In this document: piece by piece, positions 1 through 64,000 of the stretch
How the letters are laid out: each line of letters begins with the position of its first letter
Position numbering within the stretch: position 1 is the stretch's first letter
Assembly (NCBI RefSeq): GCF_003315135.1
Contig: NZ_QNRK01000036.1
Location: forward strand, 1-64,000
Origin: Roseiarcus fermentans
GTDB lineage: Bacteria; Pseudomonadota; Alphaproteobacteria; Rhizobiales; Beijerinckiaceae
DNA: 64,000 nt
Direction of reading: 5' to 3'
Position numbers and translations under genes: made by a program
Notes under the pieces: generated by a model
Database searches by the model: none
What the model saw: only the letters and a program-made list of their open reading frames with translations
Told to the model about the DNA's origin: nothing

Positions 1-224
1 AGCGGCTTGTACCAGTCCGCCATCACGACCGCGGTCTTGGCCTGGTCGAAATGCCAGAATTCCGCTTCCCACAGCGGCTTGTAATGGAAGTTCGCCGTCG
101 CCTGGACGTCGAGCGTCGCCTCCTGGTAGCGCGACGCCGGCTTGTCGGCGCCGAGCCGGCGCGCGACGTGGCCGAAGGTCTGCCGCTTCGGCTCGAGATC
201 AATGGTCTTGATTTGAACGGTCAC
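1..224 (-). CDS. dmpL: Phenol hydroxylase DmpL-like subunit, 5' part only
   Basis: This is the first 74 codons of a gene that continues past the left edge. The N-terminus (TVQIKTID, then KRQTFGHVARR, KPASRYQEAT, NFHYKPLW) matches the beta-type P1 subunit of multicomponent phenol hydroxylases, DmpL/PhyB. In that family the subunit forms part of the (alpha-beta-gamma)2 di-iron hydroxylase that converts phenol to catechol in the cytoplasm. The GTG at 222-224 is taken as start because GGGAGG lies just upstream at 231-236 and family proteins begin at this point. It follows the dmpK-like gene by 28 bp, so the two are surely co-transcribed. The catalytic subunit and reductase would lie outside the window. 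Confidence 0.85.
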   Translation of the reverse strand, partial: MTVQIKTIDLEPKRQTFGHVARRLGADKPASRYQEATLDVQATANFHYKPLWEAEFWHFDQAKTAVVMADWYKP

Positions 225-252
225 GATGTCCCTCCCGTGATTCTTGTCTGGC

Positions 253-546
253 TCACTCGCGCGCGGCGCGCGGCAAGTCTTCGTCCGAGGTCGCCTGGAC
301 ACGACGCAGCAGCCCGGGCTGACGGGCCCGCCACGTGAGCCTGTCGAACTCGGTCGCGACTTCGGCCGCCGGCGGCAGCCGCGTCGCCTCCTGCAACGTG
401 CAGAATTCCTCGAAAGCGGAGAAAGGCAGGATCAGCTCGACGGTCAGGTCCGCGTCGTTGACGGAGAACTCGAATTCGACGTAGCGGCCGGAGCGCACTC
501 CGGTGACGCGCACGAATTTTTTCAGCGGCGTCTGGCTCTGTCCCAT
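253..546 (-). CDS. dmpK: Phenol hydroxylase assembly protein DmpK-like
   Basis: A 97-residue protein with the DmpK core (KKFVRVTG, YVEFEFSV, LILPFSAFEEFC). In phenol hydroxylase systems DmpK is not part of the active enzyme; it helps load iron into or assemble the oxygenase. The ATG at 544-546 is chosen over an upstream in-frame ATG because GGGGAGGA precedes it at the right distance and the upstream extension looks like untranslated leader. It is the first gene of the operon, as in dmpKLMNOP. The long upstream region holds a palindrome at 698-709. No DmpR-type sigma-54 activator is visible next to it; the neighbouring regulator is of the GntR family. Confidence 0.85.
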   Translation of the reverse strand: MGQSQTPLKKFVRVTGVRSGRYVEFEFSVNDADLTVELILPFSAFEEFCTLQEATRLPPAAEVATEFDRLTWRARQPGLLRRVQATSDEDLPRAARE

Positions 547-697
547 GGTTCCTCCCCGAACCGGCGATACGGATCGTCGCGCTGTTTTTTCGACGCCGGC
601 CGCCTCTGGAGGCTGCCGGGCCGGGCCCTCGTTTCCGCAGGCCGTCGCGCTTTCGACGTTGGAATGGCTATCGCGACCGATATCGTCAGTCAACAAA

Positions 698-709
698 AAT
701 ATCGATATT
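698..709. promoter_or_regulatory. 12-bp palindrome upstream of dmpK
   Basis: The perfect palindrome AATATCGATATT lies in an AT-rich pocket of the 436-bp gap between dmpK (minus strand) and the GntR gene (plus strand). A second short palindrome, CGATATCG, is at 678-685. The position suits an operator for the adjacent GntR/FCD regulator or another activator, but no direct evidence ties a protein to it. The rest of the gap (547-982) shows no gene. Confidence 0.3.
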
Positions 710-982
710 AAACCGATTTGACGATTAATTTCTGATTCTCGCGAAGAAATTCCCTTCGCCGCCTATCGGCGCCATCGACATTTCGCAAATCGCGCGCATG
801 ATGGCGGTTGCCGTGCAAACCGCGCCCCCGTGCGGCGCTCGGCGGTATTATCGTGAGTTAATGAGAATGACGATATTTCCATTGCGCGGCGATTCGGTTT
901 GCGACAGGCTCGGCGGCAAAGGACGGCGCGAATCGGCGGCAGGCGCATGGTTTGCCGCTTGCGCTCAGGGAGGCCCGAACCG

Positions 983-1702
983 ATGACCGACATCGCCGTC
1001 GTCGACCGTTCCGGCGACACCAAGGGCCGCACGCTGATCGAGGCGGCCTACGCCACCCTGCGCAACGAGATCATCGACGGCACGCTGGAGCCGGGCGCGA
1101 AACTCCGCACCGAGGAATTGCGCGCCCGCTACGACGTCAGCGGCTCGACGATCCGCGAGGCCCTGACCCGGCTCCTGGGCGAAGCGCTGGTGACGAGCGA
1201 GGGCCAGCGCGGCTTCCGCGTGGCGCCGGCTTCGCTCGACGATTTTCGCGATCTGACCGAGGTGCGCAAGCTGATCGAGACCGAGGCGCTGAGGCAGGCG
1301 ATCGCGGTCGGCGGCGAACCGTGGGAATCGGAGATCGTCGCGGCCTTCTACCGGCTGTCGAAGACCGAGGAGCGGCTGCGCGAGGATCCGGCCGGCGCGT
1401 CGGCGGAATTCGAGCAGCGCAATCGCGATTTCCATCGCGCGCTGATCGCCGCCTGCCCTTCGCCCTGGCTGCACCGGCTGCACGCCCTGCTCTATCAGCA
1501 GTCGGAGCGCTATCGTCGCCTCGTGGCGTCGAAGCGCGCCATCCCGCGCGACGTTCACGCCGAACACCAGGGCATCTTCGACGCCACCCTCGCCCGCGAC
1601 TCCGACCTCGCGGTCAGGCTCGCCGGCGAGCACATCGAGCGCTCGGTCCTCGCGCTCGCGACGCTGCTTGCGGCGCGGGATCGAGAAGCCGCCGCCGGGT
1701 AG
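983..1702 (+). CDS. GntR family (FCD subgroup) transcriptional regulator
   Basis: A 239-residue regulator. Residues ~15-80 form a GntR winged helix (LRNEIIDGTLEPG, TEELRARYDVSGSTIREAL). Residues ~90-225 form the all-helical FCD effector domain, with the histidines expected for its metal/ligand site (FHRAL, HAEHQ, EHIERS). Such proteins usually repress catabolic genes until an organic acid or aromatic-derived ligand binds. The ATG at 983 follows an AGGGAGG at ~967-973; an upstream in-frame ATG at 899 would add an Arg-rich stretch without family support. It is transcribed away from the phenol hydroxylase operon and is its most likely local regulator by position only. Confidence 0.85.
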   Translation: MTDIAVVDRSGDTKGRTLIEAAYATLRNEIIDGTLEPGAKLRTEELRARYDVSGSTIREALTRLLGEALVTSEGQRGFRVAPASLDDFRDLTEVRKLIETEALRQAIAVGGEPWESEIVAAFYRLSKTEERLREDPAGASAEFEQRNRDFHRALIAACPSPWLHRLHALLYQQSERYRRLVASKRAIPRDVHAEHQGIFDATLARDSDLAVRLAGEHIERSVLALATLLAARDREAAAG

Positions 1703-1717
1703 CCGGCGGATTCGGCC

Positions 1718-2419
1718 TCACCGCGACCGATCGCCGCGCGCCGCCTCGAAGGCGCGCCGCCAGCGCGCGCGCAGCGCCGCGGGCGGGGCTCCGTGCCGCT
1801 CGTCGAGAAACTCCGCCGCGACGACGCGATCGGTGCGGAAGTGCCGGAACGCCTGCCGCAACTCGCACCATGCGCCGACCAGCCGCACCGTCTCGGCGTA
1901 GCCGATGATCGCGGGCCAGATCGTCCGTTCACTCGCGCGCGCCGCGTCGTCGCAATAGCGGATGCGGATCTTCTTTCCGCTTCGGATCCAGGCCCGCGTG
2001 CGGGCGATGTCCAGCCCGTCGGCGGCTGTCGCCAGCGGCGGCGGCGCGCCGACGCTCGGCTCCTCCAGGAACGGAAGCAGCCGATCCGGCACGACCGCGG
2101 CGATCTTGGCGATCAGGTCGCGCGCCGCGGCGGCAAGCGCGGCGTCGCCCTTGCCGGCCACCCATTGGGCGCCGAGCGCCGCGGCTTCCAGTTCGTCCGG
2201 CGTCAACATCAGAGGCGGCATGTCGAAATCGCGGTCGAGGACATAGCCGATTCCGGCTTCGCCCCGGATCGGGGTCCGTTGTCCGATCAGATCGGCGATG
2301 TCGCGATAGACGGACCGCTGCGACACTTCGAGCTCCGCGGCCATGGCGCTGGCGGTGACCGGGCGGGTCGACCGGCGAAGAATTTGGATGATCTGAAACA
2401 ATCGGTCGGCGCGGCGCAT
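1718..2419 (-). CDS. WYL-domain (YafY-type) transcriptional regulator
   Basis: A 233-residue protein with an N-terminal helix-turn-helix (LFQIIQILRR, AAELEVSQRSVYRDI, residues ~5-60) and a WYL-type domain near residues 140-205 (IRIRYCDD, PAIIGY, WCELRQAFRHFRTDR). WYL domains sense ligands, often nucleotides or nucleic acids, and commonly control a small adjacent gene. AGGAGAGG precedes the ATG. The gene is divergent from the VOC protein at 2509, and a perfect 9-bp inverted repeat sits right at its start, so autoregulation together with the VOC gene is likely. Confidence 0.88.
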   Translation of the reverse strand: MRRADRLFQIIQILRRSTRPVTASAMAAELEVSQRSVYRDIADLIGQRTPIRGEAGIGYVLDRDFDMPPLMLTPDELEAAALGAQWVAGKGDAALAAAARDLIAKIAAVVPDRLLPFLEEPSVGAPPPLATAADGLDIARTRAWIRSGKKIRIRYCDDAARASERTIWPAIIGYAETVRLVGAWCELRQAFRHFRTDRVVAAEFLDERHGAPPAALRARWRRAFEAARGDRSR

Positions 2420-2427
2420 GACCTCTC

Positions 2428-2451
2428 CTGCTGACAGAATGGTGTCAGCAG
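2428..2451. promoter_or_regulatory. Probable operator of the WYL regulator
   Basis: A perfect inverted repeat with arms CTGCTGACA and TGTCAGCAG separated by 6 nt (GAATGG). It is centred between the divergent WYL regulator (start 2419) and VOC gene (start 2509). The TGACA-N6-TGTCA core and this placement fit a dimeric regulator controlling both genes. It also overlaps the regulator's ribosome-binding region. Confidence 0.65.
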
Positions 2452-2508
2452 CCTCCGCCTACAAGCCGGCGAGCGACGGACCCGCCGCTCGCCGCCGAGG
2501 ACAATCTC

Positions 2509-2904
2509 ATGAATTTCATCTCGATCCGCATCATCACCGACGACGTCAAGCGCCTCGCCGGCTTCTACGAAACGATCACCGGACTTGCGGCGACCTGGTA
2601 CAGCGACGACTTCGCCGAAATCGCCACGCCCGCCGGCACGCTGGCGATCGCCAGCACGCGCACGATGGCGCTGTTCAAGGCCGGGGCGGCCCGGCCGGCC
2701 GACAATCACAGCGTGATCGTCGAATTCCGCGTCGGCGACGTGGACGCGCAATTCCGGGCGCTCGCCGACGTCATCGAGGTCGTGCAGGCGCCCACGACCA
2801 TGCCGTGGGGCAACCGCTCGCTGCTGTTGCGCGATCCGGACGGCAATCTCGTCAACGTCTTCACCCCCGTCACCGCCGAGGCGATTCGAAAGTTCGATCG
2901 GTGA
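2509..2904 (+). CDS. VOC (glyoxalase/bleomycin-resistance fold) protein
   Basis: A 131-residue single-module VOC protein: beta-alpha-beta start (FISIRIITDDVKRLAGFYE), then a second half ending in the typical LLLRDPDGNLVNVF. The family includes metal-dependent lyases, dioxygenases and drug-binding proteins; the substrate cannot be told here. GAGGA precedes the ATG. Pairing with a divergent WYL regulator is common for such genes and suggests induced expression in response to a small molecule. Confidence 0.85.
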   Translation: MNFISIRIITDDVKRLAGFYETITGLAATWYSDDFAEIATPAGTLAIASTRTMALFKAGAARPADNHSVIVEFRVGDVDAQFRALADVIEVVQAPTTMPWGNRSLLLRDPDGNLVNVFTPVTAEAIRKFDR

Positions 2905-2923
2905 CGGCGCTGTCGCGGCGCGC

Positions 2924-3757
2924 CTATCCGGCCGCCTCGCTGAAGAACCCGTCCAGCAGCCGCGCGAACCGCGCCGCGTGCTCGATCTGCACCCAGTGGC
3001 CGCAGCGGCCGAAGACGTGCAGCTGCGAACGCTCGATCCAGTCGAGCAGGGTCAGCGAATTCGCGAGCGGAATCACCTCGTCGTCGCGGCCGTGGACGAT
3101 CAGCGTCTCGTGCCGGACGGCGCGGATCTCGGCTTCGGAACTGGCGAGCGCGTCGACCCAGCGCTGGCGCGGCGCCGGGAACATGGCGGAAAACGACTCC
3201 TGGAAGCCTGGGCGGATGCTGGCGCGGTAGCGGAGTTCCGCCAGTTCGTCGTTCACCAGCGTCCGGTCGTAAGCGAAAATGTCGAGCAGTTTTCGCATCG
3301 CCTCGAACGACGGCTGGTATCCCCAGACCGCGTCGAGGCCCGGCGTGATCGGGAACGGCACGCCGGCCGAGCCCATCATGACGAGCCGGTTCACCCGCTC
3401 GGGATGACGGACAGCGAGGGCGAGCGCGATCGCGCCGCCGAACGAGTTGCCGACGACGTGCGCCTTGTCGATCCCGAGCGCGTCGAGGACCCCGACCGCC
3501 TGCGCGACCCAGGTCTCCTTGCGGTAAGCCACGCCCTCCGGCCGATCCGAGAACCCGAACCCGACCATATCGGGCGCGATCACCCGATATGACCCCGACA
3601 GCGCCGGGATGGTCAGTCGCCAGTTCGCCCAGGCGCTCACCCCCGGCCCCGAACCATGGATGAACAAGACAGCGGGGCCCTGCCCCTGATCGTGGACATT
3701 GGTGTTTATCCCGCCCGCGACAAGGCGGTTGGCGATCTCGGGGTCGGCTACGGTCAT
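2924..3757 (-). CDS. Alpha/beta hydrolase, 2-hydroxymuconate-semialdehyde hydrolase type
   Basis: A 277-residue alpha/beta hydrolase with the nucleophile elbow GNSFGGA, the acid in HGRDDEVIP and the catalytic histidine in GHWVQIEH. The oxyanion-side motif is HGSGPGVSAWANW. That HGSGPG-type start and the overall pattern are those of the meta-cleavage hydrolases (DmpD/XylF/TodF/BphD), which split the C-C bond of ring-fission products from catechols. The ATG at 3755-3757 is chosen because upstream in-frame codons are promoter-like. With the phenol hydroxylase nearby this fits catechol degradation, although no extradiol dioxygenase is in view. The exact substrate is inferred. Confidence 0.8.
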   Translation of the reverse strand: MTVADPEIANRLVAGGINTNVHDQGQGPAVLFIHGSGPGVSAWANWRLTIPALSGSYRVIAPDMVGFGFSDRPEGVAYRKETWVAQAVGVLDALGIDKAHVVGNSFGGAIALALAVRHPERVNRLVMMGSAGVPFPITPGLDAVWGYQPSFEAMRKLLDIFAYDRTLVNDELAELRYRASIRPGFQESFSAMFPAPRQRWVDALASSEAEIRAVRHETLIVHGRDDEVIPLANSLTLLDWIERSQLHVFGRCGHWVQIEHAARFARLLDGFFSEAAG

Positions 3758-3887
3758 GGCGAAAAGTCCCTGTTTCCTCGGCGCCGAAGCGCGCGCATCC
3801 CCCGACGGTTGCAGGAGCGTGCGCGTCAATAATAACGGTATTGTTTCATAATGTCGATACTGCTTGCGCTGGCGTCGGTCGGGTCTC

Positions 3888-3902
3888 GTTGACACTATCA
3901 AC
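3888..3902. promoter_or_regulatory. Short inverted repeat between hydrolase and peptidase genes
   Basis: GTTGA-CACTA-TCAAC lies in the 252-bp gap between the divergent hydrolase (start 3757) and S10-S53 peptidase (start 4010). It could be an operator for either. Arms of only 5 bp make this a weak call. Confidence 0.2.
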
Positions 3903-4009
3903 TAGCACGATCTGTTTTTTTGTGCTGGAATGACACGTTGCTTCCGCTTTCGATTTTTTCGTCAGCAGAGCGGGCCGGCGGGGCGGGAACCCCGATCAGG
4001 AGGAAGCCC

Positions 4010-6841
4010 ATGACCGATCGCGCCGGTCTTGCTCCGCTGGGCGCCGAGCCCGCCGGCCAGCCATATCTGGATACGACCGCCTACGGCATGGGGCCGGACG
4101 ATTCGGTCACCGAGGTGACCGAGGCCGCCGCAATCACCCATCACGTCGCGACCGTCGGCGGCGTCGCGATCCCCTACACGGCGACCGCGGGCCATCTCGT
4201 CGCGGTCGATCCCGTCAGTTCGCAGCCGTCGGCGAAGATTTTCTACGTCGCCTTCACCCGGGACGGCGCCGCGGCCGAGGCCCGCCCCGTGACCTTCTTC
4301 TACAACGGCGGCCCCGGCTCCTCCTCGGTGTTCCTGCTGCTCGGCTCGTTCGCCCCGCGCCGCATCAAGACCAGCCTGCCGGGCTTCACCCCGCCGCCGC
4401 CCTACACGATGGAGGACAATCCCGACAGCCTGATCGACCGCAGCGACCTCGTCTACATCAACCCGGTCGGGACCGGCTATTCCGCGGCGGTCGCGCCGTT
4501 CAAGAACCGGGACTTCTGGGGCGTCGATCAGGACGCGCGCTCGATCAAGCAGTTCATCAAGCGCTATCTGACCGCCAACGCTCGCTGGAACTCGCCCAAA
4601 TTCCTGTACGGGGAATCCTACGGCACCGCGCGCACCTGCGTGCTGGCCTGGATGCTGCATGAGGACGGGATCGACCTCAACGGCCTGACGCTGCAGTCGA
4701 GCGTCCTCGACTATCCGGCGAATTTCTCCAACGCCGTCGGCCTCATGCCGACCTTCGCGGCCGACGCCTGGTATCATGGCCGGACCGCCGTCGTCCCGCC
4801 GCCGCCGGACCTGCCGGCGTTCATGGACACGGTGACCGCGTTCGCCTCGGACGGCTACGCGAAGGCGCTCGCCGCCTACCCGAACCAGGATTCTGCGACT
4901 GTCCAGACACTGTCGCAGTATCTCGGGATTCCGGCGAACGTACTGATCGCCTGGCAGCTCAACGTCGAGGCTGCGGACCGGCTCGGCCATTCCCTGTTTC
5001 TCGTCACGCTCCTGCAGGACAAGGGGCTGGCGCTCGGCGCCTACGACGGCCGGGTCACGGGCGTCGACACCGGAATCGCGGCGATCGTGTCGCCCGACGG
5101 CGGTATGAACGACCCGACGATGGCGGCGGTCGGCGGCGTCTACACCGCGATGTGGAACGCCTACCTCAATGGCGAGCTGCTGTTCACCTCGACCTCGAAC
5201 TTCGTCGATCTCAACGACCAGGCGTTCCAGTTCTGGGATTTTTCTCACACCGACCCGACCGGGGCGGTGCAGAAGCCCGATTCCCAGGGCAATCCGACCC
5301 TCTACACGGCCGGCGACCTCGCAGCGGCGATGGCCGCCAACCCCGACCTGCTCGTCCTGTCGGCGAACGGTTTTTTCGATTCCGTGACGCCTTTCCACCA
5401 GACGCGACTGACGCTGGAGGCGATGCCGCTCGCCAACGCCGCCGCGCGGGCGAACCTCTCGATCCGCAACTATCCGTCGGGACACATGATCTATCTCGAC
5501 GGCGATTCGCGCACCGCGCTCAAGAGCGACCTGGCGACGCTCTACGACCACGCGACCCGCACGGTCGTCGCGCGGCTCGCCCGGATGGCGCTCGCCGCAC
5601 GCACGATCTGGCGCCCGATTCACCCCTACTTCCAGTTGCGCAGACCGGGCGCGACGATCCGCCCGGCCGCCGCCGGCGCCGAGCCCTGGGAGGTCGCCGA
5701 CCTCTGCGCCGCTTATTTCTGGCCCAGGACCCTCGCCGGCGACGGCGTGATCGCCATCGTCGAACTCGGCGGCGGCTGGGTTCCGTCGGACATCGACGAA
5801 TATTTCGGCAAGCGCGGCCTGCCGAGGCCGGCGATCGCCGACGTTTCGATCGGCGGCGCCAACACGCCGAACCCGAGCGGCGATCCGTCCTCGAACCCGG
5901 ACGGCGAAGTCGCCCTCGACATCCAGGTCGCCGCGGCCGCCTACAGCGTGGCGACCGGACGCGCCGCCACGATCCGCGTCTACTGGGCGGACGCGCGCGA
6001 CTGGAGTTCCATGGCGACGGCGATCTCGGCGGCGGCGGCCGACGGCTGCGACGTCTGCTCGCTGTCATGGGGAACCGACGAGGCCAACTGGAAGGCCGCC
6101 GGCGAGGCCGCGGGCCTCGATCTCGCCGAACGCCTGAACGCGGCCGCAAGGGCCGCCGCCGCCTCGGGCATGACGGTGTTCGCGGCCTCCGGCGACAACA
6201 ATTCGAGCGACGGCGGCCCGACGCCGGCCAACGTCGACCTGCCCGCCTCGTCGCCGTTCGTGGTCGGCTGCGGCGGCACGTCGAAGCCGCGCGGCGGCGG
6301 CGAGGAAACCGTCTGGAACAACGATCCCGGCAACCCGAACGGCGACGGGACCGGCGGCGGTTACTCGACTCTGTTCAAGCCGATGCCGCAGTGGCAGGCG
6401 GGCGCGCCGCACGGGCCCGGGCGGATGGTCCCCGACGTCGCCGCCAACGCCGACCCGAATCTCGGCTACGCCATCGTCGTGCACGGCCGGACGCTGGCTT
6501 TCGGCGGCACGAGCGCGGTCGCGCCCCTCTACGCGGGCCTGTTCGCCGCCTTCGGCCGCAAGCTCGCCCTCGCGACGCCGGAGAGGCTGCTCACGCCGCA
6601 GCTCTATCTGAACCCGATCTGCTTCACCGACATCGTCAGCGGCGACAACGGCTATTTCCGCGCCCGGATCGGCCCCGACCCGTGCACCGGGCTCGGCTCG
6701 CCGATCGGGGAAAAGCTCGCGGCGCTGTTCGGGGCGGCGCCCGCGCCCGCGTCCGTGACGGAGGGCGAGGCTTCCGTCGTGGAGACGACGCGCCCGCGCC
6801 CGGGCCGCGCGCGCGGTCCGCATCGCGCCGCCCCACGATAG
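4010..6841 (+). CDS. Fused S10 serine carboxypeptidase - S53 sedolisin protein
   Basis: A 943-residue protein joining two peptidase families. The N-terminal half (residues ~30-540) is an S10 serine carboxypeptidase: oxyanion motif YNGGPGSSS near 95, nucleophile Ser203 in GESYG, Asp457 in NGFFDSVTPF and His492 in SGHMIYL. The C-terminal half (residues ~585-915) is an S53 sedolisin of kumamolisin type: Glu633 and Asp637 in GEVALD, oxyanion Asp729 in ASGDNN, and Ser835 in GGTSAVAP. All seven key residues are present. Both families usually work at acid pH. Neither a signal peptide nor an S53 inhibitory prodomain is visible, so export and activation are unclear. AGGAGGA precedes the ATG. It is a lone gene. 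Confidence 0.85.
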   Translation: MTDRAGLAPLGAEPAGQPYLDTTAYGMGPDDSVTEVTEAAAITHHVATVGGVAIPYTATAGHLVAVDPVSSQPSAKIFYVAFTRDGAAAEARPVTFFYNGGPGSSSVFLLLGSFAPRRIKTSLPGFTPPPPYTMEDNPDSLIDRSDLVYINPVGTGYSAAVAPFKNRDFWGVDQDARSIKQFIKRYLTANARWNSPKFLYGESYGTARTCVLAWMLHEDGIDLNGLTLQSSVLDYPANFSNAVGLMPTFAADAWYHGRTAVVPPPPDLPAFMDTVTAFASDGYAKALAAYPNQDSATVQTLSQYLGIPANVLIAWQLNVEAADRLGHSLFLVTLLQDKGLALGAYDGRVTGVDTGIAAIVSPDGGMNDPTMAAVGGVYTAMWNAYLNGELLFTSTSNFVDLNDQAFQFWDFSHTDPTGAVQKPDSQGNPTLYTAGDLAAAMAANPDLLVLSANGFFDSVTPFHQTRLTLEAMPLANAAARANLSIRNYPSGHMIYLDGDSRTALKSDLATLYDHATRTVVARLARMALAARTIWRPIHPYFQLRRPGATIRPAAAGAEPWEVADLCAAYFWPRTLAGDGVIAIVELGGGWVPSDIDEYFGKRGLPRPAIADVSIGGANTPNPSGDPSSNPDGEVALDIQVAAAAYSVATGRAATIRVYWADARDWSSMATAISAAAADGCDVCSLSWGTDEANWKAAGEAAGLDLAERLNAAARAAAASGMTVFAASGDNNSSDGGPTPANVDLPASSPFVVGCGGTSKPRGGGEETVWNNDPGNPNGDGTGGGYSTLFKPMPQWQAGAPHGPGRMVPDVAANADPNLGYAIVVHGRTLAFGGTSAVAPLYAGLFAAFGRKLALATPERLLTPQLYLNPICFTDIVSGDNGYFRARIGPDPCTGLGSPIGEKLAALFGAAPAPASVTEGEASVVETTRPRPGRARGPHRAAPR

Positions 6842-7015
6842 CCCGAAGCCTCGGGGCGACGGGTCCGGGTTTCGGCAAGACGCCGTGGGCGCGCGCTCCC
6901 GATCGCCACGGTCGGAGACCCCCGGAAAGCCGGCGCAGGCGCTGCGGCCGCGGAGCGGGCGTTCGCGCGCGGTGAAACGAGGTCTTCGACCCCGACCTAT
7001 CGGGCTTCAATTGTG

Positions 7016-7267
7016 CTAATGGAGAAAAATTCTGATCGGTTGGAGCGTCCTTGAAAGAAGGTGTGCAACCCGGCCCGTCGAAGTCCGGCCGCGCTTCAGC
7101 TCCTCTTCGAAAAGCATCTCCTGGCGCCTCATCTCGGCGCTGATCCCGACGCAGTACCCCTCGAGCCAGGAAATATAGTCCTCGCTCAGCCGACAGTAGG
7201 GATTGACGTCGATTTCTTCGCGCTCTACCGCAGCCGAGACGCCCTTGACGAAAGATTCTATTGGCAT
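7016..7267 (-). CDS. Small Rmf/CrpP-like protein
   Basis: An 83-residue protein whose centre, NPYCRLSEDYISWLEGY, matches the NPY-x(8-9)-W-x-x-G-Y/W signature of ribosome modulation factor and its relatives. Rmf dimerises 70S ribosomes in stationary phase. The second ATG (7265-7267) is preferred because AAAGAGG precedes it; an upstream ATG at 7301-7303 lacks a ribosome-binding site. The gene is divergent from the bacteriophytochrome kinase, with a palindrome in the gap (7354-7368). The protein is longer than E. coli Rmf and has a charged C-terminal tail. The family link rests on a short motif and is therefore tentative. Confidence 0.6.
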   Translation of the reverse strand: MPIESFVKGVSAAVEREEIDVNPYCRLSEDYISWLEGYCVGISAEMRRQEMLFEEELKRGRTSTGRVAHLLSRTLQPIRIFLH

Positions 7268-7353
7268 GTCCAAGCCTCTTTGTGCTGCCAGTTTCTGCTC
7301 CATTGTATGGCCTGTGTCCGGTGGGAAAGAGCCTCCAAGAATACGTACACTGC

Positions 7354-7368
7354 CAATATGATATATTG
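7354..7368. promoter_or_regulatory. Palindrome between Rmf-like gene and phytochrome kinase
   Basis: CAATAT-GAT-ATATTG is a perfect 6+6 inverted repeat in the AT-rich centre of the 231-bp divergent gap. A site for the FixJ-like regulator encoded at 11312-11962 is an attractive but untested idea. Confidence 0.3.
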
Positions 7369-7498
7369 ACCCCGGCCGCTTGCCAGAGCCGCCGCCGTGG
7401 TTTGAAATCGAACCAGCCGTCGGCTTCGCCAAGCGCCGACCCCATCGGACCCCACACGCCAGGGCGCTCGGCTGAAGGCGTATTCGGAAGCTGACGCA

Positions 7499-10400
7499 AT
7501 GGCGTGGATCGACACGACGGACTGCGAGAACGAACCGATCCGGTACCCCGGATCGGTCATGCCGCACGGGGCGTTGCTCGTCCTGAGCGCCGACGCGAGC
7601 GCCATCGAGGCGGTCAGCGGGTCGTGCGCCGACATTCTCGGGTTGCGACCCGATCGCCTGATCGGCGCCGCTGTCCGCGACGTTTTCGACGCCTCCGCCG
7701 TCGGCGATCTCCTGAGAAGTCCTTCCCCGGGCCTGCGCTCGCCCGCGGCGCTGTCGCTGAATGGCCGCGCGCTCGCAGCCCGCGTCCATGGGAACGCGTC
7801 CGGCCGATTGCTGGTCGACCTCGAGCCCGCGGACGGCCCGCCGGCGGTAGGCTCGGACATGCTCTACGCGCTGCGGCGCGGCATCGACGCGTCGAGGCGC
7901 CTGAGCGACCTGAACGCGATCTGCCAATCCGCAGCGGAACTGGTTCGCGAGGTCACCGGCTACGACCGGGTCATGGTGTGCCGCTTCGACGCGGCGTGGA
8001 CCGGCGAAGTCGTCGCGGAAGCCCATGCGCCGGGACTGAAAGCGTATCTCGGCCTCAACTGCCCGGCCAGCGACATCCCGAAGCCGGCGCGCGATGCGAT
8101 CCGGACCATGGGCGTCCGGATGATCGTGGATGTCCAAGGCGCCCCGTCGCCGCTGCTCGGATCGGGGGAGCCCCGCTCCATCGACCTGGGGGTGTCGAGC
8201 CTGCGCAGCGCGTCCCCGGTCCAGATCCGGCGCCTGAAGGCCATGGGAGTCGGCGCGACCTTGGTCGGCGCCCTGGTTTGCGGCGACAAGCTCTGGGGAT
8301 TGGTGTCCTGCCAGCACCAGAGCGGGCCGAAATATCTCGGACCGGGCGCCCGGGACGCGCTGGCTTGGGCGTGTCAGGATCTCGCAGCCCTGCTGGACGC
8401 GACCGAGACGCGCAGACTTCGCGAGCGCGAGCGCGAGTTGGCCGCCCTTCGTCGGCATCTCCTGGCAGGCGTTCGCTCGAGCGATCTTCGGTCTCAGGTT
8501 CGCGACGGCGATCCGACGGCGCTGCTCGGCGCGGTCGGGGCGGACGGGTTCGCCCTCCTGGTCGGAGATCGCGTCGACGTCCGCGGCGTCACGCCGTCGA
8601 TCGAACGGCTCAGGCGTCTGCTACGGCTTCGCGAGGCGCGCGCGTCGGACCCGATGGTTTTCGCCTCCAGCGCTTTGGCTCGCGATCTCGGCGACGGCGA
8701 CGGCGACGACGGACTCGCCGGCGCGCTGTTCGTCTCGGATCCGCGCTTTCCCGAGGTCGCGATGGTCTGGTTTCGCCGCGAACGCCGCCAGACCATCCGA
8801 TGGGCGGGCGATCCGGATCGCCCGCATCCGGCCGGCGCGGACGGGCGCCTGGGGCCCCCCGCCTCGTTCGATCCCTTTCTGCAGGAGATTGCCGGGACGT
8901 CGCTCGACTGGACGCCGGCGGAGCAAGCCTCGGCGAGGGAACTCGGTTCGCTGATCGAGATCGAGTGTCTGCGCAAGGAGCAGGCGTTCTTCGAGGCGGT
9001 CCTGAACTCGAGCCCGGACAGCACGGCCATTCTCGACGGACGAGGCCGGATCGTCCACTCCAATGCGGCGTGGAACGAGTTTGCCGGCGCCGGCGGCGGC
9101 CCGGAATCCGCGGCGCGCCGCTTCGGCCTGGGCCGTTCGAACCTCCTCGACGTCGACGAGGACGACCTCGAACGCGAACGGGCGGAGACGGCGAGGGCGG
9201 GCGTCGACGCCGTGTCGAGGGGCGACAGAGCCTTTTTTTCCCTCGACTATCCTCGCCATTCCGCAACCGAGCGGCGCTGGTTTCAGATGCGCGTCTACCC
9301 CGTGCGGGCGCCCGGCGACGGGGTCGTGGTCGCTCACCAGGACGTGACGGAAAGCAAGCAACTCGAACTCGAGTTGCGCCAGAGTCAACAACGGTTCGAA
9401 GCACTCTATCATTCGGGGCTGCTTGGGATCACCTCCTGGAACATGGACGGCAAATTACTGGACGCAAATGACCGGTACCTCCAGATGATCGGCTACAGCC
9501 GGGACGATATGAAGGCAGGCTTGATAAATTTATTCAATATAACTCCACCAGCCTTTCGCGCTATTACACAGGAAAGCATGAAAGAACTCACGACTACTGG
9601 CGTCAATTCAAAGCCTTATGAAAAAGTATATATCCGAAAGGACGGCAGCCGGGTGCCGATCCTCATGGCTTCGGTCATGCTCGACGCCGTCAACGCCGTC
9701 GGCTTCGTGCTCGATCTCACGGCCCAGAAGAAGGCTCAGGAGGCGCTGCACGCCAGCAAGGAGCGCTTCCGCCTGCTGGTCGAGGAGGCGCCCGACGCGA
9801 TCCTGCTCTACAATTTCGACCGCGGCCAGGTCGTCGCCACGAACCGGGCCGCGGAGCGACTGCTGAGCGCTTCGCGCGACGAAATCCTCGGACGCGAATT
9901 GCGAGACTTGCTCGCGCGGGAGCAACCGGACGGGCGGCCGGCGGCGGAAACCCTCGCCGAGCACGGCCGACGCGCGCTCGCCGGCGAGGAGATCACTTTC
10001 GAGCGGCGCATTCGCCGGCTTTCCGGCGAGGAGCGACTGTGCCGCACCACCCTCGTCCGGCTTCGGTCGGACGCCCGCCTGCTGCGAATCAGTCTTCTCG
10101 ACATCACCGAGAGCAAGGCCCTCGAAATCAAGTTGCGGCAAAGCCAGCAGCGGTTCGACGCTCTCTACCGATCCGGCCCTGTCGGGGTCATGATGTCCAC
10201 CATGGACGGGCAGGTGACCGACGCGAACGACCGGTTTCTTCAGATGGTCGGCTACAGCAGGGATGACCTGGAGGCGGGACTGCTGAACTGGAAAGCGATG
10301 ACGCCGCCGGAATTCGCCGAGATAAACGCCCGAAGTCTCGCGGAGCTGAAGGACTTCGGCAGCAATCGTCTGCCCTACGAGAATGAATATATTCGAAAGA

Positions 10401-11260
10401 ATGGCTCAAGAATTCCTATTCTCATGAATATTGTCCTTCTGGATGGGTTCAACGGCGTCTCTTTCATTCTGGACTTGACAGAACGGAAGTTGGCGGAAAG
10501 ACATTCGCAGATCATTTTTGCCGAACGTATCGGAATCATGCGCAGCATGGCGGCGGGTCTGGCCCACGAAATCAATCAGCCGTTGACCGCAACGCGTTCC
10601 TTTCTGGGATCGGCGCGACAGTTGCTCGCCTTGCCGCCGGAACGCCGCCCGGTTCCCATCGAAACCGCGCTCGACGAAGCGGCCGACAACCTGACCCGCG
10701 CCGGCGAGATTCTCTCGCGTCTGCGGGAATTCATCGCGCATGGAGAACCCGACAAGAGCTTCGTGAGGCTGCACGATCTGATTCGAGAGTCGGTCGATCT
10801 GGTGGCTCAAACGGCCGGGCGGCGGGGAATCGAAATCACGCTCCAACCGGGCGCAGCGGACGACCGGACGGTCGCCGATCCTGTCCAGATCGGCCAGGTT
10901 CTCGTCAATTTGCTCGAGAATGCGCAGGAAGCCATTCACGAACCGATCCAGGCGGCGGTTGGAAAGGGGCGGGCGACAATCGTCGTCTCGACGGCCTCGA
11001 CGGAGACGCAGATCCGCGTCGATGTCGCCGATACCGGTCAAGGCCTGTCCGACGCCGTGAAGGGTCATCTGTTCGAGCCGTTCGTGACCTCCAAGGCGAA
11101 AGGCATGGGCGTCGGTCTGGTGATTTCGCGCGCCATCATCGAAGCCCACAACGGGCAATTGCGCGCCCGCTCCAATGAGCACGGCGGCGCGACCTTCAGC
11201 TTTTCGCTGCCGCTGGCGACCGAACCCGACTCGAGAGGCCGGAGCGACGACTCGGTTTGA
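7499..11260 (+). CDS. Bacteriophytochrome - multi-PAS - FixL-type histidine kinase
   Basis: A 1253-residue sensor kinase. Order: PAS_2 (about 10-105), GAF (120-300), PHY (310-490), four PAS domains (starting near 491, 629, 754 and 881), HisKA with His1023 in AHEINQPLTA, then HATPase (N box NLLENAQEAI near 1136; G boxes VADTGQGL and GMGVGL). PAS 2 and 4 are internal duplicates (SQQRF-ALY-SG, DANDR-LQM-GYSRDD). The biliverdin-attachment cysteine is kept as Cys9 (TDCENEP), and Asp192 sits in PASDIP. By eye, however, several pocket residues conserved in bacteriophytochromes are changed (see findings). The kinase core is FixL-like and a FixJ-like regulator lies convergently downstream. Located in the cytoplasm; no membrane segment is seen. 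Confidence 0.9.
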   Translation: MAWIDTTDCENEPIRYPGSVMPHGALLVLSADASAIEAVSGSCADILGLRPDRLIGAAVRDVFDASAVGDLLRSPSPGLRSPAALSLNGRALAARVHGNASGRLLVDLEPADGPPAVGSDMLYALRRGIDASRRLSDLNAICQSAAELVREVTGYDRVMVCRFDAAWTGEVVAEAHAPGLKAYLGLNCPASDIPKPARDAIRTMGVRMIVDVQGAPSPLLGSGEPRSIDLGVSSLRSASPVQIRRLKAMGVGATLVGALVCGDKLWGLVSCQHQSGPKYLGPGARDALAWACQDLAALLDATETRRLRERERELAALRRHLLAGVRSSDLRSQVRDGDPTALLGAVGADGFALLVGDRVDVRGVTPSIERLRRLLRLREARASDPMVFASSALARDLGDGDGDDGLAGALFVSDPRFPEVAMVWFRRERRQTIRWAGDPDRPHPAGADGRLGPPASFDPFLQEIAGTSLDWTPAEQASARELGSLIEIECLRKEQAFFEAVLNSSPDSTAILDGRGRIVHSNAAWNEFAGAGGGPESAARRFGLGRSNLLDVDEDDLERERAETARAGVDAVSRGDRAFFSLDYPRHSATERRWFQMRVYPVRAPGDGVVVAHQDVTESKQLELELRQSQQRFEALYHSGLLGITSWNMDGKLLDANDRYLQMIGYSRDDMKAGLINLFNITPPAFRAITQESMKELTTTGVNSKPYEKVYIRKDGSRVPILMASVMLDAVNAVGFVLDLTAQKKAQEALHASKERFRLLVEEAPDAILLYNFDRGQVVATNRAAERLLSASRDEILGRELRDLLAREQPDGRPAAETLAEHGRRALAGEEITFERRIRRLSGEERLCRTTLVRLRSDARLLRISLLDITESKALEIKLRQSQQRFDALYRSGPVGVMMSTMDGQVTDANDRFLQMVGYSRDDLEAGLLNWKAMTPPEFAEINARSLAELKDFGSNRLPYENEYIRKNGSRIPILMNIVLLDGFNGVSFILDLTERKLAERHSQIIFAERIGIMRSMAAGLAHEINQPLTATRSFLGSARQLLALPPERRPVPIETALDEAADNLTRAGEILSRLREFIAHGEPDKSFVRLHDLIRESVDLVAQTAGRRGIEITLQPGAADDRTVADPVQIGQVLVNLLENAQEAIHEPIQAAVGKGRATIVVSTASTETQIRVDVADTGQGLSDAVKGHLFEPFVTSKAKGMGVGLVISRAIIEAHNGQLRARSNEHGGATFSFSLPLATEPDSRGRSDDSV

Positions 11261-11311
11261 AGATCGAGAGCGCGCCTCCGGCGATCGAGCCCGCGCGGCT
11301 CGCGCCCGGCG

Positions 11312-11962
11312 TCATGGGTCGATCGGGACGAAGAGAAACATCCGCATCAGTTCGCGAAGGTTTCCCGCATTCATCTTGTCCATGATATGCGCGCGATGCG
11401 ATTCGACGGTTCGCGTGCTGACGCCGAGGGCGTGGGCGATCACCTTGTTTTGATGTCCCTTCAGCAGCCCGGCCAGGACGTCGCGCTCCCTTGCGGTCAA
11501 GGTCGCCAGGAGAGCCTGGCTCCGTCGCGTTTCCTCTTCGCGCACCCCGTCGCGCTCGCGACGCAGGGCCTGGCTGACCGCCTCGATCAGGACGGCGTTG
11601 TCGAAGGGCTTTTCGAGAAAGTCGACCGCTCCGAGCTTCATCGCCTCGACGGCGAGGGGAATCTCGCCGTAGGCCGTGATGACGATCGTCGGCAGGCGGA
11701 TGGCCTGCGCGTTCATCGCCTCCAGCAGATCGAGCCCGCTCATCTCCGGCATGCGCATGTCGGTAATCACGCATCCGCCCTCGTGCGGCTCGACCGCGCT
11801 CAGGAACGCCGGCGCCGAGTCATAGACGCGAACCGCATGGCCGGCGATCGTCAGCGCGAGGCGCAAGGCGGCGCGGATTCCGTTGTCGTCGTCGACGACG
11901 TGAACGAGCGAGTGGTCTTTGCCGTCGGGAAGAGGGGTGTCCATCCAAATCAACTGAAACAT
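11312..11962 (-). CDS. FixJ-like two-component response regulator
   Basis: A 216-residue regulator. The receiver domain (residues ~18-135) has the acidic pocket VVDDD, phospho-acceptor Asp in CVITDMRMPEMSG, the switch Thr/Ala in VITAYGE and Lys in LEKPFDN. The LuxR-type HTH (~150-210) reads LTARERDVLAGLLKGHQNK, GVSTRTVESHR. It converges on the phytochrome kinase with a 51-bp gap, so the two most likely form a pair. The start is uncertain: ATG at 11962 or at 11944 (MDTPLPDG), neither with a strong ribosome-binding site. The target genes are unknown. Confidence 0.88.
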   Translation of the reverse strand: MFQLIWMDTPLPDGKDHSLVHVVDDDNGIRAALRLALTIAGHAVRVYDSAPAFLSAVEPHEGGCVITDMRMPEMSGLDLLEAMNAQAIRLPTIVITAYGEIPLAVEAMKLGAVDFLEKPFDNAVLIEAVSQALRRERDGVREEETRRSQALLATLTARERDVLAGLLKGHQNKVIAHALGVSTRTVESHRAHIMDKMNAGNLRELMRMFLFVPIDP

Positions 11963-12138
11963 CCGAATCTGCGCGCCAGTTTGTCACGGCTTCGCGCTCG
12001 CGGGCAAATCGGGGCGCCGTGGTCCGCCGGTCGCCGGCCTGCCCCGGCGCCAGCTCCGCCCGCTCACGCCACTGCCGAAGACTGCCGAAGACCCCGTCGT
12101 TGACCCCGCCTCCGCCTCGCGCTAAGACGTGGTCTCAT

Positions 12139-12195
12139 CCGTGGTCATTTGAGCCGGTCGGCTTGCCGCCACGTTAAACAAGGGGCTAAAAGATC
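12139..12195 (+). promoter_or_regulatory. SAM-II riboswitch
   Basis: The segment matches the SAM-II (metA motif) aptamer: CGTGGTCATTTGAGCCGG, then CGGCTTGCCGCCACG, TTAAACAA and GGCTAAA. CGTGG at 12140-12144 pairs with CCACG at 12169-12173 to form P1, and the loop can form the SAM-II pseudoknot with the 3' GGGGCTAAA part. SAM-II switches turn off methionine biosynthesis genes at the translational level when S-adenosylmethionine is plentiful. It lies 67 bp before metZ on the same strand, as in many alphaproteobacteria. Confidence 0.9.
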
Positions 12196-12262
12196 GGGGC
12201 TCCTCACCAGTCGCCTCGTCTTACCGGCCCCGCGGGCGAACACGCGCCCGGAGAGGATGGAT

Positions 12263-13471
12263 ATGACGAGCCCGCGCGAATCCCGAGATCCGAAAACCCT
12301 GCGCCCAGCGACCCGGCTCGTGCACGGCGGCAGCCTGCGGTCGAGCTTCGGGGAAACCTCGGAAGCCCTGTTCCTCACCCAGGGCTACCTCTACGAGACG
12401 ATGGAAACGGCGGAAAAGCGCTTCAAGGGCGATGAGCCGGGCTTCATCTATTCGCGCTTCTCCAACCCGACGGTGGCGATGTTCGAGAAGCGGATGGCGC
12501 TGATCGAAGGCGCGGAGGCGGCGCGCGCGACCGCGAGCGGCATGGCGGCGGTGACCGCGGCGCTGATGGGCCAGGTCAAGGCGGGCGACCACGTGGTCGC
12601 GGCGCGCGCCCTGTTCGGCTCCTGTCTCTACGTCGTCGAAGACCTGCTGCCGCGCTTCGGCGTCGAAACGACGCTGGTCGAGGGGACCGACCTCGACCAG
12701 TGGCGGGCGGCGGTGCGGCCGAACACGAAGACCGCTTTCCTCGAATCGCCGACCAATCCGACGCTCGAGATCATCGACATCGCCGCCGTCGCCGACATCC
12801 TGCACGCGGCCGGCGCGACGCTGGTGGTCGACAACGTATTCGCGACGCCCCTCCACCAGCATCCGCTCGCGCTCGGCGCCGACTGCGTCGTCTATTCCGC
12901 GACCAAGCACATCGACGGGCAGGGCCGGGTGCTCGGCGGCGTGATCCTCGCGAGCGAGCCGTTCATCGCCGACAACATCCACAATTTCCTGCGCCAGACC
13001 GGGCCGAGCCTGTCGCCGTTCAACGCCTGGACCTTGCTCAAGTCGCTCGAGACGCTGCCGCTGCGGGTCGCGGCGCAGGCGCGCTCGGCGGCGCGGGTCG
13101 CCGACGCCCTCGCCGCCCACCCTGCGGTGAGCCGCGTCCTCTATCCCGGCCGCGACGACCACCCGCAGGCGGCGCTGGCGAAGGCGCAGATGTCGAGCGG
13201 CGGCACCATGCTGGCGTTCGAGGTCGCGGGCGGCAAGGACGCGGCGTTCCGCATGGCCAATGCGCTGACTATCGTCGGCATCTCCAACAACCTCGGCGAC
13301 GCCAAGAGCCTGATCACCCACCCCGAGACCACCACCCACCAGCGCCTCAAGCCCGAGCAGCGCGCGGCGCTCGGCATCGGCCCGGGCCTGTTGCGCCTCT
13401 CGGTCGGGCTCGAGGACACGGAAGACCTGATCGACGACCTTTGTCAGGCGCTCGACAAGGCCGCGGGCTAG
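12263..13471 (+). CDS. metZ: O-succinylhomoserine sulfhydrylase
   Basis: A 402-residue PLP enzyme of the Cys/Met metabolism family (trans-sulfuration fold). It would join O-succinylhomoserine with sulfide to give homocysteine in the cytoplasm. Seen: start SRFSNPT, ASGMAAV, ESPTNPTLEI, DNVFATP and the PLP lysine Lys215 in SATKHIDGQGR. The pattern follows MetZ rather than cystathionine gamma-synthase by overall similarity, though substrate choice cannot be proven from sequence. The ATG at 12263 is chosen because GGAGAGG lies 6 nt upstream; the ATG at 12257 abuts that site. Regulation by the SAM-II switch at 12139 supports a methionine role. Confidence 0.88.
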   Translation: MTSPRESRDPKTLRPATRLVHGGSLRSSFGETSEALFLTQGYLYETMETAEKRFKGDEPGFIYSRFSNPTVAMFEKRMALIEGAEAARATASGMAAVTAALMGQVKAGDHVVAARALFGSCLYVVEDLLPRFGVETTLVEGTDLDQWRAAVRPNTKTAFLESPTNPTLEIIDIAAVADILHAAGATLVVDNVFATPLHQHPLALGADCVVYSATKHIDGQGRVLGGVILASEPFIADNIHNFLRQTGPSLSPFNAWTLLKSLETLPLRVAAQARSAARVADALAAHPAVSRVLYPGRDDHPQAALAKAQMSSGGTMLAFEVAGGKDAAFRMANALTIVGISNNLGDAKSLITHPETTTHQRLKPEQRAALGIGPGLLRLSVGLEDTEDLIDDLCQALDKAAG

Positions 13472-13505
13472 CGGAGCGGAGCGGCGCGCGCCGGGGCGGC
13501 GACGC

Positions 13506-13766
13506 TCAATACCAGACCTTGCAGGTCGAGACCGCGCCCTCGGACCGCGCGCCCATCGCCGGCACGAAGCACTTCGCGTGGCCGACGTGCTGCTGGCCGT
13601 CCCGCGCGTAGGTGAACTTGCCATCGACCGGGCCGGGGATATCGGCGTTCGGGAACGACGTAGCGATGAACGCGTCGGCCGCCTTGCCGTTCAGGGCCAC
13701 GGGATCGGCGAAGGCGGGTTGCGCGATTGCGAGGAGCGTCGCCGCCGACAGGAGCGCAGTCTTCAT
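13506..13766 (-). CDS. Small exported protein of unknown function
   Basis: An 86-residue protein with a clear signal peptide (charged start, ALLSAATLLAIAQ, cleavage near AFA-DP), leaving about 65 mature residues with two cysteines that could form a disulfide. The mature part (FTYARDGQQHVGHAKCF, VSTCKVWY) is not one I recognise. It converges on metZ with a 34-bp gap and is transcribed alone. Probably periplasmic. Confidence 0.7.
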   Translation of the reverse strand: MKTALLSAATLLAIAQPAFADPVALNGKAADAFIATSFPNADIPGPVDGKFTYARDGQQHVGHAKCFVPAMGARSEGAVSTCKVWY

Positions 13767-13903
13767 CCCGATGCCCTGCCGCCCGTCGGCGGCCCCCCTG
13801 CTGGAAAGGTCCGGCTTTCAGGGAACCATCTCCCGACCAGCGCTGTCAACGAACGAAAGCGGACGCACGACGATCACCAACGACGTCCCGACGTCCGCCC
13901 CGG

Positions 13904-14419
13904 CTACAGATCCTTCTCCAGCACGACGAAGCCGAGGTCGTCGCGCAGCGGCGCGCCGAAGCGGTCGTCGCCGTAGGGAAACGGCTCCGTCTCGCCGGTC
14001 GTGCGATAGCCGCGCCGGACGTACCACGCGATCAGGGTTTGGCGCAGGTTGATCACGGTCATGCGGACGCGCCCGCCCCCACGCTCGCGAACCCAGTCCT
14101 CGGCGGCGGCGAGCAGGACGCGGCCGAGGCCGCCGTTCTGCCGCTCGGGCTCGATCGCGAACGATCCGAGATACCAGACGCCCGCGCCGAGCGGTTCGAG
14201 CCAGACGCAGCCGATGAACGACGGCCCCTCCACCCACTTCAGCGCCGTCGCCGCGGGCCTTCCGGCGAGATCGGCGCGGAAAGCCTCGACGGTCGTGCGA
14301 TCGCCCCCAATGTAGTCGGTCTCCACGGCCCAACTGCGCGCGCGGCCCGCGCCGCGGTAGGCGCGGTTCATCAGCGCCGCGACCGCGGGGACGTCGTCAT
14401 CGGTTATGGGGACGTACAT
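13904..14419 (-). CDS. GNAT-family N-acetyltransferase
   Basis: A 171-residue GNAT protein: N-terminal strand and helix (ITDDDVPAVAALMNRAY), core strand WYLGSFAIEPERQNGGLGRVLL with the acetyl-CoA pyrophosphate loop (QNGGLGR), and the C-terminal WYVRRGY motif. It would transfer an acetyl group from acetyl-CoA to an unknown amine. The ATG at 14417-14419 is preferred over one at 14467, because the extension is basic and without family support and a GCGAGG lies upstream of the shorter form. The adjacent non-coding DNA is repeat-derived. Confidence 0.82.
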   Translation of the reverse strand: MYVPITDDDVPAVAALMNRAYRGAGRARSWAVETDYIGGDRTTVEAFRADLAGRPAATALKWVEGPSFIGCVWLEPLGAGVWYLGSFAIEPERQNGGLGRVLLAAAEDWVRERGGGRVRMTVINLRQTLIAWYVRRGYRTTGETEPFPYGDDRFGAPLRDDLGFVVLEKDL

Positions 14420-14462
14420 GGGGCCTCGCTTGGTTTGCTGTCGACGCCTCGACCTTGCCTCC

Positions 14463-14602
14463 GTCATCGCGAGGAGCCCGAAGGGCGACGTGGCGATCCA
14501 GGGCCGCCTGCGCCGACGGCGATGCGAGTCGCGCCGACGCGGCGAAGGTTCGCGTGTGCCCCCTGGATCGCCACGTCGCTTCGCTCCTCGCGACGACGGC
14601 GA
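14463..14602. repeat. ~140-bp palindromic intergenic repeat, copy 1
   Basis: Begins GTCATCGCGAGGAGCCCGAA and ends in the near complement GCTTCGCTCCTCGCGACGAC. The inner part shares AGGTTCGCGTGTGCCCCCTG-type sequence with the copy at 16914-17055. Such terminally inverted, GC-rich units form long hairpins and are dispersed in many alphaproteobacterial genomes. Confidence 0.75.
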
Positions 14603-14644
14603 GACATTTGGCGTCCGCCGCCTCTTGAAGCGACAGTTGCTGGC

Positions 14645-14811
14645 ATGACGAGGGTCGGTAGCGCCATTTCCTGGAAGATTCCAGACTTCAAGAGCGATGA
14701 CGAGGCCGACGCCAGGCTGCGGGCGCGGACCTCACGCAATACGACCTCTCGGAGATGGAGACGGTTCGCTTCAAACTGGCGCACAAGGACGCCTCCATCA
14801 GCCGCCGCTTC
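14645..14811 (+). pseudogene. Remnant of a CopG-type (PF12441-like) antitoxin
   Basis: Frame 1 reads KIPDFKSDDEADARL from an ATG at 14645. After a frameshift near 14725 the sequence goes on as ADLTQYDLSEMETVRFKL, which is the expected continuation of antitoxins that partner BrnT-type toxins. The DNA-binding ribbon-helix-helix part that should follow is missing, replaced by unrelated sequence. It is therefore a broken, truncated antitoxin gene with no visible partner, lying between two palindromic repeats. Confidence 0.65.
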
Positions 14812-14900
14812 TGGTTGAAAAGATGCACCTCCCAAGCCATGGCGCGCCTCGGGAATGACGGGCGGTTGTCAACGCCGAGGTGGGGGCGATGACGCTTCCC

Positions 14901-15050
14901 GCCGTCATCGCGAGGAGCCCGAAGGGCGACGCGGCGATCCAGGGGCCGCCCGCGCCGACGTTGCAGCGCGGCGCCGCCCGGCAGACGGCAGACCTCGGCC
15001 CGCCCCCCTTGATCGCCACGTCGCTTCGCTCCTCGCGATGACGGCCGCTT
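14901..15050. repeat. ~150-bp palindromic intergenic repeat, copy 2
   Basis: Begins GCCGTCATCGCGAGGAGCCC and ends CTCCTCGCGATGACGGC, the same family as 14463-14602 but with a different inner sequence. It ends just before the operator-like palindrome of the BrnT-type locus. Confidence 0.75.
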
Positions 15051-15064
15051 GGGAGTTCCGAAAA

Positions 15065-15081
15065 GGTATAATTTCTATACC
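15065..15081. promoter_or_regulatory. Operator/promoter of the BrnT-CopG locus
   Basis: GGTATA-ATTTC-TATACC is a perfect inverted repeat, and it contains a -10-like TATAAT (15067-15072). This is where an autoregulating ribbon-helix-helix antitoxin would bind. It sits just upstream of the toxin-like reading frame. Confidence 0.45.
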
Positions 15082-15092
15082 AAATCGCCGCT

Positions 15093-15353
15093 GCGGAGTT
15101 CGAATTCGATCCCGAGCAGAGCGCCGCCGACACGGTCAAGCACGGCATGGATTTTGTCGAGGCGCAGGCGCTCTGGCTCGACGAGGCCCTGATCGAGGCT
15201 CCGGCGAGGACCGAGGACGAGCCGCGTTTCCTCGCCGTCCGACGCATCGCCGGCCGCTGCTGGGCGGCGGTCTTCGTCCGGCGGGGCGGGCGAACGCGGC
15301 TCATCTCGGTCAGGCGCGCCGGCAAGAAGGAGATCGAAGCCTATGAAGGCGAG
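15093..15353 (+). pseudogene. BrnT-type toxin gene, altered at both ends
   Basis: The frame reads EFEFDPEQSAADTVKHG, DFVEAQALW, PARTEDEPRFLAVRRI, TRLISVRRAGKKEIEAYEG, which is a nearly complete BrnT toxin (an RNase of the RelE-like fold). There is no ATG, GTG or TTG before the FEFDP start, so translation could only begin at ATG 15147, losing the first ~20 residues. At the 3' end the usual stop at the antitoxin overlap is absent and the frame runs on to 15599 through the antitoxin gene. It is either inactivated or has an unusual form. The antitoxin start (15343) overlaps it in the normal way. Confidence 0.6.
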
Positions 15354-15564
15354 TGGGTTCGAGCGCCGGTTCGACGCCGGCGAGGACGTGGCGGGCGACG
15401 TCGACTGGGAGAAGGCGCAGCGACCCAATCTCGCTGTCCGGCGCGTCAACGTCGACTTTCCCGCCTGGGTGGTCGAGGCGCTCGACCGCGAGGCCCGCCG
15501 CCTCGGCGTGACGCGGCAGGCGCTGGTGAAGCTCTGGATCGCCGAACGGCTCGACCGGGCGTGA
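15343..15564 (+). CDS. CopG/BrnA-like antitoxin
   Basis: A 73-residue antitoxin: N-terminal toxin-binding part (FERRFDAGEDVAGDVDWEKAQRPN) and C-terminal ribbon-helix-helix (RRVNVDFPAWVVEALDREARRLGVTRQALVKLWIAERL). In the family it neutralises the BrnT-type RNase and represses its own operon. The gene is intact and overlaps the damaged toxin frame, so it may persist as an orphan antitoxin. The palindrome at 15065-15081 is its likely binding site. Confidence 0.8.
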   Translation: MKASGFERRFDAGEDVAGDVDWEKAQRPNLAVRRVNVDFPAWVVEALDREARRLGVTRQALVKLWIAERLDRA

Positions 15565-15601
15565 GGGGACGTTGCGACATCCACCAGCTCGCGCGTTGAG
15601 C

Positions 15602-15678
15602 GTCCCTTCCCCCACCCGGGTCGCGCTTGCGCGCGCCCGGGCGCAGGCTCTTGTGGGGGAAGGACAGGATGGGGGGTC
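15602..15678. repeat. 77-bp inverted repeat, left copy, flanking the DUF559 gene
   Basis: This 77-bp sequence (starting GTCCCTTCCCCCACCCGGGT, ending GACAGGATGGGGGGTC) is the exact reverse complement of 16066-16142. An imperfect match continues outward to about 15567 (ACGTTGCGACAT). The unit is itself partly palindromic (CTTCCCCCAC near one end, GTGGGGGAAG near the other). Confidence 0.9.
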
Positions 15679-15694
15679 GCGCCATGCCTAACGT

Positions 15695-16048
15695 TTGTCG
15701 CCGGTGGCCCGCGCACTGCGTCGCGACGCGACCTCCGCCGAGCGGCGCCTCTGGAGCGGACTGCGCCGCGAACAGATCGGCGGCTTCCGCTTCCGCCGGC
15801 AGGTCATTCTCGCCGGCTTCATCGCCGACTTCGCCTGCCTCGAGGCCCGGCTGGTCATCGAAGTGGACGGCGCGACGCATTCGACCGACGACGAACGGGC
15901 GCGCGACGCCGCGCGTTCCGCCGCGATCGAAGCCCAAGGCTTCTCCGTTCTCCGCTTCACCAACGACGAGGTCTTTCGCAACCTCGACGGCGTTCTGGAA
16001 ACCATTCGCCTGAAGCTCGCCGAGTTGCGTCCGCGGATCGACGGCTAA
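15695..16048 (+). CDS. DUF559 (Vsr-fold) endonuclease-like protein
   Basis: A 117-residue DUF559 protein: ARALRRDATSAERRLW, GGFRFRRQ, FIADFACLEARLVIEVDG, HSTDDERARDAAR, FSVLRFTNDEV. The family has the PD-(D/E)xK-like fold of Vsr mismatch nicking enzymes (Asp in IADF, Glu in IEVDG). Its role is unknown; many copies occur in alphaproteobacteria. The start is uncertain: TTG at 15695 or GTG at 15704, with no ATG in frame. The whole gene lies between perfect 77-bp inverted repeats, as if carried by a small mobile unit. Confidence 0.8.
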   Translation: MSPVARALRRDATSAERRLWSGLRREQIGGFRFRRQVILAGFIADFACLEARLVIEVDGATHSTDDERARDAARSAAIEAQGFSVLRFTNDEVFRNLDGVLETIRLKLAELRPRIDG

Positions 16049-16065
16049 CCGTCGAATGACGGTGA

Positions 16066-16142
16066 GACCCCCCATCCTGTCCTTCCCCCACAAGAGCCTG
16101 CGCCCGGGCGCGCGCAAGCGCGACCCGGGTGGGGGAAGGGAC
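16066..16142. repeat. 77-bp inverted repeat, right copy, flanking the DUF559 gene
   Basis: Exact reverse complement of 15602-15678. Imperfect identity extends to about 16177 (AATGTCGCAACGTT). A third, shorter relative without the inner part lies at about 16285-16328 (CCCTTCCCCC, GTGGGGGAAGGACAGGATG), and others occur at 20899-20980 and 21019-21065. Confidence 0.9.
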
Positions 16143-16442
16143 GAAAACGCGCAAGCCCGTGAATGTCGCAACGTTCCCGCTTGCCCCTTTCCTGCCCAAG
16201 CCGTCCGGCGCCGGGTGGGCGCCTGCCGGATCGCCACGAGACGGCGAGGCTCGCGGGCGAGGACCGATACGGCGGGGAGTGTGCGTCCCTTCCCCCCTTG
16301 TGGGGGAAGGACAGGATGGGGGGTCGGGCCATGCCCAACCGCTTGCGGCACCTGGGCCGGGCTCGACCCGGGGAGGAGAACGGAGAAACGCGGGCGGGCG
16401 CGCCGCTGTGGTATCGTGCGACAACCCCGGAAGGAGCCGCCG

Positions 16443-16669
16443 ATGCGCATCGCGATCGTGAAAGCCGCCTTCGACGACGCCGCCGGCGTCTGGTGGTCGA
16501 GCTTTCCGACATCGTCGGACTGCACGGGGAAGGCATGACGTTCGAGGCTTTCCGGCAGACCATCGCGGCCGCGACGGCCGACCTCATGTCCAGCGATGAC
16601 GACGGGACCCGAGACATGCACGTCGAGATCGTCGCACACGCGTCGGCGCCCGCCCGCGCTGTCGCATGA
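16443..16669 (+). pseudogene. HicB-like (DUF1902) antitoxin with a frameshift
   Basis: The ATG at 16443 opens MRIAIVKAAFDDAAGVWW. Near 16496 one base seems to be missing; the frame then continues as VELSDIVGLHGEGMTFEAF, TIAAATADL and HVEIVAH to a stop at 16667-16669. Together these give the DUF1902/HicB-like partial RNase H fold that blocks HicA. The stop overlaps the downstream HicA-like ATG by the usual ATGA. A sequencing error could mimic this, but the HicA neighbour is also altered. Confidence 0.65.
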
Positions 16670-16848
16670 AGGACTTCGGCAGGCCCGTGCGCGGCAAGCG
16701 GGCCGGCTGCGAATTCCTCCGCCACGGCAAGGCCGACAACGACATTACGACCCGCGACGGCAAGCGGCTGGTCGTTCCGGTTCAGATCAAGTCGCGTCAT
16801 ACCGCGAACGGCATTCTCAAGGATGCGGGCCTGCCCAAAGTCTTTTGA
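16666..16848 (+). CDS. HicA-like protein lacking the catalytic histidine
   Basis: A 60-residue HicA-fold protein: GCEFLRHGK, then VVPVQIKSRHTANGILKDAGL. HicA toxins are mRNA interferases with a catalytic His in a G-S/D-H motif after the first strand. Here that place reads GKADND, with Asn where His is expected, so it is probably not an active RNase. Translationally coupled to the frameshifted HicB-like gene. The pair looks like a decaying toxin-antitoxin locus. Confidence 0.7.
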   Translation: MKDFGRPVRGKRAGCEFLRHGKADNDITTRDGKRLVVPVQIKSRHTANGILKDAGLPKVF

Positions 16849-16913
16849 TTTTGCCCGCGCAACCGTCGCTTGGGGGTTGAGTAAACTGTCGCCGTAACCC
16901 CGCGACCGGCCTC

Positions 16914-17055
16914 CGTCCTCGCGAGGAGCCCGAAGGGCGACGTGGCGATCCAGAGCCGCCTGCGCCGACGTCGAAAGCGCGCCGGACGCCGACACGACGA
17001 AGGTTCGCGTGTGCCCCCTGGATCGCCACGTCGCTTCGCTCCTCGCGACGACGGC
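16914..17055. repeat. ~140-bp palindromic intergenic repeat, copy 3
   Basis: Same family as 14463-14602: starts CCTCGCGAGGAGCCCGAAGG and ends CGCTTCGCTCCTCGCGACGA, with the shared inner segment AGGTTCGCGTGTGCCCCCTG. It fills most of the gap between the HicA-like gene and the end of smc. Confidence 0.75.
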
Positions 17056-17133
17056 TCGCAAGCCTGCGCGTCCGGCCAGTCGCGCAGGCAAGCGGGCAGC
17101 GCAAAGCGACTATGCCGGACGGCCGTCTCATTA

Positions 17134-20100
17134 TCACCCCGCCTCCATCAGCTTCTCCGCCTCCGCCAGCTCCACCGACACGATCTGGCTCACCCCCCTT
17201 TCCGCCATCGTGACTCCAAACAGCCGGTCCATCCGGGCCATGGTGATCGGGTTGTGGGTGATGGTGACGAATTTGGTGTCGGCGCGCTTGCGCATCTCTT
17301 CCAGGAGGTCGCAGAAGCGCTCGACGTTGTAGTCGTCGAGCGGCGCGTCGACCTCGTCGAGCACGCAGATCGGCGACGGGTTGGTCAGGAACACCGCGAA
17401 GATCAGCGACATCGCGGTCAGCGCCTGCTCGCCGCCCGAGAGCAGGGTCAGCGTCTGCGGCTTCTTGCCCGGGGGCTTGGCGAGAATTTCCAGCCCGGCG
17501 TGCAGCGGGTCGTCGCTCTCGACCAGCAGCAGCTCGGCCTCTCCCCCCTCGAACAGCGTGGAAAACAGGCTCTTGAAATGGCCGTTGACGACGTCGAAGG
17601 CGGCGAGCAGGCGGGCGCGGCCCTCCTGGTTCAACGACCCGATCGCGCCGCGCAGCTTGCGGATCGCTTCCGTCAGGTCGTCGCGCTCGGCGATCAGCTT
17701 GTCGCGCGCGCCCTCGACCTCGGCCAGTTCCTCCTCGGCGCGCAGGTTCACCGCCCCCAGCCGCTCGCGGTCCTGGCGAAAGCTGTCGAGCTTCTTCTGA
17801 ACGTCGGCGAGCGCCGGCAAGGGCGCCCCCGGCGTCGCGCCGGCGAGCGCGGCCAGGCCCTCGGGCTCGATGTCGAGATCGGACTGGATGGTCGCGAGCA
17901 GGTCGGCGCGCCGGGCGCGCGTCGCCTCGACCCGCGCTTCCGCGGCGGCGCGCGATTCGCGCGCGCGGCCCATCAGCTCCAGCGCCTCGCGCGCGGCGCG
18001 GTCGGCGGCGGCGAGCGCCGTCTCGCCGAGGCTCAGCGCGTCGGCCGCCTCCTTGCGCGCGGCCTCGGCGGCGGCGACCTCGTCGGCGAGCAGCCGTCGC
18101 CGCCGGGCGAATTCGAACGGCGCGCCGGCGAGGTCTTCGCGCTCCTCCTCCGCCGCCGCGCGCCGCTCGGCGACGCCCTCGATCTGGACCTCGGCCGTCT
18201 CGCGCCGGGTCGCCCACGACCGGCGCTCGGCCTCGATCGCCTGGCGGCGCGCCCGCCGCGCCTCGGCCTCGCGGGAAAGATTCTGCGCGGAAGCGCGCGC
18301 ATCGGCATGGGCGGCGCGCGCTTCGCCCGCGGCGGCCCGCGCCCGTTCCAGCCTCAGCGTCAGTTCGTCGGAGGGGACGAGGTCGGCCAGCGCCGCCTCG
18401 GCCTCGGCCTTGCGCTCGGCCGATTCGTCGCAGGCCGCCTTGGCCCGCGCCGCCGCCTCCTCCATCGCGCGAAGCCTGGTCAGCGTTTCGGCGCGCCTGC
18501 GCTCGAACTCGCCCAGCGCTGAGCGGGCGGCGTCGCTCGCCGCGCGGGCGGCGCGGGCGCGGGCGCGCCATTCGGTCTCGGAGGCCGCCGCCCGGCGCAG
18601 CGCCTCCTGCGCCCGCTCAGCCGCGCCGCGAACCACTTCGGCGGCCTGGCGCGCCGCCTCGGCCTCGCGTTCGAGGTCGCCGAGGCGGTTCTTTTCCACG
18701 AGGCGCCGGGCGGCGGGGGTCGGGGCCTCGGCGGCGGCGACGAAGCCGTCCCAGCGCCACAGGTCGCCCTCGCGCGAGACGAGGCGCTGGCCGACCTCGA
18801 GAAAGGTCGACAGCCGGTCGCCGTCGGCGCGGGCGCAAAGGCCCACTTGGGTTAGGCGGCGCGCCAGCGCCGGCGGCGCCGCGACCTGGGCGGCGAGCGG
18901 CTCGACCCCGTCGGGCAGCTTCGGATCGCCGCCGAAGCCGGGGAGCAGCGACCAGTGCGCCGGGGCGGCCTCGTCGGTCGGGGCGTCGAGGTCGTCGCCG
19001 AGCGCGGCCCCCAGCGCCGCCTCGAAGCCGCGCGCCACGCTGATCGCGTCGACCACCGGGGCGAAGCGGGCGTCGGTCCGGGCGCCGAGCAGCTTCGCCA
19101 GCGTGCGCGCCTCGGTCTCGAGCGCCTGCGCCTTGCGCTCGGCGTCGGAGAGCGGCCCCCGGGTCGCGGCCTCGGCCTCGCGCGCCTCCGCGTGCTTCTC
19201 CTCGGCGAACAGGGTCGCCTGCTCCGCCGTCTCCAGCGCCTCGGCGAGTTCGGCCGCGGCCTCGGCGCGGCGCTCGTGCTCCTCGTCCTCGAACGCGCCG
19301 TCGCGCAGCGCCGCGAGGTCGGCGGAAATCTTCGCGTGGTCCGCCTCGAGCCGGGCGAGGCGGCGGCCCTCCTCCGCGGCGGCGGCGGCCAGCGCATGGC
19401 GGCGGGCGTTGAGATCGGACGAGGCGGCCTGCGCCTCGTTCAGGTCGGCTTCGGCGACGGCGAGCGCCCGGCCCGCGGCCTCCTCGCGCTCGCGCGCTTG
19501 CGTCGAGACGTCGCCGGCGCCGTCGAGCGCCGCGGCGAGGGTCGCGTCCTCCTCGTCGAGGCGCGCCAGCACCGAGACGGCGTCGGCGATCAACGCCTGC
19601 TCGCGCGCCAGGTCGCGCGCGAGTTCGGCGAGGCGCCTTTCCAGCTCCGCGCCCCGCGTCGCGGCCCGCTTCTCCTCGGCGTCCAGCGTTTCGCGCGCGA
19701 TCGCGATGCGCTGCAGGGCCGCGGCGCGACGCGCCTCTTCCTCGCGCAGGCCCGGCAGCTCGGCGGCGGCGAGCGCCTGCCGGCGCGCGGCCTCCCCTTG
19801 CGCGCGGGTGCGCTCGGCGACGTCGACGAGGTCCGAGTCGAGCTTTTTCGCGGCGTCGGCGAAGGCGGTCTCGGCCTCGCGCCAGGCGATCAGATGGGCG
19901 AGCGCCTCGTTCCTGCGGATCTCGGCGGCGAGATGGCGGTAGCGGGCCGACTGGCGCGCCTGCCGCCGCAGGCTCTCGACCTGGACCTCGATCTGCTTCA
20001 GCACGTCCTCGACGCGCAGCAGATTGTCCTCCGCCCCCTTCAGGCGCAGCTCCGCCTCGTGGCGGCGGGAATGGAGGCCGGAGATGCCGGCGGCCTCCTC

Positions 20101-20592
20101 GAGGATCAGCCGGCGCGCCTGGGGTTTTGCGGCGATGATCTCGCCGATCTGGCCCTGGCGCACGAGGGCTGGCGAGCGCGCGCCGGTCGAGGCGTCGGCG
20201 AACAGGAGCTGCACGTCGCGGGCGCGCACCTCGCGGCCGTTGACCCGGTAGGTCGAGCCCGACTCGCGCTCGATGCGCCGGGTCACCTCGATCGTCTCGT
20301 GATCGTTGAACACGGCCGGCGCGCGGCGGTCGGAATTGTCGAGCAGAATGCCGACCTCGGCGTTGTTGCGCGACGGCCGCTTGCCGGAGCCGGAGAAGAT
20401 CACGTCGTCCATGCCCGAGGCGCGCATGGCCTTGAACGAGCTTTCGCCCATCACCCAGCGCAGCGACTCGACCAGATTCGACTTGCCGCAGCCGTTCGGC
20501 CCGACGACGCCGGTGAGGCCGGGCTCGATCTTGAACTCCTGCGTGTCGCAGAAGCTCTTGAAACCGGTGACGCGCAGGCGCTCGAATTTCAT
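17134..20592 (-). CDS. smc: Chromosome segregation protein SMC
   Basis: An 1152-residue SMC ATPase. The N-terminal head has Walker A GPNGCGKSN and the start KFERLRVTGFKSF. Two long coiled-coil arms rich in Ala/Glu/Arg flank a hinge near residues 520-650 (LLGARTDARFAPVVDAI, WSLLPGFGG). The C-terminal head has the signature LSGGEQALTA and Walker B VLDEVDAPLDD. SMC with ScpAB compacts and separates newly copied chromosomes. The ATG at 20590-20592 is the family start; upstream in-frame sequence is repeat-derived. It lies downstream of a DsbA-like gene, a common alphaproteobacterial order, but repeats have been inserted between them. Confidence 0.96.
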   Translation of the reverse strand: MKFERLRVTGFKSFCDTQEFKIEPGLTGVVGPNGCGKSNLVESLRWVMGESSFKAMRASGMDDVIFSGSGKRPSRNNAEVGILLDNSDRRAPAVFNDHETIEVTRRIERESGSTYRVNGREVRARDVQLLFADASTGARSPALVRQGQIGEIIAAKPQARRLILEEAAGISGLHSRRHEAELRLKGAEDNLLRVEDVLKQIEVQVESLRRQARQSARYRHLAAEIRRNEALAHLIAWREAETAFADAAKKLDSDLVDVAERTRAQGEAARRQALAAAELPGLREEEARRAAALQRIAIARETLDAEEKRAATRGAELERRLAELARDLAREQALIADAVSVLARLDEEDATLAAALDGAGDVSTQAREREEAAGRALAVAEADLNEAQAASSDLNARRHALAAAAAEEGRRLARLEADHAKISADLAALRDGAFEDEEHERRAEAAAELAEALETAEQATLFAEEKHAEAREAEAATRGPLSDAERKAQALETEARTLAKLLGARTDARFAPVVDAISVARGFEAALGAALGDDLDAPTDEAAPAHWSLLPGFGGDPKLPDGVEPLAAQVAAPPALARRLTQVGLCARADGDRLSTFLEVGQRLVSREGDLWRWDGFVAAAEAPTPAARRLVEKNRLGDLEREAEAARQAAEVVRGAAERAQEALRRAAASETEWRARARAARAASDAARSALGEFERRRAETLTRLRAMEEAAARAKAACDESAERKAEAEAALADLVPSDELTLRLERARAAAGEARAAHADARASAQNLSREAEARRARRQAIEAERRSWATRRETAEVQIEGVAERRAAAEEEREDLAGAPFEFARRRRLLADEVAAAEAARKEAADALSLGETALAAADRAAREALELMGRARESRAAAEARVEATRARRADLLATIQSDLDIEPEGLAALAGATPGAPLPALADVQKKLDSFRQDRERLGAVNLRAEEELAEVEGARDKLIAERDDLTEAIRKLRGAIGSLNQEGRARLLAAFDVVNGHFKSLFSTLFEGGEAELLLVESDDPLHAGLEILAKPPGKKPQTLTLLSGGEQALTAMSLIFAVFLTNPSPICVLDEVDAPLDDYNVERFCDLLEEMRKRADTKFVTITHNPITMARMDRLFGVTMAERGVSQIVSVELAEAEKLMEAG

Positions 20593-21381
20593 CGCGGCGC
20601 CTCGCCCGGCGGCGGGCCTTCGCCCGCCCGGCTGTCCCCGTCCGCTCGGCACGCGGACCCGTTCCCCGGCTTTGCCGGGGAAGGCGGCGCGTAGCGCCGG
20701 ATGGGGTGTGGCCCGCTGCTTCGATGCGAGTTGGCGACCGGCGGAAGTCGGATTGCATGACCGCCACCGCCGACCTGCAGAGGAAGAGATCTGACACCCC
20801 ATCCGGCCCTTCGGGCCACCTTCCCCAGCAGAGCGGCTACGGGATGCACACATGTCTTCGCCGGCTCTTTGCTGGTGGAACTCCGAGCGGCGAGCAGCGT
20901 CCCCGCCCCCACCCGGGTCGCGCTTGCGCGCGCCCGGGCGCAGGCTCTTGTGGGGGCGGGACAGGGTGGGGGGTCACGCCGACATTGGGAATCTCCGCGC
21001 CCCGCCAAACGGATAGGCATGGCCCGACCCCCCTCCTCGTTCCTCCCCCACAAGGGGGGAGGAGGCGCCCGGCGCCGACCTTTGTTCATGCCGGGCCGCG
21101 ATGTGCGCATGCCGTAGAGCAAAGCTGGGGAAAGCTCGAGGCGGCCGCCCGCGGCCCGGGGGACGTGCGAAAGCCGTAGACCTCGGGGCGAGGGGGACGG
21201 CCGACGGCCGCCGGGTGAGGGTGAGCCGGCGTGACCTTCGTCCATCGTGCTTCCGGCCGGAGGGCCGACGATCGTCAAATTCAGGAGCCCCTGCGTCCCG
21301 AAACGGGACAGGATGGGACTAGCGGCCATATCGGGCCGCCGCAATCAACCCCGCAGGCTCAGATTCTTGTGCGCAACGGCG
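20593..21381. repeat. Repeat-filled gap between dsbA-like gene and smc
   Basis: No gene is seen in these 789 bp. It contains an inverted pair near 20663-20715 and 20795-20832 (GGGGAAGGCGGCGCG...CGGATGGGGTG against CACCCCATCCGGCCC...CCTTCCCC), a copy of the GGGTCGCGCTTGCGCGCGCC repeat at 20899-20980, and a partial inverted copy at 21019-21065. These probably form hairpins on the transcript between dsbA and smc. Confidence 0.7.
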
Positions 21382-22032
21382 TCATTTCGCCGCGGGCGAA
21401 AGGATTTCATCAAACTTGTCAAGCGAATGCTCGCCCGCGAGGCGCTTGCCGGCGAGGAAAAAGGTCGGCGTCGAATCGACGCCGAGCTTGCTCGAGGCGG
21501 TCTCGCGCTCGGCCTTCACCGCCTCGAACAGGGTCTGATTCTTCAGGCACGCGTCGAAGTCGGCGCCCGTCATGCCGACGGCCGCGAGTTGCTCGCGGAG
21601 TTTGGGCAGCGGATTGTCGACGGCCCATTCCGCCTGGTGGTCGAACAGGCGGTCAACCACGGCGTCGCGCTTCTCCGGTCCCGAGCAGCGGGCGAGCATG
21701 AAGGCCGCGAGCGCCAGCCGGTCGAGCGGATATTCGCGCAGCACGAACTTCGCCTTTCCGGTGTCGAGGTATTTCGCCTTCAGCGCCGGCCAGACCTCCT
21801 TGTGGAAGGCTGCGCAATGGCTGCAGGTCATCGAGGCGTATTCGATGATGGTCGCGGGCGCGTCCGCCTTGCCCTCGACGATGTCGGGCAACGCCTGCGG
21901 GGCGGCGAGCGCGGCGGTCTCGGCCGGCGTCAGGGCGTCGGTCGCGGCGAGCGCGGCGCCGGACAGCGGCAGCAGCCCGAGGGCGCCGGCGCTGAGGACC
22001 GCGACACGGAGGGCGCGAAGGGCTTCGGGCAT
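21382..22032 (-). CDS. DsbA-family periplasmic thiol oxidoreductase
   Basis: A 216-residue exported thioredoxin-fold protein. Signal peptide AVLSAGALGLLPLSGAALA, then the active site TCSHCAAFH (CxxC), and the cis-proline loop STPTFF. The pattern matches the DsbA/DsbG-like thioredoxins found upstream of smc in alphaproteobacteria (thioredoxin_4 type), which oxidise or isomerise disulfides in the periplasm. ATG 22030-22032 is preferred (GGAG upstream) over ATG at 22065. Confidence 0.88.
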   Translation of the reverse strand: MPEALRALRVAVLSAGALGLLPLSGAALAATDALTPAETAALAAPQALPDIVEGKADAPATIIEYASMTCSHCAAFHKEVWPALKAKYLDTGKAKFVLREYPLDRLALAAFMLARCSGPEKRDAVVDRLFDHQAEWAVDNPLPKLREQLAAVGMTGADFDACLKNQTLFEAVKAERETASSKLGVDSTPTFFLAGKRLAGEHSLDKFDEILSPAAK

Positions 22033-22184
22033 GGCTGCGGCTCCGGATTCATCCGACGCCGTCATTGCGGCGAGCGCCTCCCCGGGTCAAGCGTCCGGTG
22101 GTCGCCGCATCCCCGAGGCGCCACGCGGGCGCGACGGCGGCGGGACGCCGCAAGGCGGCCCGCCAGTCTTGCTGCATTCCGCCT

Positions 22185-22901
22185 TCAGGCCGCGACCGGG
22201 CGCGGCGCGCGCGCCCGGCGGGCAGTCGCCACGGCGAGCGCGGCGAAGCCGAGGCCCATCATCGCCCAGGTCGCCGGCTCCGGCGCGTTGACCTGCACGG
22301 CCAGGGTGTTCGTCACGGCGCCGGAGGCCACGGCGAACGTGTTGTCGACGGCGAACGCGCCGGCCGAACCGTACCACATGTCGCCACGCGTTCCGACCGT
22401 CGGCGCGCCGCCGGCGCCGGTGAACTGCTGCCAGTTCACGAAGCTGTCGTCATAGGAGCCGCTGTTGCCGACAATGCCGACGATGTACGTCACGGTCTGC
22501 GGAACCACGAGATTGTGGAAATCGAGCTCTTCGGTCGTCCAGCCGTTGCCGGTCGGCGTGACCTGTTGCGACCCGAGCAACGTCCCGCTGTTCGGGTCCG
22601 AGCCGGAATAGATGTCGACCTCGATCGGCTTCGATCCGCCGCCGGCGTAACCGAAAAGATCGACCGTGCTGACGACATAGCCTGGGTACGAACCCGCGAA
22701 CGTGATCGAGTTTCCGACCCCGAACGCGCCCCCTGCGTTGACGGCGCCGTCGCCGGAAAAGCCGATCTGGTTGTTGTCGTACAGGCTACCCGTCGCATCG
22801 AGCGCCTGATAGATCACGGATCCGGCCCGAGCGCCGGTCATCCCGGTGATCGACAGCACAAGGGCCAGCGCCGTCGCCTCCAACACCCCCCTGTTGAACA
22901 T
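22185..22901 (-). CDS. PEP-CTERM sorted exported protein
   Basis: A 238-residue protein with a signal peptide (ATALALVLSITGMTGARAG) and a C-terminal PEP-CTERM signal: PEPATWAMMGLGFAALA followed by a basic tail (ARRARAPR). This tail directs processing by an exosortase and surface or matrix placement. The middle is Gly/Ser/Thr-rich with beta-type patterns (VDIYSGSDPNSG, TYIVGIVGNSGSYDD). The start at 22899-22901 has GGAG upstream; an in-frame ATG at 22967 would bury the signal. No exosortase gene is in the window. Confidence 0.82.
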   Translation of the reverse strand: MFNRGVLEATALALVLSITGMTGARAGSVIYQALDATGSLYDNNQIGFSGDGAVNAGGAFGVGNSITFAGSYPGYVVSTVDLFGYAGGGSKPIEVDIYSGSDPNSGTLLGSQQVTPTGNGWTTEELDFHNLVVPQTVTYIVGIVGNSGSYDDSFVNWQQFTGAGGAPTVGTRGDMWYGSAGAFAVDNTFAVASGAVTNTLAVQVNAPEPATWAMMGLGFAALAVATARRARAPRPVAA

Positions 22902-23363
22902 GGCGTGCTCCAGGCTTTCATGAACGCGCTCGAATAGTGAAAACTCCGAGCGTTCCTCAATTGCCATGTTCGACTTTCGCGGGACTGACCTGCCGCAGCG
23001 GCGCCTCGCAGGCGCCGATCGCCAGCGAGCCTGGCCGCATGGCGGGCGCGCGAATCCGACGCGCCGGCGGACCCGCGGAAGCGAGGCGCGGATGCCGGCG
23101 AGACGCAACCGGGACGGGTTTCCCGGCGGGCGCAGGAGCGGGTCGTCGTTCGGGTGGTTGACCCGCCGGCGCGTCCGGGCTGGCGCGCCCCAGGCTCGGC
23201 GGAAACGCGCCGGACGCGCGTCGCGGAAGACTGCGGCGTCGGCGATCGGCGCCGCGAGGAAGGTTACGCGTTCGCTCCCGCCCGGGCCGCTTCGCCTCGC
23301 CCGATCCCTCGGCGATGCGTCCCGGCGAATGTCGCCGGGACGCCGCGGATCATCGTCCCGCCG
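22902..23363. other. Non-coding gap, nothing recognised
   Basis: 462 bp of GC-rich sequence between the PEP-CTERM gene start and the end of a small exported protein gene. Open frames here lack coding character and ribosome-binding sites. The PEP-CTERM promoter should be in its left part but no clear -35/-10 pair stands out. Confidence 0.5.
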
Positions 23364-23735
23364 TCAGAAATTGAACAGCGTCGCGCCCGGAACGCCGTAT
23401 TGCGGGATGATGCGCTCCTGCCCGCGCCAGCCGGAGAAGGTCCCCTGAATCGGGGTCGGCTGGTCGAACGTGCTGGTGACGTAATTGTTGCCGGTCCCGA
23501 CCGGGGCGTCGGTTCCGAGCGTCAGCCACGACGGCGTCGGCTTCTGCGCGCTCTTGTGGACAGTGATCTGGCGGCCTTCGGGCTGCTGCGCGACCTGAGC
23601 CTTGTGGTGATGGCGAGCGCGGGCGTGGATCGTCGGAGTGGCGGACGCGGGCGCGGTCTCAGCCTCGGCCGCGGAAGCGAGCGCGCCGGCGATCAGCGCG
23701 GCGGAAAACCATCGAACCGAACCAGTCATATCCAT
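23364..23735 (-). CDS. Small exported protein, unknown function
   Basis: A 123-residue protein with a signal peptide (SVRWFSAALIAGALASAAEA). The mature part begins with a His/Arg-rich low-complexity stretch (HARARHHHKAQ), then TPSWLTLGTDAPVG, NYVTSTFDQPTPIQGTF and a conserved-looking C-terminus, QYGVPGATLFNF. GAGAGGA precedes the ATG at 23733-23735. I do not recognise a family. It is 92 bp downstream of the ABC exporter operon on the same strand and might be co-transcribed. Confidence 0.7.
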   Translation of the reverse strand: MDMTGSVRWFSAALIAGALASAAEAETAPASATPTIHARARHHHKAQVAQQPEGRQITVHKSAQKPTPSWLTLGTDAPVGTGNNYVTSTFDQPTPIQGTFSGWRGQERIIPQYGVPGATLFNF

Positions 23736-23827
23736 TGTCCTCTCGACGGGACGGCGCGCGACCCGCGCGCCCCAGTCGACGCCCGGCGCCCCGCATTGCT
23801 CCGGCTTCGGCGCGAAATCAAGCCTGG

Positions 23828-24958
23828 TCAGTCGAGCGACTTCCGGAATCTCAGAACGCTGGAGGCCAAGAGGACGATTCCGAGCCCCGCCAGCGCCAAC
23901 ATCTGGGGCCACAGCACCTCGAGGCCGACGCCCTTCAGGAACGTGCCCCTGATCACCACGAGGTAGTAGGTCATCGGGTTGATGGTGGAAATCCACTGCA
24001 TGAAATCCGGCATGCTGGCGATCGGGAAGCTGAAGCCGGACAGGATGAAGGCCGGATTGATGACGAAGAAGTTGGTCGCGAAGGCCTGCTGCTGCGTCTT
24101 GCAGACGGTCGAGATCAGGAGGCCGATCCCGAGCACGCACAGAAGATAGAGCGCGGTTCCGAGCAGCAGGACGAGCGGATTGCCGCGAAACGGAATCTGG
24201 AACCAGAGCGTGCCGACGCCCGCGATCACCACGACCAGGGCCAGCCCGACGAGAAAATAGGGAATGGTCTTGCCCAGGATGAATTCGAGCGGCCGGATCG
24301 GCGTCACCATGATCTGTTCGAGCGTGCCGACCTCGCGCTCGCGCACCACGGCGAACGAGGTGAGGTTGACGATCATGATCAGCGTCAGGGTGGCGATGAC
24401 GCCGGGGACGAAGAACCAGCGGCTGTTGAAGTCGACATTGTACCAGGGCCGCGACTCGAGCGTCACGGTCGGGGGCGGACGCGCGCCCGCCCGAGTGCGT
24501 CGCGACAGGTCCTGCTCCATCTCCTGCGCGTAGTCGGCGACGATCCGGCTGACGTAGCTCAGCGCGATCAGGGCGGTGTTCGAATTCGTGCCGTCGACGA
24601 TCACTTGCGCCGGCGCCGACACGCCCTTGCGCACGTCATCGGCGAACCCCGCCTGGATCACGATCGCCACCACCGCGTCGGCGTGGTCGATCGCGCGGCG
24701 GACGTCGGCGGCGCTGTTCGCCGTCTCGACGATCTGGAACCGTCCGCTGCCGGCGAAGCGGGCGACCAGCTCCCGGCTTTCCTGGCTGTGGTCCTGGTCG
24801 AGCACGATGGTGGCGACGTTGTAGACCTCGAAGGTCGCCGCGTAGCCGAAGATGAACAGCTGAACCAGCGTCGGAATCAGGAGGCGGAATTTTGCCGCGC
24901 GATCGCGGCGAAGCTGCTGAAGCTCCTTCACCACCAGGTTGAGGATGCGGCCCCACAT
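23828..24958 (-). CDS. ABC-2 type exporter permease (YhhJ-like), second copy
   Basis: A 376-residue permease: cytoplasmic start WGRILNLVVKELQQLRRDRA, a first membrane helix (LLIPTLVQLFIFGYA), a large periplasmic domain (residues ~40-180) and five C-terminal helices including PGVIATLTLIMIVNLTSF, VVREREVGTLEQIMVTPI, and a final TYYLVVIRGTFLKG region. It is a homolog of the next gene upstream (25094-26227). With the two ATPases and HlyD protein it forms an exporter of the YhiI-RbbA-YhhJ kind. Substrate unknown; drugs or toxic organics are typical. Confidence 0.88.
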   Translation of the reverse strand: MWGRILNLVVKELQQLRRDRAAKFRLLIPTLVQLFIFGYAATFEVYNVATIVLDQDHSQESRELVARFAGSGRFQIVETANSAADVRRAIDHADAVVAIVIQAGFADDVRKGVSAPAQVIVDGTNSNTALIALSYVSRIVADYAQEMEQDLSRRTRAGARPPPTVTLESRPWYNVDFNSRWFFVPGVIATLTLIMIVNLTSFAVVREREVGTLEQIMVTPIRPLEFILGKTIPYFLVGLALVVVIAGVGTLWFQIPFRGNPLVLLLGTALYLLCVLGIGLLISTVCKTQQQAFATNFFVINPAFILSGFSFPIASMPDFMQWISTINPMTYYLVVIRGTFLKGVGLEVLWPQMLALAGLGIVLLASSVLRFRKSLD

Positions 24959-24984
24959 GGCGTCTATCCCGCCCAGGCCTGAAG

Positions 24985-25071
24985 GCCGTCATTGCGAGCG
25001 CAGCGAAGCAATCCATGCCGCGGGGCCCGGCGGCTGGATTGCTTCGTCGCTTCGCGCCTCGCAATGACGGC
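24985..25071. repeat. 87-bp hairpin repeat inside the ABC operon
   Basis: Begins GCCGTCATTGCGAGCGCAGC and ends in the complement CCTCGCAATGACGGC, with an inner pair GAAGCAATCCA / TGGATTGCTTC. It lies between the two permease genes and will form a long stem in the operon mRNA. Confidence 0.85.
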
Positions 25072-25093
25072 AGTGGTGAATGACGTCATGGCC

Positions 25094-26227
25094 CTACCCC
25101 AGCGTCTTCTTGAAGGCGCGCGCCGCGAGCAGTCCAACCACCGCGGCGTAGAGCGCCAGAGCCGCGATCGGGGCCGCGAGATCGGCGATCCCGCTGCCCT
25201 TGAGGAAGATGGATTTCAGGATGGAGAAGTAATAGCGCGCCGGAACGAGGTAGGTGAGCCATTGGATCGGCGCCGGCATCTGCTCGATCGGGAAGGCGAA
25301 GCCAGAGAGCAGCGTCGTCGGCAGCAGCGTCGCCACCAGCGCGATCTGGCTCGCCCCGACCTGGCTCTTGATGCTGGCGGAAATGAAATAGCCGAGGCCG
25401 AGCACGACGACGAGAAACAGCGAGGTGGTGAAGAACAGCGTCGAGATCGAGCCGCGGAACGGCGCCTGGAACCAGAACACCGCGATCATCAGGCAGAACG
25501 CCGCGTCGATCAGGCCGATGACGAAATAGGGCAGGATCTTGCCCGCCATCAGCTCCAGGCTGGTGACGGGCGTCGAGACCAGCACCTCCATCGTGCCGCG
25601 CTCCCATTCGCGCGAGATGGTGAGCGAGGTCAGTTGCGCGCCGACCAGCGCCATCACCAGCGCGACCACGCCGGGCATGATGTAGTTCCGGCTGACCAGG
25701 TCCTCGTTGTACCAGACGCGATACTCGGCGACCGCGGGAACGACCGGCGGCGGCTGGCCCATCGCCTGGGCCCGCTCGAGCTGGATATTGCCGGACGCGG
25801 CGCCGATCACGGCCTGAGCGTAGCCGAGCGCGATGTTGGCGGTGTTGTCGTCGGTCGCGTCGAGGATCGCCTGCACCGAGGCGGCGTTCGCGTTCGCGAG
25901 CGTCTCGGAAAAGTCGTGCGGCACGACGATGGCGATCTTGCAGCGCCCGGCGTCGATCGCACGCGTGACGTCGGCGTAAGTCCGCTCGGACTCGACGACG
26001 GAGAAATATTGCGACGCCTGGAACGCTTTCAGCAGCGACTGGCTCTGCTGGCTGCCCTCGCGGTCGAACACGCAGGCAGGCACGTGCTTGATGTCGAGGT
26101 TCACCCCGTAGCCGAGCAGCGCCATCTGCATGAGCGGCATCAAGAGGACGACCATCAGGCTGCGCGGGTCGCGCAGGATCTGGATGATCTCCTTCTGCGC
26201 GACGGCGCGGACGCGGCGGAGCATCAT
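25094..26227 (-). CDS. ABC-2 type exporter permease, first copy
   Basis: A 377-residue permease with the same plan as its downstream homolog: MLRRVRAVAQKEIIQILRDPR, a first helix (LMVVLLMPLMQMALLGYG), a periplasmic domain to about residue 180, then helices around PGVVALVMALVGAQLTSL, SREWERGTMEVLVSTPV and a C-terminal ARYYFSILKSIFLKG. The ATG at 26225-26227 overlaps the stop of the ATPase gene (ATGA), showing translational coupling. Confidence 0.9.
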   Translation of the reverse strand: MMLRRVRAVAQKEIIQILRDPRSLMVVLLMPLMQMALLGYGVNLDIKHVPACVFDREGSQQSQSLLKAFQASQYFSVVESERTYADVTRAIDAGRCKIAIVVPHDFSETLANANAASVQAILDATDDNTANIALGYAQAVIGAASGNIQLERAQAMGQPPPVVPAVAEYRVWYNEDLVSRNYIMPGVVALVMALVGAQLTSLTISREWERGTMEVLVSTPVTSLELMAGKILPYFVIGLIDAAFCLMIAVFWFQAPFRGSISTLFFTTSLFLVVVLGLGYFISASIKSQVGASQIALVATLLPTTLLSGFAFPIEQMPAPIQWLTYLVPARYYFSILKSIFLKGSGIADLAAPIAALALYAAVVGLLAARAFKKTLG

Positions 26228-27168
26228 GGCGCGGCCTTCCCGCCTTCGCCCACGAGTTGCACGAACACGTCCTCGAGCGTCGCCTTGATCGGCTCGATCC
26301 GCGACCAGCTCAGGGACCGCTCGGCGAGGCGCGCCTCGATCGCCGCCCGGTCGCGCGCCGCGTCGTCGACGACGATGTGCAGCGACGAACCGAACGGCGC
26401 GACGTCGCGCACGCCCGGAGCGCCTTCGAGCGCCTCCAGCATCGCGCCCGGATCGTCGCCCTCGACCAGCAGGATTTCGCCGCGAATGGCGCTGCGCTTG
26501 AGTTCCGAGGGGCTGCCGAGGGCGACGAGCCTGCCGCCGTTGATCAGCGCGATGCGGTTGCAGTACTCGGCTTCGTCCATGTAGTGGGTGGTGATGACGA
26601 CCGTGACGCCGTCGCCGGCGAGCGCGTAGATCAAGTCCCAGAACCGGCGGCGCGAGGCCGGATCGACGCCGGAGGTCGGCTCGTCGAGGAACAGGATCTT
26701 GGGCTCGTGCAGCACGGCGCAGCCGAGCGCCAGGCGCTGCTTCCAGCCGCCCGAGAGGTCGCTGACCACCGCGTCCTCGCGGCCGGCCAGGCCCGCCATC
26801 TCGACCGCGAAGGCGATTCGGCGCTTCAGCCGCGCGCCCTTCACCCCGTAGACGCCGCCGAAGAAGCTCAGATTCTCCATCACCGACAGGTCGTCGTAGA
26901 GGGAGAATTTTTGCGACATGTAGCCGATGTTTGCGCGCACCTTCTCCGGTTCGCGCGCGACGTCGAGCCCGGCGACTTCCGCCCGTCCGCTGCTGGGGCG
27001 CAAGAGGCCGCACAGAATCCGGATCGTGGTCGACTTCCCCGCCCCGTTCGGCCCGAGGAAGCCCATGATCTCGCCCCGCCCGGCCTCGAAGCTGACCGCG
27101 TTGACGGCGACGAAATCGCCGAATCGCTTGGTGAGTTTGTCGGCGCGGATGCGGATGTCGCCGGTCAT
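26224..27168 (-). CDS. ABC exporter ATP-binding protein, second ATPase
   Basis: A 314-residue ABC ATPase: Walker A GPNGAGKST, Q-loop YMSQKFSLYDDL, signature LSGGWKQRL, Walker B ILFLDEPTSGVDP and switch His in TTHYMDEAE. The C-terminal extension (residues ~225-310) is of the DrrA/YhiH type. The start at 27166-27168 is chosen because upstream in-frame codons lie in a hairpin repeat. It pairs with the ATPase at 27305 to give two NBDs, as in the RbbA fusion but split into two genes. Confidence 0.92.
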   Translation of the reverse strand: MTGDIRIRADKLTKRFGDFVAVNAVSFEAGRGEIMGFLGPNGAGKSTTIRILCGLLRPSSGRAEVAGLDVAREPEKVRANIGYMSQKFSLYDDLSVMENLSFFGGVYGVKGARLKRRIAFAVEMAGLAGREDAVVSDLSGGWKQRLALGCAVLHEPKILFLDEPTSGVDPASRRRFWDLIYALAGDGVTVVITTHYMDEAEYCNRIALINGGRLVALGSPSELKRSAIRGEILLVEGDDPGAMLEALEGAPGVRDVAPFGSSLHIVVDDAARDRAAIEARLAERSLSWSRIEPIKATLEDVFVQLVGEGGKAAP

Positions 27169-27200
27169 TCTGCGCCGCTCCCGACGCCGGCTCGCGGAGC

Positions 27201-27292
27201 GCCGTCTTTGCGAGCCGAAGACGAAGCAATCCATGCCGCAGGACGCAGGCGCGGCATGGATCGCTTCGTCGCTTCGCGCCTCGCAATGACGG
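27201..27292. repeat. 92-bp hairpin repeat between the two ATPase genes
   Basis: Begins GCCGTCTTTGCGAGCCGAAG and ends GCGCCTCGCAATGACGG, with the inner pair CCATGCCGCA / GCGGCATGG. It belongs to the same family as 24985-25071 and fills the gap between the two ATPase genes. Confidence 0.8.
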
Positions 27293-27304
27293 GTTTGGCG
27301 GTCG

Positions 27305-28246
27305 TCATTCCGCTTTCTCCGTCAGCAGCGAGACGAACAGGTCCTCGATCGACGGCGCGATCCGCTCGATCTCGTCGAAGGGCACGTTCGCCGCCGCGAG
27401 CGCGGCCTCGATCGCGCCCAGGCGACGCGCCGCCCCGTCGACCACGACGTGGACGCTGTCGCCCATCAGGATCGCCCCCCCGACGCCCTCGAGCGAGGCC
27501 ACGACGTCGCGCGCGGCGCGCGGCGCGGGCGCGGCGATCGCCAGGATCTCGCCCGGCATCAGCGCCTTCAAGGCGCTCGGCGTGTCGCAATAGAGCATCC
27601 GCCCCTCGCGCATGAGGCCGAGGCGGCCGCAGCGCTCGGCCTCGTCGAGATAGGAGGTCGCCACCACGATCGCGACGCCCTCGCCGCGCAGCCCGTAGAG
27701 GATGCGCCAGAAGTCGCGCCGCGAGACGGGATCGACGCCGGCGGTCGGCTCGTCGAGCAGCAGCACTTTCGGGGTGTGGATGAGCGAGCAGGTCAGGCCG
27801 AGCTTCTGCTTCATGCCGCCGGAGAGCTGGCCGGCGCGCCGCTTGCGGAACGGCGTCATGCCCGAGGCGGCGAGAAGGCGCGCGGCGCGCGCGTCGCGGT
27901 CGTTCCGGCGGATTCCGAACAGCTCGGCGAAGAACGCGATGTTCTCGTCGACCGTCAGGTCCTCGTACAGGCCGAACCGCTGCGGCATGTAGCTGACGTG
28001 GGACCGGACCCGCTCAGGCTCGCGAACCGCATCGACGCCCTCGATGACGATCGAGCCGGCGTCGGGCGGCATGACCGCGGCGAGGAGGCGCATGATCGTG
28101 GTCTTGCCGGCGCCGTCGGGGCCGACGAAGCCGAACACTTCGCCGGCCGCGCAGGCGAAGCCGAGCGAATCGACCGCGGTTCTGGCGCCGAACCGTTTCG
28201 TCAGCCCGCGGACCTCGACGGCGGGTCGCGACGGCGCGTCGGTCAT
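27305..28246 (-). CDS. ABC exporter ATP-binding protein, first ATPase
   Basis: A 313-residue ABC ATPase: Walker A GPDGAGKTT, YMPQRFGLYEDL, signature LSGGMKQKL, Walker B VLLLDEPTAGVDP. In the H-loop the usual switch His is replaced: the motif reads VATSYLDEAE where TTHYMDEAE would be expected. The second ATPase in the operon keeps its His, so this NBD may be a degenerate or regulatory half. The ATG overlaps the stop of the HlyD gene upstream. Confidence 0.9.
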   Translation of the reverse strand: MTDAPSRPAVEVRGLTKRFGARTAVDSLGFACAAGEVFGFVGPDGAGKTTIMRLLAAVMPPDAGSIVIEGVDAVREPERVRSHVSYMPQRFGLYEDLTVDENIAFFAELFGIRRNDRDARAARLLAASGMTPFRKRRAGQLSGGMKQKLGLTCSLIHTPKVLLLDEPTAGVDPVSRRDFWRILYGLRGEGVAIVVATSYLDEAERCGRLGLMREGRMLYCDTPSALKALMPGEILAIAAPAPRAARDVVASLEGVGGAILMGDSVHVVVDGAARRLGAIEAALAAANVPFDEIERIAPSIEDLFVSLLTEKAE

Positions 28247-29286
28247 GACTGACCGGGCGCCTTCACCGCGATGGTCGCGTCGGCCGGCAGGCCGGGGACG
28301 AGCTCGTGCGTCGGATTGTCGACGTCGATGCGGATGCGGTAGACCAGCGTCACCCGCTCGGCATGGGTCTCGACGCTTTTCGGCGTGAACTCGGCCTGCT
28401 CGGCGATGGACGAAATCCGCCCCGTGTAGGTCTTGCCGGGAAACGAGTCGGTGACGACGCTGGCGGCCTGTCCGAGCCGCACCTTGCCGATGTCGGTCTC
28501 GTTGATGTAGGCGCGCAGCCAGACGTGGTCGATGTCGGCGAGGGTGACGATCGCGGCGCCGGGGGACACGACCTCGCCGAGTTCGGCCTGCCGGGTGAGG
28601 ATGACGCCGTCGAACGGCGCGACCAGCGTCGTGTAGCCGAGCGTGATCTTCGCCAGCTCGAGATTCGCCTTCGCGGTCTCGATGGCGGCGAGGCTCGCCT
28701 CGACGTTGCGCTCGGACACCGCCTCGAGCGCGTTGTCGCGGTCGAGGGCCGCGCGCGACTGAACCAGCCCCGTCTCGGCGACGTCGCGCGCGTCGGTGGT
28801 GCCGGAGCCTTTCGCCATCAGCGTCTGGGCGCGGTCGTACTGGAGCTGGCGGAGCGACACTTCAGCCTGGTCGCTGACGATGGTGCGCCGCGCCGCGGCG
28901 ACGTTCTGCTGGGCGACGTCGAGCTGACGCATCCGCTCGTTGACCGACGCCTCCAGGATCGCGACCTGCTGCCTGGTGTCGGAATCGTCGACCCGCGCGA
29001 TCACCGTCCCGGCCTTGACCGTCTGCCCCTCGTCGAACGGCAGCTCGACGATGCGCGACTGCACGCCCTTGAAGCTCAGAACGCTCTCGTGCGCCTCGAT
29101 GTTGCCGGAGACGACGATGACGTCTGCGTTCCCCTTGCCGCCGAGCCACGGAACGAGCGAGTCGAAGCGGAGCCCGGCGACCCCGCCGCCGCCCTCGATC
29201 CAGGGAACGAGCCGGTCGCGAGCCATGTAGGCGACCGCGCCGACCAAAGCCGCCAGCGCAACCACGCCGATCAGAAAACGCCGCAT
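28243..29286 (-). CDS. HlyD-family periplasmic adaptor protein
   Basis: A 347-residue membrane fusion protein: N-terminal membrane anchor (RRFLIGVVALAALVGAVAYMA), lipoyl-like half VVSGNIEAHESVLSF, a coiled-coil hairpin (residues ~110-205), and beta-barrel motifs (APFDGVILTRQAELGEVV, HVWLRAYINETDIGKV). It would link the inner-membrane ABC exporter to an outer-membrane channel. The start at 29284-29286 has AAGGA upstream. First gene of the five-gene operon running to 23828. Confidence 0.9.
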   Translation of the reverse strand: MRRFLIGVVALAALVGAVAYMARDRLVPWIEGGGGVAGLRFDSLVPWLGGKGNADVIVVSGNIEAHESVLSFKGVQSRIVELPFDEGQTVKAGTVIARVDDSDTRQQVAILEASVNERMRQLDVAQQNVAAARRTIVSDQAEVSLRQLQYDRAQTLMAKGSGTTDARDVAETGLVQSRAALDRDNALEAVSERNVEASLAAIETAKANLELAKITLGYTTLVAPFDGVILTRQAELGEVVSPGAAIVTLADIDHVWLRAYINETDIGKVRLGQAASVVTDSFPGKTYTGRISSIAEQAEFTPKSVETHAERVTLVYRIRIDVDNPTHELVPGLPADATIAVKAPGQS

Positions 29287-29540
29287 GTCCTTCAGACCCC
29301 GGCCTTCTTGCCCCGCCATAGATAGGCTTCGCAAGGGGCGACCGTGACGCGGCGAAGCGTCGCGCTCAATGGCCGAGAAGGACGTCCGGATTGCCGGTCA
29401 CGACCGGCGCCGCCTTTCGCAGTCGATCAGGCACGAGCGAGGAACGCCCCTTCCGCCATTCGGCGGAGGCCCCTCTCCTCCCAATCCCAATCCTTCAATC
29501 CGAGCCTCCACCGACATTGCGCCGTGCAGCGCAGCGTGCT

Positions 29541-29559
29541 ATCAATCCTGATATCAATC
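29541..29559. promoter_or_regulatory. Direct repeats upstream of the FitA-like antitoxin gene
   Basis: ATCAATC occurs at 29541-29547 and 29553-29559, exactly 12 bp apart, with a TGATATCA palindrome (29549-29556) between and across them. This AT-richer spot lies ~30 bp before the antitoxin ATG and suits an autoregulatory operator. The rest of the 300-bp gap from 29287 shows nothing else. Confidence 0.35.
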
Positions 29560-29586
29560 AGCCTTCCGGCCAGGAGCTTGCAGCGC

Positions 29587-29817
29587 ATGGCGCAGGTCCT
29601 CATCCGAAATGTCCCCGACGACATCATCGAGGCGCATCGCGACCGCGCCAGGACGCGCGGGCGCTCGCTCGAGCAGGAACTTCGCGAGGTCATCGAACGG
29701 GCGGCCCCCTATACGCCCGAGGAACGTCTGGCGGTGGCCTTGCGCTTTCAGAGCCAGACGCCGCCGGGCCCCCGCACCGATCCCGCGGCGCTCGTCAGGG
29801 AAGACCGGGACCGGTGA
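29587..29817 (+). CDS. FitA/VapB-like antitoxin
   Basis: A 76-residue Arc-type ribbon-helix-helix antitoxin: AQVLIRNVPDDIIEAHRDRA, RGRSLEQELREVIERAA. The C-terminal tail would wrap the PIN toxin encoded next. Its stop overlaps the toxin GTG (GTGA at 29814-29817), the usual arrangement for coupled translation. The family represses its own operon with the toxin bound. Confidence 0.88.
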   Translation: MAQVLIRNVPDDIIEAHRDRARTRGRSLEQELREVIERAAPYTPEERLAVALRFQSQTPPGPRTDPAALVREDRDR

Positions 29818-30242
29818 GCGAACTCGTCGTCGACGCCAGCGTCGCAACCTGCTGGTTCGTACGCGAAGCCGCAACTGAGAAGGCGAACGGCCTGATCGCC
29901 GCGACGGCCAACCTCGTCGCGCCATCGCTGATGCTGGCCGAACTCGCCAACACCCTTTGGAAGAAGACGCGTCGCGGCGAGATCCGGGCGGACCTCGCCG
30001 AGGCGGGACTGCGAGAGATCCGACGGTTTGTCCCGCTGATTGTCGAACTTCCGGACTTGATTCCGCCCGCCCTCGCGCTCGCGCAGGAACTCGGACACCC
30101 CGTCTATGACTGCGTCTATCTCGCGCTCGCCCGGCGCCGCGGGGCGCCGTTCGTCACGCTCGATCGAGTCTTGACGGCGCGTCTCGCCGGAACGCGATAC
30201 GCAAGCGACACCGTCCTCCTCGATGACTGGAAGGGACACTGA
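29814..30242 (+). CDS. PIN-domain (VapC/FitB-like) toxin
   Basis: A 142-residue PIN-domain RNase. The acidic residues of the active site are visible: Asp7 in VVDASVA, Glu in LAELANTLW, Asp in VYDCVYLALA and Asp in FVTLDRVL. VapC-type toxins cut tRNA or rRNA and halt growth when the antitoxin is lost. It starts with GTG overlapping the antitoxin stop. This is the only complete toxin-antitoxin pair of this class in the window. Confidence 0.9.
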   Translation: MSELVVDASVATCWFVREAATEKANGLIAATANLVAPSLMLAELANTLWKKTRRGEIRADLAEAGLREIRRFVPLIVELPDLIPPALALAQELGHPVYDCVYLALARRRGAPFVTLDRVLTARLAGTRYASDTVLLDDWKGH

Positions 30243-30281
30243 TCGCGCGAAGGACGGAACCACGAGAAATCGGAGGGAAAA

Positions 30282-31172
30282 ATGGCCAACATCGCATTTC
30301 TGGGGCTCGGCAACATGGGCGGGCCGATGGCCGCCAATCTGGTCAAGGCGGGACACTGGGTCGCCGGCTACGACCTGGTCGAGAGCCAGAAGCGGGCGGC
30401 GGCGGAGACCGGCGTCTCGGTCATGGGCAGCGCGCGGGAGGCGGTCTCGGGGGCCGACATCGTCGTCACCATGCTGCCGGCGGGCCGGCACGTGCTCGCC
30501 GCTTGGGACGACTTTCTGCCGGCGGCGAAGAAGGGCGCGCTGATCGTCGACAGTTCGACCATCGACGTCGACAGTTCGAAGCGGGCGCACGAGGCGGGCC
30601 AGGCGGCCGGCATGCTGACCCTCGACGCGCCGGTCTCGGGCGGGGTCGGCGGCGCGACGGCGGGGACGCTCACCTTCATGTGCGGCGGCTCGGCGGACGC
30701 CTTCGCCCGGGCGAAGCCGGCGCTGGAGGCGATGGGCAAGCGCATCGTCCATTGCGGCGGCGCCGGCGCCGGCCAAGCGGCGAAAATCTGCAACAACATG
30801 ATTCTCGGCGCGACCATGATCGCCACCTGCGAGGGGTTCGCGCTCGCGGAGAAGCTCGGGCTGTCGGCTCAGGCGCTGTTCGACGTCGCCTCGACCTCGT
30901 CGGGCCAGTCGTGGTCGCTGACCAGCTATTGCCCGGTGCCGGGCCCGGTCCCGACCTCGCCCGCCAATCGCGACTGGAAGCCCGGGTTCGCCGCCAGCCT
31001 GATGCTGAAGGACCTGAAACTCGCCCAGGAAGCGGCGGCCAGCGCCGGCGTCGCCATCCCGCTCGGCGCCCAAGCCGCCCAACTCTACGCCCTGTTCGTG
31101 TCCGGCGGCCACGGCGGCGACGATTTCTCCGGCGTGATCAACTTTTTGCGCGGCGCGCAACCCCCGGCCTAG
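30282..31172 (+). CDS. 3-hydroxyisobutyrate dehydrogenase-like enzyme
   Basis: A 296-residue beta-hydroxyacid dehydrogenase: NAD(P) site FLGLGNMGGPMAANL, substrate motif DAPVSGGVGGATAGTL, and the catalytic lysine in GAGQAAKICNNM. This is the MmsB pattern, which oxidises 3-hydroxyisobutyrate to methylmalonate semialdehyde in valine breakdown. GGAGGG precedes the ATG. No other valine genes are adjacent, so relatives such as tartronate semialdehyde reductase are not excluded, although the DAPVSGG and KICNN details favour MmsB. Confidence 0.85.
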   Translation: MANIAFLGLGNMGGPMAANLVKAGHWVAGYDLVESQKRAAAETGVSVMGSAREAVSGADIVVTMLPAGRHVLAAWDDFLPAAKKGALIVDSSTIDVDSSKRAHEAGQAAGMLTLDAPVSGGVGGATAGTLTFMCGGSADAFARAKPALEAMGKRIVHCGGAGAGQAAKICNNMILGATMIATCEGFALAEKLGLSAQALFDVASTSSGQSWSLTSYCPVPGPVPTSPANRDWKPGFAASLMLKDLKLAQEAAASAGVAIPLGAQAAQLYALFVSGGHGGDDFSGVINFLRGAQPPA

Positions 31173-31269
31173 CATTGCCGTTGATTGTGCATAGCTGTTC
31201 TCGAAAAGGCCCGACGCCGCGGCCGGGTCGGGCGGGCGACTCCGAGGGCCGCTTCGGATGGAGGTTTCG

Positions 31270-31698
31270 ATGCGCAATGGTCTGGCGAAAACGGCCCTTT
31301 CGGCGCTCGTCGGCATCGGCTTGGCCACGGCGGTCGCGACCGCCCCGGCCGAGGCCCAGTATTTCCACGGCGGCGGCGGCTGGCACGGCGGAGGCGGCGG
31401 CTGGCATGGCGGCGGCTGGGGCGGCGGCTGGCACGGCGGCGGCTGGGGCGGCGGCTGGCACGGCGGCTACTGGAACGGCGGCTGGCGCGGCGGCTATTGG
31501 GGCGGCGGCTATCCGGGCTGGGGCTGGGGCGGCGGCTGGGGCTATCCGTGGTGGGGCTGGGGCGCGCCGGTGGTCGTCGCGGGCGGCGCCTATTACGCCG
31601 AGCCCGGGGACGGCTGCTGGGTCTATCGCAGGATCTGGTCGCAGCCCGGCGGCCGCGGCCGCTATCTCGGCCGGCATCTGGTGAACATCTGCCAGTAG
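31270..31698 (+). CDS. Gly/Trp/His-rich exported protein, paralog 1
   Basis: A 142-residue protein. Signal peptide (KTALSALVGIGLATAVATAPAEA), then GGGWHGGGW-type repeats (residues ~30-80), a hydrophobic link, and a conserved end YLGRHLVNICQ with two cysteines. GGAGG lies 5 nt before ATG 31270, which is favoured over ATG 31258. The paralog at 32023 ends in the same N-V/I-CQ and has the same design. Function unknown; His/Trp/Gly repeats suggest metal binding or surface adhesion. Confidence 0.8.
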   Translation: MRNGLAKTALSALVGIGLATAVATAPAEAQYFHGGGGWHGGGGGWHGGGWGGGWHGGGWGGGWHGGYWNGGWRGGYWGGGYPGWGWGGGWGYPWWGWGAPVVVAGGAYYAEPGDGCWVYRRIWSQPGGRGRYLGRHLVNICQ

Positions 31699-31708
31699 AC
31701 CGCATGGG

Positions 31709-31738
31709 GGTCCGGCGTCGGCTCGAAGACGCCGGACC
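31709..31738 (+). terminator. Stem-loop after the first Gly-rich gene
   Basis: GGTCCGGCGTC-(8 nt)-GACGCCGGACC is a perfect 11-bp stem 11 bp after the stop codon. There is no T tract, so it may stabilise the mRNA end or act only weakly as a terminator. Confidence 0.55.
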
Positions 31739-32022
31739 GGCGGATCGAGGCTGGCGCCGGCAGCTTCGCGTCGGCGCAATCGGCGTGTCGGTAAAGAAAC
31801 CTTAACGTTCATTCATCTCTGGGACCTGAACGGTTATTCATCGACGGGCGGTTTTATCTTTGTCGTTGTCTTCGATTTCTGACATCGCCGCCGACATGCC
31901 TTGTTTCAATCATAATCGTTTCCGAATTGCGGGCCATCATGCCTGTCGAAGCGTCGCCCGGCGTGAGCGCCGGAGACGCCCGGGTTCAAGGGCCGCCCTC
32001 GGGCCGGCGAGTGGAGGATGGA

Positions 32023-32439
32023 ATGCGAAACACGGTTTCGAAGGCGATCGTCGCCGGCGCGGCGGCGCTCGCGATCGGCGCGGCGGCGCTCGCCACCGCC
32101 GGCCCTGCGATGGCCGACGGCCCATGGCGCGGCGGCGGCTGGCATGGCGGCGGCGGTTGGGGCGGCGGCTGGCATGGCGGCGGCGGCTGGCATGGCGGCT
32201 ACGGCCCGGGATGGCGCGGCGGCCGGGTCTGGCGCCCGGGCTACTGGAACGGCGGCGTCTGGTATGGCGGCGGGTGGGGCCCCGCGGTCGCGGTGGGCGC
32301 CCTCGCCGCGGGCGCGATCGCGCTCGGGGCGGCCACTGCGCCGCCCTACGGATACGCCGACCCGTGCGTGCAGGTCCGTCCGCTCTATGCGCCGAACGGC
32401 GCCTGGATCGGCAACGGCCCGGTCAACGTCTGCCAGTAG
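32023..32439 (+). CDS. Gly/Trp/His-rich exported protein, paralog 2
   Basis: A 138-residue protein with signal peptide (AAALAIGAAALATAGPAMA), GGGWHGGGGW repeats (residues ~35-70), then a hydrophobic Ala/Gly helix (VAVGALAAGAIALGAA) and the C-terminal motif PLYAPNGAWIGNGPVNVCQ. GGAGG precedes ATG 32023. It is a tandem paralog of the gene at 31270. The helix could be a membrane segment, so it may be anchored. Confidence 0.8.
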   Translation: MRNTVSKAIVAGAAALAIGAAALATAGPAMADGPWRGGGWHGGGGWGGGWHGGGGWHGGYGPGWRGGRVWRPGYWNGGVWYGGGWGPAVAVGALAAGAIALGAATAPPYGYADPCVQVRPLYAPNGAWIGNGPVNVCQ

Positions 32440-32464
32440 GCGGGCGCAGCCGGGATCGACAGAA

Positions 32465-32487
32465 GGGCCTCGCGCGACGCGGGGCCC
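32465..32487. terminator. Hairpin between convergent genes
   Basis: GGGCC-T-CGCG-CGA-CGCG-G-GGCCC forms a strong stem between the end of the second Gly-rich gene (32439) and the end of anmK (32537). It could serve both strands. No T tract follows. Confidence 0.45.
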
Positions 32488-32536
32488 TGTACGATTGCGG
32501 CCGCGACCGATTGCGCGCCGCGGTCAGCGACCACGG

Positions 32537-33700
32537 CTACCGAGGCGCGGGCCAGAAGACGCCGCCGGTCGTCGGCGCCGGAACGCCGGTCGTGGTCGGG
32601 AACGACAGCGGCAGGCCGCGCCGGGCGCGCAGGGCGAGATAGGCGAAACATTGCGCCTCGATCGCGTCGCCGTCGAAGCCGATCGCCTCGACCGGCTCGA
32701 CCGGGACGCCGAGCCGGTCGGCGAGACGGCTCATGAGGAAGGCGTTCAGCCGCCCCCCTCCCCCGACCAGCCAGCGCTTCGGCGCCTCGGGAACCCGCGC
32801 CAGCGCGGCGACGGTCGCTTCGACGGTGAAGGCGGCGAGGGTGGCGGCGGCGTCCGCGTCGCCCAACGCCTCCACCGCCGCCGCGGCGGCGGCGAAATGG
32901 TTGCGGTCGAGCGATTTCGGCGGCGGCCGGTCGAAATAGCGATCGCGCATCAGCGCCGCCAGGATCGCGGCGTCGGCGCGCCCGCTCGCCGCCAGCGCCC
33001 CGCCGGCGTCGAAGGCGACGCCGCGGCGGGAGAGCAGGATATCGTCGATCAGCGCGTTGGCCGGGCCGGTGTCGAAGGCGACGATTTCGCCCGCTCGCCC
33101 GAGCCAGGTGACGTTGCCGACGCCGCCCCAGTTCAGGATCATCAGCGGGCGTTCGCGCCCCGCCGCCATCGCCGCGTGATAGACTGGCGCCAACGGCGCG
33201 CCCTCGCCGGCGGCGGCGACGTCGGCCGAGCGGAAGTCGCAGACGACGTCGATACCGAGCGCGCCCGCGGCGCGCGCGCCGTCGCAAAGCTGCCGGGTCA
33301 GGCCCGCTTTGGGAGGGTGCGCGTCCCGCGCACCCGGGGCGGCGGGACGCCGCCCCTCCCATCCGACGCGCCCGGGTCGATGCAGAATGGTCTGCCCGTG
33401 CAACCCGACCAGCGCGACGCTGTCGCGGGCGATGGCGAAGCGCGCGAAAAAGGCGTCGACCGCGGCGACATGGGCGTCGGTCACGGCGCGTTCGAGCGCG
33501 GCCTGCGGCCGTTCCGCTTCGCTGGCGTCGGCGACGACGGCGCGCAGGCGCGCCGCCACGTCCGGCGGATAGGGAAAGGTGGCGGCCGGGCCGGTCTCGA
33601 CTTGCGCTTCCCCGTCGCTGGCGATCAGCGCCACGTCGATGCCGTCCATCGACGTGCCGCTGATCACGCCGATCGCGCGCGTGAGCCCCGGGCCGGTCAT
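32537..33700 (-). CDS. anmK: Anhydro-N-acetylmuramic acid kinase
   Basis: A 387-residue AnmK: ATP-binding start VISGTSMDGIDVAL, LVGLHGQTILHRP, DFRSADVAAAGEGAPLAPVYH, LNWGGVGNVTWLG, FDTGPANALIDD, KRWLVGGGGRLNAFL. The enzyme opens and phosphorylates 1,6-anhydroMurNAc to MurNAc-6-phosphate in cell-wall recycling. Oddity: about 20 residues (GWEGRRPAAPGARDAHPP and flanks) interrupt the normal HRP-to-LTRQL step. They are encoded by a palindromic repeat element inserted in frame (33309-33362). The rest of the protein looks intact. It probably follows a different upstream gene with its start at 33700. Confidence 0.9.
   Translation of the reverse strand: MTGPGLTRAIGVISGTSMDGIDVALIASDGEAQVETGPAATFPYPPDVAARLRAVVADASEAERPQAALERAVTDAHVAAVDAFFARFAIARDSVALVGLHGQTILHRPGRVGWEGRRPAAPGARDAHPPKAGLTRQLCDGARAAGALGIDVVCDFRSADVAAAGEGAPLAPVYHAAMAAGRERPLMILNWGGVGNVTWLGRAGEIVAFDTGPANALIDDILLSRRGVAFDAGGALAASGRADAAILAALMRDRYFDRPPPKSLDRNHFAAAAAAVEALGDADAAATLAAFTVEATVAALARVPEAPKRWLVGGGGRLNAFLMSRLADRLGVPVEPVEAIGFDGDAIEAQCFAYLALRARRGLPLSFPTTTGVPAPTTGGVFWPAPR
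33309..33362. repeat. Palindromic element inserted in frame within anmK
   Basis: GGGAGGGTGCGCGTCCCGCG, then CACCCGGGGCGGCGGGACGC, then CGCCCCTCCC: two hairpins (GTGCGCG-TCC-CGCGCAC and GGGGCGGCG-GGA-CGCCGCCCC) between GGGAGG and CCTCCC. Close relatives are intergenic at 37706-37754 and 38601-38646. Confidence 0.85.
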
Positions 33701-33783
33701 GCCGCCCTCGCCGGCCGGCGCCGCGCGGCGGGCGAAGGCCGTCGGGTGAAGGAATGTCGGCTCATGGCGCGCGTCCTACGCGG

Positions 33784-34542
33784 TTATTGCGCGGTCAAGC
33801 CGCCGTCGACCATCAGTTCGATCCCCGTGGTGAACGAGGACTCGTCGCTGGCGAGATAGAGGATGGCGTTGGCGACCTCTTCCGGCCGGCCCATCCGGCC
33901 GAGCGGCGCGGCCTTCGACAGGCCCTCGCGGACGCGCTCCGGGTTCTTCGAACTCGCGATCAGCTCCTGCACCATCGGCGTGTCGGCGAACGAGGGATGA
34001 ACGGAATTCAGGCGGATGGCGTAGCCGGCGCAATGCAGCGCCGCCGACTTGGTCAGCAGGCGCACCGCGCCCTTGCTGGCGCAATAGGCGGCCGACTGCG
34101 CGTCGCCGATGATTCCGGCCACCGACGACAGATTGACGATCGACCCGCCGCCACGCCCCTTCATGACCCGGATCGCCTCGCGGCAACCCAAAAAGGTGCC
34201 TTCGACGTTGACCGCCTCGGTGCGTCGAAACTCGTCGAGGGTCGCGGTCTCGATGTTGCCCTTGAGCGCGATGCCGGCGCTGTTGACCAGAATGTCGAGC
34301 TTGCCGAAGGCCGCGACCACCTGGTCGACCACTTCGCGCCAGCGCGCTTCGTCGGTGACGTCCTGGGCGAGACGCAGGTCGGCGACGCCCTCCAGTTCCG
34401 CGAGCCCCGCCTCGTTGCGGTCGGTCGCCGCGACTTGCGCGCCCTCGGCGTGAAACAGCAACGCGGTCGCCCGGCCGATGCCGGACGCAGCGCCCGTGAT
34501 GAGCGCGACCTTGCCCGCGAGCCGCCCCGGTCTGCCGTCCAT
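33784..34542 (-). CDS. Short-chain dehydrogenase/reductase
   Basis: A 252-residue classical SDR: cofactor motif TGAASGIGRA, Asp of ATDRNE after strand 2 (favours NAD), NSAG, catalytic Ser in VNLSSVAG and Tyr/Lys in YCASK, C-terminal LMVDGGLTAQ. AGGAGGA precedes the ATG at 34540-34542; the long upstream extension is not coding. Substrate unknown; alicyclic or hydroxysteroid-type alcohol dehydrogenases look similar. It ends 83 bp before anmK on the same strand. Confidence 0.88.
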   Translation of the reverse strand: MDGRPGRLAGKVALITGAASGIGRATALLFHAEGAQVAATDRNEAGLAELEGVADLRLAQDVTDEARWREVVDQVVAAFGKLDILVNSAGIALKGNIETATLDEFRRTEAVNVEGTFLGCREAIRVMKGRGGGSIVNLSSVAGIIGDAQSAAYCASKGAVRLLTKSAALHCAGYAIRLNSVHPSFADTPMVQELIASSKNPERVREGLSKAAPLGRMGRPEEVANAILYLASDESSFTTGIELMVDGGLTAQ

Positions 34543-34968
34543 CTGTGGTTCCTCCTCACGCCTCGAATGCCGGCGCTCATGCGGCGGCATCCTCGCTCTT
34601 TCCAGCCGGGGAGGAAAGCCGTCGGCGCCGCCTTCTGTCGGCGCCCTTTTCAGCGATTCCAGAGGTCTTCGCAAATGGGAGGCGAGCGGCGGCAGGGAAA
34701 CGGCGGAACGCGGGCGCTTCTGGCGTTCAGCCCCGAACCGTGCCCGCGGTAACCAACCGGAGTGCTGTTTCAATTCGAGCAATCGAACGCCCGGGTTCGA
34801 CGTAGAGCGGAAGTGCAGATCGCCACCGCGATGTCGCAAGTGGGAGGGCAGGCGGTCGTCGACTTTTGCGAACAGAGGCAGGAAGGGCGTCCGTATCTCG
34901 CGCTTGCAACGACCGATCCATAACGCCATTCTCCAGCTCGCGATCGCAATCTCCTGGGGGTGAGGAAA
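34543..34968. other. Non-coding gap, nothing recognised
   Basis: 426 bp between the divergent SDR and the HEAT-repeat gene. Frames on both strands lack coding signs. It must hold both promoters but I see no strong -35/-10 pair or palindrome. Confidence 0.45.
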
Positions 34969-36960
34969 ATGCTGGGGTCGTCCATCGTAGGGGTACTTCT
35001 TGGATCGGTCGGCGCGCCCGAATCCGGAGGGGAGCCGCTTGCCAGGGCTGCGTCCCTGTTACTCGGCCCTGCGGGCAAAGAGGCGCTCGACATCGTCCAA
35101 GCGCGGTGGGCGGCGGGCGGAAAAGCCATTCCGCCGAACCATGACTTCGAGCAGATGATCCGGCTTAGCGAGTTGACGGCAACCTTGTTCATGGTGACGC
35201 AATATCGCCGCCGCTGGGAGGGGGAGAATTTCGACACCCGGTCCGCCGCGCCGCCTCCTTTCATCGCCAAGGCGACGAAATGTGTCGAGGAGCAGCTTGG
35301 CTATTGCGCTACCCTCAAGACGATCGAGGACGACGCGCTCGTTGCGGAACTCGAAGGGGCGCTGGACACGATCCTGCCCGAGAGCCGGGGGGAAGTCGTT
35401 CGCGAAGCCGTCGACGCCGCGCGCCGCCGGGTGTGGGACAAACTGGTCAAAGGCGACAAACTGGTCAAAGGCGCCGGTGAGCCGCCGCCGGATTTTGAGC
35501 CGTTCTTCCGGGGCTCCGACGACGAGCCCGGTTGGCCGCTCGTCTTTCAGGCGTTCATGCGAGAGGCGCTGAAGGTGAATCCGCGCGCCGAGATCGCCTT
35601 CGTCACCCCGCGCCTCGCCGCCGCGCGTAGAATGCTTGTGGAGATGATCGCGAAGCTCGGCGTGATGGATACCAAGCTCGATCGCATCGGCGAAGCGGCC
35701 GCGAATTTGCTCGGAGCCCGCGGCCAGTTAGATGACATCCACGTGACCACTGACATAATTCGCCGTCAGCAGAGAAGCGATACCGCAAAACTGGAATCTC
35801 TCTCAGCAGGACAGCGCGAGGCGGAGGAAGGTAGCGCGCGCCGGCACAGAGAACAAATAGCGCTTCTGAGCCTCTCGCTTTCGCCACAGCGCGACCGCAT
35901 TGATCGCCTCATTTCTGAATTAGCATCCTCCGAATCTGATGACATATCCCACGCACTCGCAATGCTTAAAGAACTTGCCGCTAAAGCTGAAGAAGCGAGG
36001 CACTGTCTGACGTTAGAAGCCCGTCGGATCTGCGAGCGTTTGGATGCTACCGATGAATTTATATTGTGCGGTTGGCGTATGCTCTCCAGATCGGAAGCAC
36101 TTGAATTAATAGAAGCACAAAATATCATTGAACCTAGAGTGGACAGCATTGTTCCTCTCTTGACGAAAATAATCGACCAAGATACGTCAAATATAAGCTA
36201 TCAATATATTAATGTAGTCCGCAGTTCATTTGAATTTCTTGGCTATATTGGACCTTCTGCGGCGAATTCCGTACCAATTGTTGCTAGATATTTGCAAGAC
36301 AAATCGCCAGACAACAGATTTTATTCCAACGCTGCTGAGTGTTTGGCAAAGATTGGTACCGAAAAGGGAATCGAAGCGGTCATAGATGCCGCATCTGAAT
36401 TTAAGCCTGATAGGCGAGAAGTTCCAAATGTGGCTTTGTATGCCTTATTTAAGTTATCTATGGAATGTGTAGATGCAATTCCAGTTCTTATAAGATATCT
36501 TGATATTGAAGACATCGAAATACGTAGTTTTTTAATGTTTTTACTTGGCGAGACATTTGGACACTTGGCAGAAGGAGCGGTTCCCGCGCTGATAAGAGCC
36601 CTGAGTGATGATGCTGTTGTGCAAACGGCGGCAAGATCGTTGTGGTTGATTGGTAACGTTCCGCCGAATGCAATTGAGCCTCTCTCGCGGGCGACCAAGA
36701 ACTTAGATCCTTATACACGGAGGAACGCTTTTCGGGCGCTAAGTCGAATAGTACCGCTGTCTCGTGATGTAATTTCTCGGATCGTAGAAGGCTTAATTGA
36801 TGAGTCGCCGGACGCCATAGATGGCGTGCAAGATGCTTTACGTAGGCTTGGGTCTGCTGCCATAGCCCCATTAACTGAAGCGCTTGAGCACCCAAATGCT
36901 GTGGTTCGTGATCGCGCTGAGACGGTCCTGAATCGTTGGCGGCGGCCAAATCATCCGTGA
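34969..36960 (+). CDS. HEAT-repeat protein with unrecognised N-terminal region
   Basis: A 663-residue protein (from ATG 34969; a GTG at 34960 would add three residues). Residues ~1-260 are GC-rich and helical, with a hydrophobic start and the segment FQAFMREALKVNPRAEIAF; I do not recognise the domain. Residues ~265-330 look like coiled coil. From ~370 to the end come HEAT-like helical pairs (SVPIVARYLQDKSPDNRF, AVPALIRALSDDAVVQTAARSLWLIG, AIAPLTEALEHPNAVVRDRAE). The C-terminal half is strikingly AT-rich compared with every neighbour, suggesting a mosaic or transferred origin. An 18-bp tandem duplication (35437-35472) gives DKLVKGDKLVKG. No partner gene is adjacent; role unknown. Confidence 0.75.
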   Translation: MLGSSIVGVLLGSVGAPESGGEPLARAASLLLGPAGKEALDIVQARWAAGGKAIPPNHDFEQMIRLSELTATLFMVTQYRRRWEGENFDTRSAAPPPFIAKATKCVEEQLGYCATLKTIEDDALVAELEGALDTILPESRGEVVREAVDAARRRVWDKLVKGDKLVKGAGEPPPDFEPFFRGSDDEPGWPLVFQAFMREALKVNPRAEIAFVTPRLAAARRMLVEMIAKLGVMDTKLDRIGEAAANLLGARGQLDDIHVTTDIIRRQQRSDTAKLESLSAGQREAEEGSARRHREQIALLSLSLSPQRDRIDRLISELASSESDDISHALAMLKELAAKAEEARHCLTLEARRICERLDATDEFILCGWRMLSRSEALELIEAQNIIEPRVDSIVPLLTKIIDQDTSNISYQYINVVRSSFEFLGYIGPSAANSVPIVARYLQDKSPDNRFYSNAAECLAKIGTEKGIEAVIDAASEFKPDRREVPNVALYALFKLSMECVDAIPVLIRYLDIEDIEIRSFLMFLLGETFGHLAEGAVPALIRALSDDAVVQTAARSLWLIGNVPPNAIEPLSRATKNLDPYTRRNAFRALSRIVPLSRDVISRIVEGLIDESPDAIDGVQDALRRLGSAAIAPLTEALEHPNAVVRDRAETVLNRWRRPNHP

Positions 36961-37318
36961 AAATGGCAATTGTGATTATGTCGACGGAATCGTTCAGGTG
37001 AGATTATTGTGGACAGCCCAAGGATTCGAAGTTCATGTTCGAAGAACGTCGTGAAGGCCGGATGTGAGGCCGCTGTGCCAATAGCGGCCGCAATTGGCGC
37101 TCTCTCCCCGTACCGAAGCGGATGGGGAAGGGCAGCAAGGAGCCGGATATTGCCCGTAGGCCAAGCCGTCGCCGAATTCCCGCTCTGTGCGCGAATCGGG
37201 CGTCCCCGACGGCGACGGACCGCCCGCAAACTTGCGAAACAATTCCTTCCGGCAAAGCATGTTTTCGCGTACCATCATTCCGTTGAGCAGAATTCTTCAT
37301 CAGGGGAGCGCTCCTTGA

Positions 37319-37798
37319 CCGAACGCCGACCCCGAGCCCGCCCGTCCCGCCGATCGGCGACCCCTTCGACGAGCGGAGCACGGCCGCTCCGTCCCGCCCC
37401 CCGATCCAACCGCGGCCGCGCCGCCGACCGATCGCGCCCTGGAGGCGGCCTGCGCGCGCCGCCGCGCCCGGCGCAAGTCCGCGGCGGCGCTGCGGGACGC
37501 CAGCTTCGGCTGGCTCGCCGACGGTTTTTCCCATCAGGAGATCGCGGCGGCGCGCAAGGTGAGCGTCGCCGTGGTGCGGCGGGACATCGCCCGGGCGATC
37601 CGGGCGCGCCGGGCCGAGACGCGCGAGGGCCACGCGAAAACCGATGGAGGTTGCGCGGCCGGTCGTTCACCCCAGCCGGCCGCGAGAGCGGTCGCGCCGC
37701 TCAACGGGAGGGTGCGCGTCTCGGGCGCCCGGGCGGCGGGACGCCGCCCCGTCCGGTTCCTCGCGCGCACCCATCTCGGGCGTTACAGAGTGACGTAA
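37319..37798 (+). pseudogene. Remnant of a helix-turn-helix protein
   Basis: One frame without stop or start codon reads LEAACARRRARRKSAAALRD, FGWLADGFSHQEIAAARKVS, VVRRDIARAIRARRAET. This looks like a homeodomain/resolvase-type HTH from a phage or mobile-element protein. It lacks an in-frame ATG and its 3' part runs into a palindromic repeat (37706-37754) and then the MITE array, where the frame ends at 37798. Best read as a decayed gene; function unknown. Confidence 0.4.
37706..37754. repeat. Palindromic element, intergenic copy
   Basis: GGGAGGGTGCGCGTCTCGGG, then CGCCCGGGCGGCGGGACGCC, then GCCCCGTCC. Same unit as the one inside anmK, with slightly diverged ends. Confidence 0.75.
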
Positions 37799-38031
37799 CG
37801 CCCAAGGTGGACGCCGAAGAACGCCGTCATCGCGAGCGAAGCGCGGCGATCCAGGGGCCGCTGGGCTACTGTCGCAGCTCGTGGACCGCCAGGCCGTCCT
37901 TCGGGCTTCGTTGCGAGCAGAAGACGGAGCAATCCTTGCAAAATGCACGCAAACAGCGTCGTGGATTGCTTCGTCCCCCCGGGCTCTTCGAGCCGGGGGT
38001 TGCTCCTCGCAATGACGGGGTTGGGAGTTAC
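37795..38031. repeat. MITE-like element, divergent copy (inverted)
   Basis: A 237-bp element starting GTAACGCCCAAGG and ending GGGGTTGGGAGTTAC. It is in the opposite orientation to the next two copies and shares inner blocks such as GTCATCGCGAGCGAAG, GTTGCGAGCAGAAGACGGAG and GCTCCTCGCAATGACGGGG. It is bordered by AGAGTGAC (37787-37794) and GTCACTCT(T) (38032-38040). Confidence 0.7.
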
Positions 38032-38040
38032 GTCACTCTT

Positions 38041-38233
38041 GTAACTCCCAACCCCGTCATTGCGAGGAGCAAAGCGACGAAGCAACCCATGCCGCCGCTT
38101 GCCTCCTGCGGAAGAAATTGCTCGCAAGGAAGGGCGGCGGGACGACCAGAGGGCGCGACAGCGGCCCAGCGGCCCTGGATCGCTTCGCTTCGCTCGCGAT
38201 GACGGCGCTGTTGGCCACCGGCTTGGGAGTTAC
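38041..38233. repeat. MITE-like element, tandem copy 1
   Basis: 193 bp starting GTAACTCCCAACCCCGTCAT and ending CACCGGCTTGGGAGTTAC. The terminal inverted repeat is GTAACTCCCAA/TTGGGAGTTAC. Nearly identical to the next copy, from which it is separated by AGAGTGAC. No coding potential. Confidence 0.85.
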
Positions 38234-38241
38234 AGAGTGAC

Positions 38242-38434
38242 GTATCTCCCAACCCCGTCATTGCGAGGAGCAAAGCGACGAAGCAACCCATGCCGCTGTT
38301 TGCCTCCTGCGGAAGAAATTGCTCGCAAGGAAGGGCGGCGGGACGACCAGAGGGCGCGACAGCGGCCCAGCGGCCCTGGATCGCTTCGTTTCGCTCGCGA
38401 TGACGGCGCTGTTGGCCACCGGCTTGGGAGTTAC
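38242..38434. repeat. MITE-like element, tandem copy 2
   Basis: 193 bp, nearly identical to 38041-38233 (first base pairs GTATCTCCCAACC). Followed by AAGAGTGAC (38435-38443), the same short word that borders the other copies. Confidence 0.85.
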
Positions 38435-38600
38435 AAGAGTGACAGGTTTCGGCGCCCAAGTCGCTGAAAGGATGCGTCGCCTGCCAGACTTGCAGGCTGG
38501 CCGCCGCCAGCCGGACAAGCCGACGGGCCGGCGACGAGAAGGCCAGCGACTGCCAAGCCGGCGTAACCGGCGTAAAGAGCGGCGGGCGCGGCGCTCGACG

Positions 38601-38646
38601 GGGAGGCGCCGTCCCGGCGCCTGGGCGGCGGGACGCCGCCCCTCCC
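38601..38646. repeat. Palindromic element, third copy
   Basis: GGGAGGCGCCGTCCCGGCGC, then CTGGGCGGCGGGACGCCGCC, then CCTCCC. Same two-hairpin plan as the element within anmK. No gene is seen from 38444 to 38792 around it. Confidence 0.75.
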
Positions 38647-38792
38647 GGGGGCGCGCCCTTGGAGGCGCCACGCGAACACCCACCCCGAGAGTTGCAGTCG
38701 CCCGGAAATTCCGGCGCAAACCCTTGGAAAGGCTCGAAACCGGCCCGGATGCGGGGCCGACGTCCCGAGCGGCTACGCCGCCTCGCCCGAGT

Positions 38793-39554
38793 TCACCGCG
38801 GCGCCATGCGCAGCGCCCCGTCGATGCGGATCGTCTCGCCGTTGATGTAGCCGTTCTCGACGATGTGCACGGCCAGCGCGGCGTATTCGGATGGCGCGCC
38901 GAGCCGGGAGGGGAACGGCACCGAGGCGCCGAGCGAGGCCTGGAAATCCTCGCGCAAGCCCGCGAGCATCGGCGTCATGAAGATGCCCGGCGCGATCGTG
39001 TTCACCCGGATGGCGTTGCGGGCGAGTTCGCGCGCGATCGGCAGGGTCATCGCGGCGACGCCGCCCTTCGAGGCGGAATAGGCCGACTGGCCGACCTGGC
39101 CCTCGAAGGCCGCGACCGAGGCGGTCGAGACGATCACGCCGCGCTCGCCCTCGATCGGCTCGAGCGTCGCCATGCCGGCGGCGGCAAGGCGGATCATGTT
39201 GAAGGTGCCGATCAGGTTGACCCGGATCACCTTCTCGAAGTCGCCGAGCGGCGTCGGGGCGCCGTCCTTGCCGACGATGCGCACCGGGCTGCCGACGCCG
39301 GCGCAGTTGACGAGGATGCGCGCGGGCCCGTGCGCGGCCTCGGCTTTGGCGAACGCCTCCGCGGCCGAGGCTTCGCCGCCGACGTCGCAGGCGACCGCGA
39401 CGCCGCCGATCGCCTTCGCCACCGCCTCGGCCGCAGCCTGGTTGAGGTCGGCGACCGCGACGCGCGCGCCCCTTTCGGCCAAAGCCTCGGCCGTCGCCCG
39501 CCCCAGCCCCGATCCGCCGCCGGTCACAATCGCCGCCGCTCCGGAAATCTTCAT
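38793..39554 (-). CDS. SDR, 3-hydroxyacyl-CoA dehydrogenase type 2-like
   Basis: A 253-residue SDR: TGGGSGLGRA, Asp in VAVADLNQ (NAD preference), VNCAG, catalytic STASVAAFEGQVGQSAYSASK, and PGIFMTPMLAGL. The block FEGQVGQSAYSASKGG and PGIF-TPML is typical of HSD17B10-like enzymes that oxidise short 3-hydroxyacyl-CoA, for example in isoleucine breakdown. GGAGGAGGG precedes the ATG. It may belong with beta-oxidation genes elsewhere; none are adjacent. Confidence 0.85.
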   Translation of the reverse strand: MKISGAAAIVTGGGSGLGRATAEALAERGARVAVADLNQAAAEAVAKAIGGVAVACDVGGEASAAEAFAKAEAAHGPARILVNCAGVGSPVRIVGKDGAPTPLGDFEKVIRVNLIGTFNMIRLAAAGMATLEPIEGERGVIVSTASVAAFEGQVGQSAYSASKGGVAAMTLPIARELARNAIRVNTIAPGIFMTPMLAGLREDFQASLGASVPFPSRLGAPSEYAALAVHIVENGYINGETIRIDGALRMAPR

Positions 39555-39656
39555 TGCGCCCTCCTCCGTTTCCTACTCGCGTTTTCCCCCGACGCCTTAG
39601 CAACGCGCGGCCCGTCCCGCCAGAGGGGCGCCTCTCGAAGCGCGGGCCTTTGCCGG

Positions 39657-40244
39657 TCAGGCCGGCGCCGCCCCCCAGCGCCGGGCCACTTCGCCGCGCA
39701 CGGCGGTGTCGACTTCCGGCGGCGCGTTGCGGATGTAGGCGAGGGCGGCGGCGAAGGTCTCGGCGTCCTGCCGTTCGAGCTTTTCCAGATAGGCGATCGC
39801 GGCGGTGATCGAGAACGGCTCGCCGACGCGGTCGTCGAAGTTGCTCGCCAGCGCCGTCCAGATCGCGGCGTCGTAGCCGCTCGCCTCGGCCCAGGCGGCG
39901 ATCGTCTCGATCGCCTCGGGATGGCTCTCGACCGCAGCCTCCCCCCGTTTGCCGGAGGCGAGGTCGACGAAGCCGATGGTTCTCGCCGGCGTCCCCTCCC
40001 GGTCGCGCAGGTTGTCGATCGCCTCCTCGAGGGAGACGAAGGCGCTCGGGGCGGCGTAGGTCTTGCACAAGGTTCCGTCGTCCGGGTCGATCACCAGGGT
40101 GAGGATGTCCTTGCGGACCCCCGCCGTCGACACCCGGCAGAATTCAATCGGCAGCAGCGGCCCTTGCGCCGTGAATGCGTCGGCGACCTTGAGGGCGTCC
40201 GGCTCCCATATCAGCGAACCCCAGGCGATGACGGCGACTTTCAC
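39657..40244 (-). CDS. Conserved hypothetical, gamma-glutamylcyclotransferase-like fold?
   Basis: A 195-residue cytoplasmic protein beginning MKVAVIAWGSLIWEP. The GSL-W-P start resembles the YGSLLWNP motif of GGCT-fold enzymes. The rest (FCRVSTAGVRKDILTLVIDP, AIDNLRDREG, WTALASNFDDRVGEPFS) is conserved-looking but I cannot name a family with confidence. The glutamate needed for GGCT activity is not obvious. Lies 102 bp before the SDR on the same strand. Confidence 0.65.
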   Translation of the reverse strand: MKVAVIAWGSLIWEPDALKVADAFTAQGPLLPIEFCRVSTAGVRKDILTLVIDPDDGTLCKTYAAPSAFVSLEEAIDNLRDREGTPARTIGFVDLASGKRGEAAVESHPEAIETIAAWAEASGYDAAIWTALASNFDDRVGEPFSITAAIAYLEKLERQDAETFAAALAYIRNAPPEVDTAVRGEVARRWGAAPA

Positions 40245-40343
40245 GGGCTGAGCCTCCTCGATGTCTCGACAAATAATCCGGGGGACGATCGCCCAGCCGC
40301 TCCGGATCGCCGGGCCGCTTCGCGCGTCGCGACGACGATCGCC

Positions 40344-41768
40344 CTACACCGTAAAAATCTTCCCCGGGTTGAACAGGTTCCGCGGGTCGAAGGCGGCTTT
40401 CACCCGGCGCATGAGGTCCAGCGCCCCCGCCCCGTGCTCGTCCTCCATGTAGGCGATCTTCTTCTGTCCGACGCCGTGCTCGCCGGTGCAGGTGCCGCCC
40501 ATGGCGATGGCGCGGTGGGCGAGGCGGGAGGCGAACGCTTCCGCCGCCTCGATCTCCTTGGCGTCGGCCATGTCGACGAGCGGGCTCACGTGGAAATTGC
40601 CGTCGCCGACGTGGCCGACGATCGGCGCGAGGAGGCCGCTCCTGGCGATGTCTTCCAACGTCTCCTCGACGCAGTCGGCGAGGCGCGAGATCGGCACGCA
40701 GGTGTCGGTGGCGAACGGCCGCGCGCCCGGCCTGAGCGCCATTTGCGCGTAGAAGCCGTCGTGGCGCGCCTTCCACAGTTTCGTCCGCTCTTCCGGCTTC
40801 GTCGCCCAGATGAAATTGCCGCCGCCGTTTTCGGCGACGATCGCGCCGAACCGCGCCGCCTGCTCGGCGACGCTCGCCTCCGTGCCGTGGAACTCGACCA
40901 GCAGCATCGGCGCCTCGGGCAGGCTCAGGCGGGAGTAAGCGTTGAAGGCGCGCACCGACAGGGTGTCGAGCAGCTCGATGCGGGCGATCGGCAGGCCGGT
41001 CTGGATCGTCTCGATGGTGGCGTTGCAGGCCGAGCGCACGTCGGGGAAGGAGCAGGTCGCCGCCGACACCGCCTCGGGCAGCCCGGCGAGCTTGAGGGCG
41101 ATCTCGACGATGATTCCGAGCGTGCCCTCGGCGCCGACGAACAGGTGGGTGAGGTCGTAGCCGGCCGAGGATTTGCGCGCCCGGGTGCCGGTGCGCACGA
41201 AGGTTCCGTCGGCCGTGACGACGCCGAGCGACAGCACGAGGTCCTTCATCGTGCCGTAGCGCACCGCGTTGGTGCCGGAGGCGCGGGTCGAGGCCATGCC
41301 GCCGAGCGAAGCGTCGGCGCCCGGGTCGATCGGGAAGAAAAGCCCGGAATCGTGGAGATAGGCGTTGAGCCGGGTGCGGGTGACGCCGGGCTCGATCACG
41401 CAATCGAGGTCCTGGGCGTTGACGGCGAGAATCGCGTTCATCCGCGACAGGTCGAGCGACACGCCGCCGTGCGGCGCGTTGACGTGACCCTCGAGCGAAG
41501 ACCCGATGCCGAACGGGACGATCGGCGCGTCGCGCCTGGCGCAGATGGCGACGAGGTCGACGACGTCCTCGCGCGTCTCGGCGAACACGACCGCGTCGGG
41601 CGGCTGGTTCTCGAGCCAGGTCAGGGTGTGGGCGTGCTGGCGGCGGATGGCGTCCGAAGCGGAAAAGCGGTTGCCGAACCGCGCCGAGAGATCGGCGTTG
41701 AGGGCGGCGACGGTTTCCGGCGCGAGGCGGCCCTCGCGCTTGCGGACGGTGAGCGGGGATGAGGCCAC
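40344..41768 (-). CDS. FAD-linked D-lactate/glycolate dehydrogenase (Dld/GlcD type)
   Basis: A 474-residue flavoprotein of the VAO/GlcD superfamily. FAD-binding PCMH domain: PIVPFGIGSSLEGHVNAPHGG, FPIDPGADASLGGMASTRASG, GTEGTLG variant GAEGTLGII. C-terminal oxidase domain: GHVGDGNFH and TGEHGVG, holding the substrate and metal histidines. It oxidises a 2-hydroxyacid such as D-lactate and passes electrons to cytochrome or quinone. The start is GTG at 41766-41768 with AAGGA upstream. Yeast DLD1-type D-lactate dehydrogenases are the closest pattern by eye. Confidence 0.88.
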   Translation of the reverse strand: MASSPLTVRKREGRLAPETVAALNADLSARFGNRFSASDAIRRQHAHTLTWLENQPPDAVVFAETREDVVDLVAICARRDAPIVPFGIGSSLEGHVNAPHGGVSLDLSRMNAILAVNAQDLDCVIEPGVTRTRLNAYLHDSGLFFPIDPGADASLGGMASTRASGTNAVRYGTMKDLVLSLGVVTADGTFVRTGTRARKSSAGYDLTHLFVGAEGTLGIIVEIALKLAGLPEAVSAATCSFPDVRSACNATIETIQTGLPIARIELLDTLSVRAFNAYSRLSLPEAPMLLVEFHGTEASVAEQAARFGAIVAENGGGNFIWATKPEERTKLWKARHDGFYAQMALRPGARPFATDTCVPISRLADCVEETLEDIARSGLLAPIVGHVGDGNFHVSPLVDMADAKEIEAAEAFASRLAHRAIAMGGTCTGEHGVGQKKIAYMEDEHGAGALDLMRRVKAAFDPRNLFNPGKIFTV

Positions 41769-41951
41769 AGGGGGTCCTTCGGAGTTTCGTCGTTGGCGAG
41801 GACGAAGATTAGGCGCGCGCGGCGGCGCTGGCTAGCCGTCCGCATCGGCGCGTTTCCCACCGCCGAAGGCGCGCTGTTCACCGGGTGGGCAGGCGTCCCG
41901 GCTCCGCCGATCGGGTGCAAACTTTTTGCTCATTTTTTGAAACAAAAGTTC

Positions 41952-41980
41952 TTGCATTTGCTGCAGCGCAGCATTATTGT
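41952..41980 (+). promoter_or_regulatory. Promoter of the MmgR-like sRNA
   Basis: TTGCAT (41952-41957) and TATTGT (41975-41980) with a 17-nt spacer form a plausible sigma-70 promoter. The predicted start is about 41987, exactly where the first sRNA hairpin begins. Confidence 0.5.
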
Positions 41981-41986
41981 CTTCTG

Positions 41987-42070
41987 GTGCGGCGGCGGTT
42001 GCCCCGCACATGCCCTCCTTGGGCGTTTCCTCCCTAGACTTGAAGGCCGCCGAAAGGCGGCCTCCTTTTC
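41987..42070 (+). ncRNA. mmgR: MmgR / alpha-r8-family small RNA
   Basis: About 84 nt. A first hairpin (GTGCGG 41987-41992 with CCGCAC 42004-42009), then the single-stranded decamer TTTCCTCCCT (42026-42035), which I recall as the fully conserved motif of alpha-r8 sRNAs, and a terminator GGCCGCC-GAAA-GGCGGCC (42045-42062) followed by TCCTTTTCTTC. In Sinorhizobium meliloti MmgR limits polyhydroxybutyrate storage under nitrogen stress by base-pairing through this anti-Shine-Dalgarno stretch. It lies alone between two genes, with its own promoter. Confidence 0.8.
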
Positions 42071-42261
42071 TTCACCAGCCCATTGTTCTCCAGCGCCGAC
42101 GGCCTCCCGCAATGTCGTGGGGCGAGCCCGGCGGCCGGGACCCTGTGATTGCTCTCGCAGGGACGACGACGCTCACAAGAACAGGCTGTCGCGCCGGTCC
42201 GGTTTCGAATAGCCTCGGGCGATGCGCGCCGTCAGCGCCGGGAACAGACACCGAGGCCCCC

Positions 42262-43083
42262 ATGCTGATCCGCTACGGTTACGAGATGACGTTCACCTGC
42301 GCCGCTCCGACGCCGATGATCTGTCAGCTCGACGTCCACCCCTCCTGCGTTCCCGCGGTGCGGGCGGAAGCGCAATTCGCCGCGACGCCGCACGTCGAAT
42401 CCTGGCTCTATGCCGACGTGTTCGGCAATCGCTGCCGGCGGTTCAACGCGCCGGCCGGCGACCTGACGATTTCGACCGATGGCGTGATCGAGGTGAGCGG
42501 CCTGCCCGATCCCGTCGTCGCGGGCGCGGGCGAAATCCCGGTGGCGGAGTTGCCCGACGACACGCTTCTCTACCTCGTCGGCAGCCGCTATGTCGAAACC
42601 GACAAGCTCAGCCAGATCGCATGGAACCGGTTCGGTTCGACGCCGTCCGGCTGGGCGAGAGTCCAGGCGATCTGCGATTTCGTCAACGGTCACATCGACT
42701 TCGACTACCAGAAGGCGCGCGCCACGCGCACCGCCTACGAGGCCTACGAGGAACGGGTCGGGGTGTGCCGCGATTTCGCCCATCTGGCGGTCGCGTTCTG
42801 CCGGTGCATGAACATTCCCGCCCGTTATTGCAACGGCTATCTCGGCGACATCGGCGTGCCGCCGGACCCGGCGCCGATGGACTTCAGCGCCTGGTTCGAC
42901 GTCTTTCTCGGCGGCCGGTGGCTGACCTTCGATGCGCGCCACAACACGCCGCGCATCGGCCGCGTCCTGATCGCGCGCGGGCGCGACGCGGCCGATATTC
43001 CGCTCGTCAACTCGTTCGGGCCCCACGCTCTCAAGACGTTCCGCGTCTGGACCAACGAGACCGGCGCCGCGGCGCTCGCCTGA
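42262..43083 (+). CDS. Transglutaminase-like protein
   Basis: A 273-residue protein with an N-terminal beta domain (residues ~1-110) and a transglutaminase core: Cys in ERVGVCRDFAHLAVAF, followed by MNIPARYCNGYLG, and Asp in LTFDARHNTPR. The catalytic His expected as HAW is absent; the site reads FSAWFDVF. I believe related alphaproteobacterial proteins share this, so it may be a distinct subgroup with protease or non-enzymatic function. GAGG lies upstream of ATG 42262. Cytoplasmic by sequence; no signal peptide. Confidence 0.82.
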   Translation: MLIRYGYEMTFTCAAPTPMICQLDVHPSCVPAVRAEAQFAATPHVESWLYADVFGNRCRRFNAPAGDLTISTDGVIEVSGLPDPVVAGAGEIPVAELPDDTLLYLVGSRYVETDKLSQIAWNRFGSTPSGWARVQAICDFVNGHIDFDYQKARATRTAYEAYEERVGVCRDFAHLAVAFCRCMNIPARYCNGYLGDIGVPPDPAPMDFSAWFDVFLGGRWLTFDARHNTPRIGRVLIARGRDAADIPLVNSFGPHALKTFRVWTNETGAAALA

Positions 43084-43260
43084 TCGGCGACGGGTCCGGG
43101 GCCGGCGGGCGCTGCTTGGCCTTTACGAGGCGCACGCAAGAGAGATTTGCCGGCGCTCCCTTGTAACGGGCGCCTACGATCGCCACTTGCATCTGGAACG
43201 CGATCGCCTCCGAGAGCCTGGCCCGCGAGCCGGCTCGGCTGGTCGACGGAGAGCGATCCC

Positions 43261-43599
43261 ATGACATTCCGCCCGTTGTTCGACCATGTCGTGGTTCGCC
43301 GCGTGGGGGCCGCGGATCGTTCGAACGGCGCCGTCGTCGTTCCCGGCAGCGACGTGGAGGCGCTCCAGGAGGGAGAGGTCGTCGCCGTCGGACCGGGAGC
43401 ACGAAGTGAAAGCGGGCGGGTTCAGCCGCCCGAGTTGAAGGCGGGGGACAGGATCGTGTTCAGCGGGCGGTCGGGGGCCAGTGGGAAGATCGACGGTCAG
43501 GACATCGTGATCATGAAACAGTCCGAGGTGATGGGCGTGTTCGACAGCGCGGCCGCCACGAAAACACAGGCGGTCTGGCCACGCGCCCGACTCGCATAG
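43261..43599 (+). CDS. Orphan GroES-like co-chaperonin
   Basis: A 112-residue GroES: FRPLFDHVVVRRV, mobile-loop region AADRSNGAVVVPG, GEVVAVGPGAR, LKAGDRIVFSG, GQDIVIMKQSEVMGV. It differs from housekeeping GroES in the mobile loop (the usual E-E-K-T/GG-I-hydrophobic triplet reads SNGAVVVP) and has a C-terminal extension (DSAAATKTQAVWPRARLA). No groEL is adjacent. GGAGAG precedes the ATG. Probably a secondary co-chaperonin or a specialised regulator of GroEL. Confidence 0.85.
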   Translation: MTFRPLFDHVVVRRVGAADRSNGAVVVPGSDVEALQEGEVVAVGPGARSESGRVQPPELKAGDRIVFSGRSGASGKIDGQDIVIMKQSEVMGVFDSAAATKTQAVWPRARLA

Positions 43600-43779
43600 C
43601 CGGGCCGACGTCCTCGCCAGCGCGGTCACGGCGAAGGGCCTCAGACCGGCGCCGACCAGCCGACACCGATCCGAGGGTCCAGAGCCTCCGCCTTTTCTGA
43701 CACACGGGGAAGGCGGCGCGCGACTTTCGATCCGATGCGGCGACAGGACTGAGAAACCGGCGGTTGCGCCGACAGACAC

Positions 43780-44265
43780 ATGGCGGATGACATGACCCAC
43801 GCTGCGTTGACCCCCCTGCTCGGCCGTGAGTTCGACCCCTTCTTGTTCGCCACGATCGGCGACGAGCGGGACGGGCCGCTGGTGAGCGTCGTGTCCGCGT
43901 TCGCGCGGCTCGACCTCGACCCCTGGAAAGAAGCGGCGAGTCTCGCGCGCATGCCCGCCGACCAGGCGAAGCGGCGCCTCGGCACGCTCATCGGGTCGCT
44001 GCCGAACGGCTCAGTGACGGGGTTCTCCCCCGAGATCGTCGCCGCTCGTCTGATCGCGCTGCTGCCGCGGGCGGGAAGCGTCAATACGGCCACGGCTGCG
44101 ACGTTGCGTCCCGTCGCCCCTCGTTCCCAGTTGCTGATCTTCGTCGGGCTCGGCGTTCTGGCCTTGATTCTGGTCGGCTATTTCGTCTTCGCGCGCGGCT
44201 CGAATGCGCCCGGCGGCCGCCCCGACGCGCCCGGGGCGACGAGCGAGCCCGCCCCGCGGCGTTAA
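43780..44265 (+). CDS. Single-pass membrane protein, conserved hypothetical
   Basis: A 161-residue protein. The N-terminal part (FDPFLFATIGDERDGPLVSV, ARLDLDPWKEAASLARMP, AKRRLGTLIGSLPNG) is of a kind I recall in rhizobial hypothetical proteins. One membrane helix lies near residues 117-138 (LLIFVGLGVLALILVGYFVF), followed by a short Pro/Gly-rich tail. Start at ATG 43780 or the in-frame ATG 43792; neither has a strong ribosome-binding site. Role unknown. Confidence 0.75.
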   Translation: MADDMTHAALTPLLGREFDPFLFATIGDERDGPLVSVVSAFARLDLDPWKEAASLARMPADQAKRRLGTLIGSLPNGSVTGFSPEIVAARLIALLPRAGSVNTATAATLRPVAPRSQLLIFVGLGVLALILVGYFVFARGSNAPGGRPDAPGATSEPAPRR

Positions 44266-44483
44266 GCCGCGTCGCAGGACGCGCGTCGAAGCGCCGGCGC
44301 TTCCGCGCTGACGCCGGCTCGCGCACGCTGCGACCCGGCCGTTCCGCCCGGACCTCCACGCGGACGGCGGTCGCACCCTCTTCATCGCAAGCATTGCGGT
44401 CCCCGTCGGCGCATCGCGTCGCCGCGCCTGCACGGCCTCGCCCTCAGACGGAGCCGTGTTTTGCGCAGATCGCACGAACGGGC

Positions 44484-44519
44484 TTGACAAAGACATTCTA
44501 AGATATATCTTTGTTATGT
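44484..44519 (+). promoter_or_regulatory. Promoter and operator of the YqjI-like regulator
   Basis: TTGACA (44484-44489) is a -35 box; a TATCTT at 44506-44511 fits a -10. Overlapping it is the perfect palindrome AAGATATATCTT (44500-44511), with outer ACAT/ATGT (44493-44496, 44516-44519). A PadR dimer bound here would block transcription. The predicted transcript begins near 44519, which argues against an ATG start at 44516. Confidence 0.55.
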
Positions 44520-44572
44520 CTTCAATCAGAGGACGACAAGCGAAAGTGAAATGCGTGAAACATTATAACGAA

Positions 44573-45199
44573 ATGCTATCGGCAATTCTGTCCCGCAAGG
44601 ACTGGGGCGGCGCGCGCCGCCATGAGACCGCTCACCCCGAGCACAGCCTGCACGGCCGCGGCGGGCGCGGCTTCGGCCGTCCCGGCTTCGGCGGGCGCGG
44701 CGAGGGCGGTCCGGGGGAGGGTCGGGGCGAGGGTCGGGGACGACGCCGGATGTTCGAGGGCGGCGAACTGCGCCTCGTCATCCTGCTCCTGATCGAGGCC
44801 GAACCGCGCCACGGCTACGACATCATCCGCGAGATCGAGACCCGCACCGGCGGGGCCTATGCGCCGAGCCCGGGCGTGGTCTATCCGACGCTGGCGCTGC
44901 TGGAAGACGTCGGCCAGGCCGAGGCGCGCGCCTCCGAGGGGGCGAAGAAGCTCTTCGCCATCACCCCGGCCGGCGTCGCGCATCTCGATGAGAATCGCGC
45001 CGAGGCCGAGGCCGCGCTGGCGCGGCTCGACGCGCTCGCCCGTAAGGACGAGGCGATCGACACGGGGCCAGTCTTCCGCGCCATGGCCAATCTCAAGGCG
45101 GCCTTGCGGATGCGCCTCGACGGCGCGCCCGACAAGACGCTCCTGTTCGCCGTCGCCGACGAGATCGACGAGGCGGCGCGCAAGATCGAACGGCTGTGA
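44573..45199 (+). CDS. PadR-family regulator, YqjI-like
   Basis: A 208-residue regulator. The N-terminal extension (residues ~15-58) is His/Gly/Arg-rich (RRHETAHPEHSLHGRGGRG). The PadR winged helix follows: FEGGELRLVILLLIEAEPRHGYDIIREIE, GAYAPSPGVVYPTLALLE, then a C-terminal dimerisation helix. E. coli YqjI, which has this layout, represses the ferric reductase gene yqjH and is released by nickel. Here the extension has few His and no Cys, so metal sensing may differ. ATG 44573 is chosen because the ATG at 44516 lies in the promoter/operator. The neighbour downstream is a YqjH homolog. Confidence 0.82.
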   Translation: MLSAILSRKDWGGARRHETAHPEHSLHGRGGRGFGRPGFGGRGEGGPGEGRGEGRGRRRMFEGGELRLVILLLIEAEPRHGYDIIREIETRTGGAYAPSPGVVYPTLALLEDVGQAEARASEGAKKLFAITPAGVAHLDENRAEAEAALARLDALARKDEAIDTGPVFRAMANLKAALRMRLDGAPDKTLLFAVADEIDEAARKIERL

Positions 45200-45207
45200 G
45201 GCGAAGG

Positions 45208-45978
45208 ATGACCGACCTCGCAACTGCTCGCCACGCGATCGAACGCCTGCGTCGGGAGCCCAGGCGACGGCGCCTGACGGTCGAGAGCGTCGCGGCGCTG
45301 ACGCCGAAGATGCGCCGCATCGTCTTCACCGCGCCCGAGCTCGCCGATTTCGCCAGCCTCGGCGCGGACGACCACATCAAGGTGTTCGCGCCCGACCCGT
45401 CGGCGCCGCAGGGGGCCGCGATGCGCGACTACACCCCGCGCGCCTTCGACCCCGTGCGCTGCGCGCTGACGATCGACTTCGCGCTGCACGAGGCCGGCCC
45501 GGCGTCGGACTGGGCGCGCGGCGCCATGCCCGGCGATTCGCTGGAGATCGGCGGTCCGCGCGGCTCGATGGTGGTCGCGGACGACTTCGACGCCTACCTA
45601 CTGGTCGGCGACGAGACGGCGCTGCCGGCGATCGGCAGACGGGTCGAGGGCCTGCGCGCGGGGGTTCCGGTGACGACGATCGTGCTGGTCGACGGCCCCG
45701 AGGAGATCCAGACCTTCGAAACCCGCGCCGACTGGCGGCCGGTCTGGCTCTTTCGCTCAGGGTCCGATCGCGACGACGCCGCGCTCCTGAGCGAAGCCCT
45801 GGCCCGATGGCCGACGCCGCCCGGCGACGGCTACGTGTGGATCGCCGCCGAGGCGCGCGCCGCCCGCGCGCTGAAAACGGCCATGCTCGAGGACCGCGGC
45901 CATCCCAAAGCCTGGCTCAAGGCCGCCGGCTACTGGGTCCGCGGCAAGGCGGGCGAGAGCGAGAAGCTCGACTCCTGA
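45208..45978 (+). CDS. Siderophore-interacting protein / ferric reductase (YqjH/ViuB type)
   Basis: A 256-residue SIP-family flavoprotein. FAD domain: KMRRIVFTAPEL, DYTPRAFDPV (the RxYTxR-like flavin motif in altered form), GDSLEIGGPRGSM. NAD(P)H domain: YLLVGDETALPAIGRRVE and the C-terminal YVWIAAEARAARALKTAM, then GHPKAWLKAAGYW. It would reduce ferric siderophores to release iron. Starts 9 bp after the PadR gene with GAGG upstream, so they form an operon as in yqjHI but in tandem. Confidence 0.88.
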   Translation: MTDLATARHAIERLRREPRRRRLTVESVAALTPKMRRIVFTAPELADFASLGADDHIKVFAPDPSAPQGAAMRDYTPRAFDPVRCALTIDFALHEAGPASDWARGAMPGDSLEIGGPRGSMVVADDFDAYLLVGDETALPAIGRRVEGLRAGVPVTTIVLVDGPEEIQTFETRADWRPVWLFRSGSDRDDAALLSEALARWPTPPGDGYVWIAAEARAARALKTAMLEDRGHPKAWLKAAGYWVRGKAGESEKLDS

Positions 45979-46007
45979 GCCTCGCCCACCCGCGCGGGGC
46001 GAAGCGG

Positions 46008-46067
46008 CGGCCCTCGTACGCTCGCCTGCACGCCCTGGAAGCCGCCCTGCGTCCCATCCAGCGCTGA
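46008..46067 (+). pseudogene. 3' remnant of an immunity gene
   Basis: The frame ends YARLHALEAALRPIQR then stop. It matches the last 15 residues of the immunity protein encoded at 47747-48502 (ARLHALEAALRPIQS). The similarity continues past the stop to 46164. It is thus the tail of a second, lost copy of that immunity gene, attached directly downstream of the flavin reductase gene. Confidence 0.75.
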
Positions 46068-46133
46068 CGTCGAAAAAAGGGGGACGCTCGTCGAAGCGCT
46101 CGTTCCCTCTGTTGCGGTCAACCTCTCCGCGGC

Positions 46134-46164
46134 GTTCAGATCCGGTAAACAGTGTTGGCGCGCC
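46134..46164. repeat. Direct repeat with the tRNA-Glu 3' end, left copy
   Basis: 31 bp from GTTCAGATCCGGTAAACAG to TTGGCGCGCC, matching 48573-48603 at 27 of 31 positions. The last nine bases (TGGCGCGCC) equal the 3' end of the tRNA-Glu gene read on the plus strand. This looks like an old attachment or recombination site. Confidence 0.7.
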
Positions 46165-46303
46165 ATTCAGGACAAGAGTGCGAACTCATACGTTTATTGA
46201 AATCACGCCATGAACCACGATCGCGCAGCCGGACGCGGACTTTGTCGTCCGCTGCAGAGGGCGACCGGTCCGGCCAACGCGACGATCTCCAGGCGACAAG
46301 AGC

Positions 46304-46333
46304 TTGACGACAATGTTCATGATATGTTCTTAT
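46304..46333 (+). promoter_or_regulatory. Possible promoter of the toxin gene
   Basis: TTGACG (46304-46309) and TCTTAT (46328-46333) with an 18-nt spacer, 34 bp before the toxin ATG, in an AT-richer stretch. A tentative match. Confidence 0.3.
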
Positions 46334-46367
46334 ACAGACTGTTGGCGCATTTGCTTCCGGCGGTCTC

Positions 46368-47747
46368 ATGAACCCTGTCTGGTCCATCCCGATGTTCCGC
46401 CTCGCGCCCAGACGGGTCGAGTGCGACGACAACGGACTGCGGGTGGCGGGGACACCGCTGCTCAAGCGCGGCGCGCACGGAACCTGGGCGGTGCGCGAGG
46501 AAGGCGACGTCGGCCGAGAACTGCAAAAACTCTACGGATTCCCTCTCGACGTCGGCTGCAAGCGTGGTGGCCTCGCCGTGATCGCGCGGGCGCTCAATAG
46601 CGGCGACCTCGCCCGAGCTCAGGTCGCGACCCTGCTCTTGAAGCTGCCCGATCCGCCGGCGACGGACGGCGCGGTCCCTGACGCACTGCAGAAGCGGCGG
46701 CTCGCGCACGAGCTCACCGCCTCTGGGCTGCTGAAGACGGACGACGACTGGGACGCAGAGCATCCGCGAACGGGAACCCCGCCGAACCCCGGTTGGTTCG
46801 CAACCAAGCCGGGTGCGGTCGACCCTCCGAAGGCCGACGTGAAGCCGGTCTCGCCATCGGCGGCCGCAGGCGCCGCGGTCGTTCTGCGACCCTTGACGGC
46901 GGCGGCGGAAGCGACCGCGCTGATCGCGCCCGACATCGCGCCGGCGGTTCTGGAAGCGCTCGGAACGCTGGGCGCCGCCATGGCGGGGTCGGCGTTGGCG
47001 GCGTTCGCGGCGTTCGGCGCGATCTTCGTGCCGAGCGCGAACCGGCTTCTCGAAACAGGATCGGTCCCCGGTCGCTCCGACATCTCCTATCGCTGGGATC
47101 ACGACGTGGACTCGGTAACGTTCAGCGCCCTCGTCGACGGCGAATGGCGTCCCCTGACCAGCGGGACGCTGCACGGCAACGCCTTTCTCGACGAGAAAGG
47201 CAAGGCCGTCGCCGTCTCCGCGCCCGGACCGGACGGCCGCCAGACGCTGGTGACCTCGGTCGAGGTTCTCGACCGCGCCGTCGCGGAGCTGAAGTCGGGA
47301 GCGGGCAGTCCGGACGCGGCGCAGTCGCGGGAGAATCACGAGCCGAGGCTCTGCCCCGATCCGACGCCCGAGCCGAAAACGACCAAATCGGAGAACTCGA
47401 TCCGCTATCAGGAATACGTCAGCGGGCTGCCCTACGGATTGGCGATTGACGTTGGAGGCGTCAGGTTCGACGGCTGCGACCCGACGACCGGAGACTTGCT
47501 GGAGGCCAAGGCGGATATCGATCACCTGTTCGATGACGATGGCGAGTTGAAAGTGTTCGTTAACTCGAAAAAGGACCCTATCATTCAAATGCAAAGCCAG
47601 ATCGACGTGGCGTTTGCGACAATTCCGCCCCGACGAGTGGTCTGGCACGCGCAAACGCCAAAGGGCTTCCAAGGCCTGAGCGTGAGCGCAAGGCGCCTCG
47701 AGCGCGGAAAGGTGTTCGTCGTTTACGATCCCAACGGAGGACCTTGA
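46368..47747 (+). CDS. Tox-REase-5 domain toxin
   Basis: A 459-residue polymorphic-type toxin. The N-terminal part (residues ~1-150) has no recognised domain. Residues ~160-230 hold two hydrophobic helices (AAAGAAVVL, LGAAMAGSALAAFAAFGAIFV). The C-terminus (~345-450) is the Tox-REase-5 nuclease: IRYQEYVSGLP, VRFDGCDPTTG, LLEAKADID, with Asp368, Glu379 and Lys381 as the restriction-fold active site, then VVWHAQTPKGF. Such domains cut DNA and are delivered by type VI or contact-dependent systems (TseT-like). No VgrG, PAAR or Rhs partner is nearby. It overlaps the immunity gene (TGATG). Confidence 0.82.
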   Translation: MNPVWSIPMFRLAPRRVECDDNGLRVAGTPLLKRGAHGTWAVREEGDVGRELQKLYGFPLDVGCKRGGLAVIARALNSGDLARAQVATLLLKLPDPPATDGAVPDALQKRRLAHELTASGLLKTDDDWDAEHPRTGTPPNPGWFATKPGAVDPPKADVKPVSPSAAAGAAVVLRPLTAAAEATALIAPDIAPAVLEALGTLGAAMAGSALAAFAAFGAIFVPSANRLLETGSVPGRSDISYRWDHDVDSVTFSALVDGEWRPLTSGTLHGNAFLDEKGKAVAVSAPGPDGRQTLVTSVEVLDRAVAELKSGAGSPDAAQSRENHEPRLCPDPTPEPKTTKSENSIRYQEYVSGLPYGLAIDVGGVRFDGCDPTTGDLLEAKADIDHLFDDDGELKVFVNSKKDPIIQMQSQIDVAFATIPPRRVVWHAQTPKGFQGLSVSARRLERGKVFVVYDPNGGP

Positions 47748-48502
47748 TGGGAAGTCCGCACCTAAGTCTGTGGTGGGAGCCGGATGACCGCTCTGAAGTT
47801 GACAACGCCCGCGGCTTGTCGCAGTTCGTCAACGGACTGCCGGCTTTCGATCCAGTCTACGAGAGCTGGCTCGAATCGCCGGAGACCCAAAACGACGTGC
47901 TGCCTGTGCCGCTGAGCGAAGCCGCGGCGACGCAGATCCTGACCGACTCGAGGACACGGGACGACCTCGGCCGCCTTATGCCGAGGCTCGGCAGCCACGT
48001 CGCAGCAGGCCACGCCGGATCTCCACCCTACGACTTCCGGGAATCGCATATCGCCGGTACGCGATGCGGCATCGGCAACTCTGCTAGGTCCGGGGCCGTC
48101 CTTCCGAATTTCCTCTTCATGCGCCTCGCGGCTTTGCGTTCGCCGACAGGGCGGCCGTGGCGAGCCTCCGAACTGAGGCCGCTGATGAAATTCGCCCGCG
48201 AGATCTGGAGACCCGGTGAGATGTGCGCACTTTTCTCGTTCAGCTCCCGCTTCCTCCCCGAGATCCCAGACCCGAGTTGGGCCGCTGGGAAGCGGACGCT
48301 CAAACCCTGGATCGGCTGGATTACCTATCTGCCGCCTCACCTCGCCGCCCGCGCCAATCATCCGGGGGACGTGGACGTCGAGACCCTCGACGACGGCGCG
48401 GCCTTGGTCACGCTGTGCGAGGAGCCATTCGACAAGACCGACGCGGAAGGCATGGCGCGCCTGCATGCGCTCGAAGCGGCGCTGCGACCGATCCAGAGCT
48501 GA
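47747..48502 (+). CDS. Imm52-like immunity protein
   Basis: A 251-residue cytoplasmic protein directly downstream of, and overlapping, the toxin gene, with GGAGG before ATG 47747. Conserved-looking parts are HLSLWWEPDD, AFDPVYESWL and the C-terminal WIGWITYLPPHLA, CEEPFDKTDAEGMARLHALE. I assign it to the Imm52 group that goes with Tox-REase-5 nucleases; the context is stronger evidence than the sequence. It would bind and block the toxin. A remnant of a second copy lies at 46008-46067. Confidence 0.72.
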   Translation: MGSPHLSLWWEPDDRSEVDNARGLSQFVNGLPAFDPVYESWLESPETQNDVLPVPLSEAAATQILTDSRTRDDLGRLMPRLGSHVAAGHAGSPPYDFRESHIAGTRCGIGNSARSGAVLPNFLFMRLAALRSPTGRPWRASELRPLMKFAREIWRPGEMCALFSFSSRFLPEIPDPSWAAGKRTLKPWIGWITYLPPHLAARANHPGDVDVETLDDGAALVTLCEEPFDKTDAEGMARLHALEAALRPIQS

Positions 48503-48572
48503 AAATCGACGACGAGAGAGCCGTTCGAATTCCCAAAACGGCTTCCTCGGAGGCGGCGCTCCGGAGGCAGCG

Positions 48573-48603
48573 GTTCAGATCCGGTGAACAGATATGGCGC
48601 GCC
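48573..48603. repeat. Direct repeat with the tRNA-Glu 3' end, right copy
   Basis: GTTCAGATCCGGTGAACAG through ATGGCGCGCC; the partner of 46134-46164. Here it is joined to the complete tRNA-Glu gene, so this is the original locus. Confidence 0.7.
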
Positions 48604-48670
48604 CAACGGGACTCGAACCCGTGTTTTCGCCGTGAAAGGGCGACGTCCTGGACCGCTAGACGATGGGCGC
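48595..48670 (-). tRNA. tRNA-Glu (UUC)
   Basis: Read on the minus strand: acceptor GCGCCCA / TGGGCGC is a perfect 7-bp pair, D arm GTCTAGCGGTCCAGGAC, anticodon arm TCGCC-CTTTCAC-GGCGA with anticodon TTC, T arm ACGGG-TTCGAGT-CCCGT, discriminator G and encoded CCA. 76 nt. Confidence 0.95.
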
Positions 48671-48858
48671 TTGGGCTCGCGAAAAAGCCGTCGCTCCGTG
48701 CGGCGTTCGGAGCGTCGCGTTGCTATAGGGGCGGAGGCGGATGGGCGCAAGAGGGCGGCGAAGAGCGCGCGGAGCTTTTCCGGTTCCTCCCGGACAAGTC
48801 TTGCGCGGCGGGCGGCTCGAAGGTCATTGTGCGGCTTTGCCAGACAGCGGGGAGACGC

Positions 48859-49827
48859 ATGCGCGCGATTCGTATCCACCAGACGGGCGGGCCCGAGGTT
48901 CTCGTGCTGGAGGAGGTCGAGCTTCCCCCGCCGGGCAAGGGCGAGGTCCGGATCCGCCACCACGCGATCGGGGTCAATTTTCTCGACACCTACCATCGCA
49001 CCGGCTTCTACCCGATGCCCCTTCCCCTGACGCCGGGCGCGGAAGGCGCGGGCGAGGTGGTCGAGGTCGGGGCGGGCGTCGAGGGCTTCAAGCCCGGCGA
49101 CCGCGTCGTCTACGCCGGGCCGCCCGGCGGCTACGCCGAGGAGCGCAACATTCCCGCGAGCTTCCTGCTCAAGCTGCCGCGCGAAATCGACTACGACACC
49201 GGCGCCGCGATGATGCTCAAGGGCCTCACCGCGCAGTACCTGCTGCGCCAGACCTACAAGGTCAGGGACGGCGACGTCATTCTCGTCCACGCCGCCGCCG
49301 GCGGCGTCGGCCAGATCCTGTGTCAGTGGGGCCGCGCCCTCGGCGCGCAGGTGATCGGCACGGTCGGCTCGGCGGACAAGGCCCAGATCGCCAGGAAGGC
49401 CGGCGCGCACCACACGATTCTCTACCGCGAGGAGGACTTCGCCGCCCGGGTCGGCGAGATCACCAAGGGGCAGAAATGCGCGGTCGTCTACGACGGCGTC
49501 GGCCGGGCGACCTTCCCGGCGTCGCTCGACTGCCTCAGGCCGTTCGGCGTGTTCGCGAGCTTCGGGTCGGCCTCGGGCGGGATCGAGGCCTTCGACCTCG
49601 GCCTGCTCGGGCGCAAGGGCTCGCTGTTCGCCACCCGCCCGACCCTGTTCACCTTCATGGCCGACCGGACGCGCCTCGAGAAGATGGCGCGCGACCTGTT
49701 TCGCGCCGTCTCCGCCGGCGACGTGACGATCGGGATCGGCCGCAAGCTGCCGCTCGCGCAAGCCGCCGAGGCGCATCGGGCGCTGGAGGCGCGCGAGACC
49801 ACGGGGTCGATCGTGCTCGAGCCCTGA
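48859..49827 (+). CDS. NADPH:quinone oxidoreductase, zeta-crystallin type
   Basis: A 322-residue medium-chain dehydrogenase without zinc ligands: RHHAIGVNFLDTYHRTGFY, PGAEGAGEVVEVGAGV, Rossmann motif HAAAGGVGQILCQW, GTVGSADKAQIARKAGA, YDGVGRATFPASLDCLRPFG. This is the Qor pattern; it reduces quinones by single electrons using NADPH. The start at ATG 48859 has GGGGAG upstream; the very long upstream frame is not coding. Transcribed divergently from tRNA-Glu. Confidence 0.9.
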   Translation: MRAIRIHQTGGPEVLVLEEVELPPPGKGEVRIRHHAIGVNFLDTYHRTGFYPMPLPLTPGAEGAGEVVEVGAGVEGFKPGDRVVYAGPPGGYAEERNIPASFLLKLPREIDYDTGAAMMLKGLTAQYLLRQTYKVRDGDVILVHAAAGGVGQILCQWGRALGAQVIGTVGSADKAQIARKAGAHHTILYREEDFAARVGEITKGQKCAVVYDGVGRATFPASLDCLRPFGVFASFGSASGGIEAFDLGLLGRKGSLFATRPTLFTFMADRTRLEKMARDLFRAVSAGDVTIGIGRKLPLAQAAEAHRALEARETTGSIVLEP

Positions 49828-50002
49828 CGCGCGGCGACGCGCCCCTCGAACGCCGACGACGCCGCGCGCGCCTTCGCGTCGGCGGGCTCGGTCATGATTG
49901 CGCCGCCTTCCCCGCTCATGGCGCAATGCGCGACTTGGCGCGGGATGGCCACGCCTATATAGGAAGACGTTCGGCCGCCGGCGGTCGAGAGGAAGGGCAT
50001 CA

Positions 50003-50806
50003 GTGACCCAGATGAGCGACAAGAGCGTGAAGGCCGGCGCGACCGCGGTCAAGAAGGAAGAGGGCTGGTGGGAGACCGTCAAGGTCATCGTCGAGGCCCT
50101 GCTGATCGCGCTGGTCGTCCGCACCCTGCTGTTTCAGCCGTTCAACATTCCGTCCGGCTCGCTCGTGCCGACCCTTCTGGTCGGCGACTACCTGTTTGTG
50201 TCGAAATACGCCTACGGCTACTCGCATTTCTCGCTGCCTGGCTTCCTCGACCTCTTCCCCCAGGCGATCCCGGGACGCGTCTTCGCCTCGCAGCCCAAGC
50301 GCGGCGACATCATCGTTTTCAAGCTGCCGAGCGACGGCCAGACCGACTACATCAAGCGGCTGATCGGCCTGCCGGGCGACAAGATCCAGGTGCAGCACGG
50401 GCGGCTGATCATCAACGGCGAGATGGTCCCGCGCGAGCCGATCGCGCCCTATGCGACGGTCAACCACTTCGGCAGGCCCGAGGAGGCGCCGCGCTACCTC
50501 GAGACCCTGCCGAACGGGGTCAAGCATGAGATCATCCAGATCGACGGCGACGAGGGCACGTTCGACAACACCCGCGTCTACGAGGTGCCCCCCGGCCACT
50601 ATTTCATGATGGGCGACAACCGCGACAACTCGAGCGATTCCCGGCTCGCCGGTGATCAGGGCGGCGTCGGCTACGTGCCGTTCGAGAACCTGATCGGCCG
50701 CGGCGAGCTCATCTTCTTCTCGATCGGCGACGACACGCCGGCATGGCAAGTGTGGAAGTGGCCGTGGACCGTACGTTGGGACCGCATTTTCCAGCGGGTG
50801 CATTGA
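50003..50806 (+). CDS. lepB: Signal peptidase I
   Basis: A 267-residue type I signal peptidase. One membrane helix (VKVIVEALLIALVVRTLLF) is followed by the catalytic box FNIPSGSLVPTLLVGDYLFV (Ser53; Leu replaces the usual Met), general-base Lys in DYIKRLIGLPGD, and box E GHYFMMGDNRDNSSDSR. It cleaves signal peptides at the outer face of the inner membrane. GTG 50003 has AGGAAGGG upstream; ATG 50012 is an alternative. First gene of lepB-rnc-era, a standard alphaproteobacterial cluster. Confidence 0.95.
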   Translation: MTQMSDKSVKAGATAVKKEEGWWETVKVIVEALLIALVVRTLLFQPFNIPSGSLVPTLLVGDYLFVSKYAYGYSHFSLPGFLDLFPQAIPGRVFASQPKRGDIIVFKLPSDGQTDYIKRLIGLPGDKIQVQHGRLIINGEMVPREPIAPYATVNHFGRPEEAPRYLETLPNGVKHEIIQIDGDEGTFDNTRVYEVPPGHYFMMGDNRDNSSDSRLAGDQGGVGYVPFENLIGRGELIFFSIGDDTPAWQVWKWPWTVRWDRIFQRVH

Positions 50807-50852
50807 CGGCGCCGGCGCCGCCCGGGGCCCTGCCCCCCGGCCGGTTCGTCGC

Positions 50853-51542
50853 ATGACCAAGCGCGCCAAGGTTGAACGCGCCGACCTCGAAGCGCGCCTC
50901 GGCTACCGCTTCCTCGACCCGGATCTGGCGACGCTCGCGCTGACCCATCTCTCCGCCCAGGCGGCCGGCGGCCGCTCGTACCAGCGGCTGGAATTCCTCG
51001 GCGACCGGGTGCTCGGCGTCGTCGTCGCCGACCGGCTCTACCGGTCGTTTCCGTCGGCGAGCGAGGGCGAATTGTCGATGCGGCTGGCCAAGCTCGTGCG
51101 GCGCGAAACCTGCGCCGCGATCGCGGCCGAGTGGGACGTCGGCCCGCATGCGCTGCTGGGCGTGGGCGAAGCGCGCGGCGGCGGGCGCAAGAAGGCGGCG
51201 ATCCTGTCCGACCTGTGCGAATCGCTGATCGGCGCCGTGTTCGTCGACGGCGGCTTCGAGGCGGCGCGCGACCTGATCGAGCGGGCGTGGGGCGAACGGC
51301 TCACCGCCGACGCCGAACCCGCGCGCGACGCCAAGACCGCGCTGCAGGAATGGGCGCAAGGCCGGGCGCTCGCGGCCCCGCGCTACGAGGAGGCGGCGCG
51401 CAGCGGCCCCGCGCACGCGCCGTTGTTCGTGATGCGGGTGGCGGTGTCGGGCTACGAGCCGGAGACGGGCGAAGCCAGTTCGAAGCGCGCCGCCGAACAG
51501 GCTGCGGCGCAGGCCTTCCTCGACCGCTGGAGCACCCCATGA
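50853..51542 (+). CDS. rnc: Ribonuclease III
   Basis: A 229-residue RNase III: signature RLEFLGDRVLG, second metal-site motif LCESLIGAVFVDGG, and a C-terminal double-stranded RNA-binding domain (residues ~155-225; DAKTALQEWAQGR, SSKRAAEQAAAQAFL). It processes rRNA precursors and other duplex RNAs. Follows lepB by 46 bp and overlaps era by 4 bp (ATGA). Confidence 0.96.
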   Translation: MTKRAKVERADLEARLGYRFLDPDLATLALTHLSAQAAGGRSYQRLEFLGDRVLGVVVADRLYRSFPSASEGELSMRLAKLVRRETCAAIAAEWDVGPHALLGVGEARGGGRKKAAILSDLCESLIGAVFVDGGFEAARDLIERAWGERLTADAEPARDAKTALQEWAQGRALAAPRYEEAARSGPAHAPLFVMRVAVSGYEPETGEASSKRAAEQAAAQAFLDRWSTP

Positions 51543-52453
51543 GCCAGACACGCTGCGGCTTCGTCGCCCTGATCGGCGCCCCCAACGCCGGCAAGTCGAC
51601 GCTGATCAACGCCCTCGTCGGCGAAAAGGTGTCGATCGTCACCCGCAAGGCGCAGACCACCCGCTCGACCGTGCGCGGCGTCGCGATTCGGGGCGAGGCG
51701 CAGATCGTGTTCGTCGACACCCCGGGATTGTTCGCGCCCAAGCGCAGGCTCGACCGGGCGATGGTCGCCTCCGCCTGGGGCGCGGCGGCCGACGCCGACG
51801 CGCTCGCCCTCCTCATCGACGCCCGGAAGGAGGCGGCCTCGCAGACGCTCACCGAGGAGACGGAGGCGATCCTGGCGACGCTGAAGGACAGCCGCACGCC
51901 GAAAGTGCTGGTCCTCAACAAGATCGACCTGATGGAGCGGGCGAGGCTGCTCGAACTCTCCGCGCGGCTGAACGCGGCCCTGCCCTTCCTCGAGACCTTC
52001 ATGATCGCAGCCGCGACCGGCGACGGGCTCGACCGCCTCGCCGACCATCTCGCCCTCATGCTGCCGGAAGGTCCGTGGCTCTACCCGGAGGACCAGATCG
52101 CCGAGGCGCCGATCCGCTCGCTCGCCGCCGAAATCACCCGGGAAAAGCTGTTCGAGCGGCTGCACGACGAACTGCCCTACCAGGCGACCGTCGAGACCGA
52201 CTCGTGGAAGGACCAGCCCGACGGCTCGGCGCGGGTCGAACAGACCGTGTTCGTGACCCGCGAGGGTCACCGCAAGATCGTCATCGGCGAGGGCGGCCGG
52301 ACGATCAAGGCGATCGGCACGGCGGCGCGCAAGGACATTTCCGAGGCCCACGGGGCGACGGTGCACCTGTTCCTGCACGTCAAGGTGCGCGAGCACTGGC
52401 AGGACGACCCTGAGCGCTACCGGGCGATGGGGCTCGACTTCCCGAAGGGATAG
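51539..52453 (+). CDS. era: GTPase Era
   Basis: A 304-residue Era GTPase: G1 GAPNAGKST, G2 QTTRSTVRG, G3 DTPGLF, G4 NKIDLM, then the KH domain (residues ~205-300; KIVIGEGGRTIKAIG). It binds the 3' end of 16S rRNA and aids small-subunit assembly. The ATG overlaps the rnc stop, showing translational coupling. Confidence 0.96.
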   Translation: MSQTRCGFVALIGAPNAGKSTLINALVGEKVSIVTRKAQTTRSTVRGVAIRGEAQIVFVDTPGLFAPKRRLDRAMVASAWGAAADADALALLIDARKEAASQTLTEETEAILATLKDSRTPKVLVLNKIDLMERARLLELSARLNAALPFLETFMIAAATGDGLDRLADHLALMLPEGPWLYPEDQIAEAPIRSLAAEITREKLFERLHDELPYQATVETDSWKDQPDGSARVEQTVFVTREGHRKIVIGEGGRTIKAIGTAARKDISEAHGATVHLFLHVKVREHWQDDPERYRAMGLDFPKG

Positions 52454-52804
52454 CCACCTCCGAGCCCCGACACGGCGCGCACGAGTTGACCCGCGCCTGT
52501 CCCCTCGACGCCTCGCCGGTCTTGTCGCAAGAGACTCGATATCCGCAGCCGCGCCAAACTCCGCTCGCCATGGCCGGTCGGGACTTGACCGTCTCTGCCG
52601 GCCACATCTGGCGCGGATTCCACTCGGCCCAGTTTCGCCGGCGCGGCGGACATTGCGTCGACGGGCCCGCCAAGGGCGCGATCCCGACGCCGATCCCGGG
52701 TCATCGAAGAGGACCGCGTCATTGCCGTCGCCGACGACGGCGCCCTGGAGGTCTTTCGGCAATGATACGGTGCGTTTCACGACGGAACGGCACGGAGGAG
52801 TTCG
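52454..52804. other. Non-coding gap upstream of pobA
   Basis: 351 bp with no convincing gene. A short frame ending VIEEDRVIAVADDGALEVF before 52762 looks protein-like, but its upstream part does not. The pobA promoter should lie here; no PobR gene or clear operator is seen. Confidence 0.4.
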
Positions 52805-53977
52805 ATGAAGGTTCAGGTTTGCATCATCGGCGGCGGCCCGTCGGGCCTGCTGCTGTCTCAATTGCTGCATCTCAAGGGCGTCGACACCGTGGTGCTCGAG
52901 CGGCACAGCCGGACCTACGTCCTCAGCCGCATTCGCGCCGGCGTGCTCGAACACGGCTTCGCCGACCTGATGCGGGAAGCCCAATGCGGCGAGCGCATGG
53001 ACCGCGAAGGCGAGATTCACCACGGCTTCTTCATCGCCCACGACGGCGTGATGGATCGGGTCGATCTGCACAAGCATTCCGGCGGCAATTCCGTCGTGGT
53101 CTACGGGCAGACGGAACTGACGCGCGATCTTTACGAAGCCCGCGACCGAATGAAGGGAAAGGTCCTCCACAACGTCGAGGACGTCGCCCTTCATGACCTC
53201 ACGTCGCAGACGCCTTACGTCACCTATCGCGACGGCGACGAGATCGTCAGGGTCGACTGCCAATATGTGATCGGCGCAGACGGCTTTCACGGCGTCAGCC
53301 GAAAATCCATTCCGAAAGACGTGCTGCGCGAATACGAGCGGGTCTATCCGTTCGGATGGCTGGGCGTCCTGTCGCGGACGAAGCCGGTGTCGCCGGAACT
53401 GATCTACTCCCGGCACGAGCGCGGCTTCGCGCTGTGCTCCCTGCGCTCCCAGGTCCTGAGCCGCTACTACATCCAGGTCCCGCTCGAGGACAGCGTCGAA
53501 GATTGGCCCGACGAGGCGTTCTGGGACGAGTTGCGCCGCCGCTTGCCCGATGACGTCGCAGGCCGACTGATCACGGGACCCTCGATCGAGAAGAGCATCG
53601 CGCCGCTGCGCAGCTTCGTCGCCGAGCCGATGCGCTGGGGGCGCCTGTTTCTCGCCGGCGACGCCGCGCACATCGTTCCGCCGACGGGCGCCCGCGGGCT
53701 CAACAGCGCGGCCTCCGACATCCACTACCTCTATCACGCGTTGATGGCGCATTACGAGAAGGGCGACGACGCGGGGCTCGACGCCTATTCGGGCAAGGCG
53801 CTGGCGCGGGTCTGGAAGGCGCAGCGGTTCTCCTGGTGGATGACCACGCTGTTGCACAGGTTCCCGCAGAACTCGTCCTACGAGAACAAGCTGCAGGACA
53901 CGGAGCTCCAGTATCTGTTCTCGTCGGACAAGGCGCTGGCGTCTCTGGCGGAGAATTACGTCGGCCTGCCGTTCTGA
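52805..53977 (+). CDS. pobA: 4-hydroxybenzoate 3-monooxygenase
   Basis: A 390-residue flavoprotein hydroxylase: FAD motif IIGGGPSGLLLSQLL, RIRAGVLEHGF, YGQTELTRDLYEAR, second FAD motif GRLFLAGDAAHIVPPTGARG, and C-terminal LQDTELQYLFSSDKA-LASLAENYVGLPF. Family-wide features and near-standard length (about 390-395) leave little doubt. It makes protocatechuate from 4-hydroxybenzoate with NADPH and O2. GGAGGAG precedes the ATG. The next gene, 34 bp on, is an intradiol dioxygenase, so the two form an operon. Confidence 0.94.
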   Translation: MKVQVCIIGGGPSGLLLSQLLHLKGVDTVVLERHSRTYVLSRIRAGVLEHGFADLMREAQCGERMDREGEIHHGFFIAHDGVMDRVDLHKHSGGNSVVVYGQTELTRDLYEARDRMKGKVLHNVEDVALHDLTSQTPYVTYRDGDEIVRVDCQYVIGADGFHGVSRKSIPKDVLREYERVYPFGWLGVLSRTKPVSPELIYSRHERGFALCSLRSQVLSRYYIQVPLEDSVEDWPDEAFWDELRRRLPDDVAGRLITGPSIEKSIAPLRSFVAEPMRWGRLFLAGDAAHIVPPTGARGLNSAASDIHYLYHALMAHYEKGDDAGLDAYSGKALARVWKAQRFSWWMTTLLHRFPQNSSYENKLQDTELQYLFSSDKALASLAENYVGLPF

Positions 53978-54011
53978 GAGCGGCGTCACCGGACTTTGCG
54001 GGAGGAAAACA

Positions 54012-54920
54012 ATGAACGAACATGGAGACGGCCAACACGGCCGCAAGCTCGCCTTCTTCACCGAGGCCGATTCGGTGGCCGTGGTCGATGCGCGCACGGC
54101 TTCGGACGCGGACCCGCGCGTGCGCGAGATCGTCGCCGTCGTGGTCAAGCATCTGCACGAAGCGGTGAAGGAATTGCGCCTGACCCCGGAGGAGTGGTTC
54201 AAGGCGATCGACTTCCTCACCCGCACCGGCCAGATGTGCAACGCTTGGCGGCAGGAATACATCCTTCTCTCGGACACGCTCGGCGTTTCGATGCTGGTCG
54301 ACGCCATCCACCACGACCGGCCAGAAGGTTCGACCGAGAACACCGTGCTCGGGCCCTTTTACGTCCCCAACTCGCCACGCTACGAGAACGGGGCGAATAT
54401 CAACCTCGACGGCAAGGGCGAGCCGGTGGTCGTGCGCGGGCGGGTGCTGGATCAGGACGGCGAGCCGATCGCGGGCGCGCTGCTCGAAGTCTGGCAGGCC
54501 AACGCCGACGGCTTCTACGACGTGCAGCAGAAGGGCGTGCAGCCGGACAACAACCTGCGCGCCGCCTTCACCTCGGACGCGAACGGCGCGTTCTGGTTCC
54601 GGTCGGCCAAGCCGCTCTACTATCCCATTCCCGGCGACGGCCCGGTCGGCGAGATGCTGGCGGCGCTCGGCCGTTCGATCCACCGCCCGGCTCATCTCCA
54701 TTTCATGGTGTCGGCGCCGGGTTTCGACACCGTGATCACCCACATCTTCACGCCGGACTGCCCCTATCTGACGAAAGACCCGGTGTTCGGCGTTAAGGAA
54801 ACGCTGATTGCCGACTTCGAGCAGGTCGACGACCCCGTCGAGGCGGAAAGGCTCGGGTTCACGGCGCCGTTCTGGTCGGTGAGCTGGGATTTCGTCATGG
54901 CGCCGAAAGCGGACGCGTGA
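54012..54920 (+). CDS. Intradiol dioxygenase (hydroxyquinol/catechol 1,2-dioxygenase type)
   Basis: A 302-residue intradiol ring-cleavage enzyme with an N-terminal dioxygenase_N helical domain (residues ~35-105; FLTRTGQMCNAWRQEYILLS) and a C-terminal catalytic beta sandwich. Iron(III) ligands are visible: Tyr169 (GFYDV), Tyr203/204 (LYYPIP), His228 and His230 (HLHF). ENTVLGPFYVPNSP and FGVKETLI favour the hydroxyquinol 1,2-dioxygenase branch over catechol 1,2-dioxygenase. GGGAGGA precedes the ATG. Odd that pobA is paired with this enzyme and not with protocatechuate 3,4-dioxygenase (PcaGH). Confidence 0.85.
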   Translation: MNEHGDGQHGRKLAFFTEADSVAVVDARTASDADPRVREIVAVVVKHLHEAVKELRLTPEEWFKAIDFLTRTGQMCNAWRQEYILLSDTLGVSMLVDAIHHDRPEGSTENTVLGPFYVPNSPRYENGANINLDGKGEPVVVRGRVLDQDGEPIAGALLEVWQANADGFYDVQQKGVQPDNNLRAAFTSDANGAFWFRSAKPLYYPIPGDGPVGEMLAALGRSIHRPAHLHFMVSAPGFDTVITHIFTPDCPYLTKDPVFGVKETLIADFEQVDDPVEAERLGFTAPFWSVSWDFVMAPKADA

Positions 54921-55116
54921 CGCCGACGGTTCTGCGGGAGACTTCTGCGCCGGCAGGGGCGCGGGGCGCCGGGCGAGCGATGGGCGCCGGAACGCGGCGC
55001 CCGATTCCCGGCCGGCTATTGACCGCCCGCGCGCCTTCGCTAAAGCGAGGCGAAATTGCCGGCCCGCGGCTCGCCCACGCCGCCGCCGGTTTCGCGGGCG
55101 ATCCTCTGGAACGACC

Positions 55117-55812
55117 ATGCTCGATCTCGCGCAGGCGCACGACGTCGTTTCGCGGCAGGGCTGGCTCAGCTTCGTGCCGTCGTCGTTCCGCCAGACGGTG
55201 CTCGCCCGCTGCAATCTGCTGGAATTCAAGGCCGCGGCGACGATCTATTCCGTCGGCGATCCGCCCGGGGGAATGTACGGGCTCGTCGATGGCGATCTGG
55301 CGCTGTCGATCGCGCCCGGCGAGCGCGGCCCCTATGTCGCGCATTTTGCGAGACCGGGCACGTGGTTCGGCGAAGCGGCGGCCTTCACCGAGCAGCCGCG
55401 CCGAATCGGCCTCGCGGTGACGCGCAAGTCGGAGGCGCTGCATCTGCCCTTGCCCGCCATCCGCGAAATCGTCGCGGTGGACCCGGGCGCCTGGCGGTTC
55501 TTCGGGCTCGCCGCGATCGCCCATTACGACGTTGCGATCGGCGCCGCCGACGACCTCCTGATCCGCGACCACGTCAAGCGCAGCGCGGCGGTGCTGCTGC
55601 GGCTCGGCGGGTGCCGCTACCATACGCCCGTCGGAGCGGTCCCGGTTGTGATCGACCTCAGCCAGGAAGATTACGCGGCGATGTGCAACCTCGCGCGAAC
55701 CACCGCCGGGACCGTGCTCAGACGGTTCGAAGCCGACGGACATATCGACGTGTCCTACCGTCGGCTTCGAATCCTCGCCCCCGACGCGCTGCGGATGATG
55801 CTGCGGTCCTGA
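55117..55812 (+). CDS. Crp/Fnr-family transcriptional regulator
   Basis: A 231-residue regulator: cyclic-nucleotide-binding-type beta roll (residues ~20-130; IYSVGDPPGGMYGLVDGDLAL, ARPGTWFGEAAAFTEQPR), then a C-terminal Crp-type HTH (IDLSQEDYAAMCNLARTTAGTVLRRFEADGHIDV). The residues that hold cAMP in Crp are not clearly present, and the Fnr cysteines are absent, so the signal is unknown. Follows the dioxygenase gene on the same strand after 196 bp and may regulate the pobA operon. Confidence 0.85.
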   Translation: MLDLAQAHDVVSRQGWLSFVPSSFRQTVLARCNLLEFKAAATIYSVGDPPGGMYGLVDGDLALSIAPGERGPYVAHFARPGTWFGEAAAFTEQPRRIGLAVTRKSEALHLPLPAIREIVAVDPGAWRFFGLAAIAHYDVAIGAADDLLIRDHVKRSAAVLLRLGGCRYHTPVGAVPVVIDLSQEDYAAMCNLARTTAGTVLRRFEADGHIDVSYRRLRILAPDALRMMLRS

Positions 55813-56835
55813 CTGGACCGACCGGGCGACTGGCGACTTCGGGCGCCGTCCGTCTCTGGCGGGCCCCCATCGCCAACGACCGCGACAGGCCGTTGCTGCC
55901 GGCGATCTCCCGTCAGGCCGCCCCGGCGAAGCGCCGGGCGCCAGACGACCAACCCGGTCATTGCGAGGAGCGGCCGCCGAGCCAACGAGCCCGGAGGTTC
56001 GGCTCGCAAAGACGGCGAAGGAGCGGACGCAGGCTTGCGAGTGACGGACGCCAGCAAGACCGTCCGCCGAATCGTGAAATCTCTTGCCGTGCGAATGAGG
56101 TTCGTTCTATATTTGTTCCAAAAGGAAAGGAGCTCGCCGTCCCGCAACCGTCGCCGCGAGGGCGACCCGCGGGTCGAGGAGCCCGGTGGACGCGGAAAAC
56201 GCTGCTCGCCCTGCGGCAGGGATGGCTTCGCCTTCGGCTCGCCATGACGGCGCTCCGCGAGACCAGTTCGGGGAGCCCGCTCCAACCGACCCGCAACGGA
56301 CGAGGCAGGAGCGCGATGTCGGCGGAAGCGCCGCCGGCCCCGGGAGACACGATGGGAACAATGAGAACTCAATCCGTGCGCAACCTCTTGAAAAACCACA
56401 AAATGGGAGACGCGGGCTCTTGTCCTGATTTGGCGCCGTCTTGGTTTGGCGCCCGCCCGCCTGCGCCGGAATGGCCGAGGGGCGCCCTGCGGCTCAGGAA
56501 CGCCCTTCCCGCGTCACAGTCCGGGGATCGCCGGCATGCCGCCGTTGACGATTGTCCCTGTCTCCAGGGACGGCGATCCAGGCCGCCTGCGAATGTCGGA
56601 GGACGGCGACGGCGCAACGTCGGGACCTTGGCCGGTTCCGTCGGGATCGCCACGTCCCCCGGATCGAGACGTCCGAGCGTCGCGCCTCGCGACGACGCGG
56701 AAATGCGCGACCGCCGTCCCGCGTGGGGAGTTGCACGCGCCCAGAACCGCCAAGGCGGCCACAGGAGCGGCGGCGGTCGCGGCCCTCAAGGGGATGGCGC
56801 CGTCCCGGGCGCCGTCCTCGAAGTTGCACGCGCCC
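55813..56835. other. Repeat-rich gap
   Basis: No gene is seen. It holds degraded copies of the ATTGCGAGGAG palindromic repeat (about 55955-56040 and 56215-56260) and the word AGTTGCACGCGCCC at about 56730 and 56822, which recurs as AGTTACACGCGCCC at 57035. The longest open frames run antisense to one another and have no ribosome-binding sites. Confidence 0.55.
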
Positions 56836-57040
56836 GTAACTCCCAAGCCGGTGGCCAACAGCGCCGTCATCGCGAGCGAAGCGAAGCGATCCAGGGCCGC
56901 TGGGCCGCTGTCGCGCCCTCTGGTCGTCCAGCCGCCCTTCGTTGCGAGCAGAAGACGGAGCGATTTTTTCCGCAGGAAGCAAGCGGCGGCATGGATGGCT
57001 TCGTCGCTTTGCTCCTCGCAATGACGGGGTTGGGAGTTAC
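56836..57040. repeat. MITE-like element, distant copy (inverted)
   Basis: 205 bp from GTAACTCCCAAGCCGGTGG to GACGGGGTTGGGAGTTAC, the reverse orientation of the copies at 38041-38434 and clearly the same element. It is flanked by direct repeats ACGCGCCC (56828-56835 and 57041-57048), a probable 8-bp target-site duplication. Confidence 0.8.
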
Positions 57041-57140
57041 ACGCGCCCGGAAATCTCACCGCAACGCTATGAAAAGACTAATTCCGCGCCCGGCCCTTGG
57101 CCCGCACGTCAGCGCCGCTCCTGCCGGACTCGTCCGGTCC

Positions 57141-58709
57141 CTAGCCTCGCCAGGGGAAGGTCCAGGTTTCGGTCAGGGCCTTGGGGCCCGAGCGCAGGAA
57201 AACCCTCAGGTCCGTGCTCTGGCCCGAATCGACCGCGACGTCGACGCCGGCGCGGAAGCCGCGCGTGTGGGCGTTGGGGGTGAGGAAAGTGCGCAGAATC
57301 CGGCCGTTCGAGGCGGTCGCGATCGCCTCGACTTGCGACGGGTCGCTCATGTAGAAGGGAAGATCGCCGCCGGCGAAGTCGATCAGGAACCGGGTCGCGC
57401 CCGGGGGGGGCGATTCCGGCGATCCGAGCGCCCGCGGCGAGACGCGGAAGGTGGCGACCGTCCGCCCGCCGGGGCTGAGCGCCTGATCCATGGTCAGCGC
57501 GGTGATGCGGTAGCCGTAGGTCAGCGACTTGCCGGCCTCGAGCGGGTCGTTAGGCGCCCAGGCCGCGACGACGTTGTCGTTGGTTTCGTCGTTGGTGGGC
57601 AACTCGAGCAGTTCGACCTTGCCCTCGCCCCAGTTGTCGCGCGGTTCGATCCAGTAGCTCGGCCTCAGTTCGTAGGCGAGGTCGAGGTCCTGGTAGTCGC
57701 TGAAATTCCGGTCGCGCTGAAGAAGCCCGAATCCGCGCGGATCGCGATCGAGGAACGCCGACACCGAGGGCGCGAGCGGATTGCTCAGCGGTCGCCAGAT
57801 CCACTCGCCGGCGCCGGTGTGCATGAGCAGCCCATCCGAGTCGTGCAGTTCGCTGCGGAAGTCGTCGGTGAAACGGCGGTCGTTCTTGCCGACGAAGAAC
57901 ATCGAGGAGAGCGGCGCGAGGCCGAGCGTCGGGATCGTCTTGCGGGCGAACAACGTGACGCCCGTCTCGAGATAGGTGTCCTGACCCGGCGTCAGCTCGA
58001 AACGGAAGGCGCCGGTCGCCGATTCGCCGTCGAGCAGCGCATTGATGGAGATCGTCTCCGCGTTCGGGCCCGGCGTCTCGATCCAGAACTCGCGGAAATA
58101 GGGGAACTCCTCGTTGAGTCGCCGCCCGCCGCCGATCGCGAGCCCGCGCGCCGACAGCCCGTAGCGCTGCCCGCGCCCGAGGAAGCGGAAATAGCTCGCG
58201 CCGAGAAACGCCACGACCTCGTCCCAGACATGCGGGGCGTTGATCGGAAACTTCAGGCGAAAGCCGGCGAAGCCGAGGTTGATCGGCAGGTTGGCCGAGA
58301 CCTTGTTGCGCCCGTAGTCGAACAGGTTGGTCGCATAGGGAATGGGCGCCGGAATGCCGTCGCGCAGCACGTTGATGATGACCGGACGCTTGTAGAGATG
58401 GCCGAGATGGAACAGTTCGAGCCGGAAGGTGGCGTTGAGCTGCTGGCCGAGCAGGGGCTTGTCGGACTTGAAGCGGATGTCGCGCCAGGCGTCGTAATCG
58501 AGGTTCGCGAGACCGTCGGGCAGCGGAGGAATGGTCGCGTCGTAAGGGGCGGCGGCGAGGTCGCGCGCGCGCTTGACGACGTCCTGGAAGCCGAAGGGGG
58601 TCGCCGCGCCCTGCGGCGCGGCGACCCCCTGGGCGCCGGCCGGCGTCACGGGGGCGCAGGCCAGGACGGCGGCGCCAAGGACAAGCGCGCGGCGGGACAA
58701 GTCGGGCAT
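57141..58709 (-). CDS. Periplasmic glucan biosynthesis protein (OpgG/OpgD family)
   Basis: A 522-residue MdoG-family protein. The start LSRRALVLGAAVLACAP is a twin-arginine-type signal, which favours OpgD over OpgG. Seen: FGFQDVVKRARDLAAAPYD, LDYDAWRDIRFK, FREFWIETPGPNAETI, GVTLFARKTIPTLGLAPLSSMFF, WIWRPLSNP, RNFSDYQDLDLAYELRPSYWIEP, and a C-terminal immunoglobulin-like domain. It shapes the backbone of osmoregulated periplasmic glucans. ATG 58707-58709 gives the correct signal; an upstream start at 58748 is less likely. No opgH is adjacent. Confidence 0.9.
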   Translation of the reverse strand: MPDLSRRALVLGAAVLACAPVTPAGAQGVAAPQGAATPFGFQDVVKRARDLAAAPYDATIPPLPDGLANLDYDAWRDIRFKSDKPLLGQQLNATFRLELFHLGHLYKRPVIINVLRDGIPAPIPYATNLFDYGRNKVSANLPINLGFAGFRLKFPINAPHVWDEVVAFLGASYFRFLGRGQRYGLSARGLAIGGGRRLNEEFPYFREFWIETPGPNAETISINALLDGESATGAFRFELTPGQDTYLETGVTLFARKTIPTLGLAPLSSMFFVGKNDRRFTDDFRSELHDSDGLLMHTGAGEWIWRPLSNPLAPSVSAFLDRDPRGFGLLQRDRNFSDYQDLDLAYELRPSYWIEPRDNWGEGKVELLELPTNDETNDNVVAAWAPNDPLEAGKSLTYGYRITALTMDQALSPGGRTVATFRVSPRALGSPESPPPGATRFLIDFAGGDLPFYMSDPSQVEAIATASNGRILRTFLTPNAHTRGFRAGVDVAVDSGQSTDLRVFLRSGPKALTETWTFPWRG

Positions 58710-58788
58710 GGGGGGAACTTCGGCGCAAGGAAAACGAGGCAGCCGCACCTAGCGCTTCGGCGGGGCGAAAGCAACAGGGCAAAAGGGC

Positions 58789-59400
58789 TCAATAGGGCAA
58801 CGGCGCGAGAAGGGAGTTGGGGTTGTTGACCCTGACCATGCGCGCTTCCATGCCGACCGCGAAATTCGGCGCGACCTGGTAGGTGAAGCCCATGCCGACC
58901 GTGCCGACCGCCTGCACCGCTCCGGGGCCCGAGAAGACCGTGTTGACCGCGTCGAGCGGACTCGAGCCGGAGAAGGCGGTGGGTCGCGCGAAGTCGACGC
59001 CGGCGAGCAGGTAGGGCGTGAGCTGGCCCATGCGGTAGCCGACCGTGGCCTCGCCGCCGGCGTAGGCGGTTCCCGTGAACTGGGAAAAGCCGCGCGGCGT
59101 CGACCACAGGAACGGGCCATAGCCGCTCTCGGCGCGCACGCCGACCACGACGCCGTTGGCGAAGGCGTGATCGTAGCCGATATAGCCCTCGCCGCCGGCG
59201 CCGCCTTTCCCGTGTCCGCCGCTCCAGGCGGTCACCCCGGCGCCGGCGTAGAGCCCCGACCACGGGTTCCACTCCGGGGCCGCAGGCCCGGACGACAGGG
59301 CCGGATAGGTCGAGGGGGCGGTCGGGAGGTCGGCGGCGGCAGCGGCGCCGACCGTGAGGCAGCCGAGGAGAAGGGAACCGAATGACGCGGCGATACGCAT
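58789..59400 (-). CDS. Outer-membrane beta-barrel protein (Omp25/31-like)
   Basis: A 203-residue protein with signal peptide (AASFGSLLLGCLTVGAAAAADL), a short Pro/Ser-rich linker, and repeated amphipathic strands (WSGLYAGAGVTAWSGG, EGYIGYDHAFANGVVVGVRAE, ATVGYRMGQLTPYLLAGVDF, VGMGFTYQVAPNFAVGMEARM). Typical of the small OmpA-like barrels of rhizobia and Brucella. ATG 59398-59400 is used. It is 79 bp upstream of the glucan gene and may be co-transcribed. Confidence 0.85.
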   Translation of the reverse strand: MRIAASFGSLLLGCLTVGAAAAADLPTAPSTYPALSSGPAAPEWNPWSGLYAGAGVTAWSGGHGKGGAGGEGYIGYDHAFANGVVVGVRAESGYGPFLWSTPRGFSQFTGTAYAGGEATVGYRMGQLTPYLLAGVDFARPTAFSGSSPLDAVNTVFSGPGAVQAVGTVGMGFTYQVAPNFAVGMEARMVRVNNPNSLLAPLPY

Positions 59401-59586
59401 GAGTTCCGAGCCGGTTGAAGAAGGGGCCGATGGCTGGTATTCCGGTCCGACTGCGGCCGATTCAAGGCGAACTGGCAGGCCCGGCCGAGCCAGGCCGGAC
59501 CGACAAGAATCCGTCACGTCCGCTCTGGACAAGGCGCCGGCCGGCGCCTATAAGCCCCGCACCGTCCGTCCCGTAGGGACGCCGGC

Positions 59587-59662
59587 GCCCAGGTAGCTCA
59601 GTTGGTAGAGCATGCGACTGAAAATCGCAGTGTCGGTGGTTCGATTCCGCCCCTGGGCACCA
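59587..59662 (+). tRNA. tRNA-Phe (GAA)
   Basis: Acceptor GCCCAGG / CCTGGGC, D arm GCTCAGTTGGTAGAGC, anticodon arm TGCGA-CTGAAAA-TCGCA with anticodon GAA, T arm GGTGG-TTCGATT-CCGCC, discriminator A and encoded CCA. 76 nt, all stems paired. Confidence 0.96.
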
Positions 59663-59898
59663 TCCGCCCGCCACCCCCTCACGCGCTCGCCCGGGGCCTC
59701 GCGCTGACGTCAGCGACCGCGGGGGCTCGACGGCGGCCGCGGCCGGGGGTTCCGCTCGCCGTCGAGCGGCATCCGTCGCGACATCGTCACGCGGCGGTGC
59801 GCAGCTTCGACTCCACGCCTCTCGACCCGAGAATGGACGCAGCGCGGAGGATGGCGCATCCCCTCGCCGACTGCTGCGAATTCCACTAACCAAGGCAG

Positions 59899-61608
59899 AT
59901 GGTCAAGCCCATGAACAATGACGCTCCCCGCCCCCAAGCACGAACCCGGACCGGTCTCTTCGTCACGTCGGTCCTGGGGGCCGGACTGGCCCTGGCTCCG
60001 GCGCCGGGCGCCCTGGCCCACGAGGGGGCGACGTCCGTTCTCGCGCTCGCGGCCTGCGACAACGCCGGGCTGCTGACGCAGGAGGAGATCGAGGTGTCCG
60101 GCTCCAAGGCCGCCGCCCCGGACGGCGTCGCCGAGCTCACCGCCTCGGCGCTGTGGCGGAACGTGCTGTCGCACCTACTCGTTAGCCGCGACAAGGCCAA
60201 TCCGTGCTTCGGGCACAGCGACACGAGGCTCTGGGACGCGGCCGTATCGCAGATTCCTGCCGATATCGTTGGTGTCCAGACGACCAAAGACCGCGAGAGC
60301 GCTCTGATTTATGTTGCCGGGATTCCCGACTACCTATTGGAATCGCCCCAACACTTCACCAGCTTCAAGCCCGGTAATACCTATGGGATCTTCAAGATTG
60401 ACGGCAATCCGGTCGCCGATGAGCGAAAAATACACGATCTTGCGTCAAAAGGGGCGATCGGGTTCCTGGTGAACGGAATCAGTATTTTCAACTATACTGA
60501 TACTTTCTCCTACAACGACAAGGGAGCCTGGTCCTACGAAGCCAACGTCGCGGAGGCGGCCATCGTCAATTCCGATGTCGCGCACGCGACGCCTTCGGAC
60601 ATTCCGCAGCTTCCGAAGAGCCGCGGAATCCTTCATAACCATCAGATGTCGCGCGCGCTGCTCAAGCAGCTTCAGGATCCCTACGCTCTGGGCGTGACGG
60701 ACCAGTCGAAGGTCGTGGGTTTCGCAATCGACAGCATTCCCATCTATGGACCCTTGGGCTACAGCACCAAGGACGCGTCGTCGGGCGTCAAGGTGCTGAA
60801 GAGCAGCTACGCGAAGCGAAGCTGGCTGGCGGATGACAAGTTCGGCGCCGGGCATCGCAGTTCGCTCCCGGAATGGGTGGTGCTGAACTGGGATGGAAGC
60901 AACGAAGCCGGCGCCAATCTCCTGAATTTGTTCCGGAAGCCGAAATCCGACATGCTTCTCTCCGACGCCTCGACCGCCGGCGCAGTCAGCTACGCGGGAA
61001 GCGACGCCAAGTTGGCCGCTGAAATCGCCCTGCTCGAGCAGAAGACGACGTTGCTGCGTGACGACCAAGGCTTCGTCTATTGGCAGAGCGACGTCGTGTT
61101 ACCCGACGGCCAGACGAAGTCGGTCAGAAACTACCTGCTGAAATCGTCCGATCTTTGGGGGCCCGATATCGGCCAGGAAGTGCTGCCCGCAACCTATCAG
61201 GTCGGCGACAAGGAGAAGTTTCTGTTCACGGCCGTCGTCGGCTCCTTTGCGGAGGATTACGAGTTCGTCGAGGGCTACGGAGACCTGGATTTCTTCAACG
61301 GCACGGACAGTTATATCCCGGCGCGAGGCGGGCATGCCTATCATTACGTCGCCACGTTCGGCGCCAGCGTGTCCGACGAGGGGCGGCTGTCGAGCGCCAG
61401 CTTTCCGTATTTTGTCGGCATTCAGTATCGAAGCAAACCCGATCCGTTCAACGAGGTCATGAATACCGCCGCACAGGTCAGCTATCTGAAGGACAATGCG
61501 GCCCGGCTGGAGACGATCTTCGATCTTGGGGTCGTTGGCCGCGACGACAAGAAGGCGCTCGAACGAGCCTCCGTCATCCAGACCTGGCGGCGGAAACTGA
61601 CCGAGTAG
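59899..61608 (+). CDS. YHYH-domain exported protein
   Basis: A 569-residue protein with a signal peptide (GLFVTSVLGAGLALAPAPGALAHE). Motifs of the YHYH family are visible: GFLVNGISIFN, ILHNHQMSRAL, GFAIDSIPIYGPLGY, GHAYHYVATF followed by SASFPYFVGIQY. The family is of unknown function, often secreted, sometimes near copper or methanol-oxidation genes. There seem to be two halves (residues ~110-330 and ~370-545), perhaps with metal-binding histidines. ATG 59899 or 59911. No obvious operon partners. Confidence 0.78.
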   Translation: MVKPMNNDAPRPQARTRTGLFVTSVLGAGLALAPAPGALAHEGATSVLALAACDNAGLLTQEEIEVSGSKAAAPDGVAELTASALWRNVLSHLLVSRDKANPCFGHSDTRLWDAAVSQIPADIVGVQTTKDRESALIYVAGIPDYLLESPQHFTSFKPGNTYGIFKIDGNPVADERKIHDLASKGAIGFLVNGISIFNYTDTFSYNDKGAWSYEANVAEAAIVNSDVAHATPSDIPQLPKSRGILHNHQMSRALLKQLQDPYALGVTDQSKVVGFAIDSIPIYGPLGYSTKDASSGVKVLKSSYAKRSWLADDKFGAGHRSSLPEWVVLNWDGSNEAGANLLNLFRKPKSDMLLSDASTAGAVSYAGSDAKLAAEIALLEQKTTLLRDDQGFVYWQSDVVLPDGQTKSVRNYLLKSSDLWGPDIGQEVLPATYQVGDKEKFLFTAVVGSFAEDYEFVEGYGDLDFFNGTDSYIPARGGHAYHYVATFGASVSDEGRLSSASFPYFVGIQYRSKPDPFNEVMNTAAQVSYLKDNAARLETIFDLGVVGRDDKKALERASVIQTWRRKLTE

Positions 61609-61835
61609 CCCCATCGTCCTCCCGGACAGACGCCCGGGCGCGGGCCCAGCAAGATCGACGATGATCGGGATCGTCTCGGGCGTGACCAGCCGGGATCGCG
61701 GCGCGTCGGCATATCCCTGCCGCCGGAGCCGCCCAGCGCGGAGGTCGGCGCCCGAAGGTTTGAATCGGGCGGCGGGGCCGATCCTCTCAGGAAGGACCCG
61801 AGAGGCGCTCTGATCGCGCATTGTCTGAGGCCGTC

Positions 61836-62582
61836 ATGTCCAAAGCCGTCCTGATCACCGGAGGCTCGCGCGGCATCGGCCGCGCCGTCGCGCTGCTCGC
61901 CGCCCAGCGCGGCTGGGCGGTCGGCGTCAATTACCGCGCGGACTCTCACGCCGCCGACGATGTCGTGCGGGCGATCGCGCAGTTGGGCTGCCGCGCCGTG
62001 GCGCTCAAAGGCGACGTCGCGGACGAAGCCGACGTCGCCGAGATGTTCGACGCCGCGATCCGCGCGCTCGGGCCGCTGTCGGCCGTGGTCGCCAACGCCG
62101 GCGTCGTCGCGCCAGCCGCGCGCCTGATCGACATGAGCGCCGAACGGATGCGCAGGGTGTTCGAGGTCAACGTGCTCGGGACCTTCCTCACCGCGCGGGA
62201 GGCGGCGCGGCGGATGTCCGAATCCGAAGGCGGAACGGGCGGCTCCATCGTCCTGATCTCCTCCGCCGCGTCCCGGCTCGGCTCGCCCAACCTCTATGTC
62301 GATTACGCCGCATCCAAGGGCGCAATCGACACACTGGCGCTCGGCCTGTCGAAGGAACTCGGCCCGGAGGGGATAAGGGTGAACGCGGTTCGCCCCGGTC
62401 TCGTTGAAACCGGGATTCACGCCGACAGCGGCGATCCCGAACGTGCGCGCGTTCTCGGCCGTTCGACGCCGATGGGACGCCCAGGGAGGGCCGAAGAAAT
62501 CGCGGAAGCGGTCACTTGGCTCATGAGCGACGCCGCGTCCTACGTCACCGGCGCGATTCTCGATGTCGCAGGAGGACGTTAG
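61836..62582 (+). CDS. Short-chain dehydrogenase/reductase (YgfF-like)
   Basis: A 248-residue SDR: TGGSRGIGRAVALLAA, VNYRADSHAADDVVRAI, VANAGVV, catalytic ISSAASRLGSPNLYVDYAASK, VRPGLVETGIH and C-terminal AILDVAGGR. The NYR after strand 2 suggests NADP(H). It resembles the YgfF/glucose 1-dehydrogenase-like group; the substrate is unknown. CTGAGG precedes ATG 61836, preferred over TTG 61821. Confidence 0.86.
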   Translation: MSKAVLITGGSRGIGRAVALLAAQRGWAVGVNYRADSHAADDVVRAIAQLGCRAVALKGDVADEADVAEMFDAAIRALGPLSAVVANAGVVAPAARLIDMSAERMRRVFEVNVLGTFLTAREAARRMSESEGGTGGSIVLISSAASRLGSPNLYVDYAASKGAIDTLALGLSKELGPEGIRVNAVRPGLVETGIHADSGDPERARVLGRSTPMGRPGRAEEIAEAVTWLMSDAASYVTGAILDVAGGR

Positions 62583-62920
62583 TTCGTGAACGGCAAGGCG
62601 GACAATATCGGGGGAGGAAGACTCAACGCCGTGTCTGGACCGATCGCGACGCCCCGCTCCCGCCCAGATGCGATTCGAGGTTTTCAAGCAGCGATCCGAA
62701 AGCCAAGGGGGAACGGCGGAGGCCCCCGGATCGCTGCCTCGCGTCGCCTTTTCGCGATCGCGATGGCCATGTCTAGACCCGCTCGCCAATGCCCGCATTG
62801 ATCCAGCGCAAATCAGCGCGAGAATCCGCCTCGATCTCTGACGCCGGCTCGCGACGACGCGCCACGTCGTTCGACCAAGGCCGCCCCTCTGCTTCAACTT
62901 CTGGGGAGAGGGCTTTCGTC
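62583..62920. other. Non-coding gap between convergent genes
   Basis: 338 bp between the ends of the SDR and the MAPEG gene. No gene, strong hairpin or known repeat was seen. Confidence 0.45.
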
Positions 62921-63289
62921 TCACCGGAACAGCGGCGAGACGAAGATGGCGACCGCGCAGAGCTGGCCGAGGCCGAACGCCGCCGACCGCAATGGAGCGC
63001 GGCCCGCGACATAGGCCGCCATGTGTCCAAGGCGCACGAGGACATAGACGATCGCGAGGACGTCGGCCGCCCGGCTCGGTCCGCCGACCACATGCGCGAC
63101 GATCACCGCGGCGGCGAACACCGGAAACGTCTCGAGCGCGTTGAGGTGGGCGCCGTAGGCGCGGATCGATCGTCCTGCGAGGTCGCGCACGTTGTAGCGC
63201 GGCTGGTTCGGATCGAGGCCCTTGACGAAGGAGAAAGCGACATAAGGCAAGGTCGCGGCGATCAGGATGCACCAGATGGCGATGGTCAT
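62921..63289 (-). CDS. MAPEG-family membrane protein
   Basis: A 122-residue protein with four predicted membrane helices (IAIWCILIAATLPYVAFSF, FPVFAAAVIVAHVVG, ADVLAIVYVLVRLGHMAAYV, SAAFGLGQLCAVAIFV). RAYGAHLNALETFPVFAAAV is the MAPEG signature (glutathione-using membrane enzymes in eukaryotes; role in bacteria unclear). The start at 63287-63289 is taken from the family start just before helix 1. Divergent from gyrA. Confidence 0.85.
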   Translation of the reverse strand: MTIAIWCILIAATLPYVAFSFVKGLDPNQPRYNVRDLAGRSIRAYGAHLNALETFPVFAAAVIVAHVVGGPSRAADVLAIVYVLVRLGHMAAYVAGRAPLRSAAFGLGQLCAVAIFVSPLFR

Positions 63290-63489
63290 TAAGGATGTCT
63301 CCAGGCTGCGACTCCGGCGCGGCCGACGGATATCCGCGCCGCGCGCCACCCCCCTGTCAATGATCCCCGCCCGGGAGGGCAAGCCGCTCCCTCCGACAGG
63401 CCCTCGACCCGCCGCCGCGGCAATCTCGACGTGTGGCGCCGAAGGGTGGAATCGGATAGACGGTAGCCCGTGCGAAACGAGGCAGCGAA

Positions 63490-64000
63490 TTGAGCGACAC
63501 CCGCGACGAACGATCTGGCCCTGAGCAGCAGCCGGCCGACATCAAGCCCGTTTCGATCCTCGATGAAATGAAGCGCAGCTATCTCGATTACGCGATGAGC
63601 GTGATCGTCAGCCGTGCGTTGCCGGACGTTCGCGACGGCCTCAAGCCCGTCCATCGTCGCATCCTCTATGCGATGCACGAACTGAACTTCACGCCGGACC
63701 GCCCCTACAACAAGTCTTCCCGAACAGTCGGCGACACGATGGGCAAGTACCATCCGCACGGCGACCTCGCGATCTACGACGCGCTCGTGCGCATGGCGCA
63801 GGATTTTTCCATGCGCGTGCCGCTGATCGACGGCCAGGGCAATTTCGGCTCGGTCGACGGCGACCCTCCGGCGGCTTCGCGCTACACCGAAGCGAGGCTC
63901 GACCGCAGCGCGCTCGCGCTGCTCGAGGACCTCGACAGGGACACCGTCGACTTCAAGCCGAACTACGATGAGAAGGAGGAGGAGCCGGCCGTCCTGCCGG
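63490..64000 (+). CDS. gyrA: DNA gyrase subunit A, 5' part only
   Basis: The first 170 codons of gyrA, running off the right edge. The reading frame begins at TTG 63490 (ACGAGG upstream) and is open to the end. Seen: [24 protein letters not shown]-type start, [41 protein letters not shown], and the active-site Tyr132 in AASRYTEAR that attacks DNA. The quinolone-resistance region is inside this stretch and shows GD-L-AIYDA (Leu where many sensitive bacteria have Ser or Thr/Ala at the Ser83 site). Confidence 0.95.

Follow-up and report, generated by a model that had tools for sequence, protein, structure and literature searches.

In a natural bacteriophytochrome homologue of Roseiarcus fermentans, almost all of the ring-D switch has been replaced, as has the tongue latch, and the bilin anchors remain. 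The gene lies in a window of 64,000 nucleotides (positions 1 to 64,000 of contig NZ_QNRK01000036.1), and we call its product the window protein. The reading we favour, at slightly under an even chance, is that of a phytochrome probably still holding biliverdin but switching poorly or not at all in light. In the available parts of the papers, the Cph1 and SaBphP variants compared here alter one or two of these residues, and the heavily substituted fluorescent phytochromes are man-made. The window protein comes with built-in controls, namely an ortholog with most of the pocket kept and two canonical paralogs. Here one can test the way in which a photoreceptor's function is lost or altered, and whether a phytochrome goes on binding bilin after it has ceased to photoswitch. 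If biliverdin is bound without switching, far-red fluorescent proteins could be developed from this natural one.

Domain architecture and chromophore pocket

The ORF starts with ATG and runs without internal stops on the plus strand. A frameshift or pseudogene was rejected from the assembled sequence, with 1253 codons free of stops and the kinase motifs in place. PAS_2, GAF and PHY are found by Pfam above cut-off, followed by more PAS domains and HATPase_c (residues 1127-1240), while HisKA (1014-1078) scores 25.1 bits, slightly below its cut-off of 26.9. The five best PDB sequence matches in phmmer are bacteriophytochromes (E 5e-66 to 9.5e-65), and the alignments start at residue 4 or 5 and end between residues 486 and 532. 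The AlphaFold2 model of the PAS-GAF-PHY core has a mean pLDDT of 87.8, and its top Foldseek match is 6ptq (TM 0.86/0.90). With this core, a cysteine before the PAS domain, the PASDIP aspartate and the propionate arginines, the protein is, by homology and architecture, a PAS-GAF-PHY phytochrome homologue. Its score against the BphP equivalog NCBIfam NF041576 is 255.5 bits, below the curated cut-off of 1040.

In the phmmer alignments Gln242 is paired with a conserved His, Arg245 with Tyr, Cys161 with Tyr and Cys188 with Phe or Tyr. The same placements come from a MAFFT alignment of 116 rows and from its extension to 144 rows, and on this agreement misalignment was rejected. At Gln272 the column has Thr for wild-type SaBphP1 (6bao) and His for its T289H mutant (6bap), which identifies it as the His290 column. 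The original prediction had placed Cys161, Cys188, Gln242, Arg245 and Gln272 by eye on DrBphP, and all five placements hold, with His at neither 260 nor 290. The retention of Cys9 and Asp192 and the PPASF reading of the tongue motif PRxSF (P453-P454-A-S-F, with Pro454 at the arginine column) are likewise confirmed. Every changed position in that earlier list was placed correctly; Ile201 at the Tyr216 column was overlooked. Ser239 is also retained in the alignment. The DrBphP numbers were given to the window residues by motif. Across the canonical photoswitching set (Tyr176, His260, Tyr263, His290, PRxSF) the window protein has Cys, Gln, Arg, Gln and PPASF; it is not classed as a canonical photoswitching bacteriophytochrome. 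For Tyr161, Tyr201, Arg157 and Arg207 of SaBphP2, the numbering is identical to that of the window protein (PMC6748860).

Table 1. Features of the phytochrome gene and its neighbour; residue counts refer to the other aligned sequences
Feature	Coordinates	Strand	Basis or residues in other sequences
Phytochrome-type sensor histidine kinase, 1253 aa	7499..11260	+	ORF, Pfam, PDB sequence match 5e-66
PAS_2 domain, residues 9-111	7523..7831	+	Pfam
Cys9 in TTDCENEPI, expected biliverdin thioether cysteine, kept	7523..7525	+	Cys 133 of 142, gap 7, other residue 2
GAF (bilin-binding) domain, residues 137-296	7907..8386	+	Pfam; pLDDT block means at least 85
Cys161 (TGC; ortholog TAC) at Tyr176 position	7979..7981	+	Tyr 140, Leu 2, Cys 0 of 142
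Cys188 (TGC; ortholog TAC) at Phe/Tyr203 position	8060..8062	+	Tyr 98, Phe 44, Cys 0 of 142
Asp192 of PASDIP, kept	8072..8074	+	Asp 142 of 142
Ile201 at Tyr216 position (ortholog Phe)	8099..8101	+	Tyr 133, Phe 9 of 142
Arg207 (Arg222 position), kept	8117..8119	+	Arg 139 of 142
Arg236 (Arg254 position), kept	8204..8206	+	Arg 142 of 142
Gln242 (CAG; ortholog CAT) at His260 position	8222..8224	+	His 139 of 142, Gln 0
Arg245 (CGC; ortholog TAT) at Tyr263 position	8231..8233	+	Tyr 140, Phe 2, Arg 0 of 142
Ser270 in place of SaBphP1 Ser287	8306..8308	+	Ser 29 of 113, Ala 77 of 113
Gln272 at His290 position, common to ortholog	8312..8314	+	His 135, Gln 6, Ala 1 of 142
PHY domain, residues 318-491	8450..8971	+	Pfam
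Pro454 at PRxSF tongue arginine (ortholog Arg)	8858..8860	+	Arg 137, gap 2, other 3, Pro 0 of 142
PAS, first of internal duplicate pair	9362..9739	+	58% identity over 126 aa to second
PAS_4 between duplicates, residues 763-873	9785..10117	+	Pfam
PAS, second of duplicate pair	10121..10498	+	Pfam and identity to first
FixL-like HisKA/HATPase kinase core	10538..11218	+	HEINQP at 1023, NLLENA, DTGQGL, GMGVGL
FixJ-like response regulator (receiver and LuxR HTH), convergent neighbour	11312..11962	-	Pfam, NCBIfam

Rarity and distribution of the changed pocket

The window protein is changed at all five key positions (Tyr176, His260, Tyr263, His290 and Arg466). Among the 142 other sequences, 128 have no change there (two of these stop short of the tongue arginine), 12 have one, and a single sequence each has two and three. 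This set is non-random: it was drawn by similarity to the window protein or its ortholog and by two peptide patterns, and related rows are counted separately. L165, the genome's own C16 copy, is excluded from it; L075_p_3075 is included here and excluded from the 113-row counts. For the 116-row alignment, 13 of 130 ORFs were removed (second copies of the window protein, the ortholog, own loci and L008; the frame-broken L017; short pieces) and 2 further ORFs for too short an aligned length.

At columns conserved to at least 60%, 14 changes are window-only, and at seven of them (161, 188, 200, 242, 245, 248 and 454) the residue occurs in none of the 113 other rows, with one Ala at column 200 in the 142-row set. 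These departures take up 11 of 72 such columns in GAF, 0 of 21 in PAS and 3 of 41 in PHY; ortholog-only departures number 3, 1 and 1. The GAF difference of 11 versus 3 gives p = 0.057, and GAF versus the remaining domains p = 0.086. With a pocket list that is not structure-derived, pocket columns are changed in 6 of 19 cases versus 6 of 38 for equally conserved other columns (p = 0.19), and two other conservation cut-offs give p = 0.35 and 0.39. The pocket enrichment over equally conserved sites is thus a non-significant trend.

A search for orthologs with the same substitutions, as proposed earlier, returned one close ortholog, CAIZGR010000868 (an uncultured Rhizobiales MAG of the same genus), whose photosensory module is 64% identical and which shares only Gln272 among the changes. 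It keeps Tyr176, Tyr203, His260, Tyr263 and PRxSF, and at Tyr216 the replacement, Phe, is milder. The kinase motif of the ortholog is SHEIRTPLN, whereas the window protein has HEINQP, and the ortholog's kinase runs off the contig. Apart from this ortholog, no relative with the same pocket was found in the genus (11 genomes including its own), in the family (298 genomes, the other matches listed reaching at most 38%) or, with the ortholog as query, in the class (385 genomes). The order search (397 evenly drawn genomes, three candidates scored per genome, E at most 1e-72) matched in its own genome only, so the ortholog's genome (G009) lay outside that draw. A pattern-based scan of genome_contigs, which demands one of two peptide patterns, gave one relative at 64% and others at no more than 35% among the best 80 of 83; viral_contigs hold two relatives, neither close, and plasmids none at 60% identity or above. 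A conserved subfamily with the same pocket was rejected on these searches. The changes except Gln272 are absent from the ortholog and therefore private to the window lineage. As judged from these comparisons, the changed pocket is private to one lineage and not the mark of a new subfamily that conserves it, so that relaxed constraint has to be taken seriously as an alternative to adaptation.

Four of the six key codons are one nucleotide apart between window protein and ortholog (TAC to TGC twice, CAT to CAG, TTC to ATC); the remaining two differ by three (TAT to CGC) and two (CGG to CCC). The terminal branch is 0.41 for the window protein versus 0.20 for the ortholog. Pairwise dN/dS with the ortholog is 0.39, versus 0.17 to 0.26 in four overlapping pairs of a canonical phytochrome of the same genus, which have common members and include one with a dS of 1.4. 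In relative-rate counts the window protein has more changes with 79 of 114 outgroups, the medians (30 and 25) are near equal, and p < 0.05 is reached in one of the six outgroups given.

Kinase half, neighbouring regulator and genome

The kinase half had been called FixL-like, a call that its motifs and 253.6 bits against FixL NCBIfam NF041777 uphold (best stretch residues 827-1241). With the curated cut-off at 850, the kinase is classed by its sequence as FixL-like, not FixL. The neighbouring regulator reaches 240 bits against FixJ NCBIfam NF006900, below the curated 255, and is FixJ-like; the motifs of both proteins are intact. The host genome has reaction-centre genes, a heme oxygenase match and, besides the window protein, two canonical phytochromes, which could do the light sensing. 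A bilin other than biliverdin was rejected because Fe_bilin_red (bilin reductase) has 0 matches in this genome.

Possible consequences for the light response

In the reading we favour, the ring-A/B side of the chromophore seat is kept, with the expected thioether cysteine Cys9, Asp192, and the propionate anchors Arg207, Arg236 and Ser239. The residues for ring-C/D switching at positions Tyr176, Phe/Tyr203, Tyr216, His260, Tyr263 and His290 are replaced, and the tongue, with its PRxSF arginine also replaced, would be free of arginine-contact latching. Biliverdin would most likely still be taken up, no normal stable Pfr would be made, and excitation would end as heat or fluorescence, or in a far-red-poor product. 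Light would have little or no effect on the photosensory half. The kinase would respond mainly to its own PAS domains and phosphorylate a FixJ-like regulator, for which the neighbouring one is the simplest candidate. The original description of a light-insensitive, fluorescent or differently tuned sensor agrees, by analogy, with published single-position variants. In the available parts of these papers, Tyr176 substitutions can block photoisomerisation (PMC12420706), Cph1 Y176H is fluorescent with the tongue uncoupled from the chromophore (PMC11924222), Cph1 H290A and Y203A are of a type with little or no far-red gain and an alternative photoproduct (PMC12420706), and Asp207 and Tyr263 form bonds to the PRxSF residue Arg466 (PMC7164956). 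However, single substitutions are partly tolerated: Cph1 H260Q forms a fairly normal Pfr (PMC12420706), and SaBphP1, which lacks a His290 equivalent, retains some photoactivity, with Ser287 near the ring-D carbonyl and a serine there also in the window protein (PMC6748860). The non-significant pocket enrichment and the near-equal relative-rate counts also speak against this reading. His260 substitutions can abolish chromophore binding (PMC12420706); therefore even biliverdin binding is something that we infer here.

It is unlikely, in our estimate, that selection has reshaped the pocket for a real but unusual photocycle, for example with a far-red-poor, blue-shifted photoproduct, and that the kinase is still light-controlled. 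Such retuning would fit the gathering of window-only changes in GAF with none in PAS, the kept bilin anchors and the dN/dS, which is well below 1 and thus indicates a photosensory module still under constraint; the alternative photoproduct of Cph1 H290A and Y203A points the same way (PMC12420706). Gln272 also occurs in the ortholog, where the other key residues, Tyr216 apart, are unchanged; it may predate the other changes and have been tolerated before them. Nevertheless, the alterations affect ring-D residues, the two His positions and the tongue arginine together, including residues that relay the signal to the tongue, Cph1 Y203A is reported to revert poorly (PMC12420706), and with no ortholog found that has the same set, the new pocket bears no sign of long conservation. 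Had selection on bilin chemistry instead ceased, the photosensory half would be drifting without chromophore and would only dimerise or stabilise the PAS/FixL-like kinase. We hold this to be improbable: free drift would be expected to strike Cys9, Asp192, Arg207 and Arg236 too, which are intact, the frame is open, and the genome has its heme oxygenase match, although the one-nucleotide codon differences, the longer terminal branch and the raised dN/dS argue for it.

Kinase activity might be controlled by a disulfide or sulfenic switch formed by Cys161 and Cys188, which are new in the GAF domain, and perhaps also by Cys261, likewise new; we regard this as very unlikely. All three are missing from the ortholog, and in the 113 other rows Cys is absent at 161 and 188 and occurs once at 261. 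In Cph1 the residues at 176 and at 203 are both part of the ring-D housing (PMC11924222), and Cys262 of LhfE, another sensor, is reported to give redox sensitivity in a phytochrome-linked pathway of R. palustris (PMC6879726). Yet each Tyr-to-Cys change takes one transition, and drift could produce two of them. Least probable of all is a biliverdin tethered twice, by Cys9 to ring A and by Cys161 or Cys188 to the ring-D vinyl group; ring D would therefore be chemically locked and, if this were true, the protein would be a natural non-isomerising, strongly fluorescent or thiol-gated bilin sensor for a FixLJ-like pathway. The two cysteines sit at ring-D positions, presumably away from the known second-Cys sites of dual-cysteine phytochromes and cyanobacteriochromes.

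In the available excerpts of the literature that our search returned, no protein with this residue combination and no Cys or Arg at these positions was found. Rhodopseudomonas palustris BphP4, reportedly described by Vuillet in 2007, is said to be a purple-phototroph phytochrome thought to have left light sensing; it reportedly lost its chromophore cysteine, whereas the window protein keeps Cys9 and is altered on the ring-D side. SaBphP1 from Stigmatella aurantiaca (6bao, 6bap; PMC6126659, PMC6748860), among the three best PDB sequence matches, is also natural, has Thr289 where the window protein has Gln272, and carries a serine two residues ahead of the His290 position, as the window protein does. 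In the phmmer alignment its remaining key residues in the pocket are unchanged, as is PRxSF, and it has some photoactivity, whereas the window protein alters six further sites. The Cph1 variants Y176H, H260Q, H290A, Y203A and Y263F/S/H (PMC11924222, PMC12420706) alter the same positions, mostly singly, but are laboratory-made and carry phycocyanobilin in place of biliverdin. PAiRFP1 and PAiRFP2, near-infrared fluorescent proteins reportedly engineered from Agp2 with 15 and 24 substitutions, also combine many substitutions in one phytochrome with altered photochemistry; they are products of laboratory directed evolution, unlike the natural window protein. In DrF1/pREDusk (PMC11164954), a phytochrome module likewise drives a FixL-type kinase with a FixJ regulator, but the reported construct is man-made, with the BjFixL DHp/CA fused directly to a DrBphP module that has the DrBphP pocket, and its light control exceeds 200-fold.

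Chromophore pocket and tongue

The top PDB sequence match of the window protein is a bacteriophytochrome, 4gw9 (E 5e-66, residues 4-532). An AlphaFold2 model of residues 1-502, built on an input alignment of 40 sequences, has a pTM of 0.86 and a mean pLDDT of 87.8, with pLDDT below 50 for residues 1-9, including Cys9. All 50 Foldseek matches listed for this model are phytochrome entries; the top one among them is the myxobacterial phytochrome 6ptq (TM 0.86/0.90).

PDB sequence matches and alignment agree with the original prediction of an altered pocket. Cys161 is found at the position of Tyr176, Cys188 at Phe/Tyr203, Gln242 at His260, Arg245 at Tyr263 and Gln272 at His290, and PPASF replaces the PRxSF motif of the tongue. 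The DrBphP position numbers are assigned by motif. Ile201 at the Tyr216 position is a further change. Val256 is found at the Ser274 position, where Val is common (26/113 other rows), and the Thr254 column holds Thr or Ser in 108 of the 113. Cys9 and Asp192, predicted to be kept, are indeed unchanged in the alignment, together with Ile193, Pro194, Arg207, Arg236 and Ser239. Because these residues are kept while those around rings C and D are replaced, the pocket is, on the aligned residues, intact where it holds ring A and the propionate of ring B, but not where it houses rings C and D. PMC7164956, PMC11924222, PMC12420706, PMC6748860 and PMC6126659 support the roles of these pocket and tongue residues.

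Rarity and ancestry of the substitutions

Among 142 other aligned phytochromes the canonical residue is found in 140 rows at Tyr176, 139 at His260, 140 at Tyr263, 135 at His290 and 137 at the PRxSF Arg466 (2 gaps); the set is biased towards relatives of the window protein and two peptide patterns, with related rows counted separately, and therefore these counts are not frequencies across all phytochromes. Of the 142 rows, 128 show no change at any of the five positions, though two of these stop short of the tongue arginine; 12 rows have one change, one row has two and one has three. All five are changed in the window protein. Natural loss of a single pocket residue is already known from SaBphP1 (PMC6748860, PMC6126659). 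In literature largely without subscription journals, no phytochrome paper was found in which Cys or Arg replaces these residues, and none fitting by title or abstract on natural phytochromes without a working pocket.

The row with three changes is the second, aberrant phytochrome of Lewinella sp. IMCC34183 (L075), whose ORF lies upstream of a canonical one (ORF starts near 3075 and 5781). Of 50 conserved columns it departs at 20. Leu replaces His260, Phe replaces Tyr263 and the PRxSF arginine is missing, yet Cys and Asp are present; it is possibly another dismantled phytochrome. Gln at His290 is observed in all five Sphingobacterium phytochromes aligned (L108, L110, L114, L116, L118) and in L163, from a class-level search. 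The phytochrome of Scytonema sp. RU_4_4 (L068) has Cys in the His260 column and Ile in the biliverdin-Cys column. Two from Pusillimonas (L109, L111) have Leu at Tyr176, with the remaining listed pocket residues canonical. One phytochrome match (L017, G236:C12) carries an in-frame TAA.

The single close relative found, on CAIZGR010000868 (G009:C868), an uncultured Rhizobiales MAG of another species of the genus, is 64% identical across the photosensory module. It keeps Tyr at Tyr176, Tyr at 203, His260, Tyr263 and PRxSF, whereas His290 is replaced by Gln and Tyr216 by Phe. The substitution set, proposed for an ortholog search, is thus not common to this ortholog, which has only Gln at His290. 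Since it keeps the other sites (with Phe at Tyr216), Gln272 is probably the older change and the rest are probably private to the window lineage. Both proteins depart jointly at the conserved columns 21, 42, 107 and 460. Codons 161, 188, 201 and 242 are each a single nucleotide away from those of the ortholog, codon 454 is two away and codon 245 three.

The terminal branch is 0.41 for the window protein versus 0.20 for the ortholog in a 77-row tree, but relative-rate counts are near equal for most outgroups (medians 30 and 25). At columns conserved in at least 60% of the others, window-only departures are 11/72 in GAF, 0/21 in PAS and 3/41 in PHY; ortholog-only departures are 3, 1 and 1. The GAF difference of 11 to 3 gives p = 0.057, and GAF versus the rest p = 0.086. 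Columns taken as bilin and tongue contacts are changed in 6/19 versus 6/38 elsewhere (columns conserved at least 90%, p = 0.19). A focus of the changes on the pocket is suggested, not proven. Pairwise dN/dS is 0.39 between window protein and ortholog, and four overlapping pairs of a canonical same-genus phytochrome give 0.17 to 0.26; constraint thus looks weaker but not gone.

Possible biliverdin binding and photocycle

We tentatively favour a protein that would still take up biliverdin, and that would neither form normal Pfr nor relay it. Two points count against this reading: phytochromes partly tolerate a change of His260 or of His290 alone, and biliverdin binding itself may be lost. A retuned yet working photocycle is unlikely, and a chromophore-free relic just as unlikely. 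In the host genome (6.79 Mb, 90 contigs) one heme-oxygenase match is found on contig C5 (26 and 32 bits in two scans, cut-off 23). It is flanked by a uracil-DNA-glycosylase-family gene and an NAD synthase gene and does not adjoin any phytochrome. This candidate has no NCBIfam match, and no bilin reductase was matched in the genome. A thiol switch seems improbable, well behind the other two alternatives.

The same genome holds two reaction-centre L/M-family genes and two further phytochromes (contigs C16 and C19) with every key residue canonical. Directly beside the C16 phytochrome lies a gene for a PAS protein with a Fis-type HTH, and a B12-binding protein and a DXP synthase are encoded near; we take this to be a PpsR/AerR photosynthesis neighbourhood of the kind found in purple bacteria. 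No such neighbours are observed among the ten ORFs scanned in window 899-23108, one of them without a family match.

Kinase output and neighbouring genes

Coordinates of the phytochrome gene, its PAS duplication and two other ORFs
Feature	Window position	Residues	Strand	Description
Phytochrome-type ORF	7499-11260	1253 aa	+	PAS_2, GAF, PHY, more PAS domains, HisKA/HATPase kinase
Duplicate PAS pair	9362-9739 and 10121-10498	622-747 and 875-1000	+	58% identical
Single ORF	3920-6841			serine-carboxypeptidase-family part and subtilase-family part
PEP-CTERM protein	22185-23108		-	bears PEP-CTERM sorting motif

The kinase half was predicted to be FixL-like, consistent with its top PDB sequence match, the FixL-containing chimera 4gcz (9e-55), and with an NCBIfam FixL match of 253.6 bits, far below the 850-bit cut-off. 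The motifs HEINQP, NLLENA, DTGQGL and GMGVGL are all present. The convergent neighbour gene is FixJ-like (240 bits, NCBIfam cut-off 255), and from adjacency and type we infer that the kinase pairs with its product. Coupling of a phytochrome to FixL/FixJ would be feasible here, because laboratory chimeras of a phytochrome module and FixL kinase function with FixJ, as described in PMC11164954. A PAS_4 domain separates the two duplicate PAS domains. The genome also carries, on C9 and C32, stretches with 54% and 63% identity to the output half.
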